From NCBI GenBank assembly GCA_000697055.1, contig JNDT01002051.1, forward strand, positions 1 to 64,000: 64,000 bases of DNA. The letters run 5' to 3'. This document shows, in pieces, positions 1-64,000 of this stretch. The translations under genes and the position numbers were made by a program. The stretch's first letter is position 1, and the number at the start of each line of letters is the position of its first letter. Origin of the DNA: Saksenaea vasiformis B4078 (lineage: Eukaryota; Mucoromycota; Mucoromycetes; Mucorales; Saksenaeaceae). The notes below the pieces were generated by a model. The model made no database searches. It worked only from the letters and a program-made list of their open reading frames with translations, and was not told the DNA's origin.

Positions 1-645
1 AACCAAATTATAATTTCCTAGTATGACATAGTTAATCCTTGCCACCGCAGACATACTACTCAAGCCCAATTTGTGCCGCTTGAGAAGTATTTTTACGTTG
101 ACGAGTAGGAAACGTGTTCAAAGCACTGAGATAAATCTTTCCGTCTTTCCATCAATATGGATGTAGGTGTTTATAATTAATGCCTCATTCTCGCATAGGC
201 AACAATTCCTTTCAGTAATCGAGTTCTTGTCTTCATCCTTGCACTTTTATGTACCCATTCCTCCACGATCTCCAACAGTCAAACAGAAAGAAGCACTTAC
301 GGGTTTCAGACGATAAAACAGATTTTTACTGTTAAGATCATATTGTAATCTAACGTACATGTTTACAGCATACGGTTCGAGACTGTATCTGAATTTCGAT
401 CTACAGCTTAGAACATGTAGAGACCGCTATCAGCACTCTTGTTGCCTTCCAAGCTTCAAGTTTTCTTACGGAGCGGATCTTTTGAAATTAACGATAGGTG
501 CAATTATATGAAAATCTACAGTAAGTCTGTTTTGGCAGATTTTGTCTTGTCACAAAAAAAACACCGAATCAAAATGTTGTCTTCTTCCTTTTTTCCCCTC
601 ATCTCGCTTCTCAATTTTCTTTTCTTTTCTCTTCAAGAAGCCAAA
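1..645. other. Left-edge region without a supported gene
   Basis: I see no convincing gene here. The last 80 bases are strongly CT-rich, as in many fungal promoters or 5' UTRs, and lead into the ATG at 646. An open frame continues upstream of that ATG to 439, but its sequence looks like translated pyrimidine tract. Confidence 0.5.
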
Positions 646-855
646 ATGGATTGTTACGAATTTCAAATACACACACTGATCTGGGCAATGTTCATGCTTT
701 CGCTCACCGTATACACCGCCAAGGCTTATATCCTCAACAGAAAGCGCAAGAAGGCAGCTGAAAATGAACTGAAAGAAAAGATTACTGGAAAGGAAGAAGC
801 AGAAAAGCGTAAGAGTGCTTCCAACGTTCAAAGATCTGACAACCTCATATTTTAG
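646..855 (+). CDS. Small single-pass membrane protein, or alternative first exon of the Fanzor
   Basis: A 69-residue ORF starts at an ATG in a good fungal context (CCAAAATGG) after a CT-rich leader. Residues about 8-28 are hydrophobic (one predicted membrane helix) and are followed by a basic, Lys/Glu-rich tail. I recognise no family. Inside it lies a good intron: donor GTAAGA at 809, branch-like CTGAC at 836-840 and acceptor TTTTAG ending at 855. Splicing 646-808 to 856 continues in frame through the Fanzor ATG at 864. The unspliced message would instead stop at 853-855, only 8 bases before that ATG. So this is either a separate small protein, an upstream ORF with a 5'-UTR intron, or the true N-terminus of an 824-residue Fanzor. 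The sequence does not decide between these. Confidence 0.45.
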   Translation: MDCYEFQIHTLIWAMFMLSLTVYTAKAYILNRKRKKAAENELKEKITGKEEAEKRKSASNVQRSDNLIF

Positions 856-863
856 TGCTTCGA

Positions 864-3426
864 ATGGTATGCGCAAGCTGCGGTCAGCAGGGACATCGAG
901 ATCGCCAGTCCACGAAATGCCCCAACCGGGAGGTAAAAGGTGCGTGATAAACTTTATCATAATGACTCGTTGGCTAAAATAACCTCTGCTAGTTGGCGTA
1001 AAACGCAAACGAGGGCCGGAACAGCAAGCCGAAAGTTCTAAGAAAGCAAAAGGGCAAGGCCGCAAACAAAAGCAAGCCGACACAAGGAACGAGTCCTTTG
1101 TCCCCAAGCCATGTCCCGCATGCGGTTCTTCCACGCACAGAAGTACAAGATCGAAGGATTGTACTGCTCACAAGAAGTCGACAGAAGAGATTTTGGAACA
1201 ACGTATAGGGAAAAAAAGGGAAATGTATACAAGAAAGTGCACTCTGGACGCAGTTGTCAGAGATCCTCATCGAGATCGATTTTGTGAAAGCACATTGGAA
1301 ATTTCTACGTATCTTAGGCTTGTCGTATCAAGAACACAATTGTTCGTTAATCAATTCATCTTGGATCACGATATCATACCGCCCATTTGCTTTACCCAGA
1401 ATTTCTTTTATTCTGTCATGAAACTTGTCGTCGGTAGGCCGCTCACAACCACCAATGCAAAAATGCTGCCAGATCTTCAAAGCACTTGGGAAGCATTCGT
1501 GAACAACCATCCTTCCATGACGGAGAAGCCACACACCAAGTTGAGATCTTCCGACGTACTTACAGAAGCATGTGTATTACTTGCAACTGCATATACCAAT
1601 AATATAGTCGAGAACTTTGAATCAAGAATATGTTCCTTTGTAAAGTGGAAGTTGTCCGCATCGTTTCCAGTATGTATAGTATTCATGTAGGCACACATCA
1701 AATTGACTACTGTTTGTAGGACGTTAAGAAAGCTGAAGCGACGGCGATTGCATGCAAATACGCTTTTGAACGTATTGGAGGGGGTGCTCCGGAATGGACC
1801 AGTACAGTAGAACCGACGTTACCTCTTGTAGCTATTGTTGACAGCATCTGTGATGATCTAGAGGCATTGGTTCCAAAGCCTGCGACGCAACAGAGCATCT
1901 CAGCTTCCCCTGGCACATATCTACCAGCTATGAAATACATTTTGTCTTGTTATGGAGTAGAAAACCAGATGGAGACCGCCTCACAGGAAGATTCTGATGA
2001 TATACCCTTGCCAAGACTGTTTTCAATTTCACCGAAACCTAGCGCAAAATGGCGGTTCATATCCATCAACGCTGAACTACTCGCTAGTCTGCTATCGTTG
2101 GAACCACCAAAGGATCCAAGTGATTATCCTCGAATCTTTTTCGAAGTATTTGACTTCTCCCATTTTGGTTTTAACAGGTATGATATATATATATTAGTAT
2201 CAGTTTATAAGGCCCATATATTCACATTTCCACAGTTGGGAATCGTTCACTCAATGTCCCAATGGCCAGTTTGCTGGTCGGGTCCTCAGCGACGGTTATG
2301 CAGTCAACCTAACTTTCTCAAGAAAAGCAAGAGATGCACTGCCAAGCACGGACATCGAGCTGGACGATTTTTCTCATCAAGAGATTGAAAACCACTTTGA
2401 GCCCTGGGCATTGGATCCGGGATTAAATCAAGTTTATACGGCTACGAATGGAAGCGGTGGGCAATCGCATCAGGTGCGACGTATTTCGACAAAGGAATAT
2501 TACGCTATGACTGGTTCAACAAGAAGAGCAAAGCAGCTTCAACGTGAAAAAGATAGAACTGGTATCACCCAAGTGGAGACAGAGCTGGAAAGCTGCAAGA
2601 CTTCATCATCAGAGAACCATCAGTCATACGTAGCAAGTTTTCTGCATAACTTTCAAACGCTAGCAAATTTTTATGGATCCCGCATGGCTGAACGACGATT
2701 TCGAAATTATCAAGATGTCCAGAGAGCTGAAGAGGAAATGGTCAATATCCTTGTGAATGGGGGAAAAAAGTATTCAAAAAAACGACGAAAGAAAACGAAG
2801 CGTAATCGAAACAGGCGAAAGAAAGCGACTCTAGAAGAAAAGAACAAAGGAAGAACAAATGGCAATCGAGGTCAGTAAATTAGTGCAGATGACAGAAAAT
2901 GATATACTAATGATAACCTTGTTTATAGCCCAAAAGAGTCGGCAGTTCGTTCCATTCACAGTAAACCGTGTCCCAAGAAGAAGAAATGGTATCGTGCACC
3001 GTTTGCAACAACTTCCGGGATACCATTAGTTGTATTCGGCTCAGCGATGTTTGGTGCATCTGGTCATGCGTCTATGAAAGGGAAGAGACCTGGAGTAGTC
3101 AACAAATGCTGGCGGATGTTGAAGAGACGTGAAAGAGCAGGTGAATTAATTGCTGTGACCATCGACGAATTCTACACCTCACAGGTAGGCTGTCTATAAT
3201 TTGTCCTATTCTCATACATTGTCCTTAGATTTGTCATGCATGTTTGCATCGAGATTTAACGAAGGTGGTAACTTCGGACGGCGTATCGCACCATGGTGTG
3301 TCAGTCTGTAAAAACTGTCATACACTGTGGCAACGGGACGTGAACTCAGCAAAAAACATGTACTTCATTGCGAATTCGATCTGGTGCGGGCATGGGCGCC
3401 CAGAACAATTCTGTCGGCAACCATAG
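864..3426 (+). CDS. Fanzor (eukaryotic TnpB-like RNA-guided DNA endonuclease), intact
   Basis: The model is join(864-939, 993-1669, 1720-2177, 2236-2874, 2929-3184, 3229-3426), 767 residues, with all five junctions in phase and no internal stop. Two CX2CX4HX7C knuckles (Cys3-Cys19 and Cys66-Cys82) open the protein, followed by a basic linker. RuvC-I is LDPGL with Asp464. RuvC-II (VVFGS, residues 651-655) lacks the usual Glu; instead Glu697 lies in IDEFYTSQ, 44 residues further on, as reported for Fanzors. A zinc ribbon (Cys704, Cys707, Cys729, Cys732) precedes RuvC-III QRDVNSAKN (Asp739). A Lys/Arg-rich tract around residues 590-610 may serve as a nuclear signal. Established knowledge: Fanzors use an RNA guide made from the 3' end of their own locus. 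No transposase was found next to it, and no terminal repeats could be fixed. Family assignment is strong; activity is inferred. Confidence 0.9.
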
Positions 3427-3560
3427 CCATAAAAAAAATCGCCATTACGAATATGGTTTCTTTGTTTGCCTTCGAGCAAACAGGGATTTAGATATTTACG
3501 TTTTACGGTAAGCTCAGGTCTCTAAAAGTGCACATCTCTAACTATCTCTAGGTTTCTCTT
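3427..3560 (+). ncRNA. Candidate guide-RNA (omega/fRNA) region after the Fanzor
   Basis: Known Fanzor and TnpB guide RNAs overlap the ORF 3' end and the adjacent noncoding DNA. Just after the stop codon there is an A-run and then a 7-bp hairpin (TGTTTGC, loop CTTCGA, GCAAACA) at 3463-3482. This is position-based inference plus one hairpin; the guide boundary cannot be seen from the sequence. Confidence 0.3.
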
Positions 3561-3589
3561 CCTCAAATTTTATTTTGGTTGTATAATTT

Positions 3590-3710
3590 GTGGTAAGTAA
3601 ATCATATCAATCAATGGAGATACAGCCTTCTTACTTTATCTTATGCAGACGCAAAATTGATCTCGAGCAGCGCAAATTCTTACACAATAAACAGTATGTC
3701 GAAGTTTAAT
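3590..3710 (+). repeat. Possible third, tail-only copy of the degenerate repeat
   Basis: The stretch from the ACGCAAAA motif through GAGCAG to an AATAAACAG polyA-like signal resembles the tail of the repeat at 4633-5190, by eye around 60-65 percent over about 55 bases. It is placed directly downstream of the Fanzor. Like the other copies it has a GTAAGT..AG pair just before the tail. The homology is weak and judged by eye. Confidence 0.25.
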
Positions 3711-4632
3711 TCTGGCTCGTGTATGACTGTCATTGTGTGTCGGTGCATCATTTTTGAGTTGAATATGACCGCCGTCGTTGTTCATGCAAGTCAATAGCTT
3801 CAGTTTTCAGAAATGCCGCGTGAGTAGGAGATATATATGAGGCTAGCGGTGTTTGATCTGTCGTTGTTTACCGACATCACTTCACTCATATCTTGTATTT
3901 TGTGCGTCCCCATTTATTTTACGACATCTGACAACTATAAGAGATAAATATATAAACCAAACTAATAAAACATAACAATAAAATAGAGATAAACGATAAA
4001 AAAATAAAGAAAACGAAAAAGGTGGGGTTTGCAACTGCTTTAGTTTTTGATATCAAGCTGTCGCGACTTTTCGCATAAACTGGTAGATGAGAATTGCTGA
4101 TGACATTCTAAAAATATAGCAGGATGTTCTTACGTATCAGATACCGAAGATTCTTGCTCACATACCTAACCTTTATCTGTGAATGAAGTGCCAATATATG
4201 AAAATCCAATAAAAAACGTGATTGCAATCTGCAAGTATACAGGAGAAAATATATGACGAACTCAAAGTCAAAATATAATGACACGTTCAAGTCAAACAAA
4301 TTTTGCGCCGGAAGGCGATACGTCTTGGTGCGGAGAAGTCGTTCATTTTGCGTTAATCCAAGGAATAGTTTGCGCCTGGGTAGCCTCAGTTTTGCATTGA
4401 CGTACTTGGGTGATGTAGTTTCACGATATCCCGTCGGAGGTAGTAAAAACGTCTTGAGATAAGGAAAATGATCCGTTGAAACAAGTAGATTGTTTTTACA
4501 TTGAGGTAATTCAGTGATGGATTTCCCAATATCGTGTCGGAGGGAGTAAAAATGTGTCGAGATAAGGACAGGTTTCATCCAAAATGATCCGTATTTAAAG
4601 GCACGCACGAGCCATTTTTAAATTCTTTGGCT
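3711..4632. repeat. A/T-rich intergenic region with a degenerate direct repeat
   Basis: No gene is supported. 3935-4020 is strongly A-rich on the plus strand. Two related stretches, 4412-4479 and 4516-4598, share the order GATG..TTTC..ATATC.TGTCGGAGG.AGTAAAAA and GAGATAAGGA..ATGATCCGT. They look like an old tandem duplication with a step of about 104 bases. Confidence 0.4.
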
Positions 4633-5190
4633 TTGTTTTTCAAAAAGGCGTCCCGGTAAGGATGTCGATTTATATCCATACAGGATTATTCATGTCTTTA
4701 TGTTTATTCTTTAGCCTATATGATCTCTGTCCCGAACCATCTCGGCTGTGGTGTAGCCCATTTTCATCATCGAGTAAGTAAAGGTTGTCATACGCAGCCT
4801 CGCTCCAACTTCTTCCAACTTCCACGACAGAACCTCGCCAGACGTTGCATCGCTTCAAGTCCTCTGCACGGCGTTAACATCCAAACTGGCGCGCAAGCAT
4901 CAGTATAATCTCTCCTGCCGCCATTGGATGCCTATGCCCCTCGGGGTAAGTGAATTGGCACCAGTATCTTTCAGTTACTAACCGTGAATGAATTTTTATG
5001 CTGCTCGAATAAATTTTGCGTCCATCTAGGGACCAAGTTGATGTAAGTGGCGTATTACTTTATCGCCAATTTATATACTGATAACCTCATATTCCATCTC
5101 TTCCTTAGCGCAAAACTGGCGCCTGATGGACGCAAGATTTACATAGAGCAGTGTAAAAATGCATTCAATAAGCAGTGTTGCTAGCTCGGA
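4633..5190 (+). repeat. Degenerate repeat, copy A
   Basis: It shares clear blocks with 6734-7230 in the same orientation: TCCCGGTAAGGATGTC near the start, TTCCGAACCATC-like and GCTGTGGTG blocks about 100 bases on, GGTTGTCA..ACGCA at about 150, TTGCGTC at about 385, and TTCCATCTCTT..TTAG at about 455. Several GTAAGT..AG pairs suggest a spliced, perhaps noncoding, ancestral transcript. No coding frame survives. The two copies flank EMG1. Confidence 0.5.
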
Positions 5191-5473
5191 AAACTTCAAC
5201 GAAAATCTGAACAAAATTGATGGAAACTGGCCCTCACGCGTCGCTGTTTGCGATGGCTAGTATCGTAATGTGTCTGCCTCTCGTTACTCATTCTTAATTG
5301 ACTTTGCAGTAGATATTCCATAGAATAATTAAGCACAATTTTCATGCTAATGATTCGATGCTCTTTACCTCTTCACAATGCCGAATTGCAGATATCGGAG
5401 AGAATTATAATACGGGGTTGAGCAATCAATTACTGACTCCTGGCCTTTATAAAAACCTAACCTAAAGAATAAT

Positions 5474-6518
5474 TTACATGACGTCCCATAAATCTTCTAG
5501 TGCACAGCAGACTTTGCCACATGCAACAGCCGCTGACAAGGCATATTGTGAAATCCCTATCTTTTCATCGACATAATGATCTGCGAAGTTATCCGGCCCT
5601 TTAGCCATTGCTCCCACAGAAACAACGATAGGCTGGTTGTCTGGCAAATTCTTGAAGTGTCGATATAGCCGGACTTTGGGTGCTTCGGAGGACATCGCTG
5701 TAGTTATTTGGTTAGTGGAGCAAGGGCGATGATACCAAGTAACCTACCAAACTTTCTGGCATTTTGCGGGAAATATTGGGTTACTGGTGCAGGAATGATC
5801 TCCAATAACTTTTTATGCCCTTCGCTATCACTTGAAATACACCCTCTTTCCAATAGCTGAACTACATATAGTCAACGCAATGTAACGTCTCGATTACCAG
5901 TCTTCCTTCGTCTCATGCAATTTACCCATCAGTCCGGAAAATCTCTTGATGGTTCTTGGTATACGACATTCCGGATTAATTCGGATCACAACACCCTTAG
6001 CAGTGTGTATATACACCTGCAGGACATTAGTCAATCTTCGAATTTGAGCTTGTGGGATACTTACCTCCAAATGTCCTGATCTATTTAACGGGCTGTCGAG
6101 CAGCGTCAATAAACACTCGCGCGAAAGTGAGTACATTAAGCCACGCAAATGCTTTCCTTTCTACCTGATGCACAATGTCTGGTCTAGCATCCGCAATATC
6201 CCTTCCTAGTCGTTTCAGTATCGACTGATGCTCATCACAGTTCAACAATTGCATTTTGCTGTCAAACCGGTAAGAATTTAAACGTGCAGCTTCCAGTGAT
6301 GCATTTTCCAACACCACAATAAGTTTACGACCCTGGGGTACTGAGACTCCCTCTATCCCACTCTCTTCCTTATTGATCGTTGTCTCCATTGTGTTAAGTG
6401 CAAAGCAAGCTGGGTGAGTGGCTTGGTAGAAAAGGAAAATTACATTTTTCTTTAATGATTTACGTGTTTGTTGGTCCCTTTTTTGCGGGGCCGAGATCTG
6501 CAGATCTGATCGAGCCAT
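5474..6518 (-). CDS. EMG1: 18S rRNA (pseudouridine-N1) methyltransferase Nep1/Emg1
   Basis: The model on the minus strand is 6518-6464, 6409-6165, 6115-6065, 6016-5926, 5861-5748, 5697-5474, giving 259 residues, close to the usual length. All five introns (48-64 nt) are GT..AG and in phase. Diagnostic SPOUT-family blocks are present in order: [19 protein letters not shown], the DSPLN..G..VYIHT block, IPRT.KRFSGLM, and the C-terminal [11 protein letters not shown] near the SAM-binding knot. The enzyme N1-methylates a pseudouridine in 18S rRNA and is also needed for small-subunit assembly in the nucleolus. The 5' exon is short and the start at 6518 is the least certain part. The gene lies between two direct copies of a degenerate repeat. 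Confidence 0.92.
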
Positions 6519-6733
6519 CTTTGCACAGATGCAGTATGATAAGCCAAAATTATTTGACTTTTCGTATAATTCTGTGTCAGCTTTAAACTATTTGGCGTTA
6601 GTCCCACTAAACCTTGCATTAATACACAGTGCACTCGGGTTACTGTAATTAGTCCTCCTAATGTCTAATTGGAAAGCGCGGCTCAGAAAGATGATGGGAT
6701 GAGTAGTTAAAAGGATGCACAAATGCCTTTCCT

Positions 6734-7230
6734 TTTGTTTCTCCTCATGAAGGCATCCCGGTAAGGATGTCAATTCGTTATTATACGACATCATTTATTT
6801 GTTTATGTATAATTTAACCTGCAGGACCTTTATTCCGAACCATCCTCGCTGTGGTGGTGCTCTTTGCGCATCATCTAAGTAGTTGTCACCACGCAATAGA
6901 TCCTTGGGCGCTACACCATCTTAGCGATCTGCAGTCAATATCAATGTGATGAATGCACAAAGAAGCCATCGTCCTTCTAGTCAACGGTACGATGTTCGCA
7001 AATACATGGGTCTACCTGTCGCGGTAAGCAGTGTGGTATCCAAGCACGGTTTTCTTATGTCACTGGAGTAAACCTTGCGTCATAAAGGATCCGTTCCATG
7101 TGAATAAACAGGCATACTTTAACCGTTTTAAAAATAGCATAGGTTCCATCTCTTGTTAGGACGGGCTTGGCCCTTTATGGACTCAAAGGTTATACGCGTA
7201 AAAAGTATTTAATAAACAATCCTTATTCCC
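6734..7230 (+). repeat. Degenerate repeat, copy B
   Basis: This is the counterpart of 4633-5190, in the same orientation about 2.1 kb away. The best-conserved part is the first 160 bases; later blocks match in order with similar spacing. It shows the same GGTAAG and TTAG landmarks. It has no coding capacity of its own. Confidence 0.5.
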
Positions 7231-8870
7231 TGTAAGATTGCGTGATATGTATGTCTACCGCCTTACAAGGAACCCTTGTAATCCCGACTCGGCGGCCAGG
7301 TACCGCAGGCGTGACTCATCCGAGGCAGCCTACAGTGTTGAAAAATATTCAGTGCAAAGACTGATGTAGTACTGTAATAGTAGGCGAGAAAGACCCGAGG
7401 ACCTTCCTGGCCAGCATCGCAGACCCATGTTGTATGGGTAGATGATTGAGATAGTAGACGGATAGAACCCTTTGAGACTGTTGGATATCTTCATTTCAAT
7501 CAGATTGTCTGCCTATTTATACGATTCAGTCTTTTATCGGAAATAAGGATCAGTGAACGTTCTTCTCGGTGTTAGGTGCGGATTATGGAATGGATCGATT
7601 ACTGTGATGACACAGTGCTACCTTGTTGTACTGAACTCTCTGATAAGTCTAAGTTATAGATGACAAGGTTCAGTTGGTGTTCCAGTGGAGAAGTTCACTG
7701 TATATGAAATCACTATAATACCCCCGATCTTTCCTGTTATGGAACACAAGTTTACAGGTTGGGCATTACGACAGTCAACATATACAACAACCCATACCAT
7801 AAGCGTGGTTGACTAAAAGTCAGACCAACACGTAAGGTATGGGATAAATGGATACTTGAAAATGTATACATTAGAAGATTGTTGCAGATATCTGTAATAA
7901 CGATAGGCTTACCGGATGTTGTGAACTAAGCAACATCTTGTGTCAAACGGATATGGTCCATAAGTTGTACGGTCTATTATTGTTCGTATGGCAGGATGAT
8001 TACAATTTTGGAGAAGCTGTACAGAAGACAATAATCGAAGACAATAGAAAGAAAAGGACAGTAGCGCAAGTTGATATTAAAACGGCCCCGGTTATGCAAA
8101 ATGGGATTCATGACGAATTCTGACTGATTGATTACGTATGTACTGGTTCCGTCTTGTCATTTGGATGTATCTCTTTGTACCACACGTGACTCTATGTCTC
8201 ATTTCGCATCATATGTTAGGACATACGTCAACCAAACACCACACGCTAAAATGAGGTGACGAGACCCAAGATATGCGCCAAAAAGCTAGAGTCAATGACA
8301 ATGCCCTTTAAGTACGCTCAATGCAAGATAAAGATCGCCAGCAGCTCATATAAGATGGTAACAATATCCATAAATCCATAGTGTCCACTTATATTCATTT
8401 GCAATCTTAATTCAAATAAACTTTAGCCAGTCCTGAAACCGTTACTTTTTAAGTCCAAATGGGTCAAACCGTCATCGCGGATAAATGTATGTGTTGCTGC
8501 GATGTTTTCTTCTTGACAGATCACTATATCGCGGAGAAGTTTATTGTAAAAAGAATATGTATTAGGAACGAGCGTGTTTGTCTTGTTTTAGATTGTACTC
8601 AATATCTGATATTAGAGACGGGGTATCCATGTACTGATTATGTGTGACAACGTTTACGTACTTTGAGTGTGGGCATAAAGCACCAACACGGCCAAGACGG
8701 TTCGGGACAGCGGTCATGCAACCTAAACGGTATACAAAAAAGTGGGTGATCCTGGTATGTAATAAAAAGTTGACATCCGTACCGGGGACGTTTGTACCAA
8801 CGGAGCCAAAGAAGAAGAAAAAAAAGGAAAAAGAAGTGCTCGCTTTAAATATGCATCACTTTACGTTATC
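7231..8870. other. Gene-poor region with short open frames
   Basis: Short open frames occur (for example 7938-8123, 8459-8647 and 8644-8988, all plus), but none shows a recognisable motif or a convincing splice context. The frame at 8644-8988 runs into a Lys-coding A-rich tract and then the minisatellite, which argues against a real protein. I support no gene here. Confidence 0.4.
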
Positions 8871-8871
8871 T

Positions 8872-9207
8872 GAGACGTCCTTTTTGTGTGAGATAAAAGG
8901 AAACTATCTTCGACACACTTTTGCACGAGACTACGGAATCCTGTTTCTGAGACACCGTTTTTATGAGTCAAAAGAACCCGATCACTAATTCACCCTTTAC
9001 ATAAGACGATGGTACCATATTATCGACACGCCTTTTGAGTGAGATAAAGAACACCGTACCTTTCACACGCCTTTTACGTGAGACAAAAGAAACCCTATCT
9101 TTAACACGGGATAATCGAGTCCTATCTTTAACACCCTGTTCCATGAGACAATGAAACCCTGTCTCTGGCACATCCTTTGCGTTAGATAATGGGAAGCTAT
9201 CAATGAC
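8872..9207 (+). repeat. Degenerate minisatellite, unit about 38 bp
   Basis: About nine head-to-tail units follow the pattern CACRCCTTTTRCGTGAGA, a short A-rich middle, then CCCTATCTTT. The best units run from about 9024 to 9101 (GACACGCCTTTTGAGTGAGA and CACACGCCTTTTACGTGAGA). One unit near 9102-9129 is shortened. Units differ by many substitutions, so the array is old. Confidence 0.7.
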
Positions 9208-9453
9208 ACAAACGTAACACGGAAGAGTATGACATGTAAATCATAGCATCGGATGAACGCAAAATACGTACTTCAAAGCGCGGACTTCATCTGGAAGTAA
9301 CTCCAAATATCTTCAAATAGACGCAGAGTCATGGGAAAAATCCAGTAATTACATAATAGGAATGAATACAACTTTATGTTATGTCTCCTCTGATGCTATC
9401 GCAGAATTAGATCAAGAAAGGGTTTTATCAATCCTTGTCTTCAATCATACAGT

Positions 9454-9937
9454 ATGTTTGCGCCGGCGACATTACGTCCTTCGTCTCGAAAGTGCAAAAT
9501 AAATGACCGCCTGGATGGAGAGTTACGTGAGATGTATGTCAATCGCAGTTTTGAGAAGAGACTTAGGAATAGGATCTCAGCTCTCTCTGAACAGCACGAG
9601 CAATGGGAAGCTTATGATATTAAGCATCTGCTGTTATCGGAAAAGAAAAAAAATGCGAAATGTGTATAAGGTTGCTGCCACGCTGTGGAATACACAACAA
9701 AACAATGGAGCCGTGCGATGTAACAACCCTGGATGTGTCGGATTCCGAGCTGGCTACAACACGAGGGAACCTGACAAAAATGCGCTGTTGAACGTTGCCA
9801 TAGCAGGAGCAAGTAGGATGTTTTCGGACAATCATCAGGCGCTTGACCCATTTGCATCTCCAGCTCAAGGAAGAGCACAGCATAGAACGTTGGACGAGAC
9901 AATACGTAGCTTTTGTCAAGGAATTTTGCATGAATAA
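9454..9937 (+). pseudogene. TnpB/Fanzor-like C-terminal remnant
   Basis: Two overlapping frames (9454-9669 and 9503-9937) appear to be parts of one decayed or spliced gene. The second encodes CNNPGC followed by NTREPDKNALLNVAIAG, which resembles a zinc-ribbon half plus the RuvC-III block (R-D-x-N-A-x-x-N) of TnpB-related proteins. In the key position Asp is kept but preceded by Pro. No RuvC-I or RuvC-II block could be found upstream, so if the family is right the copy is truncated. It is clearly different from the Fanzor at 864-3426. The assignment rests on one short motif. Confidence 0.4.
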
Positions 9938-10467
9938 CTATATGAACATCGGTCATTTTTGTTTCTATTGTGTTCTTTTTTCTCAGTCTCCCTTTACGTT
10001 AAGCAAGTATGCAGAAAAAGCAATGGTTATTTCTATTATATTCTGCATAAAAGGTGGATAAGAAGCTGCAGCTTTCACTTCGCTCAAGCGTAGTCATCGT
10101 ATGGGAAAGAATATAAAAAAGACAGAGAAGGAGGTGTTGAATAATATGCTTTCTATTGATATGCTTGATCACTGCTTTTCGTTGCAGAATATTTCAAATC
10201 CATGCTGCTTTTTAAAATAGTTTTAAGATTTACATCCTTACTCATTCCTTCATGGTCATGATTAAACGACCATCCAGCTTCTTGTTTGGCTACATACTCC
10301 TTTAGAAGACAGAGAGACAGCCAGCCAGCTTCTGGACGGCATAACCAACCCGTTTCGTTAATGTCTAAATTAGCGCATGCGCATCTCTATTTTTTCCTTT
10401 ATTATTAATGGTGCGTGGGTTTGGATCCTACGAAATAAGCAACGTCAGAAACACTCTCTATTGCCAT
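9938..10467. other. Intergenic stretch
   Basis: I see no gene, repeat or RNA structure here. It holds the 3' flank of the ferredoxin gene, which lies on the minus strand. Confidence 0.5.
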
Positions 10468-11151
10468 TCAGTCATTACCATCCACTCTTAAATTTCTTGT
10501 GGCAGATGGTATACGGACAGTCAGACCATCCAATTCTTCGCACATTTCAATCTGGCAGCCAAGCCGGGATCTACACGTTCTTTTACATCAAACCGCCATC
10601 CTTTCCAGAATTACTCCACTTACGTTTCTGTCAGCCCAAATGCTAAGTCCAACATGTCATTTTCTTCATCTGATGGCTCTTCCATCTTATCATAATATTC
10701 TGGCTCACAGATAACATGGCATGTCGAACATGCTAAGGAACCTTCGCAAGCACCTAATATCACTGTAATCAGCAAAATGCATCGATATCCTAGACCCAGT
10801 CATTACATTCCAAATCGATATCATATCGCTGTGCAAGATCGAGCATGGTATCACCTTCCGTTGCTTTGACGTCGACCTTCTCGCCCTCAGATGTTATAAA
10901 GTGCACTGTGTATGGGCTAATATGACTCGTAAATGCAAAATATTCTGTTTGCCACACATACCCCTCTCCTTTCGCGATGCCTCCCTTTCCATGTAGAAAC
11001 ACTAAGAAATCGATCACGGTCAAAGATCGAGTTCCACGTACATTGTTACTTTACCTGCACTCGATGAAAATCCCTGCTGGCGTACGTAGGTGTTTCGGAA
11101 AGCAGACTTGATGGTCGCAGATCTTGTTGTAAACAGACGTAATAACGACAT
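10468..11151 (-). CDS. YAH1: Mitochondrial adrenodoxin-type [2Fe-2S] ferredoxin
   Basis: The model on the minus strand is 11151-11055, 11001-10962, 10916-10807, 10753-10624, 10570-10468, 159 residues, all junctions in phase. The first exon encodes an Arg/Ser/Thr-rich presequence typical of mitochondrial import. The ferredoxin domain starts near TVHFITSEG; cluster ligands are Cys85, Cys91, Cys94 and Cys131 in [10 protein letters not shown] and SRLGC. The acidic patch [13 protein letters not shown] is the usual reductase/partner contact. In yeast the homologue donates electrons for Fe-S cluster assembly and for heme A and coenzyme Q synthesis. An extra Cys (Cys83) occupies the position just before the first ligand, where Gly is usual; it arises at a splice junction. 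The second exon is only 40 bases and is the least certain. Confidence 0.93.
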
Positions 11152-11657
11152 GGTATTGTGAGTATAGTTAGTAAGGAAAAAAAAATGTACGAGTCGAAAT
11201 TCGCCCCTAACTTTTTTTTTTCGGTGCGGGGTGATCCGGAGAAAGAATTACACAGTTAAGATGGGTCGGAATCCGAATCTCAATGACTTCCCCAGCACGT
11301 CACAAACCTTCATAGGTCAGTGAAGCGTTAAGTACTTTTGCAAGTTCATTATAAAGGTTTCATTTTCCAAGAAAATACATATTTTCCATCTGAATATGGA
11401 AGTCGAAGTTTGCGAGGAATTAGTTGAGCAGTGGGGTTGATAAATTATCTTCTGCAGGGTTATTCCCACGCTGGGAAGTCACTAAGGAGGTGCTGTTAAA
11501 CCTTCTGAGCCTAATAATGAAGATCAGATTGTCTGCAATAACTATCACTATGTATCATTATAGAGCGGGTTATAATGGACTGAGGTCCAGACACATATCA
11601 TTGTACTGTTTATTTTACGCTGCCCTACATAACGTCAGCGTTTCGCGTATCAAGTTT

Positions 11658-11798
11658 CACTATGGAAAATGGGTTCCTACTTGACCATTTTTCCTTAAGA
11701 GAAAAATAGCCCATCAGGGTCCCATACTACCTCAGTTCTCGATAGACTATTTCTTTGTTAACGAAAAATAGTCAAGTAGGAACCCATTTTCCATAGTG
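11658..11798. mobile_element. CACTA-type MITE, copy 1 (141 bp)
   Basis: The element begins CACTATGGAAAATGGGTTCC and ends with the inverted complement, ending CCATAGTG. The terminal inverted repeats reach about 35-40 bases with few mismatches. A 3-bp target-site duplication TTT flanks it (11655-11657 and 11799-11801). CACTA termini plus a 3-bp duplication are the signature of the CACTA/EnSpm superfamily. It has no coding capacity. A second copy of exactly the same length is at 45940-46080 in inverted orientation. Confidence 0.85.
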
Positions 11799-11801
11799 TT
11801 T

Positions 11802-14365
11802 GCGCGCTGTGGGAATAATCAAATGCGAGATTGTTGGTGTATCGGCTAAAACAATAAGATAATTACTCACATGAATATGACTCCAGTAGACGCAAGATGC
11901 ATTTGAACGATATAAAAATATTCATAATTGGTAAACGAAATACTACTTGTTCTCGAAAAGCGTATTTCCGCCTAATGGTGGAGGATATCGCCTCGCTTGT
12001 GACCCATGAGCGGATGGAAATAGATAGAGTAGCATAGCGAGGAATCGGGCTGTGAAAAGAAATGTATGCAGAGGGATTGGGAGGCGATGCAATGCCCGGA
12101 TGATCTTATTATGCAGTATGGGAGAATGAGCGATCTTGCCTGGGCAAAAGTCAACCTCGTTATTTACATTGTACGAAGCAAGCACAGATATAAGGCACAA
12201 AATGGTCCGAGCATGAAACATACAGATTAAAGGACGGTTGGACACGCAGAAACCCCTTTTGTGGCAAATAGGATTGTTACTGGAATGTGTGGACGAGCCA
12301 AAGGGCAAAGACAAAGAAATACAATAACTGAAGCCTAGGACCACAATTTATATATTGTTCCAAAGGCGTATCTGTACTGAAAAATTCAGCGTCGCTTTAA
12401 CGTCGAAGGATTACTTCGTAATGCAAAATTTGTTGAAGTCAACACATAGTATATGTAAAATCCCGTTAAGGAAACCGCTTCGTTAGTCAATCATCCTACA
12501 ACAATCAAAAGGCAAAGAAAAGGTGTGATTCAAACATTACAGTGTACATAACTTGCATGTCTGCTGACAAGTTTGCAACATTTTACAACATACAAAAAGT
12601 GATATAATCCCATGAATAGCAAATCTCTTTTGCAGATGGCATGCCAAATAAAGTTACCGTTAGTAACCTAAGGAAGGAAATGAAACGTCAATAGCATATA
12701 CTTCTTTTAGATTCGTGCAGACATTGATTTAATTGAAAAACACATAACATTACACTTGCAACAGGTCTGTGGATCGAGTATTGAGCTCTGATTAAAGAAA
12801 AACTGCATAATTTCAATAAGGTTTCATTTTATTACGATCAATTTCTTCTTGTAGTAATTAAAGGGATCTGTGACACAATCAGTGATATTCATAATCTTAT
12901 CAGTACCAGAAAAGGTAGGACCTACCAGTGTGTATTGATTCATGAGATGAGCGTTATCGAAGACCACTCGCCATCTAACCGATCTATCGCCACATTCTGC
13001 GTCTTATGTATAATCTCGAGATTTATCAAAAGGTTACAGTGTTCCACTCTTTCTGTATGGAAGCAGAAACATCGATCCCGAGACTCGGGTGATGAAACCG
13101 CACGGACCACATGGCTATCATGACAACATAATCCGACGTAAGTATAGCCCTGCCGTCGTGCCGACAGCGGATATTCTTGCTTGAGCTTATGTGAAAATGC
13201 CGTCTGATCCAATAACATACATGTCCCGAAATAGCCTTGTTGAAGTTTAGTACCTGATAGGGCAATATTTGAAGTAAAATATGGATAATACTCTCTGGCA
13301 GAGATCAAGCAACTATTATTAGATATCTGATGTTCACAGCAGTAAGAACATGGAAGAAAATGCAGACAAATATGCAAACAGACTGAAAGAAAGAGATAAC
13401 AAAGGAAAGAAACGGATAACACGGAGATTTGTTAGATGCATTCTTGTGAGCAACTGAAGTTCCAGCGAGACGATTGCACAGGTATATCGCATAGTGAGCT
13501 CCACGAGCTATATCTGGTTTCATCGATGTGCGCAGCACCATAGTCGGAGAAAGAAGTCCCATGAGGCAAAGTTGACCTTGTGATTTCAAATTACTTCAAA
13601 CGCTTGTGACAAGATGAAGTCATACAGGGTGCTAGTCCAATGCTCTTTTTCAAGTCATTCACCAATGGCACCGGTTACCAGACCTTCATTCTGCTTTTTT
13701 TAATGCTAATAACTCCGCCGCATTGTGCCATAGTCATAGTCTGTACTCTTTGGGATTTAATGCCCCTATTTGGGAAATATTTTAAAGCCTAAAATATCCT
13801 CCGCGAATAGTGCCAATACCCCGGATAACGCAGAAGATAAAGAGAGAAAGGAGTTCTTAGGTGTGCTTGTGTATGTTAGGTTAATACTCAACAAGTATTT
13901 TTTACGAAGAGAAACAGATTTGTTAATGAGACACATGACACGGAGCATCATTCATTCACATTTATATCGTGATCAGTCAGTCTATTTCTATGCGATGTAT
14001 TGCCAGGGTATGCGAACCACTCATACAAGGGGTTAACATTATTTAGCACTCAATATCATTCTATCTCCTTTAAATCGCACTAAACAGATGATATGTCTTG
14101 GTTCTCAAACTATCAGAGACTTCTCAAGTAAAAAATCCGCGCGTTTCTTTGAAACATGTTAAACTTCTCCGTTCGTGCCGATCAATGTGCGTTATAAGTG
14201 GCTGGCATTTCAATAAGCTGCTGTCCAAAAGATGGCCAATGAAACGTCGCACGTGAACGATGCGTTGTCAAAGAGAAGTTACAAAAGATCAAAAATTGAA
14301 ATACCGCCATCCTTTTTAAAAACCCCACATTTGAAAACTCTTTTTTCTTTTACTTTATTGTCGCT
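11802..14365. other. Long intergenic region
   Basis: Open frames exist (for example 11943-12344, 12940-13422 and 13305-13589, all minus) but lack family motifs, and different frames overlap one another. No tRNA, repeat array or clear promoter was seen apart from AT-rich flank upstream of the SPX gene. I do not call genes here. Confidence 0.4.
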
Positions 14366-17300
14366 ATGAAGTTTGGGAAAACACTGTTAAGCAATCAAAT
14401 TCCGGAATGGTCCAAAAACTATCTATCATACAAGTCACTGAAGAAGTCGATTAATGAGGCTGCCCGTACCTTGCCTCCTACTGAAGAAGCAACCACCGGT
14501 ATAACAGGAGAATAGCTCATTTTTTCTTTACTTGACGTAATCATGTAGCCATTTTCTTTCAGCTGGACAGAGAGTTGGAGAAGGTTAACACATTTTTCGC
14601 TTACAAGCAAGCTCAACTTGATCGACGTCTATGGATCCTATCAGAAAAGTATCATCAATATTATCCAGCCGCTGAAGTTCAGGATGATACTTCGTCACTA
14701 CCTGATATACAAGATGAACTTGCAAGTGCGCTTCAAGAGACCCGGGCCCAAGTTAACAAGCTTGTCTGGTTTGCTGAACTCAACGCCAAGGGTTTTAGGA
14801 AAATCCTGAAAAAGTAAACCGTTGCCGTGGTCAGCGCCTCGCATGTGCCCGACTCACTTGCTCCATTCTAGGTTGGACAAGAAACTGGGTCTCGAGACGC
14901 AAAATGTCTACTGGCAAACGAAGGTGAGTAAAAAAAAAATAACGAAGAAAAAAAAACTCCTATTATATCGCCGTTTCTTACACTCTTCTAGGTGCTAGTG
15001 CTTCCCTTTTCTTCCCACGCTCAACTACGAACCGAGATTGACAAGCTTACAAATTGGATCTCTAATCTCACCGTAAATGATGACAGATCGCTTCATTCAC
15101 CGCCTAGTCCTTCGTCTGTTTCGGTGAAACTGCCGCTTTCATCTAAAATAGGACGTCTTGTTTTTCTTAGTGAACAGGAGAATCAAAAGCTTACAAAAGC
15201 TATTGACCAAGACAATTGCGATGAGTTGGCATCTCTACTTGAGTCGGACGCGCTTCAAGGAGCTAAATCTAAACACGAAGCCGATCTGGTACGTAAAAGG
15301 AAATTACCTGCGTTGAACTGCATCGTGTAACTCAGGTGGGTTGCCGTTTTTAGACACGCTACACTTTATTGGAGCTCGCCACCCAGCGTGGATCACTAGG
15401 TTGTGCACAATATCTGCTTCAAACAGGTGTGCAACCGTCGGAACATCGTGACATCAATGAGCGGAATTTGCTCCACAAGTTGACTATTCTTTGCGGCAAC
15501 GCTCGTTTGGACCAAAAGGCATACCCCGTTCTCCGCAAGTTACTGGAAGCCGCTCCTGAATTGGCTGCCCAAACCGATTTTGCCGGGCGACGCCCGCTTC
15601 ATTATGCAGCCGAGTCTAATCAATCCGAGTTGGCACGAATCCTTCTGGAGCATGCCATTATCTATGGTCAATACGATAAAGATGGTTTTTCGAGTTCCTG
15701 TTGGCAGGATCGTGAAGGCCATTCCCCTCTTTTCCTCGCTATACTTCATGGTGACCACGAGACAGTCAAAGTGTTGATAGAGATCGGTCATGTTACCAAT
15801 ATCGATGAAGACATTGCAGGTAATGACCGAACGACGATAAACTAAAGATATATTCTCATTCTCATGTTTTAAAAAGCTGTTACGACACGCAGCCGTAGTG
15901 GATCTATTTCTCATACAGATGGAGATGACACTATACCCGAATTTGCTCGCTCCTCGCACCATCCTTCTCCCGTAGCCATGGCTTGCAAACTTTCCAACCT
16001 GAAATTGCTTCGTCTTTTGATCGAAAAAGGTGCCTCGGTTGATCTTCCGGATGATGATGGCGAAACGGCAATGCTATTTGCGATCCGAAACCATTTTTCT
16101 GAAGGCGTCCTTGCTTTAATTAAGGAAGGTCATGCTGATGTCAACCTTGCCGAGAAAGTGAATGGATGTACGCCACTCATTACAGCAGGTAAACACAACG
16201 ATGAAATTCATGAATCCTGGTTTGATGCTCATTTCTTCTCCTCGTTTTGCAGCTACTGAAGGGCATCTGGATATTGTCCAAGTGCTTTTGGAAGCTGGCG
16301 CTGATAAGTCAAGGACTGACTGCAACGGATGGGCTGCTTATGAACATGCTATTTTCCGTGGTTTTCTGGATATTGGCAAGCTTACAAAGCCGGACACCGT
16401 GGCTTTCCATGCAGATGTGCCACGTGCGGATCTGGTGAATGGTGATCGCAAATCTGCCAACGGACCTGTGTCAAAGGCTCGTGCAAGTGCAGGACGGCTT
16501 TATGGTCATAAGTACCTTACGGATCAAGCAATGATTATTATTACCTTGGGTAGCAACGATATCCGTAACGCTTTGTCCCGCTGTTTCCTGAACCTTTCAG
16601 GTTCTTCATGGGATGATAAACGTCTTTCCATCGCCGTCTCAGCAACGAATGCTACAGGCGAATTTCCTATCTTAGATTTACCATCGAACAACGAGCACCA
16701 TTTGTTACACCCGGAGCCTATTGTGGTCTTTGCGACAAATCCCGAGAAGGTAGTCCTCCGTTTTGATCTGGTGGAAACCTTTGGCTCGTCTCCTTCAAAC
16801 AGTATCCTTGCAAGAGGCACCGCTGTCTTGACCGGCGATCAGATCTATTCCAAATCGAAAGCCTTCAAAGGACAAGCTACCGGCAATTCGTCCCTTCGTG
16901 GACAACAGACAGTACCTTTAGTTGATGCTTCTACACTTGAATTCGCCGGTTCCCTTGGTTTCGAATATTTTGTGATTACTCCGTTCACACATCCGAAGAT
17001 GACCGTAGGCGATCGGTACACGTACTACAAATCAGTGGATACAAAGGTACCACCATCTTTACTCCATTTATACGGACTTCCTAATTTTCCATCTCAGGTT
17101 ATTGGTCATCGTGGTTCTGGTATGAACAAAAAGGGATCTCGGTTACAAGTAGGCGAGAACACTGTCCTGTCTTTCGTTACGGCAGCTTCATTGGGCGCTG
17201 AATATGTAGAATTTGGTAAATAATGGTGCATGTATGTCTGACCATAAGCTGACACGGGGTTATAGATGTCCAGTTAACGAAAGACTTGGTACCGGTTATC

Positions 17301-18351
17301 TACCACGACTGGACCGTGACAGAGACCGGCTATGATATTCCTTTGAATGCGGTTACCCTGGAGCAGTTTATGAATCTGAGACCCTCAGGGCACATTAAGG
17401 AGTATCACACCGGTGTGAGCAATGGCGCCCATGGCGAACTGATACCAACTGTAAACAATCCGGAATCGAAGGTGCCTCCTTCCGCGGTGAACACAGCCAA
17501 CGGGACTGGCTTGGGGGCTTCTCCGGGATCCCCTGGAAAACGTGTCAGCCGATCCCACTCCCTGAGCGCCATTCGGGGCTCTTCTATCAACAGCAGAGTA
17601 GATGATTCGAGGCGCCTTGAATTGACGCGGACAAACAAGCTTGGCAAAGTGAAGGGTAATGGCCCTGAAACTATCCAGGCCCCCTTTACAACGTTGGCTG
17701 AGACTTTAAAGGTACTGTACCAGGATTTAGCAGATGTCTAACTCTTCCCATTATAGAAAGTACCAAAGAGTGCAGGATGTAATATTGAAGTCAAATATCC
17801 TATGATTGACGAAGCTGAAGGAGATGAATTACATCAATTCCAAGAGCTGAATATCTACGTGGATACCATTCTGGATTGTGTATATGATAACGCAGCGCAA
17901 GATCGCCACATCATTTTCTCGTCCTTCCATCCCGAAATTTGCCTTGCATTGAACCTTAAACAACCCAACTATCCCGTCTTTTTCCTGACAGATGCTGGCA
18001 CACTACCGATGGCTGATGTTCGATGCAATTCTATCCAAGGAGCTGTTAGGTTTGCCAAACAAGCCGACCTCTTAGGAATCGTGACTGCAAGCGAACCGAT
18101 CCTGGAAGCACCCAAGATGACGAAGGTTATCAAGGAATCCGGGCTTCTCCTGTTTACCTATGGTGTACTCAATAACGAGGTTCAAAATGCAGTCGCTCAG
18201 AAATATTACGGTGTCGATGCAGTCATCGTGGTACGTGACACATAGTTGACAGAATTGAGATGTCTAAATGAATTTCTCTATATAGGATTCTGTGCTTGCT
18301 GTACGAAAAGGATTACGAGGGGATGAGTCTACGCCTAAGGGGTCGCCCTAG
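14366..18351 (+). CDS. GDE1: SPX-ankyrin-GDPD protein, glycerophosphocholine phosphodiesterase (GDE1/PHO81 type)
   Basis: The model has ten exons: 14366-14498, 14549-14813, 14872-14923, 14992-15288, 15354-15819, 15877-16188, 16253-17215, 17266-17711, 17757-18230, 18286-18351, giving 1,157 residues with every junction in phase. It opens with an SPX domain (MKFGKTLL, then LDRELEKVN), which senses inositol pyrophosphates. About five to six ankyrin repeats follow (residues about 250-560), then a GDPD catalytic domain from about 790. The metal and acid-base residues look present: His794-Arg795 in IGHRG, Glu828 and Asp830 in VEFDVQ, His843 in IYHDW. That favours an active Gde1-like enzyme hydrolysing glycerophosphocholine over a purely regulatory Pho81. 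The length matches both families (about 1,180-1,220). It converges on DDB1 with 285 bases between stops. Confidence 0.93.
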
Positions 18352-18636
18352 AAAAGATAGGAGCTACTTAGAGCTTAATCAAATAGCAGCGAACCTTTCT
18401 TCTAATAGATTTTCTTTTTTTTTGGCATTGAAAATTTCTCGACAGCTGAATAGTGAGGATAGTTTTCCCAATTTTTTTTTGTTTCGGTAGCACAATAGGC
18501 AGAGATTCTTTGAATATGTTTCATATGTCAGATGAAACCGTTTTACCGACGTTAAAAAGCTATCCAGGCTCACATGCAATGGCGGAGAATGTTGTGGTGC
18601 CCATTTATTTATATTATTATTATTTTTAAAGTAAGC

Positions 18637-21600
18637 CTAGCATAAGCTGGAAAATTCTTCAACGATGCCTTGTACCTCATCTAGACTATACTTAAGAGGG
18701 TTGTTTCGCTCTTCTCCGCGGACAACACGTTGCTGATCTTCTGGTGACAGGTATAAGAATCTTTCCACAAGATCGCCATCGATAAAGTTTCTTGGCTTCT
18801 TGGTCCGTAAACCATTGTGAAATGTCCGCCACTCGTCATGCGTAAGTCCACCAATAGAAGGGAGGACGTCCCTTATGTTGCTTTGTATCTTCGATAAAAC
18901 CTTATATTGCTTCTCGGTCAAACTAGCAATCACGCCAATAGCACCATTTACTGTGCCATATAAAAACGAGTTTTGAACTAGTTGTCGATCACCCGATTCA
19001 TGAAAACCGTCCGCTAGAGAACCTAAAGAAAGAGAAAGGTGAATCAATCGTTTGCCGAACTACCAGCTTTCCAGTTACCGCTTCGAAATCGATTCACAAG
19101 ATCACCCAGATGATATTCGCCTTCTGCTTGTAGCCTTGATACCTCCTCTTCTGAGCAGGCCGGTGCACGTTTTAACGTGAACAAATTATAGAACATCTCG
19201 GCGCCGATAAATACTTCATCCTGCACGATCTTCACAGCAGTCATCCAGTTGATATCAGGATCTCTTCCCACAACCTTGACACAGGGATTTTCCAGATCAT
19301 TCATCTTCAGTAATGATATGGACTGCATCAGATCACCAACAAGAATAAATTCGCCATGTGTGTCAATTGTAAGGGCAAGAACGTTCGAGTGAATCATGGA
19401 AACCAGTTTAAGTTTTTCTCCAGCAGGCGCATCTCGGTTAAAGGAAGACAGATAATAGATCTACAAACAAAATGTTTTAGCATACATAAAGAACTTCCGT
19501 TAGCCTTACAGAGCCATTGACTGTAGCAGCGATGGTTTGTAAATATGGCATGATAGAGTACACCACTCCATCCACGGTAACTGCATCTAGCAGTCTATAT
19601 TCTCGGTTTTCTGTTACTTCAAACATAAGGAGTCGCCCAGTACACCGTTGTCCATCCTCTGGATGTAGAATGGCTGTTCCCACAAACACAAAAAGATTCT
19701 CATGTCCATGGATTCTGGCTGCTACCATACTCTCAACGGCCTCATCCTCCTTTAGATCGTAACTATACAATGCTACACGAGTTAAGTAGATTGTTTACTG
19801 AACGTTTTATCCGTACCTTGGAAAGTACGTGCATCAAAGATTCGAACTCGTCCCGTGGCTGTCTCAACTCCACTATCCGGATCTCTACGGGCCTTCGTCG
19901 CACCGACGACAACTGTTTTCGAATCCTCATGATACAGTATCCGTCGGCCCATCTCTTGATCAAGTGGTAGTTTGGTAACATGAAGTTTACGCAATGAATT
20001 GATTTTCCCAACAACCAATGTGTCGCCTGTGACCATGATCATGGATGCCGGGTAGAGTTCACTGTTAAACGTAGTAAATGTGTCTACAAACTACTAAACT
20101 GTTATCGCCGCATAGATCAGCTACTGCATACCTGAAGATTAACTGCCAAGTAGGTTAGCCTTTGTCGCCGGCTGCTAATAATAGTAGGTCGGTCAGATGC
20201 TGCAAATATGGCTTTTTCGCCATTGTTGTCAAAAGGATGTAAAGTTATAGCTCGCGTTCCTAGGGTAATTTCTTTTCGATTGCTCAAACTATCGGCTTGC
20301 ACCTTGTAATACACCATTTGCCCATCACCTGCGAGATGCATTAGTTCCCAGACATATTCACTGATAAATAGTTACCAAGGGTCAAGAAAAGATAAGGAAT
20401 ATTGTCCAGCGTAGACAAAAGCATGCACCGAGGCACCACTTCGGCTGCTAGAGAATCTTTGGCGACGACACGTAATCCAGGGAGATCCAGGATACGGACA
20501 TTATCACCTCCCCATAGACCAACAGCTACTCTGCTCGTCTTTGTTGCCGAAGAACCGTCCAATGGTGAAATATCAATACATGCGATTTCAGAATCAAATT
20601 GCGTCGAACTTAGATGGATTAGAAATGTGATCACTTTGCTCCAAAATCTATCATACCTTATTTCAACTAGTGACCTATTCTTGATCTCCAAGTATACCAA
20701 TGTCCCTGACCCGTACGACAATACACATTGATGGGCGTTCAAACTAGCAACAGTAATAGCTAGATTTTCCAAAGGAGGTTTCCATTCGTTGAGCAATGTG
20801 CCGTTTCTTCCGATTGTCATGAGCCGTACACTGAAAGGGGTCACTTGGAGCAGCATATCTTTAACGGCAGGACTGACAGCAAGTGTAGTACAGTTTAACC
20901 GAAGGCCTGCAAAACTCGTTACTTCTTCTACCATACTCGTTCCGGCAGATTGATGCAAAACGCGAGTCCCGTCCACTGTACACAATACAATGGTGTCATC
21001 AAAACTAATATGACGCATCAATAGGCAACGTCTTTTTTTCTTCTTCTCGTGTACGGAATCGCTTACCGATGCTTTGGGTTGGAGCAAAAACACCACAGTC
21101 GTTTTACATCTGCTACTTCAAAATATGCATTCTCAATGAATCCAACACCAGTTTGAAGCACTCGTAATGAACCATCACAGTTTACTCCAGAGCAACACAT
21201 CATCGTTTTCTGTTGTCACAAGATATTAGTTATCACCTAAACGTTTGCACTGTATGGACACTTTACACGTCCTTGGTTATCGAGATCGTATACACAGAAA
21301 TCTGTTATAGGAGACAAGTTCGGAAATTCCTCAACAATCTGGAACTGGTTTTCAGAACCATCTCCTTTTTGTAATTCTAGAAGATAGCAATCGCCTTGTG
21401 ATGAACCGAGATAGGCAAAGTTATCTGACAAATGAACAATGGATGAAGGCGCAGAAACCTTTACCCACGTGTTAAAACTGTTACTTTGTCACCACGGATA
21501 TACCTTTCCGATGTTGTCCAATCCAATAGAGGATATGGTATCACCAGAAGTTACAAAGTTCAATTGGTATAATGTTGCGAAATCGTCTCCTAGTAGACAT

Positions 21601-22675
21601 CGAGGTTTATCTCCTTCCATAAAAGTGTATCTAAAAATATGTCACCGAGAGTCAGATTCACAGAGTTGACGTATGAACGAAGAGAGCTTACGCCGTCACC
21701 ACCATTGGATTGATACTAATCGATTTGTGCGTGCCTTTTAGATCGTAGTATGAAATCATGTATTCACCAACAACAAGGACTCCTCCGTATGGTTTTGGAA
21801 CTGGAATTAACTTGCGTGCAGTGGTCTCGACGCGAGCATGGAATTTTGGCTTATCCAGTATAGCTTTGCCTTGCATATCCAAATGGTATGCTTTAATTTG
21901 CCGCGCTTCATCGTTTTCTTCTTGATACAAGATAACTATCGCTGGCTTATCGGTTCGATGTATTGCCGTCATAGAGATGACAGTAAACTCGGGGATACTA
22001 GGCGCAGATGGTTCAGTATCTAAGCGATATCGTTGCAAAGATCTTACGAAATACTGAACGGCTCGCTAGGCAGACCTGATACGCCTATGTCTTTGGCTTT
22101 GCCTTTTATGCTTGCGGACGTCCTATTCAAAATTGCTCCCTGTATGGGAACAACCAACAGCAGACCAATGTACATGCTGACGACGACAACCCTACTCTCT
22201 GGGTCAACTGTAGTCAAGATCTGTTCCTCTGTCGTGCGCGCGTTTCTTTCAGATAATTCGCCACTTGCATCAGTGACAATCGATCGCGTTGCAGGATCGT
22301 AACTCAAAAAACAATATCGTTGGTTGTTACTTATAATGAACAAGGAACAGCGAGGACGCGACTATCAGAACATCAGAGTTCCTGTACAAATAATGCTAAC
22401 ACTTTCTGCTCACAGCAACATGACACACTTCCAATGCCTCTACACGACCGAACAGCTGAAAGTCGAGATCCAATGTCAAGCAATTATTCGCGAATCTGTA
22501 GATTTCGAGACGTGTTCCTTTGCTAAGTTGCATTGTCAGCCCTGATGTGTTTGCTGCACGGTCCACCAAACCTGACAATCAAGTTCAGCTCGTTTGCATT
22601 AAGAAAATTTCCTTTGACTGAGAATTGAACTGCTGAAGATGGCTGCACCGTTTTCACATAGTTATACACGCTCAT
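18637..22675 (-). CDS. DDB1: DDB1, adaptor of CUL4 ubiquitin ligases
   Basis: The start is ATG at 22675 (MSVYNYVKTV, matching DDB1 N-termini) and the stop is at 18637-18639. About a dozen short introns interrupt it; the first is 22571-22523 (exon 1 ends at 22572, exon 2 starts at 22522). Characteristic blocks occur in order: TRLEIY, SVRL, SEIACIDISPL, GLWGGDNVRIL, SDRPTI, LVGDLMQS, the NWMTAV block, LFGTVNG-like YGTVNG, and FIDGDLVERFL. These cover the three beta-propellers and the C-terminal helical domain. DDB1 links CUL4-RBX1 to DCAF substrate receptors and works in DNA repair and replication control. I estimate about 1,080 residues. Exon 2/3 borders near 22,330-22,460 are the least certain; a 48-base intron starting GTAGAG fits best there. 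Confidence 0.9.
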
Positions 22676-25589
22676 GGCAGTTGCTTGAACTTCGGACAGC
22701 GCAGGATTTTTTCTTTTTGTATGGGAGCCGAAGCTCCGAATTTTTATTCGTCGCGCACGTCACAATGAGCGCTGGACAAAAAGAAAAATCATCATGCATC
22801 GACATACAAGACTATCACTACGGGCGGGGAAAATTGGCTATGAGAACTAAGAACTGATGGTTGATGACATGTGGCTGTTACAGGCACGTCGCGAGCTGGT
22901 GTATCCAGATGCGGCGGGTGAGCGACGTAACGGCCACTGACTGGATTGTGTCAGCGAAGAAGGAAACCTCGTCAGTCACCTGTTTCCAATGGCAGCACCA
23001 TGCAGCTTTCATGATAAAAGCGATGACTTGACCAGTCTCTGAGTAGGACTAATGCTAAGGCCGTAAATGATTTACAGTGCACCGCCAGATTTGGAACGTT
23101 ATGGAGAGGACAACCGCATCATAGCAAATAAATCTATCGTGCATCAGTTTGAGCTTGGTTTACATCAGCTCCAAATGCATTCTGCGTTTGTGTAAAAGAT
23201 ATTATCCATGGCCCGACCAAAAAGTTATTGCATACAAGGGGCCGTGGTGAGCGTTCAAGGAGAAAGTCCTCTCTTTCTTTCGTCTTCGTGTCCCTGGTAT
23301 GTACTGTCTCTTGGATCTACATCCAGGACTCTGCATTGAAGAAATATTCATTTTTCCTTTGCAGTTATGCCTGGGCCCGGAAACGTTTTGAAAAAAATTT
23401 GGTATAAATTGATATCGCGAAAGATAATGACCGTTTAAGTGCCTTTCTCAAATCTAGTCAACGTCTTTCGATTCAAAAAGATAAACGTTGGTGTTCAGAC
23501 GTTGGATAATACTGTCAAACAGAGGAATTGGTTAGATAATGGGAACAGGTCCCTTCAGCAGGTTAAGTTCCTAATCATGATGAGAACTGTCGATCGAATG
23601 CGTGCATAAGTTTCATTGTTGTGAAGGACGTGTTAGGCTAACTATCAATCCGTATCATTATCTCAATACTGTTAAAATAGTAAATGCGCTCTTGCTTGTA
23701 ATCAAAACCTAAAAGTTGCGACCGTAGGTCACTTGAGCGATCTTCGCAAGCGGCTGTTCTAAGGCACTGGTGCCAGACTCCTTGTGGGCGTATATATCTC
23801 CGTCGTTAGGATGAACTTCATTTTCTTGGAAGTCGCTGCGGCCGAAGAGAATGCTCTCCATAACATTTCTGTCGTCAAATGTCGTAAATTACTGAAAAGC
23901 GAATGTTAGTCACATCCCACTATAAAGCTATGTTGTAAAGGTACTTTCTTTCTGAGACTCAAACAGGAAGGAAAGATCCTACGACCCTCCTGGAGTAGTG
24001 TAGAAATCAATTGTACTTCTTGGAGAAAAATTGGTTCTCTATATCCCAATGGGTAACTGTATCATTATATCGCCCCACTCTGCTCTAATCGTTGTAACGC
24101 TCGGTGCTTCGTACATATTCTCTTTTGTTCTCCTAAAATGTACAAGCCTATCGGCAATCAGATTAGAGTGTCTATGCGGCAGGAATTAGATTAATATGTT
24201 AATGCTCGTGCGCTAAGTAATAAAGGCACAGAGTAAAGCGATTTGAAGAAGCATATCTGGTCATTATGATAAGTGTTTCATGGCTTCTATGAACAGAAAA
24301 TGGTTTGGGGTTTGGCATAGTACTCACGATATTGCCGCCATGGATTCCGATCGCCTCCGTGAACTGTGTGTTGCTATCAAATATCAGTGGAATCTACGAT
24401 TATCCCAGGTGGTACCCCAAATTTCCTTGATCTGCAAGAGTTTGCATGGCAAGTGAGCGCGCCTCTACCACCAACATAAATTAGGTTACTGAATTTAATA
24501 CACAACCAATCCCCTGTTGCAAGGATCTCAGGCTGCCTATGCTCTAATAGAGACGCTCCAAATAAATTGGAGTTCAGGTACCAATAAAGCCAGGAGGACA
24601 TGCATGTTCCTGTGAGACTGTAACTCTTTACAATCAAGAATAACAAACATACCATCTAATCATTATAACATGGTGCGAAGACTAATGTTAGATGTTTACG
24701 TTGAGAATACGATAAGTTCCGATATACCCCATAGTAAGCAACCTCCTATTTTTGACAATCGTGACCTATGGATCCGCCATAATAACGATAGATTTATCGC
24801 TACTCTTTTTGGATGACATGGGGGAATACCCGCCACGAAGACCACGATCCCGTTACTGTTACCACACATGTTAATCGTGTTCGTGCCTTGGTTGAAACCA
24901 TGGTTTCTTTATTATAATGTAAAACCTGGCTAGGCATTTCATTCGTTCCTTTTCACCCTTTACTCATGCGTTCATGTTTTCTTCAGATCTTATGTATTAC
25001 GTACACGATTTTGGGAGATAAATGTAATATTTCTAAAGCGCGTGCTGACTTGTACTTAGTTACACACATACAACGCTCACGCATATGCGCAATCACTACC
25101 CAAGCCGACCCCTCCTTACGCGCATGTGTATTCAGACGTTTGCTCATGTATACTATACCAAAGCACGCGCTTACACAAAATAACATGCACATCAATGTAG
25201 ATATGAATAAGAAAAGGACTGTCTTGATGTGTATATGCGCACGGGGGAGCATAGAAAGATGGGCTTTTTAGATTGATTCAAAGCCTCAAACCTTATTTAC
25301 ACTCTAGGACTTGGTACCGAAGGGTATAGATTTTACCTGATATATCCGCGATGGTGCTTGACAGAAACCCCCACCTTCCACCACCCCTTAGCGTGGATTT
25401 TAGAAACGCCTGTCCTGCGAAGTTCTGAGAGCATCACACACGCACACACAGAAAATTATCGGGCTTCGAAAGGAGTGCTCATGTTGGAAGTGGCCTAAAA
25501 TAAGAAGGCGCTTTATCGCTTATTTCTTCTCACTACTTTTTCTTCCTCTATTCTACTCGTTGCCATTACTACCGATTTTATTGTCAACC
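22676..25589. other. Long gene-poor region
   Basis: I found no protein with family motifs, no tRNA and no array. 24377-24655 (minus) is open but looks like chance. A short CA-rich run lies at about 25436-25451. It may hold upstream regulatory DNA for DDB1 and for the small gene at 25590. Confidence 0.4.
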
Positions 25590-25733
25590 ATGGACTTCAA
25601 CAACAACAGTCATGAAGAATCCATGTGCAGTGGTTGTCCTACCACTTTTCAATCATATTTTGATTTCTGCAACGATTGTGGTGTGGACGTTTTCCGGTTC
25701 TGCCACGAACATTGGTGCAAATATTTTCGATAA
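25590..25733 (+). CDS. Small Cys-rich (zinc-binding-like) protein
   Basis: A 47-residue ORF begins with ATG in a good context (CAACCATGG) after a pyrimidine-rich leader. It carries CSGC (residues 13-16) and CNDC (27-30), followed by FCHEHWC (37-43), a C2-C2-C-H-C-like pattern that could bind one or two zinc ions. The layout resembles short fungal treble-clef proteins, but I cannot name the family. A second frame over the same DNA (25612-25893) is open and longer, with no motif. No intron is needed. Confidence 0.4.
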   Translation: MDFNNNSHEESMCSGCPTTFQSYFDFCNDCGVDVFRFCHEHWCKYFR

Positions 25734-28700
25734 ACTTGCGAACAACAGCGACTACAAAACTAAGTCGATGTCAATGGGTTGGCGTAGTCAGTCTTCCTGT
25801 CCTCCTTATTGCAGTGCAGTTAAACGCTCTCCGGCCCCACCCCACCCCCTAAGTGGAACCCCCTATCCATTAGTCCACCATCTATGTAAATAATGACACG
25901 ATACCCTATCATACAAAAATAAACATCAAACCATTGAAGTGCTAAAGGACTAATTGCGATAGTCCTCTGTATTATCTAAATGTACGGAGCTGGGGCCTGC
26001 ATCCCAAGCATAATATAATTCACATGCACACCTTGTACAACACAGACGGATGTACCCCTCGGAACAACAAATGTCTAACCTATGTAGTGGAGCGAAATAT
26101 CACTATGGGCACTAAGATTTATGGTTTGAAAACTTGCCCACTACAGCAAAAACACTGCCTTGGGTTTAATCTTAGAACGTTTGATGCCAATACTAAGAGA
26201 AAAAAAGGAGCCCGAAGCAATGTTTACATTGAGCATGATTACTATACTCACTACATCGGGGCAGTCGTTACAGGTAAAGTAGGCAAAACAGTTGTATTCC
26301 ATGGTAAGACGTCTTGGCTGCACCCGGGCCAGACGCCTTGTCAGTACAACTGCAGGTGTTAAACTTGTTGTTATCACCTTAATCAGATTTCTTTGGCCAA
26401 CACTGGCAAACTCTAATGTACAAAATACCCATGACCTGTAGTAGGTGAGAAAAGTGACCTGATGATTACAAACAGGGGGCTCAAATTCAATTATTGTTCT
26501 TGTTGAAGGAGCAGGAATCAAAACCATCTGAATGCAGTTACTTGTGATCTACCATTGACCAAAACGAGGGTCAATAAAAATTCTGCGGGATACAGAATGC
26601 ACTAAGCAGAAAATTGCATGATCGAATGCTGGGTTTAGAATCTGATTACTGGTTTACGCAAAACCAGTTTCGTCTACTTGTTATCAATACAGTTTATTCA
26701 GTAAAATTTTTATGTTACTCTATAAATTTTGTGTCAATGAAGGATCTATATTTCTTGCCTCTAGCTATAAGCACAAAGGGCATTGGTTGCGGGCGCAAAG
26801 CTTCTAGCTTAGGCGCCAACACGTTTGGATTGTGAGTTTCAACTGGAACAGAACACCCGCGCAAATCAAATCACCCGTGCGATTAAAAAAAAAGAAAAGG
26901 CCCTGTAGCTTTAGGCAGCTTCTTCCTCCTGTGAAAAAAAAAAAAAAAAACAAAATGAGCAGATTTTGCTCTAGAAAGGCTTCTGATTGGTAGGTTTCGT
27001 TGAACCTGTTATCGCTCGATGCCCCCATTTTGTGTATCCATTTCCGAAACTTGGCAGTTCCCTGGATACTTAGTGGATATTACACTATTCCACATAAACT
27101 TTGTGTTCATGCAGTTCCGAGCTCGCTCTAAGGAAGGTCGAGGATGTGTCGTTTATATCTAACTTTTATCTTCGTGATGTTGGTCCCTCGTCGGAAGCAT
27201 ACCTTTATTCGAGCATTAATAAAGAACGCTCCTGTTATTAAATCGAATGATCCTCATGCCATTTTCCTCCAAAGTGTAATATCTCACATCGACAATGGCA
27301 GTTCCCCACACGTGAGCCGATCGTTCCGTCTAGAGCTAGCTGCTTACCGTTGAGCCTTCGTACGTCACTTACCATTTGAAATTCATCGCCGATTTGTTTT
27401 GTCAGGAAACTGCACTGCAAAATAGTTACTGATACAATTAGCCATATTATGGTTTAGAGGGCCGAGAAAAAGAAGAGACATCTTTTGCAGCAAACTCATG
27501 AGGCAGACAAATGCACCTGTCTCGATCTATCCTAGGGCTTTCTGGCAGACACATATGAGAGCGCCGTGCACATGAGCAAGTGGTATAATTCTTTGCGTCC
27601 AAGTTAGTTGCACTTTTAGACTACCTCCATTACAGAGTACAAGAGGGGGGAGTATTCTTTCAAGTACTCTCTCAGAGACTTTGACACGATATTGCGCCCT
27701 ACCGCAGACGAAGCTTTGACCATGATTCTTGCAGTTTTCATATGTTCAGAGAGTTGGGACAACTGCACGAGGATTTTCCGTTTCCAATACCACTGAGCGT
27801 CATGCGTTATTCAGGCACGCTTGAACAGCATGACTTTCCGACTTGAGTACAAAACGATATTTTATTTGAGACAGAGTTATATATTATAGAGGAAGGCTTA
27901 TAGATAAGGAAAGAAGATTTGAATAGAGACGATCTTCTTATCCCAGAGACATGTGAACTTAGAATCTCCCACTTCAGACCGGCGTTTCAAAAGGTTCTTG
28001 TCCCAGAGCAGAACGTTTTTTGGTCCGAGGCAATTCCCGATTTCCTTAAGTAGTGTCTTGGCCAATAATGTGTGGCTCGCGCCAGCATGAACAAAAAAAA
28101 AAAAAAAACATGGATGCTCCCTGAGGGTTGTCGTCGGACATGATACGTTCAAGGTTGGTTTGAATTTGAAATACTAACGGTAGCATCTATAACGATTTTG
28201 GGGAAACGACCAATCCCAAGCAGAGCAAAGTGTACCTGGCAGCTACCTATCCTCGGTTTGAACCCTACTGTTCGGAGATGCAGATTGAAAAACGAATATA
28301 GCCTCCAGAAGCTAGTGTCCTTTAACCAAAAGCGGCAATGAAAGGGGGAGGGATATACTGTCCACAGCTTCTTGGATAGACCCGTTGGTGTGCTACCCTG
28401 TTTTATCAATGGTCGGGAAGTATTGTATTCAAAACTGTTATTATAAGCTACGAGAAGGTGATGGCATGGTAATGGATATATGAAGCGGATATCAACTTCA
28501 TATTTGAATCTGCTGATGAGAGTGGTGAGCTGGATATCTCTGCGCATTTTCAGACCGTCAGAATGTAGCACTTAGCGTCAGTGACAAAGGAAAGCATAAT
28601 AACCCTACAGACATATTGACACTGACTGAATCGAGAGTGGAGAAGGTACCAACGATAGGAAAAGAGAAAAGGTGAATGTATCAAAGATAACAAAGATCAT

Positions 28701-29332
28701 GCCGCGCTTTTTCTGCTCCATACATGCTTAACCCGAACGCTTTGTGTGCAGTCAGATGTGCTAGACTACGTTAAATACACATATACCAGGTCATTTCAAT
28801 TCGTACTTCGTGTAGGACTGAGGTATTAATTATAGGCCGTGGACTTCCCGACACATGCTATCTGATGAGTCACTAGTAAACACCCCGTCCAGGTATTCCG
28901 ACTATCCGACTTAGTGCAGCAGTTTCACCCATCTTCCACAATTCTCTTCCAATCTTATCTGAATCGCGCCTTCCGCACCGTTCTCTCCATTTGGCGTGTC
29001 TGCTAACACCTTGTCTATTCTTCAAACGGTTATCTTGCAGTAGTGCTTCTCCTGACAACATAGATAGTTAGATTTAATCACCTGTTCCAATCTGTTACTC
29101 TCTCAGTATTACCTTCTCCTATTGGATGCGCGTGGCTGAATAAACTACAAAATAAAATCAAATAGAGAGAAATCCGGAATCTTTGTACTACCCGAGCCCA
29201 AACCGCAAACCCAGTTGCTTGTTATTGGCTCGATCAAAATCGTGCGGTAATTTTGCCATCCATATCACGAGCTCGTACTGTGTGTATAAAAGGGACGCTG
29301 CCTTGGCGCTAAGAACGGTACGGTTTTTCTCT
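25734..29332. other. Long intergenic region with poly-A runs and a doubtful ORF
   Basis: 26024-26362 (plus) encodes a Cys/Lys-rich peptide with KTCPLQQKHC and RTFDANTK, a faint echo of TnpB zinc-ribbon/RuvC-III segments, too weak to call. Homopolymer A runs of about 17-19 and 16 bases lie near 26934-26952 and 28091-28107. Other open frames (27898-28152, 28149-28571 and 28873-29061, minus) show no motif. Confidence 0.35.
29284..29293 (+). promoter_or_regulatory. TATA box of the DUF1775 gene
   Basis: GTATAAAAGG lies about 45 bases before the ATG at 29333. The short spacing implies a leader of only about 15-20 bases or a start slightly further in. Confidence 0.5.
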
Positions 29333-30168
29333 ATGTCTAGCTCGGTTCTTCTGATCGCTACTGTTGCCCTCTTGACAGTCGGTTCCCACGCCCATGTTGG
29401 TATCGCTCCCCCTACTGGCAAGGTAAAATCAGGACTTAGAGAAGTCTTGATGTAGTTAGTAATCATATTACATTATAGCCCGGCCAAAGTATGAACGCTT
29501 CGTTCCATGTCCCGCATGGATGCAACGGTTCCGCCACTACTGCCGTCACTGTGAGCGTACCCGAAACTGTTGTGTCTATCACACCTGCGCAAGTGCAAAA
29601 CTGGGTATGTTCTACTATACATCAACGCGCTGCCTCCTAACATGAACATAGAATTTGACCATCAACTACAGACAATTAGACAAGCCTATCCAAGTCAATG
29701 GACAGTCAGTCAACCAAACTGTGAGCAACTTCACGTGGTCTGGCGGAAACCTTCCAAGCGATCAGTACCAAGACTTTCCGATGCAGATCACTCTTCCCCA
29801 GGTAGACCTTAGCAACCAACCTAACGTTACACTGTATTTCCCTACTATCCAGACTTGGTAAGCTATCATTGCAAACAGGAGGATAAAGGCAACTAAATTT
29901 CGCTGCTTGTAATTACCAAACTAGTGTGAACGGAACCAATGCTTGGGACGGCATCCCTACTTCCCCTGGCTACGACAAGACCAAGAGCAAGCCCTCCCCT
30001 CAACTTATTGTCACTAACGCAGACCAAGCTACGTCAGGCGATCACAGTGGACATGGGGATAACGGTGCTAAAAAACCTGAAAACAGTGGTATCAATCTGT
30101 CGCTCGGTAAATTCCCAATGATGGCAACTGCTGTCACAACTGCTTTTGGCGCTCTCTTCATGCTGTAA
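29333..30168 (+). CDS. Secreted, probably GPI-anchored DUF1775 (YcnI-like) protein
   Basis: The model is join(29333-29422, 29479-29604, 29652-29857, 29925-30168), 221 residues, all in phase. Residues 1-20 form a signal peptide; the likely cut after SHA leaves His21 as the new N-terminus (HVGIAPP). The DUF1775 core has FHVPHGCNGSATTAVTV and later NGTNAWDGIP. The last about 20 residues are hydrophobic after a polar stretch, as in GPI-anchored proteins. In bacterial YcnI the mature N-terminal His helps bind copper in a mono-histidine brace and the gene sits with copper genes. Here the HGC motif follows the pattern of the actinobacterial type. A copper role at the cell surface is inferred, not shown. 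The gene is upstream of DAD4 on the same strand. Confidence 0.85.
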
Positions 30169-30817
30169 CATAATACCAACACAACTCATGACAATAATGC
30201 TTACTAACATATGACCGTGCCCGACGATTACTCATTACTATTGATTAGCGATGGTGGAATTAACACCATCTCATAATAAATATTGGACTTTGAATAATCA
30301 TTCAGTTAAATACCCTTATACGTTTACGTCGAGTGATTTTGCGTTGAGAGGTGGTGAGCCCTTACGCGGGGAAGTAATTCGCTTTATTGTAACCCAAGGA
30401 ATAGTCTACCCCTGGAGAATCTGGCCATCAGTGTTTTCTCAGCATAATTTCGCCTACTAGATCTACGACGACAGATGCAGGGTAGGCTGCTATCGTTAAG
30501 TGACTATGCCCTTTGAGGGTAAGCAAATTGATATCAAAGTATCTTTCATCTCTGCTAGCCGAGAATTTTGTTTTGTTCTATGCGTTTGAGTGTTGTCAAC
30601 CATTCGTTCCTAATCACGGACACTCTACAAGGAGCATCTAGACGTCATCCATATCGTACCAGACGGCTTACTGCCATGCTAAGTTCGGTATTTCATATTC
30701 AGATAGACCCAAGTATTTTGATTGCGTAGCTCGCCCATTCGTGCACATTACGTGCTCTTCAATCTATAGCCAGTCACTTCTATTCACGACGCGCAGCCTC
30801 TCTCTTTTGTCCACTTG
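30169..30817. other. Intergenic region between DUF1775 and DAD4
   Basis: An open frame at 30251-30460 has no motif. Nothing else was seen. Confidence 0.4.
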
Positions 30818-31133
30818 ATGGAAAATCCGCATGAGCAGCAGCAGAATGCCCTTCTGAGCAGAATTGTAACGAACGTGGTAAGTTGGGAATCCAGACGCGA
30901 TTATACTTTTTGCTAACCGCTTTTCTTAAGAGTAAGCTCAACAGCAGTATTGCCGAATTGAATGAGCGTCTTCAGGTAAATCTGACAAGCCAACAACAAA
31001 TGACTGATGTCTTATGGAGGCTTTAAACAAAGAAAATACCGACATTGTTGCTGTTGCCCAAATGTGGTCAGCATATAGTGCATCGGTGCAAATCCATCTT
31101 GAAAGTACAGATACTCTTCATGACCCATTGTAG
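30818..31133 (+). CDS. DAD4: DASH/Dam1 kinetochore complex subunit Dad4
   Basis: Three small exons, 30818-30877, 30931-30975 and 31020-31133, give 72 residues, the same length as budding-yeast Dad4. The N-terminus MENPHEQ is the family hallmark; LLSRIV, LNSSIAELNE and the QMWSAYSASVQIHLE block follow the expected helical pattern. The DASH complex forms a ring on microtubules and couples kinetochores to them in fungi. The gene is easily missed because no exon codes for more than 38 residues. An overlapping antisense frame (31012-31269) is a shadow. Confidence 0.92.
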
Positions 31134-31671
31134 ATAATATTTCCGGCAGATCGAATTTCTTAACCCAAGTTATAAACGAACTCAGCTTATATCCATGATC
31201 ATCTGGGATGAAACGCATTGATTTCCGGCGATTAGCTTCCTGCATGTATACAGTTAGAAGAGTGAACAAGTTTTCTTTAAGAGCCGAGCCAGAATTTTAT
31301 ATCTTTCTGATGCTCTTGCTGTGACGAATGAGGCAAGCCGAACAATAATATTCAACTAAAAGTGCTGCTTTCGGCGGCACAATTCATTATCCACGGCGAT
31401 CGAAAGATCTTCAACGGTTTCATTGATATTTCAGTTTCCTGTCGCGTTGAGCATGAGAAACAACGTTTTACATAGCATGACGGAAGAAAACCTGCCTCTT
31501 GATTGGTGGATTTAGGATGCACAAGCCACATGGGTCTGGGCGGACATGGCTCCTTGCTGAGGGGCTGAGTACCTTCAAAAAAGGAAGTGGATACTTTCCC
31601 TTTCTCTATTACTTCCAATCGTTTGAACTGAACAAATCACCTTTTGCTGAGCCCACTGCTGCTATATTGCC

Positions 31672-32190
31672 ATGACGACCCCTTCGGATCAGAGCCAAAA
31701 GCGTAGTTATTCTTCCCTGGAGGAAAGCGAAGGATCTTCAAGCAAGCGCGTGCGCACTGGAACCAATGATCTACTGACGGAATTGACCCAAGTTCTTGCC
31801 GAAATCAAGTCTACCCCTTCTACCGGGGAGATTTCTGCAGAGTTGTTGGGTACGCTCAGGTTATTGATGCTCCAAATCGAGCGCCTATCTGCGGATGAAA
31901 ATAATACGGAGGCGCAACATATGAAAGACGAAAGTGAAAGGTTCTTGGAGACATGGTTTGATGATTTGGTAGCGCGCTGTGAAGCGGATGGAGAACTAGA
32001 TCTGGAAGCTTTGGATCTCCAATTTGAGGATAGTGATGATGAGTATGACGATGATGCTCTGGCCATTGCCTTGGCGTTGCAGGATGAAGAAGATCATTTT
32101 GAGCAACATGAAGCTGCAGTGGATGATGAAGCAAAAGAGGAGAAACAAGAAAAGATGGAAGACAACAACACGGTACAAGTGGCAACCTAG
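31672..32190 (+). CDS. Acidic hypothetical protein, likely nuclear
   Basis: A single-exon ORF of 172 residues with a plausible start (GCCATGACG). The N-terminus is Ser-rich with two basic patches (QKRSY and SSKRVRT), suggesting a bipartite nuclear signal. The centre is helical (residues about 35-100) and the C-terminal third is strongly acidic (Asp/Glu runs, residues about 110-160). I recognise no family. The acidic part resembles histone- or ribosome-assembly chaperone tails, but this is composition only. A TAG stop is followed by a GTT-rich run near 32299-32324. Confidence 0.65.
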   Translation: MTTPSDQSQKRSYSSLEESEGSSSKRVRTGTNDLLTELTQVLAEIKSTPSTGEISAELLGTLRLLMLQIERLSADENNTEAQHMKDESERFLETWFDDLVARCEADGELDLEALDLQFEDSDDEYDDDALAIALALQDEEDHFEQHEAAVDDEAKEEKQEKMEDNNTVQVAT

Positions 32191-34902
32191 TCCAGTTGGG
32201 GAAAATTGAAAAAGTGCTTCTGATCTTTGTACATAACCCTTCTTTTCCTTTTACCGATACCAAGAACCTCGCGCATCCTCTCCTTTGTCCTTCGTTTTGT
32301 TGTTGTTATTGTTGTTGTTTTTTTTCCCTTTCCGATTTTCACATTAACGATCGAACCTTTCTCAATTCGCTGGTCAAAATAAAATAGTTCTCTTTATTCA
32401 TAACGCACATTTGAAAATTTTGAAACAATGCTGCTTCCTGTATAAGAATAGAGTCCATTGATCTTCTTAATTCCCACCAAGTAGCAATGCATCATACCTA
32501 GTCCAGAAGAAATGACACAACCGCTTTATCAAAGTTCGCAACCCTCATTTGGCTTATACTTCCTACACTCCTCGGGATGTAATGATGAAGCCTTCAAGCC
32601 ATAGCGAAGCAATTGATATTCACATTATGCAGCACGAATATGCATCAAGCATTATGAAAACATCATGAGTTAATTAGTAGAAGGAATGATCGTAGACGCA
32701 TCTTCACCGAGGAAGACAGAACGATAGTCATTGATTTTATTAGTGCTAATCCCTCTGCTGTTGTCGCTGAAGAGACTGAATATCTAATGCAGCAGTTCGG
32801 GGGGGGAGTCAAATTTACACATTACTGTTTACAACTTACACATGAGAACAGAATGTAATATTTCTCTGAAACAAGAGAAGATGGGGTAGCGATATCGCTG
32901 AATTCACAAGTTAATACAAGCAGACATGGATTCTTGACAGCCAGTGTATCTCCTGACACGCAAACGTTTTATGCAACGTACTTCTTAGGAACCGCATTAG
33001 GCTCCTTGACTCAGACATCCAAGAACTCGTTTAGATTAGCGTAGAGCGGATATGCACTTGTATAACATATGCCGCCAAGAGCACTGTTGTGCTAATCCCT
33101 TCAATTCCGTGGTACAACCAAGCAAGAAGACCGTGTGACTAATCTAGGGTTGTGCGGGCATACTAACGGCTGCTTGTGCACCCATTTTCCTTTTCCATGT
33201 ATCATTGTGGGATTCATGAGAAGCGCGACTCTGGAGACTACATATCTGCTCTACTTCTAGAGGCATAGAAAAAACTCACCCAGACTTCTCGACGGATGGC
33301 TTGTAAAGAGCCAAAGACAATTCAAGGTAAATTTTTACTACCACCAGATATGGGTTAGCGGCAGCAGTACTGAGGAGCAAGCTGCTTAGAGTCAATCCAG
33401 GAACGGGATCCTCAGGTTTGGACATGTCTACCATCTCAGATTCTGCCGTATATGCCGCCTCAGATTCCGCTACGCAGTGTCCAAAGCAATGACAGCGCTT
33501 CATATATACTAACAGTAAGTCGTATACTTCAAGGTATAACGCTACCAATACCATATACCGTTACATATCCATTAAAATCGAAGTACGAGCTTCACGGTAG
33601 ACAGGTCAGCGATAGCACACTAAAGGTAGTCTTGAGGTAAGTTTTTTGGCTTCCCTATTTAAAATTCACCTTATGCACAGGAAACATCCATCGGCAACAA
33701 AAGACATCGTTCTGATCCGGTATGGATATATGGGTAGTAGTGCCGTTTCAAGCTTATCTTTGATAAGGTGGATAGATTGTTAGCGATGGGAATGTACAAT
33801 AAGGGTACGTCTGAGCTGACTGCGTAATGCCGACGGATTGGAACACAGCAGCGGTGCCTGAAAACGCTGAGGCTCTGAGAGATGTTTATTTTCTGTTGAC
33901 ACCACGCCGACTTGCACGGAGGAATGGTGATTTCTGCTTGGAGAAGTATATATTTTTACATCAAATCAAATGTGCACTGACCATACACACAGATAGTCAT
34001 GTCTTTTGATCCATTGTTATGACTCTTGGTCGTTAACCAATGAAGCTGACCCACTCAGTGAAGCCATTAACTCCATCTCCCGCCCCCGCCGAAATGGTAC
34101 GGGTATGCACCCACTGATACGTGGGACAATCTTCGGGATAAAAAAATGCTAGCAAAGTGTTATTCCATTCACTAACCATGATTGAAATTTTTTGCTGCTC
34201 TATCTACACTTCGCATCCATCGCGAGGTGGGGTTGATACGGATAGTGCATGAAGTCCTTGCCAACTTATGTATTAATGGCCGCGTATCTACCGTGTCTTG
34301 TCTGTGATAGAAGTTAGGTAACGTTGGGTGATTCTTGCGCAAGAGATATGTGTAAGCAGGCATGGGAAAATGTTGTCCTAATTTAACCCATTTGACAGGA
34401 GACTTCCCAAACGAGCGATGGTCAGTTTTCGATGCATCAGATTGACAAATCTATAATCAGTATTTACGTGATATTGCCCACAATTCTGTATGAACCATAA
34501 GTCTGTATCGTGCATTGTCTATAAAGGTTTGAGCTGACAAGATGCTACGTATTGCTGCAATGTGCTACTGCATGCTATCAGGGCGGCAAAGCGTGCTGTG
34601 GCGGTTGACTTCAATTTTAAGATGGTCGTTACGGCAACTGAGGTCATGAGCGACATAAGCTCGATCATATCAAAACTGCATTTGGATGCTGCTCGACGAT
34701 CAAGGCTCTTCTGCACAATCGTTCCTATTGTGATTTGTCTCTTTCTGAAACTGTCTTGTCCCTCTCTATGTGCTCTTAAATACGAACTAAGAGACTTTTG
34801 CAATAGCCAAGTCAAAATCCGTTCCGAAACACGGTTGTGGCATTTAACAGAGGCAGCTCTAATAGCAATGACTCTGACAGGACTTAGCCACCGCCTCTAA
34901 TT

Positions 34903-35256
34903 GTGCCTATGAAGATATTCTGCACGGATATGTTCTACACGAAACCCGCTCCCGAGGTTATCATCGTCAGTGATGATGACGATAATGTCGCCTCGTTTAT
35001 ATCTGATCATGAAGATGTCACGAAGGATCTTGAGTGGAGGTTGCAAGAAAATCGCCGTGCAAAACGAGCACTGGAGATGGAATATCTTTCCACACAATAC
35101 GAAAATGCTATATCCGGCAGACAATACTGTGTGTTTCAGGAAAGCCGGGCCGCTGGAAGAGATGAGGATTATGTGGGTGCAATTCTCAGGTTCAAACGAA
35201 GACTACTAATTTCTAGAGGATTTTTAGACTGTAACACCTATACACGATATTTATAG
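34903..35256 (+). CDS. Doubtful ORF with a SUMO-interaction-like motif
   Basis: This 117-residue frame contains EVIIVSDDDDN (residues 18-28), which fits the hydrophobic core plus acidic tail of SUMO-interacting motifs, followed by a helical, charged segment. No family is recognised. A preceding frame (34562-34900) ends just before it in the same reading frame, so an intron or a read-through model is possible. It may be chance. Confidence 0.25.
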   Translation: MPMKIFCTDMFYTKPAPEVIIVSDDDDNVASFISDHEDVTKDLEWRLQENRRAKRALEMEYLSTQYENAISGRQYCVFQESRAAGRDEDYVGAILRFKRRLLISRGFLDCNTYTRYL

Positions 35257-35572
35257 ACTTAATGATTACAATGAAGAATGACTATGACTTCGTATGGCAA
35301 GCCGGAAAGAAACCTGTATTCCGCGATCCCAGCCAGTTACACTCAATTGCTCGAAACTTTGCCCCTTCTTTGTTACAAGTCATGACCCCTCGTCTCAACC
35401 GTTAGTATAAGATGGATCAGCTCTGCGCTACATTTTCTCGCCAGTTTTCTATTACTGATCGTTTATCAGTTTCTATCCTCTCCATTGACTCATCATCAGA
35501 AACTACAGCCTGCCACCACCCTACTCTGACTCTGTTTTTGGAAAATTCCTAACCAGCCTCGGTCTCGCGCGC

Positions 35573-35608
35573 TATAAAATCGGATTCTGCGGCCTTTTAG
35601 CGCGAAAA
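35573..35608 (+). promoter_or_regulatory. TATA box and E2F/MBF-like site
   Basis: TATAAAAT at 35573-35580 is followed by GCGCGAAAA at 35600-35608, whose complement TTTTCGCGC fits the E2F consensus TTTSSCGC. This resembles a cell-cycle promoter. The nearest start codon downstream is at 35666. Confidence 0.35.
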
Positions 35609-35665
35609 TTTGCCCACTGCCACGAAGGTAACCTCTGTCTCTTCTCGCCATTCAGTTCAATTTCG

Positions 35666-35939
35666 ATGCTAAAGGGATATAGCCTATTTCTTAAGGCAGC
35701 GTTCTCGGAAAGCGTCGGTATGACTCATCATATGGATCCCACCCTTCAGCATCATGTTCATACATCATACTTTCCAACGATCCTTTTACTACCTTTAATT
35801 TCCATCCGCCTTCCCAGAAGTTTATGCCAGTCTGGCATCCTTCTTATCCTTTGGCATGTCCACCGAGATTGTGGTACCTCACATAATATTCAGCACATCA
35901 GTCGGATACCATCTCCTAGATTTCATCCTTTGTAGGTGA
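35666..35939 (+). CDS. Possible two-exon small hydrophobic protein
   Basis: Joining 35666-35717 to 35818-35939 (donor GTATGA, acceptor CCCAG, in phase) gives 57 residues, mostly hydrophobic after an amphipathic start. It sits 60 bases after an E2F-like site and a TATA box. I recognise no family; it may be a small mitochondrial membrane protein or a chance frame. Confidence 0.25.
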
Positions 35940-36160
35940 ACGCACTCTTACGTTACCTGATTTTTTTCCCCCATTTTTTCCCTCCACCAGTTCTTTGCTT
36001 CAGAATAGACGATTTCAATAAAAATTTCACGTCGAAACGTTAAATGTCACATGAAAATGGACATGTGATGATTTGGTGCAACGTTATAAGTTATAGAGAA
36101 ACACAAATTTATATTTGCCCTGGATCTACGTACAACGATTTCTTTTCTCCTTCATCTACA

Positions 36161-39100
36161 ATGCCGACATCAACAGAGCTTGTGAATTATCACAACGCAT
36201 CCAGCTATCAACACGCGCCAACGTTACTTCCAGGAAATATCGCAAATATCATAACAGCTGTCTCCTTGGCAGCTCAACTGTCATTAAGATGCTCCTCGCT
36301 CTTGGTTGAAGCACTGTTGGAAACGGCAAAATATAGTACTTCCTTTTCACTTGGATTATCTCGTCAAGCATTGATCAATGCGCTCTCAACAGCAAAAAAA
36401 ATGCATCTTTTGAAGGACTCTCAACCTTCTGTCGAGAACGGCGACACGTAAGCGCTCAAAGATAGCAAAATGCCCTTATCTGACAGATTATTTTAGTGAT
36501 CACATCTTTCTAAGTATACTTGACAGATACACTAGCCTCGGAATATACTTTGTCCATCATACGTTTACACTAGCAGAGCTGCTTGCATTATCCGGGCTAT
36601 CATTTGCATCCCAAACTGTTAAATCCGGTTTTGTGGTAAGAAGCAAAACTTTGTGCAACGTGACACCCGTTAACAATCGAATTTTTAGGCAGCAGAGGAG
36701 TCTGTTCGTATGATCGATGGTATTTTTGGATCGAATGAAACATCGCGCGCGATCGCGTCTATTGTTACTCTCGTGCAGCGCGAAATGATGCACGACCCTG
36801 ATTTTGAACTGGCCAAGGGCGGAAAAATTGCTATCCTGTCTGCCTTAACCAAAGCGATGACAACATTTGCTATATTACAAAGTATAACGCACAAACGGAC
36901 CATGCAGCATATCAAAATGACTACCATGTGGAAGGGACTGGTAGTAGTAGAAAAAATGAGCGAAGACGTAGTTCGGACCTCATCGCCGGAAAATGATCAC
37001 AACAATATCATCCATGAGCTAGAAGAAATACTCGTGGGTGAAGATGTCGATGAACTAAACAATGAAGAAGATAAAGCAAGTATCTCTTGTGAAGGATCCC
37101 AAGAGCATTGTGACATGTACGAAATTACGACAACCACAAGACGTATCACTACGAAGACAACGAGGATACGTCCAATGCTACTTACGGAAGATAACCAACA
37201 TCAGCCTAAAGCAAAATATATTATCGAGAAATCAGAAGAGGAAGACAAAGAATCCTTTTTCGCTATGGTAGATCAAGAGGAAAATGAACAAGGAAAGCCA
37301 CCAGCGCCCGGCGCGTGGATTGAACACCCTGTAGAATCTGATCGAGTTGACCTGACTTCAGCAATAACCACGCAGTATCCACCGTCTAACGAGACAAAAA
37401 AGAAAAGCCAGAAACGATTGAAGATTATGCTTTCCGCAATATCAAAGAAACTCTCTCGAAAGAAAGTAACGCGCCAAGAGAAATATGGGTATGTTGAGGA
37501 CGAAGATGAGGCAGCAAATGAGAACGAAAAGCACACGGTGACCACACCTCCAGTGTCTGCTGTCACAAGCACATCGGAAACTTTCTGTTCGACGTCTGCA
37601 CAGTACCAGAAGAATAGCGAACCTTTGCCGCCAGCACCTTCTGGGTTAACAACATCTGATGAGTCAGAAACGCAATCGCAAAGGAGAATGAAACGGAGGA
37701 CTTCATGGGGCCGGCTCAAACTAAAGGGAGTTGGCCGAAAGAAAAGCTTTAGCAACCTGTTTCAAAAAGGGGCAGAAGTGCTTCAACGGAAGAAAAGGCA
37801 ATCTCATCCGCCTCCACTCCCTTTCAATTTCCTAAACACGGCGCATGAGGAAGTATCTCGACTGTCTAAGAGTCGTTCGAATTCTGTCACTAGTATAGAT
37901 TCTATACGAACTCTGACTACCACGAGGTACATAACAGCGACACCGACACCTACACAGTCTCACCAATTGCTTGTTCGTTCACCCTCAGTTCCATCTCGCG
38001 GCAAGAAACAGCAGTCATCTCTCCTTGACACAGAACCAAATCCTTGCAATTTCCCACGGAATCACATCGTTCAGAACATCTCCCATTTCATGCGATACGC
38101 TAGTGCAGCATATGGAGAGTCATTTATGCGGATCCTCGGTATTGGTGAGATTCCTAGCGTACTCCCATCATCTGATCATTCCAATCATCATGCGTTTGCG
38201 CATCATACTGGTGTCTCCACGCAAGACATTCTGTTATCGAGTTACACGGACGAACATGTACCTTCTACACCACAATTGCATGCTTTGGTGCATTATGTAA
38301 CTGTAGATCACGCGGCAAAGGCAATTGTCTTGACGTGCCGTGGCACATTGGGTCTGAATGACGTACTCACCGATTTGACGTGTGCTTACACCGAATTTAT
38401 TCTGCCTGCGAACCAGAAAACGTATCAGGCGCATGGTGGCATGTTTGAGGCAGCACAATTGCTTGCCAGACAGAAGGGCAAAGTTTTCCAAACAGTCTGC
38501 CAAGGTCTGGAAGATTACCCTAGCTACGGGCTTGTATTGTGCGGCCATTCATTAGGTGCTGGTGTTGCTAGTCTCCTGACTGTTTTATGGAGCGAAGAGC
38601 GACACAAATTTCTGCAATCTTCTGCATCTGATATCTGGGAAGCTGGTTCTGTGGCGCGGGACCCTGTCCCTTTTGTCATCTCACGGCAATCAGGTCTTCC
38701 GCCAGGACGACCCATACATTGTTACACGTATGGACCCCCGTGCGTTATGTCCTTTGAACTGAGCGAGTATTGTCGAGGCTTGGTGACTAGCGTTGTGCAT
38801 GGCTTTGACATTGTGAGTAGTCTCAGTCTGGGTCTACTTAAAGACTTTAAGAATGTTGCGGTAAGCTTGCACGAAGAAAGCAAGGTTGCCGATGATATTT
38901 TGAGCCGCATTTTTGAAAGACGGTACCAAGCACAAACCACTGAAGAAAGTAACTTGGATGATGACGAAGAACAGTGGTTCTGGGCGCTCATCAAGACCAT
39001 GCGAGCGGATATGCGTACGGACAAATTATATCCTCCCAGTACCGTGTACCTCATTGAATCGATCCCGCAGCTGGTGCAGCATAACGATTCACCAATCCAC

Positions 39101-39295
39101 AGCTATCAAACGGAAGCACGTCGATCCCGGCACAAGCAGGCGTATATGGTCGTTCTGAATCGATGTGATGACGTGCAAGGAAGGTTCTCAGAAATTATAT
39201 TTTCGCGCACCATGTTTATAGATCATGCACCCAACATGTATGAGAAGGTTATTCACCAACTCTGCAGAGGAATTTTTGGACGACAAGCTGCATAA
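36161..39295 (+). CDS. Class 3 lipase (diacylglycerol-lipase-like)
   Basis: The model is join(36161-36447, 36497-36635, 36689-39295), 1,010 residues. The alpha/beta-hydrolase triad is visible: Ser763 in GHSLG, Asp849 in HGFDIVSS, His988 in DHAPNMYE. CRGTL (just before the predicted oxyanion region) and YGPPCV are typical of class 3 lipases and sn1-specific diacylglycerol lipases. The N-terminal about 240 residues are helical, with an LSGL block; a long polar, low-complexity, Lys/Ser/Thr-rich segment (residues about 270-590) separates them from the catalytic domain and is likely disordered and phosphorylated. It probably cleaves acylglycerols at a membrane. The start MPTSTELV was chosen because an upstream in-frame ATG (36044) adds an unlikely leader. 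Confidence 0.85.
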
Positions 39296-39814
39296 GCGTA
39301 CCGATTGTCCTGATAGAGCAAATATGTACTTTTTCTTTGACTGTACATCAAAGAAAAACTATCACTGGCATAAAGCTATTCCTTTACCTAAGTTATACTG
39401 TTTGCGCATCTCCTCCCGCATAGACCAGTACCCGAATTAAGATAATATTCAACTTAATTTACGTATCCACGCAGGGAAACGTAGGCCAACCTGCGGTGCC
39501 GGCTGGGTATGTAGGTGAAACGCCCACATGGCGAGTCGAGCAAGTCTCGTGAATCGTATCAAGGAGAACTGTTCGGATCCTGGTAAATTGAAGCCCAGAG
39601 TTTCGAAAGTATAATATGACAACCTTCAGCTAATGATTCAGAAATAGGAACTAGACGAGGAGTCCTGAAGGTTCAGCAAACTTTCCCCCGAAAGCCCCTT
39701 CCCGCCCATCCAGGGAGCAGACGGTAGTCTGTTGAACTCCTTGGCTGTGACTTATCTTCGTTGTCATTGTTTGCTAACCCCGACTACTGTTTCTTTTCTT
39801 CATCCCGCTCTTCA
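39296..39814. other. Intergenic region
   Basis: No gene is seen. It holds the 3' end of the lipase gene and the promoter of HYM1. The frame reaching 39440 is an alternative-frame extension of the lipase exon. Confidence 0.5.
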
Positions 39815-41253
39815 ATGAACTTTAACATCTTCAAAACAAAGCAGAAGACACCTCATGACATTGTGAAACATGTGAAGGACTCCATCCAGCGATTGGACGG
39901 TTCTGACAAGCGAAAGGTAGGCTGCAATGACAAGAGATTCCACTTCTTTCAAGACCTAAAAAGACGAGGGTTTATGCGTTGACAGGCTACAGAGGATGTT
40001 TCAAAGTACCTGCTGTCTATGAAAAACATACTGTATGGGGAAGATGGTAAAAGAGAAGAAAAATTTCTGTGGCACCTTCCGTCCCCATTTCTAATGGACA
40101 ATTTCTATTACAGACACCGAGCCCAGCCCAGATCAAGTGGCACAACTAGCACAAGAGGTTTATAATAACGACATCCTGCAATTACTTGTAGATCATATTC
40201 AGAAATTTGAGTTTGAGGCAAAGTCTGGTTTGAGTCTTCCTAAGCTTATCAAACAAACAGGCCAAGAAGGATGTCGCACAGATCTTTAACAATTTGCTCC
40301 GACGCCAAATTGGATCCAGATGGCCAACTGTTGAATATCTATGCACTCGGGAGGATATACTGTTTGCACTCCTCAAAGGGTAAAGTTTGCATCATGAGAA
40401 ACAGTATGACATGACAAAGAATCGCCATCACAGATATGAACAACCGGAGGTGGCGCTGCACTGTGGTCTGATTCTTCGTGAATGTTTCCGCCATGAGTCT
40501 TTAGCCAAAGTAGTGCTATATTCTCCCCGGTTTTACCTATTTTTTGATTACGTGGAAATGAGCACTTTTGATATTGCATCCGACGCCTTTGCGTCGTTCA
40601 AGGAAATCATGACCAAGCATAAACAGATGGTATCGGAATTTTTGGACGTGCATTACGATGAGGTAAAGGAAAGATTCAAATACTGTGATCTGTGTGTTGA
40701 TGGATTGAAGTATTCAGTTTTTTGAGCATTACAAGCAATTGCTGACTTCATCAAACTACGTGACAAAACGACAATCGTTGAAGGTACTCAATTCAGGCAC
40801 ATATACGTATAGGATCTTGATTGTACGTAAATTACAGCTGCTCGGGGAGATACTGTTGGACCGATCGAATTTCAACGTTATGACTCGATATATTAGCAAT
40901 GCAGATAATCTCAAATTGATGATGAATCTATTGCGTGATCGTAGTCGGAACATCCAATTTGAAGCATTTCATGTGTTTAAAGTAAGAAGCGATGGAGGGG
41001 TAAGCATCAGATGTAAGATTAATACTGTGGGTTAGGTTTTTGTTGCCAATCCAAAAAAGACGAGGCCAGTGTTGGATATTCTTCTCAAAAACCAAGAGAA
41101 ATTGTTGTCATTTTTAACCAACTTCCATAATGATAGACAAGGTACTCTCTGCAAGAAAAGGGATTGATTCTTAACTTCTACCTAGATGACGAACAGTTCA
41201 GCGATGAAAAGGCTTTTTTGTTAAAACAGATCCAGGAACTGCGAGACCAATAA
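39815..41253 (+). CDS. HYM1: Mo25/Hym1 scaffold protein (MST/LKB1-type kinase activator)
   Basis: Nine exons reconstruct a full Mo25, about 330 residues. Conserved blocks in order: MNFNIF, the ATEDVSKYL block, [93 protein letters not shown] and DDEQFSDEK. Mo25 is a helical-repeat scaffold that activates germinal-centre (Ste20-like) kinases; in fungi it acts in the RAM/MOR network for polarity and cell separation. The third intron (40218-40260, 43 nt) starts with GC instead of GT: only a GC donor after the GAG codon keeps the conserved FE-AKKDVAQ reading. The stop TAA is at 41251. Confidence 0.93.
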
Positions 41254-41534
41254 ATACGAGTTAAAAAGATAGATCAACGCTACAGTTGTTTTAATTCAAG
41301 AACAATGATAGATTCTAGGAATCACTTGTCTTAACTTCATGCTTTACCCGTGGAGAGCATAAATATCAATTTCTACTGTAGGAAATTTATGTTATGAATA
41401 GAACAATTTACCAATGGAGGTCTGTAAAATGCACCCCAAGTATGGCTAAAACAGCTCGCGGGATTACAAATATCCGATGCGGACTCACCGCTGTTCATGA
41501 CACGACATTCCCGCAATTATTCGTGATCAATCCT

Positions 41535-42329
41535 ATGAGCAGAGAACAACCTGAGTTATTGACACCACCCGAGCAATTTGGAATCGTAGAACCTGGGATC
41601 TACCGTTCTGATATGCTACAACCACTTCATTTCACCTTTATAAAACAATTTAAATTCAAAACGGTGGTTATGCTCAGTCCCGAGATGCCTAATCGAGTTA
41701 CCTCTAATCTGTTTGAAGAAGGCGGTATCAACCTTGTAAAGTACACAAGAATATCTGTGATTGTACTAAACGAATAAGGCCAGGTTCATCTTGGCATGGC
41801 CACATGGAAACCCACGCAACCATCAACCTGGCGACCCGTCGCGGAGGAGCTCATTAAGGAAGGCCTGGAGTTAATACTGAATGTCGACACGCATCCTGTT
41901 TTGATTATGTGCACGTAAGCATATGAAATTATTCAAGAAAAGCACTTGTCTAATTCACGTTGGTTCCAGCTCAGGTATCCATGAAACCGGCACCTTGGTT
42001 GGTTGTCTGCGAAAGCTAGAAAGATGGAATTTTAGTTCCATCATCACAGAGGTCTTTTTTTCTCAAAAACGAAGGAAACAGAATTAATGAATATGGATTA
42101 GTATCGTGCATATGCAGGAACCAAAGCAAGATACGTCAACGAACAGTTCATCGAGTTATTTGATCTGGATCTCGTCACTCTACCATTAAATATACCCTCT
42201 TGGTTAGTTGACCAACAAAAAATGCTGGTAAGTATGAAGAAAAGAAGAAGCATTGCATTAATTACGAAATAGGCTGAGGAGGAAGAAGAGGAAGAGAAGG
42301 AGGCTCGTTTTCAGCATAGTTATAGATGA
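41535..42329 (+). CDS. OCA/SIW14-family phosphatase-like protein with degenerate P-loop
   Basis: The model is join(41535-41735, 41784-41914, 41970-42051, 42102-42227, 42273-42329), 198 residues. It shows the family pattern: PPEQFGIVEPGIYRS near the start, FKTVVMLSPE, then the catalytic-loop region HPVLIMCTSGIHETG. The Cys110 nucleophile is kept, but the CX5R arginine is Glu116, so phosphate binding should be poor; a pseudophosphatase like some yeast Oca proteins is likely. The C-terminus is an acidic Glu run (GAGGAAGA repeats). An in-frame ATG at 41394 would add 47 residues of non-conserved leader; I prefer 41535, just before REQPELLTPP. It follows HYM1 on the same strand. Confidence 0.82.
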
Positions 42330-43500
42330 AGATAACAGGCCTTCATCTAGGCCTCTGTAAATACTGTATTTCTTTGCACGTAAATAGATATATTTGGATT
42401 TTTTAACGTATCAGCTGGATTATAGTGGGTGGTCCTTACTTGCACGTCTTCTTCAACTTTCTCGGTTCGGGATGACGCTGAGATTCTTCTATCCCAGCAT
42501 CCATTTAAGCCTCTCATATTTGTAGACTATAGTGGCATACTAGACTAAAGTAACTCGACGGTTGTCGTAATTAGGATCTTGGATTGATTTCCTAGAAGAT
42601 CTTCTCGCGAAAATTCAGACATATATGAAGTAGTTTTTGACGCCTATCGTAACACGGATCTTTCGGCGATCCATATTACACAACGTGTCTCGAGTGACAA
42701 GTTAGTTCTTGGCATCTACTGTAGCATAAGGAAAGAAACTAAAAGAACAATCCTCTAAATTAGTTGACTCGGAAAGCGTTCAAAATCGTCTCCTGCAGAC
42801 AGAACATACAAGCATGCTTGCCATGTCCCTGCTTGATACCTATCATCACGGCCTACGGCAATTTTAGGACAACATTAGTGTAAGTCTTGTATGATAGTTT
42901 GAAACCAAGCCGTCTAAATAACTTTACAGCGTTTTAGGCGATGCCCTGCTGTAGACAGGCCATCATGGGCCGCTGGTCCTGTGCGACGACCACAATTTCC
43001 ACGTTAAATCGCATTTTGCCTAATTATGGGGTCTCTCCGCAAAAGGACGTTCATATATAAGATGAGACACGAGATCTTGAGACCTTTGCGTTCTGACGCT
43101 CACCTTTCTGACCCGCATTCTAGAGTAAAATATTTCCGCCGCATGCCTTCTTGCATCTACGACCCTTTAAGTAGATATCTATGCTGGCCTTACGCCATAA
43201 CGCCATGTAATACGAATTGAGATTACCTTGATTTAGGATTGGGATGCATCAGAAAACGAAGAGAGTTTAGTGAAAGAATTTTACCTCATGGTTCCCACGA
43301 TGGCATCGCCCATATGATATAAAGGCTGCATACGTGTAGTAACACAGACATCCTGGTTTGACTGAAGGAATGACAAATAAACAGTGTAGATCAAGCAAAT
43401 CCGTGCTTCCCTCATTGATGTTGCGTCATTGCTTATTTATTCAAGTGTGTAATCTACATGTACTATTGTCATTTGATCCTGCGCTAATTCCTGGTTTACG
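42330..43500. other. Intergenic region between convergent genes
   Basis: A frame at 43026-43220 (plus) has no motif. Otherwise nothing was seen. The region separates the plus-strand OCA gene from the minus-strand ODC cluster. Confidence 0.4.
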
Positions 43501-44992
43501 TCAAAATGTTGCAGCAATCTCGGAAGTGTCTACATATATTTTCTTTGGAGTTCTGAATCCGTTAAATCCCGAGGCCAAGGAATTGGTGTATGCACCCATA
43601 TTTCTCCAGACCAGCCAGTCGTTAACATCCATAACCGGAAGCGGCGCAGTTCTACTGATGCAGTCATCGGAATCACAAGTGGGTCCCCATATGATTGATG
43701 GATATACAGGACCATCATGCGCCTTCTTATAGCAATACACACCGTCTTTTACAAGTACTGAAAAATGGTAATGGTTATTCACAGGGCTGTCTGTGCTCTT
43801 TTCTTTACCTTCGGGGTCATCAACAGGAATGACATGGATACCTCTGAAAGAACCATGGACACCATCGCCCATAAAGTCTACGATGATTTTAATATACTCA
43901 GCCTTGTTAAATTTCAATGTGCTTACAGGAATATTTGTTTTGGGTTGCATCAATCGTCTTTCGGCCGATAATATTGAGACATAGAGTCTGAGAGGAGGCA
44001 ACGTAGAACCGGCCGGGTTCGGCAATAATCTCTACATCAGGTGGAAACATTTTATCTAATGCGGGAGCGAGAACGGCGGCTGTTTTCTCAAAGCTGGTTT
44101 TAACCTTTAGATCCTTGGTTGGGAATCCTCCACCAACGTCCAAGAGCGAGAGTTTCATTCCCAGCGTTTCGGCAATGTCAAAGACTTCTCTAGCACGTTC
44201 TACTGCATCCACAAATGCATACTCGTCAGTGCACCCTGTGCCTACATGGAAGCTAGCAAAGGAAAAAAAAACTGAATATCGCTTATTTTACATAAATTCT
44301 GTTACCTGACTCCGATAACGTTTAATTCAAGAGCTTTCGCTGTTTGAAGCATATCCCTGCACTCTGAGATGCGCGCTCCAAATTTCAAGCCTAAAGCGTG
44401 TAGAGACCGCGAATCATCGGCAAGGATACGCAGTATCAGCTTAGCCTTGGGACAATACTTTTTGACCTTATACAGCTCCTCAACGCAATCAAATGTCATC
44501 TTGTAGATACCGTTAGCTGCAGCATACTCGAGAAAAGCAGGCTCCTTGCAAGTGTTGGCGTATATAATGCTCTCTGGTGTCGCCCCACACTCTAGTGCTT
44601 GTTCTAGTTCTGACAGACTGGCACAATCGAAGCCAGCTCCCAGTTCTACTAACTGTCGAACGATGTATGGGTCGGGATTGCTCTTGATGGCTAAAGAAAT
44701 TTCGTTTCATCAGAGAAGAAACTTAGTCATTCGTTCAGCATTTACCAAAGTACGGTTTGACGCGTGGCAAGGCGTCTCTCCATTGGCAGTGCTGGCGGTA
44801 AACTGCACCAAGGTCAACGACAAAGAAAGCACCTTGCGGACCATCCGTGGATTTCAGTTTGTTTTCAATGGCTTCCTCAACAGAGCACGTCAAGATCTTG
44901 CCACACGAAGAAGACTTAGGACAAGGAGGGGCAGTTGCTCTTATAGAATGTCTAGGTGCTTGTATAGTAAACGTCTCGGTTTCGATAAGCAT
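43501..44992 (-). CDS. Ornithine decarboxylase, copy 1
   Basis: Exons on the minus strand: 44992-44746, 44690-44306, 44252-43927, 43877-43809, 43757-43501, giving 427 residues, all in phase. The PLP lysine is Lys85 in FAIKSNPDP; phosphate-binding GGGFPT and EPGRFY are present; the active-site Cys370-Asp371 is in WGPTCD. The N-terminal about 40 residues are Cys/Pro-rich and differ from the sister copies. It decarboxylates ornithine to putrescine as a homodimer with shared active sites. This copy diverges most: IKSNPD instead of IKANPD, and PYF instead of PFY before the PLP lysine. It is the leftmost gene in the tandem array of three; a MITE lies between it and copy 2. Confidence 0.92.
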
Positions 44993-45939
44993 AGTTTATA
45001 ATTGAACAGATTAATTCTACAGGAAGCAAGATGCAAGTAAAGCTCATTTTTCCTGGAATATTTATATGTAGGGAAAGGACCCTATTTTTAAAGTCCACAT
45101 ATGGCTTAACAAGGAGTATACGAAAAAAAAAGAAAGTAACGCAGATCAGTTCGCGATCATCCCACGTTTTTGCAGTTCAATGGTACAATCATGCAGTATG
45201 AAGATATGCTAGGCTGTGCACTCCATAGAAAATAAAACGCCTAAGCTAAACTTATCTTAGATTTACTCTATGTGCAATCCGAAGGATTATTGATTGAATA
45301 AGGCTAGTTTCTAGTCAATGGAAGTAAATTTCTTATCGAAATACGGATCTCCAAATACCGAAAAAATTACCTGCTCGCATAAGCAACAATGCCGTCCTTT
45401 TTTCTCTTAGGAAATACAGCGCAATTCTACTGTAGATGTAATATGGACCGAGTTCGTTATTCTGACCGGTCCGTTCTACGTTTTTCGGTGTGCCAAGCTA
45501 TAATGAACCAAGATAAACGCCAACTTGCGTCTTCTGTCTGATCTGGTTGTTGAAATTTTAGCCGAGAAAGGGTGACACAATCCATATGGGGTACATCACC
45601 GTTGGCGTACTCTGTGAGACAAAGACAGAAAGCAATCTACAGGCCAGAGGCTTGTAATGCACGATATATGCTAATGCAAAAATGAAAATAACATAACATA
45701 AATAAGAAGTTACGTGGCGTAGCAGGTCGTTACGGACGTATTGCTCTCCACAAGCATGCAGCGACTGTTATTTAAATTTCTAGCTCAGTCATACATGTAT
45801 TATTTGTCCGCAGAATGGGTCACAAATGCCGGGCAAGTCACCATATTGATTTAAAAATCCGGAAGCCTAGAAATAAAGTTACCATTGCATATGCATATGC
45901 TAACCCCGGAGCTATGGAGATCTAAGCGAAAACATACTG
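44993..45939. other. Upstream region of ODC copy 1
   Basis: It contains the TATA box of copy 1 (45059-45066). Nothing else is supported. Confidence 0.4.
45059..45066 (-). promoter_or_regulatory. TATA box of ODC copy 1
   Basis: TATAAATA on the minus strand, 67 bases before the start codon. The same octamer stands 61 and 72 bases before copies 2 and 3. Confidence 0.55.
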
Positions 45940-46080
45940 CACTATGGAAAATGATTCCTGCTTGACTATTCTTCCTTAACTAAAAAAATAGTCTATCGGG
46001 AACTGAGGTAGTACGGGACCCTGATGGGCTATTTTTTACTTAAGGAAAAGTAGTCAATCAGGAACCCATTTTCCATAGTG
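45940..46080. mobile_element. CACTA-type MITE, copy 2 (141 bp)
   Basis: It starts CACTATGGAAAATG and ends CCATTTTCCATAGTG, with a 3-bp target duplication CTG on both sides (45937-45939 and 46081-46083). Its interior matches the reverse complement of the copy at 11658-11798 (for example GAACTGAGGTAGTA and GGGACCCTGATGGG). The length is again 141 bp. The left terminus has mutated from GGGTTCC to GATTCC. Confidence 0.85.
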
Positions 46081-46083
46081 CTG

Positions 46084-46992
46084 TAACTTTTTTCTTGGCG
46101 AGATCCAAACGTTTAGCCGTGAGTTTTACTGGACTCATCGACTCTTAACTTTGTACCTTTTTTTTTTATTAGACATCTAGCTGAGGTGCAGAAGGGATAC
46201 ACTTAAAATATAGTAAAGTTACGAACCCTGATGATCAACTGACATATCAAGCCGCGACTGCTACCGCGTAGCGAAGAGTTTCAGGAGCAATGCCTTCTAG
46301 GAAACGGTAAAATATTTATGACCAGTGCTTGCAGTTGTCAATCATGTGTAAATAACTTCGTAATCAATGGCGAAAAACGTTCCAGGACGGATCCTACGGC
46401 AGAGATCAAAGGATATTAGCAATATAGTTACCTTGTATTTATCATTTAATCTCTTTGTGAATGTGTCTCTACTATACCATCGATAGTTATATGCTAAACG
46501 AATAGGGCCATATGTCGTGAAAATACTCACCATGATGGAAGAAAATGAAATTGGGCTCGTCATAGATAGTCAATCGATTTTGAAGCTCTACTCTAAGCAT
46601 GGTAGTTGTAAATGAAATATTATGAATATTTATGAACAGATAATGTTGTATATGCAAACAAAAGACCCAAAAGCGCTCTGCTCGTTGAAGGGAAAAGCAT
46701 AACTGCCAATGGGTCTGGTAAGTGATGAAATCGATATCTTTAATCCATCAAGTCCATCACGATCTGAATCCATTATTTTCCTCGTTATCATTCGAGGTAT
46801 CAGTTAGTATTTCCTCGGGAGATATAATAGAACGGCGTTAGCTGTTTTCAGTTTTTGGAAGCGCAACGTTTCTCCGTAACCTTCGGGATCAGATCGTATC
46901 CTTAAAAAGGGGTCCCAGTTCCACAGTGGTCGGTAGCATGAATTTCAAGTTCTCGACATTTAATTAAGGTTCGAACGTCTAATCTAGATTCT
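46084..46992. other. Intergenic region between MITE copy 2 and ODC copy 2
   Basis: One open frame at 46342-46563 (minus) lacks motifs. No further feature is supported. Confidence 0.4.
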
Positions 46993-48459
46993 CTATAAGG
47001 TTTGGCAGTATTTATGTGCCGTGTTGGTATATATAATTTTTGAATTTTCGAAGCCATTGAATCTGGTACGCACACATATGGTGTAAGCTCCCATACTTTT
47101 CCAAACTAACCAGTCGCCGACGTTCATCACCGGAAGTAAGGCTTTCTTCGTCAGGCAGTCTCCAGAGTCACAAGTAGGGCCCCATACAGTGGTGATATGG
47201 ACCTTCTCATTGTGGTCTCGGTTGTACAAGAAGACACCATCCTTCATTAACACTAAAAACGGGTAAGTGGGTCGGATAAGTTCGCAATTATCATCTGACC
47301 TTCAGGCTGTAAGATCGGCAGTTTGAATTTGATATTTCCAAACGATCCATGAATTCCGTCGTTGACAAAGTCTATGATTATGTTTCAGTAACACAGGCCA
47401 CATTATCTACGCGGAGATATTCACAGTTATAGCTTCTCGGCTCAGAGTCGATAACTTTTCGACCAACAACATTGAGGCAAAGAGTAAACGCTGTGCTAAC
47501 AAAAAATCGACCTGGTTCCGCAATTACTTTCACGTTAGATGGAAATAGCTTGTCTACTGCTGGGCCAAGTAAGGAAGCAGAGCTCTCAAAACTTGTATGA
47601 ATCTTCAAGTCCTCGGTAGGAAACCCGCCACCAACGTCTAAAAAGGAAAACGTAAAACCTAATGATTCGGCGAGGTCGAACACCGCTCGTGAACTCTCCA
47701 GTGCTTCCACGTACGCGCTTCCATCCATACAACAAGAGCCAACGTGGAAGCTATAGACTTAGCGTTAACAAAGTTATTTCTTTTTCAAGTTTCTGTAGTT
47801 ACCTAACACCAATAACATTTAGCCTAAGAGCTTTTGCCTCCTTTAGCAGAGCCTCGCATTCAGTTAATTGCGCGCCAAACTTGACTGCCATTGAGTACAA
47901 GGACTTCGAATCATCAACGGATATTCGTAACACAAGTTCTGCTTGTGGACAATACAGCTTGATCTTGTGCATCTCGTCTATGTTATCGAATGTCATCTTA
48001 TGAACTCTATGGAGCGCCGCAAATCGGAGATGAGAAGGAGCTTTGCATGTGTTAGCATAGATAATGCGCTCCGGCGCAACACCATAGCTTAGGACTTGTG
48101 AAATCTCTGTTTGGCTGGCACAATCAAATCCTGCACCGAGAGACGCCAGTAGTTTGACAATCTGTGGATCTGGGTTTGCTTTGATAGCTAAGAAAACGAA
48201 GATAACCATTATTTTCCGACAGCATTGCTAATTTCATCTCACCATAAAACGGCTGTATGCGTGGAAGCTTAGATTCCCAATGAATATATTGCTTATAAAC
48301 TTCACCAAGGTCGGCCACAAAGAATCCATTATCACGATCTGTTGTAGATTCCAGTCCTTTTCTAATCGTTTCTTCAACAGAGCTTGTCAATACGGTTGTT
48401 TGCTCAACACATGCGTTTTCTATGATAGTGGAAGAAGTTAATTTCGAGACGTTGGGCAT
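46993..48459 (-). CDS. Ornithine decarboxylase, copy 2
   Basis: Exons: 48459-48243, 48187-47803, 47750-47425, 47371-47300, 47252-46993, giving 419 residues. Exons 2 and 3 have exactly the lengths (385 and 326) found in copies 1 and 3. PLP Lys75 is in YAIKANPDP, GGGFPTEDL and EPGRFF are present, and the active-site pair is Cys361-Asp362 in WGPTCD. The otherwise near-universal FHVGSGC block reads FHVGSCC here (Gly to Cys at residue 207), next to the PLP pocket, so activity could be altered. Its first exon is the shortest of the three. The reading frame is intact. Confidence 0.9.
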
Positions 48460-49279
48460 GATGGGGGACGATATTGTCGAGGACAGCAGTTTTCGATGGC
48501 AAGACCGTTCAAGATCTCATATTTATACAGACTTCTGGAATGAATGAAAAGGAGCTTCAAACTGATATAGATATGGATTGCCTAAATAGTGGGCTTTCTC
48601 CTTGAGCAGTTATCTCTCTGCTCATGTCCTTAATCGAGAGATTAACCGTGAGAACATTTGATTGGCAGCCGTTGATCTGGAGGCTATTGACATAAGCAAC
48701 GTGATTTCCTGCAAGGTCGTACAAAGTTTTTCAGATATTGCTGCCTCTATCACTTGACATTATTGTATGCAAGATACTACAAAATCGATAGCTACGGTCC
48801 GTATGAAGCACAAAATTTATCAGAAAGATAGTCCTTGTCTATCGATGTAGTTTGAAGGTATGAATCATGCTTACACAAGTCCTTTTTAGAGACCGCCGTT
48901 GAGTTACTTTAAGTATCGGTAGTATCCTAGAAAAGGAAGAACGATGACTCGGCCGAAATTTTCAGACTTCCTGAACACATTGAGAGACCTTTCTCAGGAA
49001 CAAATGCCTCATGATGGATTTCATTTGCCTGTCACCTTAGAGTGCCGTTGAATATCGTTACAGAGTAAATTCTTACAGTGTTGTTAGCTAACGTATGACG
49101 ACGTATTCTGTGGCGGCTTCGTATCTCATCTGTGTACTTATCGTGTAACAATTCGTAAGCACAAATCCAACACATGCAGTCTCTTGGTCAAAGATAAGAT
49201 CGATTTATGTAAAAGAAAAAAGTATGAAATTTGAACAAGCCATATGCATATGTGTGTGACTTATTGATCCTGTACAATT
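48460..49279. other. Intergenic region between ODC copies 2 and 3
   Basis: It holds the promoter of copy 2 and the 3' flank of copy 3. No gene was seen. Confidence 0.5.
48520..48527 (-). promoter_or_regulatory. TATA box of ODC copy 2
   Basis: TATAAATA on the minus strand, 61 bases before the start codon, matching the position in the sister genes. Confidence 0.55.
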
Positions 49280-50802
49280 TTATAAGCCATTTGGTTTGGC
49301 TGGCAGTTGCTGATAGTTTTCGGAAGCAGTGTTTGTGTACACAATCTTTGGATTCTTGAAGCCATTGAATTCTGTACATACTGACACTGTGTAGGAGCCC
49401 ATCCCCTTCCAGACTAACCAGTCGCCAATATTCATGATGGGAAGCAATGCCTTTTTTGTCAAGCAGTCGTAGGGGTCACAAGTTGGCCCCCAAACCGTAG
49501 ACGTGTAGACAGTCTCACCATGCTCCTTGTTGTATAGAAATTTACCGTCCTTGATTAAAACTGTAAAATAGTTCTGTGGATTAGTACCCGTTTTCTAAGG
49601 CAACGATTTTTCTTTACCTTCGGGCTCAAGTACAGGGAAGTTGAATGTGATGTTCGAGAACGATCCATAAATACCGTCATTCACGAAATCTATGACGAAG
49701 TTGAGCCCAATGTTTGTATCACCAGAAGAACTTACAGCTATAGTGATTCTCGCTTGCGTTGATGGGCTTCCGGCCGATAATGTTCAGGCAGATGGTGTAA
49801 GCGGTAGCCACGAAGAATCGTCCTGGTTCTGCAATGACCTCAACTTCGGGCGGGAACTCCTTATCTACAGCGGGTCCAAGTACAGCAGCTGAACCCTCAA
49901 AGTCCATGCTGATCTGCAAGTCATCGGTGGGAAATCCACCGCCGACATCCAGGAAGGAAAACTTGAATCCCAATGTCTTTCCGAGATCAAATACTTTTCT
50001 GGCTCGATCTACCGCATCTGCATACGCACCTTCGTCGGTGCATCCAGTGCCGACATGGAAGCTGCAAACACAATGAGATACCAGTTCCCTCCGAAAAAAA
50101 AAGCATCTACCTGACACCAATTACGTTTAATCCTAGACCTTTCGCTGTTTCTAACAGTCCCTCGCTATCTGCCAGCGATGCACCGAACTTCACACCCATT
50201 GCTTGCAACGCCCGTGAGTCATCAACCAGGATGCGTAGTACGAGCTCGGCTTCTGGACAATGTTTCTTGATCTTGTGAAGTTCATCCGCGTTATCAAATG
50301 TCATCTTGTAAACCTTGTTAAGTGCTGCAAAGCGAAGGTGGGACGGTTCTTTGCAAGTGTTGGCATAAATGATGCGCTCGGGTTCAACGCCGTAGCTCAG
50401 TACTTGTGCGATCTCCGTCTGACTAGCGCAATCAAAGCCTGTGCCTAGAGATGCCAGCAGCTTGACGACGTGCGGATCTGGGTTTGCCTTGATTGCTATA
50501 AAGAAAACGCGTTATTAAGTGGGTAATAATAATGTGAGGGAGATTCAACCATAGAAGGGCCTGATTCGTGGAAGTTGAGATTTCCAACGAACATATTGTC
50601 TGTACACTTCACCCAGGTCAGCGACAAAGAAACCATCATGACGATCAGTCATAGAATCGATCTTCCGCCTAATCGTTTCCTCGACAGAAGTAGAGAGGAC
50701 TGCAGCATCTTCAAAGCGATTATTTTCGAACGCAGCCACAGCTGATAACTTAGCAACGTTGGAGGTGATAGGAGTATTGGAAGTTTTAACAACAGGAGCC
50801 AT
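49280..50802 (-). CDS. Ornithine decarboxylase, copy 3
   Basis: Exons: 50802-50550, 50495-50111, 50061-49736, 49689-49618, 49560-49280, giving 438 residues. PLP Lys87 lies in YAIKANPDP, the FHVGTGC and GGGFPTDDL blocks are intact, and Cys373-Asp374 is in WGPTCD. It is closer to copy 2 than to copy 1 by eye, and it has the most canonical motifs of the three, so it may be the main housekeeping enzyme. The C-terminus ends a few residues past the YTNTAS segment and shows no obvious PEST tail. The start is favoured by a TATA box 72 bases upstream. Confidence 0.92.
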
Positions 50803-53800
50803 TGGAGGAGATACTATGACAGTAAAGCACTAACAGACGAGAAGCGAGGAGAAGAACGCCTCTTCATATCGGTTATTTATACGGCTTTGGACCAGGAGGT
50901 GAAGCTGTCGTAGGACAGATGCCTTGTTACAGAAGAGAGATAATACAGATATTGTGACTGGAGTTTCCCATCTACCTGATGGACGCAAGTTTTAACTTTT
51001 AGCCGAGCCGATCTTCTCCCAAACTTGGGTGGCAGTCGTGGGAGCATACGATCAAAATATGGGAATATCCAGTTTGAAATATGGCGTATTGGCGTTTATT
51101 CCTAGTAGCGCCCTCTGCAAGCACGCTCAAAAGTTATACTATTACATCATCGTAATGCTTGCACACTGTTCTAGGTCTACTTCAGCGACAAACGGAAATT
51201 TGTTTCAAAATTGACAGCACCGCATTGGTCGTCAATTGTTTCCGTGGCGTGCTACTGTCAATAAATCTCTGTTTCACCATCGTCATCCCCTTCAGCCTGC
51301 CCACACGCACATAGCTTCCATACAACAACCATTTACGCGTGTTCCCCGGGACTTTGCTTAAATAGGCAAACCCGAAGAGGTGCAGACTCATCCCCTTTAT
51401 TTTCTTTCCTGAATCATGACCGTTCCAATGTGCGCTAACGGAACTGTCACATAACTGCAAAACCTATCCTTACAGATTTCGAGACATTTTTGCAAATGAT
51501 TGCATGGTGCGCGTTTTAATTGCTCTTGTGCAACAATCATCTTACGCCGCAGCTTGTGCATGAGAACGCTGCAGGCATTTAAAGTTATCGTTCAGCCCGC
51601 AGGCGACATGCGCATAATAACCGACCAATCTTATCCTGAGCCGAACTCTAGATATCTTTTATCAGTGTATCTACAATGCTAGATTATCGTGATAAAGGTT
51701 ATAAGACACCCTGAACTATAGTTAGTTGAGCTAACACAAACAGAAAAAAGCTCAAAACAAACAAATTAACCAAAAAAGAAAATAATCAGTTAAACGCCGA
51801 CTACAGCACTAATTATGTCTGTGCACTGTCAAATAAAGCAACCTATGATGACTAGATTCATGAAAGATTATCACGATCTCTATGAACTTGTTGCGTACTA
51901 TCCAAACTAAGCTTTTGACTGAATCACTTGGCGTAAACCTCGTTGATGTCGGCGCAAAAAAAATTGTGACATTTTGTGGTATGGGATTTTTCTGCGTTTT
52001 CCAACAGGACGTGACAAACTGTTCTGTTTACTACGCGCCACAAATCCTTCTACTCTCTGGAATACTGGAGCGCAAAGAGACGTGGAATTTCTGATGGCAT
52101 TGGTTGCGATGCAATGTGCTGGCGCCCGACACATGCAGTACTTCGCAGTTCTACAAGTTTTCCGGCGATTTAGTTCGAGTTTTCTAAGTGTCGTAATTTA
52201 TTTCTTTTAAAGGACATCATTTCACCATCAGGATTAAACTGGTGAGGACATCAACAATGCTGTAGCTCCTTCCAAAAGCGTGAATCTCCCGGTGTTTTAG
52301 CTGGGACGTTTGGAGTCCAACTGCTTTCCATTCTCAAGCAAACTGTTCCACTTGCACGAAACTAAACGCGTCCCAGCAGTTTGGAGGATTTCATATCTAC
52401 AAAAGAAGCTGTCAACCTATTGATCGCCCTGTGCCGAAGTTTCGTATGGTACTGTGCGAACAGCACTGACGGTGCCCGAGGAGCGAAATTTCAGGTCATT
52501 GGTTGTAAGCTCTATTTGGGGACCACGTTGATGAGGGAGAAGGAGACAAACTTCACTAAGACGCCTGAATAGTTTCGGTTGCTTGGACAGACAACTCATA
52601 GACGCTCCATCAACTGCCGGGATCTTTGAATCTATGCGTATGCTATTATTCTATCTTGCCGCGCACGCCGATGTACCCGGAGTGGATGGACCTGGGACAG
52701 CTTTGCGTTGTATTCCCAGCCGGAAAATCGTCCCGTAGTAGCAACAATGCGGGTATGACCCGACTGTGTTCCCGGAAATGATGATTGCGAGGGTACCAAA
52801 CTCGACGACAACAATAATACCTTACGTGGGACGATTTGTGAATACTATCTGAGGATAGAGGACTAGTGAAGCTTTGCGACTGACTCTGACAGCTGTCGAG
52901 TAGTTAGCGATTCGTGCATCGTCTATCAATCTCAGATTTTTGTATCCAGAGAAAAAAAAAAGCCTAAGAACGCTATGTGGCACGTCTTCCTTCTTATGAA
53001 GCCATGCCAGGGGTTTGGTTTGGATTGTTGATTAAAGCGTGACACATGGACACAAGAGATGTTACGCAATCGAGTAATCTAGTGGTCAGACCAGTTTCCA
53101 TAGATCCACAATCCACCAATCGGCAACGCCAAAAGACTCATCCATGCCCATACACAATTTTGCAGGCGCCAATAAAGAATAACAACTGCTCTCCATGTGT
53201 CCCTGCTCCTGTCACTTCAATTCCTTACCAGGAAGACAAACAAGAAAGAAGAAATATTATTCCGGAAGTCGTCAGAATTGCTGCACATCGGAGATATGTC
53301 TGGGTCTCGCATACTTCCGTTCACCTTATTTCAGACATATCTCTCATGACCAACGAACAGGGTTTTCAAAAAATAAGTGCGACAACACAATGATGGTTGT
53401 TTTGGTTCGTTGTTTGTATGTAAAAAGAAGGCTGCGCGAGAAGGATGTGACTATGCTCTACAGGCAACATAACGTTGGCAAGCTGCCTAGTTCTCTCAAA
53501 CACTAGCTAAGATTTGCTGTTCCGTAAGAGATGCGTTTGTAAATACATATCATTTCTTCTAACTTAGGCAAACGCACTTTTACCTATGATGTGCAGCCTT
53601 ATTTTTCTTTTCTACAGAGCGGTGTCGAAGTTCGATATTCTTTTATTGTTTACGATTATGAGTATCTTTCGATTTTTTTGCTCACGGAGGGCAAACATGT
53701 TTCGAGAGACATAGGACGTCGGGGAATAATACAAGAAAAGGACTCTCCGTTGATGACAAATATTGGAGAGGGAGTGTTGTACCGAATCGCTTTAAATTTT

Positions 53801-55582
53801 TTTGTTGCGGCGGTGCTTAAACAGATCCGCCGTGCACAAAAATAGCACTTATCTCAGTTTGGTACTGTTCATCAACCTGCTAACAAGCCTGGGTGCTGTA
53901 GCAAAAGTTGTGTCGCCCTTTGAAAGTAGTCTCATTCTGCAGGGAAGATTTAACACACCATGTTGTCGTTAAGTTTCTGCAAAATTCTCTTGTTTCTCAA
54001 TGCTTCACGATTGCAGGAACATGGGTTCAATTTCTTATACGAGTATGGGCAAGAAAACGGTTCCACAATAATGGTAGGTCTGAACCCATGGATTGTTTTG
54101 TTACTAGAGCAGTACACTCTTAAAACGGTTCGTTCAATTGAAAGAAAAGGGAGAAAAGCCTGCAGTGTGATCGTCTCGGGATAACGCGACCTCGAGAAGA
54201 AGCTTCCGATTATGAGAGAAATAATGGCAGAAACGGACTTGTACCTTAACTTTCAAAGCAAAGAAAGAATCCTCAAAAGAGGTGAAATTTCATGTGTGCG
54301 CGGCTCGTAGGTAAGAGAGCAATAGGAGTGTACCCAGTAGTGAGGGACGAAAAAGAAGGGTCGTAGTTGCATTGCGGCGAGAGCAAAGGAAACGTCTATT
54401 ACAAGTTTTGTTGATCGAATCCCTCTGTTGTTTCTGCAGTTCCAACCAGACAATAAAAGTTACAATTATACCAGGTGCAGTGTGTCTCCGGTTTGATTGA
54501 AGTCATTTTAAGGATACCTGAGCCTGTATGAAAGCGGGGTGTTTGGATAGCATTCAAAATATGTGAGCGCTGTTACTATCATGAAGCGTTATATTAACTT
54601 CTTGAAGGACACGTGGGATGAAATGTACAGTGACTGCAAGTGAGATGACATTACTTCGTCATGATTAATAATCCCATCCCAATCTGGAGAGGTACTGAAG
54701 CAAAATTTTTCTTGCTTTGATTCTTCCTATAAGACATATGATACATATATATATAATATCGGAGGAGGAATGCTACATTTTACACAAAAAGAGACCGCAC
54801 AAACATATCGCTTTTGGATATACTTCGTATAGTGAAGCCGCTTGTATCTAGTCAGGATCGATAAAATGAACAACCCATCTGGAATTATGCCTTTTCGCCC
54901 AACTGGGTTAATCAAGTAATGTGGGTCAGACTATTACGCCATTAAAGCTTTTACACGGTTACGATAACTTGCAAAGGTGCTGAAATATCTTCTCATCGTC
55001 TCGTTATACAGAATCCAAACAAGGAAGATCGCGTTATCGGGGCGGTAATAGTGACTAAATTTATTCATGAGGGTAGGGTTAAGGAGCAAATGCAGCTTGG
55101 CGAGAACAGGTATATACATGAACAAGCACCTGGATATTGAAGCAAGCTTGCTTGTTACATATACTGAGCTTTAAATGCGCTTGCATATGGAAGGAGTATC
55201 GGAAGACGAACACTTTTTACCGCTATTCTTCAAGAACAAAAAAGTGACCACTTTGTGGGTTGACAGTAAACGCATGGACGCTGATTTTGTCAGTTAGCCT
55301 TTATACAAGCACGATGACCAGGCTAAACGGCGTGAAAGGTAATTTCGTGTGATTTAATCAGATGCCATTTCAGAGAAAGACAGATTTTATTGGCATCTAA
55401 TACGTCAAGGACGTGATTATGACGATACAGGTAATGTAGCGGAAAAAAGACGATGGTTCCGTCCCGTTAAAGCGAAAAAAAATGTGTTGATCGTGGTCCG
55501 ATCGGTTATAGATATTTTTTGAACCCCACAGAGATAAGCAGAAATTTGATGGCGCACACGGACGTACAGCAGAGAACTGTTT
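50803..55582. other. Long gene-poor region
   Basis: Many short open frames on both strands (for example 51182-51460 minus, 53046-53393 plus, 53591-53845 plus and 53960-54184 plus) show no family motif. Frames overlap one another without a consistent splice model. No tRNA or array was found. The left end contains the ODC copy 3 promoter. Confidence 0.35.
50874..50881 (-). promoter_or_regulatory. TATA box of ODC copy 3
   Basis: TATAAATA on the minus strand, 72 bases before the start codon. Confidence 0.55.
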
Positions 55583-56229
55583 TATCAGATCCTTTTTTTA
55601 TTTATTTATTTATACGTATTTTAAGGGTGAAACCTTCTGTTAGCAATATAAAAAAAAGATCTGATAATCGCTAAAGTGATGATTGGATGGAAACCAACAT
55701 CTGATACCCTTTTTAGTCATATGGAACGTTTGGATCGTGTAACCCTTCTTGATGATCATTGGTGTTGCGTTAGGAGATTGCATTCGTTCTACAGAACCCG
55801 GGACTCTCGTCCTCGCTTGCTCAAAAAATTTTTTTTATTTATCAGATCGTTTTTCTATCACGCCATCCTTTTCTCTTTTTACGACGCCTCCAGACACACA
55901 AGCTAATTATTTCCATAGATCCCTATTTCTGCACGCTTTCTGACGTGTATACCTTTTATGCTACGAAATTACGTTATTCCTTTCTATACTAGATGGGATG
56001 ACAAGCCATTTATCAGATCGTTTAAATTTTTGAGCTCAGAGAGTCTAGAAGACGCAGGCTGGGTCACACTGGGCATTTTAGCATGAGTCATATCATCCGA
56101 CTCTAGGCTATCGGATATTCAATCTGTCTATTAGATCTGATAAAAGTTTCTTTCGGCCTATATTGCCGCTTCACGGAGTACAGCCATCTGATAATAATTT
56201 TTTTTTACGCTTTCCCACACGATCTGATA
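55583..56229. promoter_or_regulatory. Cluster of eight GATA-palindrome sites
   Basis: The octamer ATCTGATA (either strand) occurs at 55583, 55661, 55699, 55840, 56011, 56135, 56186 and 56222. Six of the eight continue as ATCTGATAA, matching ATCWGATAA, the consensus for fungal iron-responsive GATA repressors (SreA/Fep1/Urbs1 type). Chance expectation on both strands over 650 bases is about 0.02 sites. The cluster ends 125 bases before the PPR start codon and 44 before its TATA box. The regulated gene and the factor are inferred. Confidence 0.65.
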
Positions 56230-56239
56230 TGTTTCTATT

Positions 56240-56280
56240 CAATGATTGGCTTCGCATATTCATCGTGAGCTCTATAAAAA
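56240..56280 (+). promoter_or_regulatory. Core promoter of the PPR gene (CCAAT and TATA boxes)
   Basis: GATTGGC (inverted CCAAT) lies near 56244, and TATAAAAA at 56273-56280, about 74-81 bases before the ATG at 56354. The nearest GATA palindrome is immediately upstream. Confidence 0.5.
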
Positions 56281-56353
56281 GGATCACATTTAATCTTTTT
56301 CTCATCTTGCTGCTGCTTCCTCCCCCTGCTCTCATATAACTTACAACACAAAC

Positions 56354-59300
56354 ATGCATACATCAACCGTTACCATGACTGCCCCCAAGAAAATTCATTC
56401 CACACCCACCGTTCTTCTCGCACCTGTTTCATCTCGATCCTCATCATATACTAAGCTTCGTCGACTTTCTAGCCATAAAAACACTCACACAACTCACATC
56501 ACCTCGTCCTCATCATCATCATCATCATCATCACCCTCACAACCTATCATCCTCCCTCTTCAACCAAACAACGACATGCCTTCCGATTTAATTACACCAC
56601 CACCTTCACCAAAAGCACAGCCGTTGGATGTCGTTGCGAATGAGCGAATCTTGGCTGCCAAGCGCGACGGGATTCTCAAGAATGTGATGGCAGAATATCT
56701 CGCCTTGAAGAAGGAAGGCATCTTGCTGACTCATCATACCTATAATCTCATCTTCGAGGCTTTTTCTGGTCTTCGACGCGAAGGAACTCCCCTCGCTCAG
56801 ATGCTGAAAGGTAAATATATATATATAACACAGTAAAGACAGGGATAACTAACTGTTCTACCTAGTCTACGAAGAAATGCTTCGAACTCAGGTTCAACCA
56901 ACCGGTTCTACATATACCATCTTAATCCGTACTCTTTGCAAGCGCGACGTTGAAGTTCAAAAGGTCGTGGCTATGCTGAAGCGGCAATCGGCCCGATCCG
57001 GGAAACAGACCAAGACAAACGACATTGCGGTGTTGGAAGCTGAAGAAAACTTGGCTAGGGCCCTTGCTATTTTTGACTGCGCCGTTGCCGAGGATTTGGT
57101 GCAAGAATTCGACGTCGATCTGCTCAACCAGCTTCTGCGTGTACTTTCTCACTATGGAAACACCGTGGATTCTCTACATATTTACGAGCAGTTGTGCAAG
57201 CACTCCCGCCCAACTTCTGCAACTTTTGCGGCTCTGATCAATCTGTTTGGTCGTGCAGGTGATCTGGATTCCGCCAGAAAGTATTTTGACGAATATGTCA
57301 AGTTGAAGCCGTCCATGGCCACTCACGATGCCTCCTATGTCTACAACGCACTCGTCGACTCGCATCTCAAATGCAATCAGCTTGAAGGTGCACTCAAAAT
57401 CGTCGAACAAGATATGGTGGCGGACGGAATCAAACTGACTATCATTCCTTATAACTCCATCATCCGTCATTATTGTGCTCGTGGTCAGATGGCTGAGGCC
57501 AAACGGCTTGTTCAAGCGCTCCAGCCCCCTTTGCCCAGCCCCGACGCAAGCTCTTATGGTCCAATCCTCTCTGCCTACTGTCAAGCAAATGACTTTGAAG
57601 CAGCCACGGAGATGTACGAATCGCTGGTGAAAACGGATATCTCAAAGGCTTATGGAAATCTCGCCAACTATGCCTTGTTATGCTTGAGCAACCCCAGCAA
57701 TGACAAGGTCCTCGAGGTTGTGGAAGACATGCGTATGGCTGGCCTGGAGCCTGATGCCATTCTCTCCGAACGCATTGTCGTTCACTTTGCTCAGGCTAGC
57801 AAGATCCCTCAGGCTATCAGTGCGCTGCATACGGTCCTGGAAGCCATGTCTCCTCGAGCCGCTTCCAAGGGTGCCTCGCATCTCGTCAACGCGGCGCTAC
57901 AGGTGGCGCTTGCTTCCAAGCAATTGACACAGACGCTCGAGGTGGTGCGTGCTGTTACTCGTGTGGCTTCCATGTCGGCTCCATTGGCCCAGGCTCTGGT
58001 CGATTGCTTTGAGCCGGAACACGCTTTATCGCGTTCAGACTATCATCTATTGTATGAAGCGGCTTTGATTGTGCATGAACAAATCAAGTTTGGACCGTTT
58101 GTTATGAACGTGCTCAAGGATATGGGTGATGTTCAACTGGACGCTGATCTTGCTGGACGCGTTTTGCCTCATCTATCCGAGGTCGAAGCCCAGGCTTGGC
58201 AAGCCACTTTCCCAACGATGAATGAGGTACAGCACAAGCAGGAAGACACAAACATCGAATCGCGTGAAACTGGTGAGATCATGAAAGCGGTGATGCGCGC
58301 AAATTACGATGGAGCAGCAAAAATCCTTGATCGGATCCTCCAACGTCGTCTGATTCCTGAACCGGAGCCAATGCGGGACGCTATTGCCTTGGTTGGCAAG
58401 CAAGGGCACCTTGATCTGGCGCTTCGCATGTACAAGTCCTCCGTGGCTGCTTACAAGGATGTTCTCAAGTCCAAGGATCCCCAGCGCGCCGAGCGGGCAA
58501 TCTTCATGGCGACCAACAGCGTTCTGATTGGTTATGCACAACAAGGAGACATGGTCAGCGCCAAGCAGTACTACGAGAAAATCAAGGAGATGGGCCGGTA
58601 TCCAGATGGAAATGGCTACGCCAGTCTCTTGCTAGGAAGTGCCAAGTGCGCCACCGATGAAGCTACCGATGCATTGACTATTTACGACGAAGCTAAACGC
58701 CACGATGTCAAGCCGACAACGTTCTTTTATAATGTCGTCATCTCCAAGCTGGCCAAGGCTCGCAAACTTGAGCCTGCGCTTTGTCTGTTCGAGGAAATGC
58801 GTCACTTCAAGATTACGCCTAATGCAATTACGTATGGTGCTATTATTTCTGCTTGTGTCCGTGCTGGCTCTGAGTCCAACTGCCGCCGTCTTTTTGGTGA
58901 AATGCTGTCTTCTCCTTCGTACCAGCCTCGTGTGGGTCCGTTCAACAACATGATCCAGTTCTACGTTCGTCAACAGCCTGACCGCGAGCGCGCGCTCGAG
59001 TACTTTAGCGAGCTTCGTCGTCGTCAGATCAAGCCATCTGCTCACACGTACAAACTTCTGATGGAAGCTTATGCCACGATCGCCCCTTACGATATGCCAA
59101 CGGCCCACCGGATGCTTAGTGATATGGAGCGCCGTGACCGGTTGCGCCCGCAGGCCACGCATTACGCCACCCTGATTTACTCCTATGGCACCTTGCAGCG
59201 TGATGTTCAGAGCGCTGATCGTGTCTTTCAGGAAATGATCAAGTGTGTCATCGAACCGGATGAAGTCGTGTATCAAGCCATGTTCGACACACTCATTAGC

Positions 59301-59639
59301 AACAACCATCTCGGACGAGCAGAGAATCTCTACAAGAAAATGCTCAAGAGCATCAACAAGAGTAGCTCCCCCTACATCGAAAACCTGTTTATCCGTGGGT
59401 ATGGCCACAAGGGGCTTGTCAAAAAAGCGGAAGCGATGTTCAATGCCATGTCCGACGACAAGGTGCATGCCCAGCCAAATGCAGTGGTTCGGGAACCGAG
59501 CACCTATGAAGCCATGATTCGGGCGTATCTCCACAACAACATGTTACCACAGGCAAAGGAAATCTTTGAACGCATGGTCAAACGCGAATTCCCTGAAAAA
59601 GTCACTGCTGCCGCTGCTGAATTATTAGTAGTCGCATAA
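56354..59639 (+). CDS. Large pentatricopeptide-repeat (PPR) protein, probably mitochondrial
   Basis: Join(56354-56810, 56866-59639) gives 1,076 residues in phase. The N-terminus is basic and Ser/Thr-rich with almost no acidic residues, like a mitochondrial presequence. A Ser run (TCA repeats at 56510-56533) and a Pro-rich linker follow. From about residue 110 to 1,060 the protein is built of helical PPR units, for example TYTILIRTLCKR, YNALVDSHLK, YNSIIRHYCARG, YNVVISKLAKARK, TYGAIISACVRAG and TYEAMIRAYLHN. PPR proteins bind specific organellar RNAs for processing, stability or translation. Fungal members of this size include Pet309/Cya-5, but I cannot assign an orthologue. A second ATG (56375) is possible as start. 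Confidence 0.9.
56510..56533 (+). repeat. TCA trinucleotide repeat in the PPR coding region
   Basis: Eight consecutive TCA triplets encode most of a Ser run after the presequence. Length variation here would stay in frame. Confidence 0.8.
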
Positions 59640-59769
59640 ACCCAAACTGTATCCTTTATCTCTTGTAAATAAAAAACCAAAGATTGTATATAAAAATTGA
59701 CTATGGACGAACAATGGAGTGGGTATCTATTATTTTGGATGTGGGCGAAGAAAAATGTCTATGCTTAGT

Positions 59770-60504
59770 TTATACTGGTAATCGTTCTGAACCATCTCTC
59801 GCTACACCCTGATCTTCCATGTCCGCATACATGATATTCCTGATTGACGTCCATAAACCAATATCAACCACTAGATCGTTGTGGTAGAATAGATCGTCTG
59901 ATCGGTCGTCTTCCTCTGCCGTAGAGGAGGTTAACATCAAGGTGACTCTGTCAGTACCTAGTGCTGTCGATATTGTAGGTGGTATCATCAGTGTCGCCAT
60001 CGTCCCGTTCAGTAGGACTTGCGAAGAGGGGCTGGACGATATGAATATCCGGATAGATTGAAATACAAACACAAAGAGATCCAGTAATACCAATCTTAGC
60101 TTGCTCGGACGATGTTCTTTGTAAAAATAATACGTTAATGTATAAGCAGCTGCTCTTTCGTTTCTTATGAAGCTTACGGTTGCCAATGAAGTCTATTAGA
60201 ATGCCTGGTTGCCCGGGTTCTGATGTCAAATGAATGAACATACAAATTACACATCCTCCCGCAACAACGAGCAGAGCACTTCGTAATGACCGGGTTAATG
60301 ATCTTGGCGAGATAAGCTGCTACAAACAGCCATAACATTATGGTCAATTGATAATCAATATGTCGTCTTCATCCTTACTAGTTGCAGGAATATGCGGAAA
60401 AGGAAAACGAGTAGACTCGCATCGAGGAAATAGGTGTAGGCGAAATGACAGTGGAGAAGGTAGTCAAATGATCGAATTACGTCTCGTTTCCCATGGGTGC
60501 TCAT
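59770..60504 (-). CDS. DUF1746 membrane protein (Dsc4-like subunit of a Golgi/ER ubiquitin ligase)
   Basis: Exons: 60504-60379, 60319-60178, 60116-59770, giving 204 residues, all in phase. The order of a first membrane segment (YLLHCHFAYTYFLDASLL), a second after RSLRSALLVV, then GILIDFIG and SKLRLVLLDLFVFVFQ fits DUF1746. In fission yeast a DUF1746 protein is a subunit of the Dsc E3 ligase that controls SREBP cleavage and membrane protein quality. The remaining C-terminal half is polar and less conserved. The link to the Dsc complex is from family knowledge. It converges on the PPR gene with 130 bases between stops. Confidence 0.75.
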
Positions 60505-61498
60505 TAGACTGAATTTGAGTGATGTGTCTTATACACACACACAGCGTAAACCACTTTTGACCAGCGTGAGATGCTCCACTGACTAGCGGGCACACAAAAT
60601 AAGTCATCGGAATCTGAATTTGACTAGGTCTTCCGCATTTGGCATCTTGATTGGGGCACAGATGTCCAACCCGTTTTCTCCATGTGCTTATTTTTGGTCC
60701 AACGGTGTGATCTGCTCTACGTGCTTGAGGTTGCAGTTTAATTATGCAAGTTACCCAACGTCTATAGGTTACGAAAAGAGTAAGAATGCAAAACGAAGGA
60801 AGCAGTTAGAAAGAGACCATATCAAAGGACCAAGAAGCGTATTAAAGGCTTCTATACAACTTTATATACAACGATCGGGAAGATTACTATTTATATTATC
60901 CTTTTACTTTTATGAACTTATGTAGCTCTGTGACTTTAACTTACGAATAATTAGTGCAAGAAGATAGGAACTGCGGTACGTACTAAACCCGCAATTGCAT
61001 GATTAGGATGACGCATGTATCTTGTTACGAATGTAGCCGACCATGTAGCCTATGTATTTCCCATTAGATACATGCATCAATCATAGCAGTAAAACTGGAG
61101 CGTGTGAGAATCAGTCATCATCTTGCAAGAGCAGAAACGTAACGTATAACGTTTTACACTACGGAGGATTTTTAATACAAGGCAACCGAACTATCTTAAT
61201 CTGACCTTCCTCCCCCTCGGTCTTGTGTGTTGTCTAAACACGTTTCACTAAAGCAAGGGGCGTATTTCGGAGAAGAAACGCAACAGTGACCAGCTGCCAG
61301 TGACGGTTCATGCATTGTGACAAGATATAGTACATAGCTCCCTATACTCTAACCGCCAGATGGTTTGTCCCAACCCAACAATTATGGTTTCTAAGCGGGG
61401 GTAGAGGAAGTAGAAATGGGGAGAGTCTAGTATCCATGATGAAGCATCTATTTACTCTACTGTTTTACAATACAAGCCGTATACTATGCGAAGACGGC
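60505..61498. other. Intergenic region
   Basis: A frame at 60620-60925 (plus) lacks motifs. A short CA run lies near 60533-60542. Nothing else was seen. Confidence 0.4.
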
Positions 61499-63607
61499 CT
61501 AGAGTTTCGGGAACAATACATTTGGCAATTCACCCAATGGTCTTTGTTCACCAGTCCAGAGCTTCGCATCTGCCAGCGTGCGCTTATCCTTTGGCACACC
61601 GAGGCGGGTCAGCAACGAATCCATCTTTGTTGGCATCACAGGTTGCAGCAATATGCCAGCAATACGACATGCTTCTGTAGAATAAAACAGTACGCTGTCC
61701 AATCTTGCTTTGCTCGCTGGGTCCTTGACTAAATTCCAAGGCTCATTTTCCGTGAAATGCTTATTAGCCTGTCATCCATGGTATCAGCAATCAATTGGTT
61801 GTCCTGTCAAATATATACATTACCTCAGACAGCGCATCAAATATAGCAGTGAATCCCTTGTTAAACTCGCGTTCTTCAAACGCTTCCTCAAAAACGGCTA
61901 TATGTATAGCGTGAGATACGGTAATTCTGTGGCGTTCCTACCAGGCAGTTCTATCAGTTTAGCATGTAGGGCTCCGTCCCGCGGATCGACTGTAGCACCG
62001 ATGGAAGGTACCGCACTTGAGGGCATCAACGTTTTGGCTGTACTTCTGTTCAACAGATTTCCCAGCTGACCAGCCAGATCTTTTTTGTATCGTGTCTTGA
62101 TCATCTCTTCCGAGTAGTCTAGAAGGACCAAACTCTGTTAATATATCTCTAGCGAAGCTTACTTCCTTGCCTCCATCGTCAGCCAATCCGCCGTCACGCA
62201 CCAGGTAGTATCGCACAGGGTCGACACCATACGTGTTTAGTACCTCAAATGGGTCAGCAACATTTCCTCTGCTTTTTGACATCTTCGCTTTTCCCATGGT
62301 CCAGTGTGCATGTGCCAAGATCTGTTTCGGTAAGGGTATCCCGGCAGCCATCAGGAACGCTGGCCAATAAATAGCATGAAACCTTTTTTTTCAAGTGAGC
62401 CGCCCAGTTACCATAAAGAAATGACTCAATTTACCTCACAATATCTTTTCCTACTACATGAATGTCAGCCGGCCATATGTGATTCGGTTCCTTCCAAGGA
62501 TAGCCGGTGGCTGTCAAATAGTTGGTCAATGCATCCAACCACACATAAATTGTGTGATCCTTGTCATTGGGCACGGGTATACCCCAATCTAGCCGTGACC
62601 GCATTCGAGACACAGAGAGATCCTCTAGACCTGATCTAATCCAGGAGACAACTTCGTTTTTACGATTCAAAGGTACAATGGCTGTACAAATCGCGTTAGC
62701 AGACTTATCGTTTTTGTTTCGCCTTACCTTTGGGATTTTGCTCAATCCATTTCAGCAACTGGTCTTCGAAGGCTGACAGTCTAAATTTGTAGTTTTCTTC
62801 CACCATCCATTCCACGCGTGTCCCTGATTCAATTGCCACCTGTTTTTTTTTGTCGTGATTAGGCATGTCCTTTCCCGAATTTCTTTACCATAATCTTGTT
62901 TCCATTTTCATCCACTGTTTCCTGTACTTGGCCGCTCGTGTAAAAAGCTTCATCCGATACCGCATACCAGCCTTCATGTTTTCCCTTGTATATGTAACCA
63001 TTCTTATAGAGAGTATCCTAAGTAATAATTATGAGACTTCCAATTTCATACAAATAAAACAATACCCATAATGCACGGACAGCTGCCGCATGTCGTTCCT
63101 CTGTTGTTCGCATAAATGTTGTATAATCCACATTAGCAGCTTCGCACAGTTTCTAGACAGGGTGGATAAGGAGACGAAGACATGAAACTGTTATACCTTG
63201 AAACTTTGCGATACGCGATTGCAAAAGTCGATGGGTTTTGTATTAGCTTTGGCAGCTGCTTGCTGGATCTAATGAAATGGTTAAGGGTCATGTTTTGGTC
63301 TAACCACGATTGTACCTTTAGACCATGTTCGTCCGTGCCTGTGCACAAATGAGCTTCAGCACCTTTTAACTGATAGTATCGCCTTAAAGTATCAGCCAAG
63401 ACAGTGGAATACAGGTGACCGATATGTGGTACTATAAAGGAATGTTAAGTACTTCTACTGGGATCGTCGGCAATTGTTACCGGCATTCACGTAATAAATG
63501 GGAGTTGTAATGTAAGCGGTAGTATGTTTCGCGTGACGAGTTATATGTGTAAACGCCGGTTTTGTCTTTAGCGATGCCTTTTTCCACAAATGTGGAGGAA
63601 AGCGCAT
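61499..63607 (-). CDS. MSM1: Mitochondrial methionyl-tRNA synthetase
   Basis: The start is ATG at 63607; a further in-frame ATG exists at 63724. The first about 35 residues are Lys/Arg/His-rich with no acidic residues, a mitochondrial presequence. Class I signatures are clear: PHIGHLYS (HIGH box, formed across the first intron), CTGTDEHG, the [12 protein letters not shown] segment, VWLDALTNY, and KMSKSRGN (KMSKS box). The C-terminal anticodon-binding domain ends near the TAG at 61499-61501. Several short introns interrupt it; I did not fix every border. The enzyme charges mitochondrial initiator and elongator tRNA-Met. It is divergent from the next gene, with 186 bases between start codons. 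Confidence 0.9.
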
Positions 63608-63793
63608 GATTCGAGTAAGGAAAGGACAACCACGGTGTGGCGCGCTGATAACAGCAGGGTTAAAAAATATGAACTCCGAAGAAAAACAGGCAAAACAGGA
63701 ATTGCTCAATCGTTGCCATATCACCCTTCTTCTTGACTTTCCGAGGCTATATGGGCTGTAAAGTGTAGCTTCTTTAACATTATATCGAGTCAG

Positions 63794-64000
63794 ATGCTAA
63801 AAGTATTCAAACGCGAACCCTACCGAGTCTGGCGGAGTGTAAAAGATAAGCAGGGAAAGGACGATCCTGGCACAAACGTTAAAGATGAATTTTGGCAGTG
63901 TGAACAGCTCGCCTTGATAGCCGGAACTCGAAATCACATGTTGTCATTTGAAACCACGTCTTCGTGTCAAACAAATATATCGCTGACATGGACATACGAG
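63794..64000 (+). CDS. 5' end of an unidentified gene, cut by the window edge
   Basis: From the ATG at 63794 the frame is open for 69 codons to the last base. It begins MLKVFKREP and is polar and charged, with no membrane segment. No family is recognised from this short part. It would share a bidirectional promoter with the methionyl-tRNA synthetase gene. The sequence stops before any intron or stop codon is seen. Confidence 0.45.
   Translation, partial: MLKVFKREPYRVWRSVKDKQGKDDPGTNVKDEFWQCEQLALIAGTRNHMLSFETTSSCQTNISLTWTYE

Follow-up and report, generated by a model that had tools for sequence, protein, structure and literature searches.

A TA-inserting transposon copy of Saksenaea vasiformis carrying a Fanzor1 gene with a candidate membrane-anchor exon

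The Fanzor gene and its transposon

The window analysed here comprises the first 64,000 nucleotides of contig JNDT01002051.1 of Saksenaea vasiformis B4078, read on the forward strand. It begins at the end of this contig (C485 in the 38.7-Mb, 666-contig genome) and contains the gene and the right end of a DNA transposon (Table 1). The gene product is a Fanzor1, a predicted RNA-guided nuclease, carried by a family of DNA transposons that appear to target TA. The initial annotation had joined six exons (864-939 and the last five exons of Table 1) through GT-AG introns into a stop-free frame of 767 residues, and this frame was recovered. The proposed start at ATG 864 was not: the N-terminus very probably lies in an additional exon at 646-808, and the protein then has 824 residues. 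The additional exon is deduced from a phase 1, in-frame splice, its presence in relatives, purifying selection between lineages and a low hydrophobic moment.

Table 1. Predicted features of the transposon copy and its Fanzor gene
Feature	Position	Strand	Description
Left internal part of transposon	1..645	+	contig starts within element; 98.6% match to C582 from base 1
New first exon	646..808	+	MDCYEFQ-IHTLIWAMFMLSLTVYTA-KAYILNRKRKK...; basic/charged helix behind a predicted hydrophobic anchor
Intron, phase 1	809..855	+	47 nt, GTAAGA...TTTTAG; position and phase common to relatives
Exon 2	856..939	+	N-terminal zinc finger CASCGQQGHRDRQSTKC; contains the initially proposed ATG 864
Exon 3	993..1669	+	second zinc-finger motif and part of N-terminal half
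Exon 4	1720..2177	+	initially exon 3
Exon 5	2236..2874	+	initially exon 4; RuvC-I Asp in LDPG (D464 = D521 of 824)
Intron, two possible donors	2871..2928	+	2871 (donor of sister copies, frameshift here) or 2875 (frame kept here)
Exon 6	2929..3184	+	FG at usual RuvC-II position; alternative Glu in IDEFYTS (E697 = E754), aligned with SpuFz1 E541
Exon 7	3229..3426	+	four ribbon Cys (761/764/786/789 of 824), RuvC-III Asp (D739 = D796, aligned with SpuFz1 D606), stop
Candidate guide-RNA (omega-RNA) region	3436..3696	+	two hairpins right after stop, compensatory changes; conserved to element end
Right terminal inverted repeat	3650..3696	+	47 bp, ends CAG-TA
Flanking DNA	3697..3892	+	dispersed repeat, elsewhere element-free (...G-TA-TGTCG...)

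The assignment of the protein to the Fanzors, made in the same annotation, is well founded, as the homology is far beyond chance. In the profile search suggested there, PF07282 matched across exons 6-7 at 3.2e-9, above the Pfam cut-off; the match to the NCBIfam TnpB model was far under its cut-off (5.8e-8; 32 of 100 bits). Searching the PDB with the single sequence (E up to 1) retrieved GtFz1 (1.7e-4) and SpuFz1 (1.2e-3) and no other match, and profile A2, constructed from eight sequences of the window clade, matched SpuFz1 at 6.3e-11 across two stretches. The Asp of DPG, the Glu and the last Asp are aligned with SpuFz1 chain residues 777, 935 and 1000, which we equate with D383, E541 and D606 by one constant offset of 394. 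D383, E541 and D606 are the catalytic, metal-binding residues of SpuFz1 in cryo-EM work (PMC11423790). Protein searches with residues 420-560 and 695-824 only yielded no match.

The initially listed Asp464, Glu697 in IDEFYTS, Asp739 and four cysteines are all present. The LDPG motif is at 521 of 824. Glu697 sits 44 residues past F653 of FGSAMFG, and exactly six residues separate it from the first ribbon Cys (E754 and Cys761 in the 824 numbering). This displaced RuvC-II Glu had been highlighted as a rearrangement. It is real but not special, because DPG and a Glu located six residues ahead of the zinc finger are the published norm for Fanzors, and the pair has been called their fingerprint (NAR 2023, PMC10711439). 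Its novelty was therefore rejected. In a tblastn alignment of 20 related loci of the same genome, DPG is kept in 18 and the Glu in 15; the remaining loci are broken or uncovered there, and one of the five loci lacking the Glu has no coverage at this residue. None of the fetched loci has one open frame, 200 aa or longer, with both the DPG and the Glu motif. The Fanzor features found thus include DPG, the alternative Glu, the four-Cys ribbon with the RuvC-III RD, homology to an experimentally shown Fanzor, and location in a eukaryotic transposon with defined ends, the left end of the window copy being off the contig.

Related genes are abundant in the genome. With 150 of 388 candidates scored, the PF07282 matches number at least 137, and with 59 of 748 scored, there are at least 115 exon-level matches to the window protein. 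By eye, the PF07282 matches fall in several very different lineages, and many are at contig ends. Loci L001 and L002 form a separate lineage with QNEAYTSKSCTCCG...DRDLNGARNI, which looks closer, again by eye, to TnpB/Fanzor2 than to the window clade.

The mobility of the element, which had been suggested from the gene, finds support in nearly identical copies dispersed through the genome, in its inverted repeats, and in right-flank copies that lack it. Where they match, copies C582, C450 and C209 share 96.6-98.6% identity with the window. Approximately 2.4 kb of the left side, absent from the window copy, is present in C582 and C450, reaching the left end there. When the left end is aligned with the reversed right end, 37 of 49 columns are identical, and none of 500 shuffles was equally good. 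Eleven right ends, not counting the altered ones of C582 and C450, diverge immediately past ...AAACAGTA or its variant; GTA is found in nine of them, GTG in C9 and GCA in C577. All five resolved left ends (C315, C34, C582, C450, C252; those of C217 and C102 were excluded, as the boundary is not clear) start with G-TA-[CT]AGCTTTTTG. The right-flank repeat has six other matches on five contigs, and the three contigs inspected all have G-TA-TGTCG and no element. As the left flank is off the contig, this comparison of filled and empty sites is one-sided. The ends and the empty flanks fit insertion at TA preceded by G, and this G may belong to the motif required by the nuclease next to its target.

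TA duplication together with inverted repeats agrees with Tc1/mariner elements, a GTA duplication of 3 bp is an almost equally good fit, and the element is not classed as Tc1/mariner. A 9-bp duplication of the MuDR type has been described for some fungal Fanzor elements (PMC3627910). It was rejected here, since the flanks of C582 and C450 have, by eye, at most TA or GTA in common. The left part of C582 contains only short ORFs, and the nine examined have no Pfam match above cut-off. Thus there is no support for a further gene on the left side of the element, although a spliced gene could be missed in this way. Transposase domains DDE_3 (157 matches) and DDE_1 (34 matches) occur elsewhere in the genome, and such transposases could act in trans.

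Near the left end of C582 (about 48745-48990) there is an insert of approximately 240 bp with a 14-15 bp direct repeat, GGAAGCGACAACAG, on either side (by eye); it probably represents a further small mobile element. Just within the left ends of C582, C450, C315 and C34, a strong hairpin (GGCGGC..TTGGGG / CCCCAA..GCCGCC) was observed by eye. At C443:44769-45197, a first-exon match and a right-end match lie approximately 200 bp apart, and this copy is probably internally deleted and non-autonomous. Window positions 4317-5176 are approximately 65% similar to the region behind another zinc-ribbon match (L022), and the end near 5187 resembles, by eye, the right end of the window element. Thus the right part of a related element seems to be situated 1.5 kb downstream. 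The genome search with PF07282 (150 of 388 candidates scored) gave no zinc-ribbon match for this region.

The upstream exon

The upstream frame starts at 646, encodes MDCYEFQIHTLIWAMFMLSLTVYTAKAYILNRKRKK... and has its stop at 855. The intron 809-855 joins this frame in phase to the zinc-finger exon, and therefore ATG 864 becomes an inner Met. Of 29 related loci of the same genome, 16 have the same exon arrangement in frame, with a hydrophobic stretch preceding basic residues; one of these (L077) has no Met at the usual exon start. Three loci have the same intron and a shifted upstream frame, and in two of them another donor would keep the frame. The arrangement is not visible in the remaining ten: three (L042, L044, L045) are damaged by a frameshift, by a deletion plus a stop, or by loss of the donor, C577 (L066) has the exon and the zinc finger side by side, and six are unclear. 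Unless the exon is spliced in, an in-frame Met before the first zinc Cys is absent in 14 of 23 loci; the other nine, including the window and C582, have some Met there. A genome search with the exon-1/zinc-finger peptide of C354 found the exon at 14 places, window included: 11 adjoin a zinc-finger match (within approximately 130 bases), two span the junction, and one (C443) is alone. The Fanzor-like protein BZG36_01106 of Bifiguratus adelaidae joins the basic helix to the zinc finger and therefore supports the splice, not the hydrophobic part. By eye, no such exon was seen in the stretches read of two distant Fanzors of the same genome (C565, C33), and therefore it may be limited to one clade.

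We grouped the exon sequences by eye, not by a tree, into lineages A to F, the window belonging to lineage A. Their comparison shows purifying selection on the exon between lineages. The pooled pN/pS is 0.40 in A (n=5), 0.41 in B (n=6), 0.16 in D (n=4) and 0.23 in E (n=4). Changes at codon positions 1/2/3 sum to 71/49/125 over ten pairs, which have sequences in common and are not independent; in one of them (L036-L083) the changes are 6/1/1. The two sequences of lineage C differ by three nonsynonymous and no synonymous changes. Some lineage-B pairs have values above 1, and the exons of the window and C582 differ by four nonsynonymous and one synonymous change (dN/dS of approximately 1); both argue against constraint at short range.

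We read the first exon as a putative membrane (signal) anchor. In the window it encodes a hydrophobic stretch of approximately 20 residues near the N-terminus, followed by basic residues. In ten exon peptides from six lineages, the best 18-residue mean hydrophobicity is 0.50-0.86 and the moment is 0.05-0.34. The net charge before the stretch is -3 to 0 (negative in nine of ten), and that after it is +1 to +5 (positive in all ten). By the positive-inside rule, such a charge pattern points to a single-pass anchor with the C-terminal side in the cytosol. On the Kyte-Doolittle scale, where the usual transmembrane cut-off is about 1.6, lineages D (2.27-2.39) and E (1.79-1.84) are clear, B (1.53-1.77, with an Arg within the stretch in five of six peptides) and C (1.43-1.58) are moderate, and lineage A, that of the window, is borderline (best 19-residue mean 1.09-1.57). 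As a crude baseline, among the 245 window ORFs with 45 aa or more, 29 attain 1.4 within their first 46 residues, two of them with a basic cluster behind. Below threshold, the upstream frame of the window matches COX6C (E 0.021) and COX14 (0.044), which are small mitochondrial proteins with one helix. Among eight other exon peptides, that of C582 alone matches COX6C (0.073), and the other seven match nothing.

Two other readings of the upstream frame have to be weighed. It could be an upstream ORF, or encode a small membrane protein of its own, with the Fanzor starting at ATG 864. The stop of the frame eight bases ahead of this ATG agrees with such a reading, as does the in-frame Met that the window and C582 have there. 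However, most loci (14 of 23) lack an in-frame Met ahead of the zinc finger, the place and phase of the intron are common to 16 of 29 loci, and the helix and the zinc finger are joined in the Bifiguratus protein, so that a separate frame is improbable. The other possibility is that the exon is spliced in and the stretch is not an anchor but a helix that is buried in the protein or binds RNA or protein, or else a mitochondrial targeting sequence that is cleaved off. The COX6C and COX14 matches, the borderline hydropathy of lineage A and the Arg residues inside the lineage-B stretches all speak for it. On the other hand, the hydrophobic moment is low, and the charge pattern recurs although the lineages have little sequence in common there. 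We consider a stretch of this kind somewhat unlikely.

For the signal anchor, the broader suggestion is that a Fanzor clade became membrane-tethered, six lineages keeping an exon that would place the nuclease at a membrane such as the nuclear envelope or mitochondria. We give this about even odds. To our knowledge, no TnpB, Fanzor or Cas12 enzyme has been reported to have a membrane address. As judged by titles and the beginnings of abstracts, none of the papers retrieved deals with a Fanzor bound to a membrane. If the whole clade is anchored, the DNA within reach would be limited, which suggests that location may serve to control the nuclease and touches on the wider question of the role of Fanzors for transposons and hosts. 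It would also mean that spliced Fanzor starts are easily missed, so that constructs made from annotated genes may miss the native N-terminus.

State of the copy, candidate guide RNA and mechanism

The copy had been described as intact. This is doubtful, because near the end of the RuvC-I exon it is one base short of all four sister copies (C582, C450, C209 and C191). The frame of the sister copies needs donor 2871, and the relatives C628 and C552 have the same phase in our reading of the alignment. In the window, donor 2871 leads to a stop after residue 705 of 824, ahead of the RuvC-II Glu, and donor 2875 alone keeps the frame. At position +5, donor 2871 has G, as do introns 809, 940, 1670, 2178 and 3185, whereas donor 2875 has A. 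Without use of the second donor, the window copy probably yields hardly any full-length nuclease, or none. Given the missing base and the donor pattern, a fully working, intact Fanzor, as initially proposed, is rather unlikely. What speaks for it is the in-frame splice form via donor 2875, the chance that the missing base is an assembly error, and dN/dS below 1 outside the first exon against the four copies (0.66, 0.40, 0.45 and 0.13). These values were computed in the frame of the window, so that over approximately 15 codons, from the missing base to the splice site, the frames compared are not the same, and values below 1 are expected for a family under selection during its spread. At the other extreme, the copy could be a plain Fanzor remnant with chance features, produced by ordinary transposon decay. 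The abundance of PF07282 matches in the genome agrees with this, and three sister copies are visibly broken (C582 by a stop codon, C450 by several lesions, C209 by a deletion and a lost donor); C191, visible only from codon 532 on, has no stop in that part. However, the new exon is under selection between lineages, and its changes are distributed over the codon positions as given above, including the overlap of the ten pairs and the one exceptional pair. A mere remnant is thus very improbable.

The conserved 3' region probably encodes a guide RNA, as suggested by its conservation and predicted pairing. The last 212 bases of the element (3485-3696) match 22 places in the genome, and these bases retain 83-84% identity where the proteins (C571, C631) are only 58-66% alike. 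Alignment A1 comprises 13 of the 22 places; C464, having no motif match, was left out. In the consensus of the 13 sequences there are 42 predicted pairs, four of which have changed on both sides, three of them in the two hairpins after the stop codon. These compensatory changes follow the split of a few subfamilies and therefore represent one or two events each. The fold energy of the single sequence is no better than that of shuffles (z -1.04), and scans of the window against Rfam and for tRNAs gave no hit. The GTAAG motifs at 3508-3512 and 3593-3597 are conserved in 12 and 13 of 13 right-end sequences, respectively, with no common acceptor sites. Introns in this region were rejected, since the acceptor AGs of the window are absent from the sister copies.

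The reading we prefer, with a probability of roughly 0.6, is that of a TA-transposon copy with a membrane-anchored Fanzor1, a guide RNA at its 3' end and a transposase acting in trans, whose full-length product is probably scarce. The signal anchor would leave the short acidic N-terminus lumenal and the nuclease in the cytosol or nucleoplasm. It would tether the Fanzor to a membrane, most plausibly the ER/inner nuclear envelope or the mitochondrial outer membrane. In other Fanzors, the RNA runs past the right end into the flank, and the flank is the guide. Similarly, the 3'-end RNA may read over the right end of this element, and the first bases of the right flank would then serve as the guide of the window copy. 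It would direct the nuclease to the emptied donor site, and cutting there could help the element to be copied back. The transposase would be provided in trans.

Comparison with known systems

Our literature search returned no work joining Fanzor and Mucoromycota by these names. PpFz1 of Parasitella parasitica is a Fanzor1 from another fungus of the Mucorales (PMC11423790) and has a cyclophilin-binding insert; no chain named PpFz1 was among the PDB matches, either with the single sequence (E up to 1) or with profile A2 (E up to 0.1). The one named match of the protein search, BZG36_01106, has 45% identity across 74% of the query and shares both N-terminal zinc fingers and the basic helix. It differs in that its annotated start has no hydrophobic stretch and its Fanzor part stops before RuvC-II. 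The search that yielded it scored the 7999 candidates with most words in common and is a poor guide to the spread of the protein. The public record (P0001) fuses this truncated Fanzor to a P-type H+-ATPase, which is probably a gene-merging artefact.

In GtFz1 of Guillardia theta (PDB 9CER), another Fanzor1, the alternative Glu and the zinc ribbon align with the window protein. Its third catalytic residue is Asn (PMC11423790), whereas the window protein has Asp. In SpuFz1, the Fanzor1 of Spizellomyces punctatus (PDB 8GKH), the whole RuvC triad aligns, with DPN in place of DPG. Its element, SPu-1, resembles the window element in having inverted repeats, here of 33 bp, and putative TA duplications, and encodes a protein of 633 aa in one ORF, unlike the spliced window gene (PMC3627910). 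In the solved SpuFz1 construct, the start PPKKKQKLERLKKLD after the tag is not hydrophobic, in contrast to the new first exon of the window gene.
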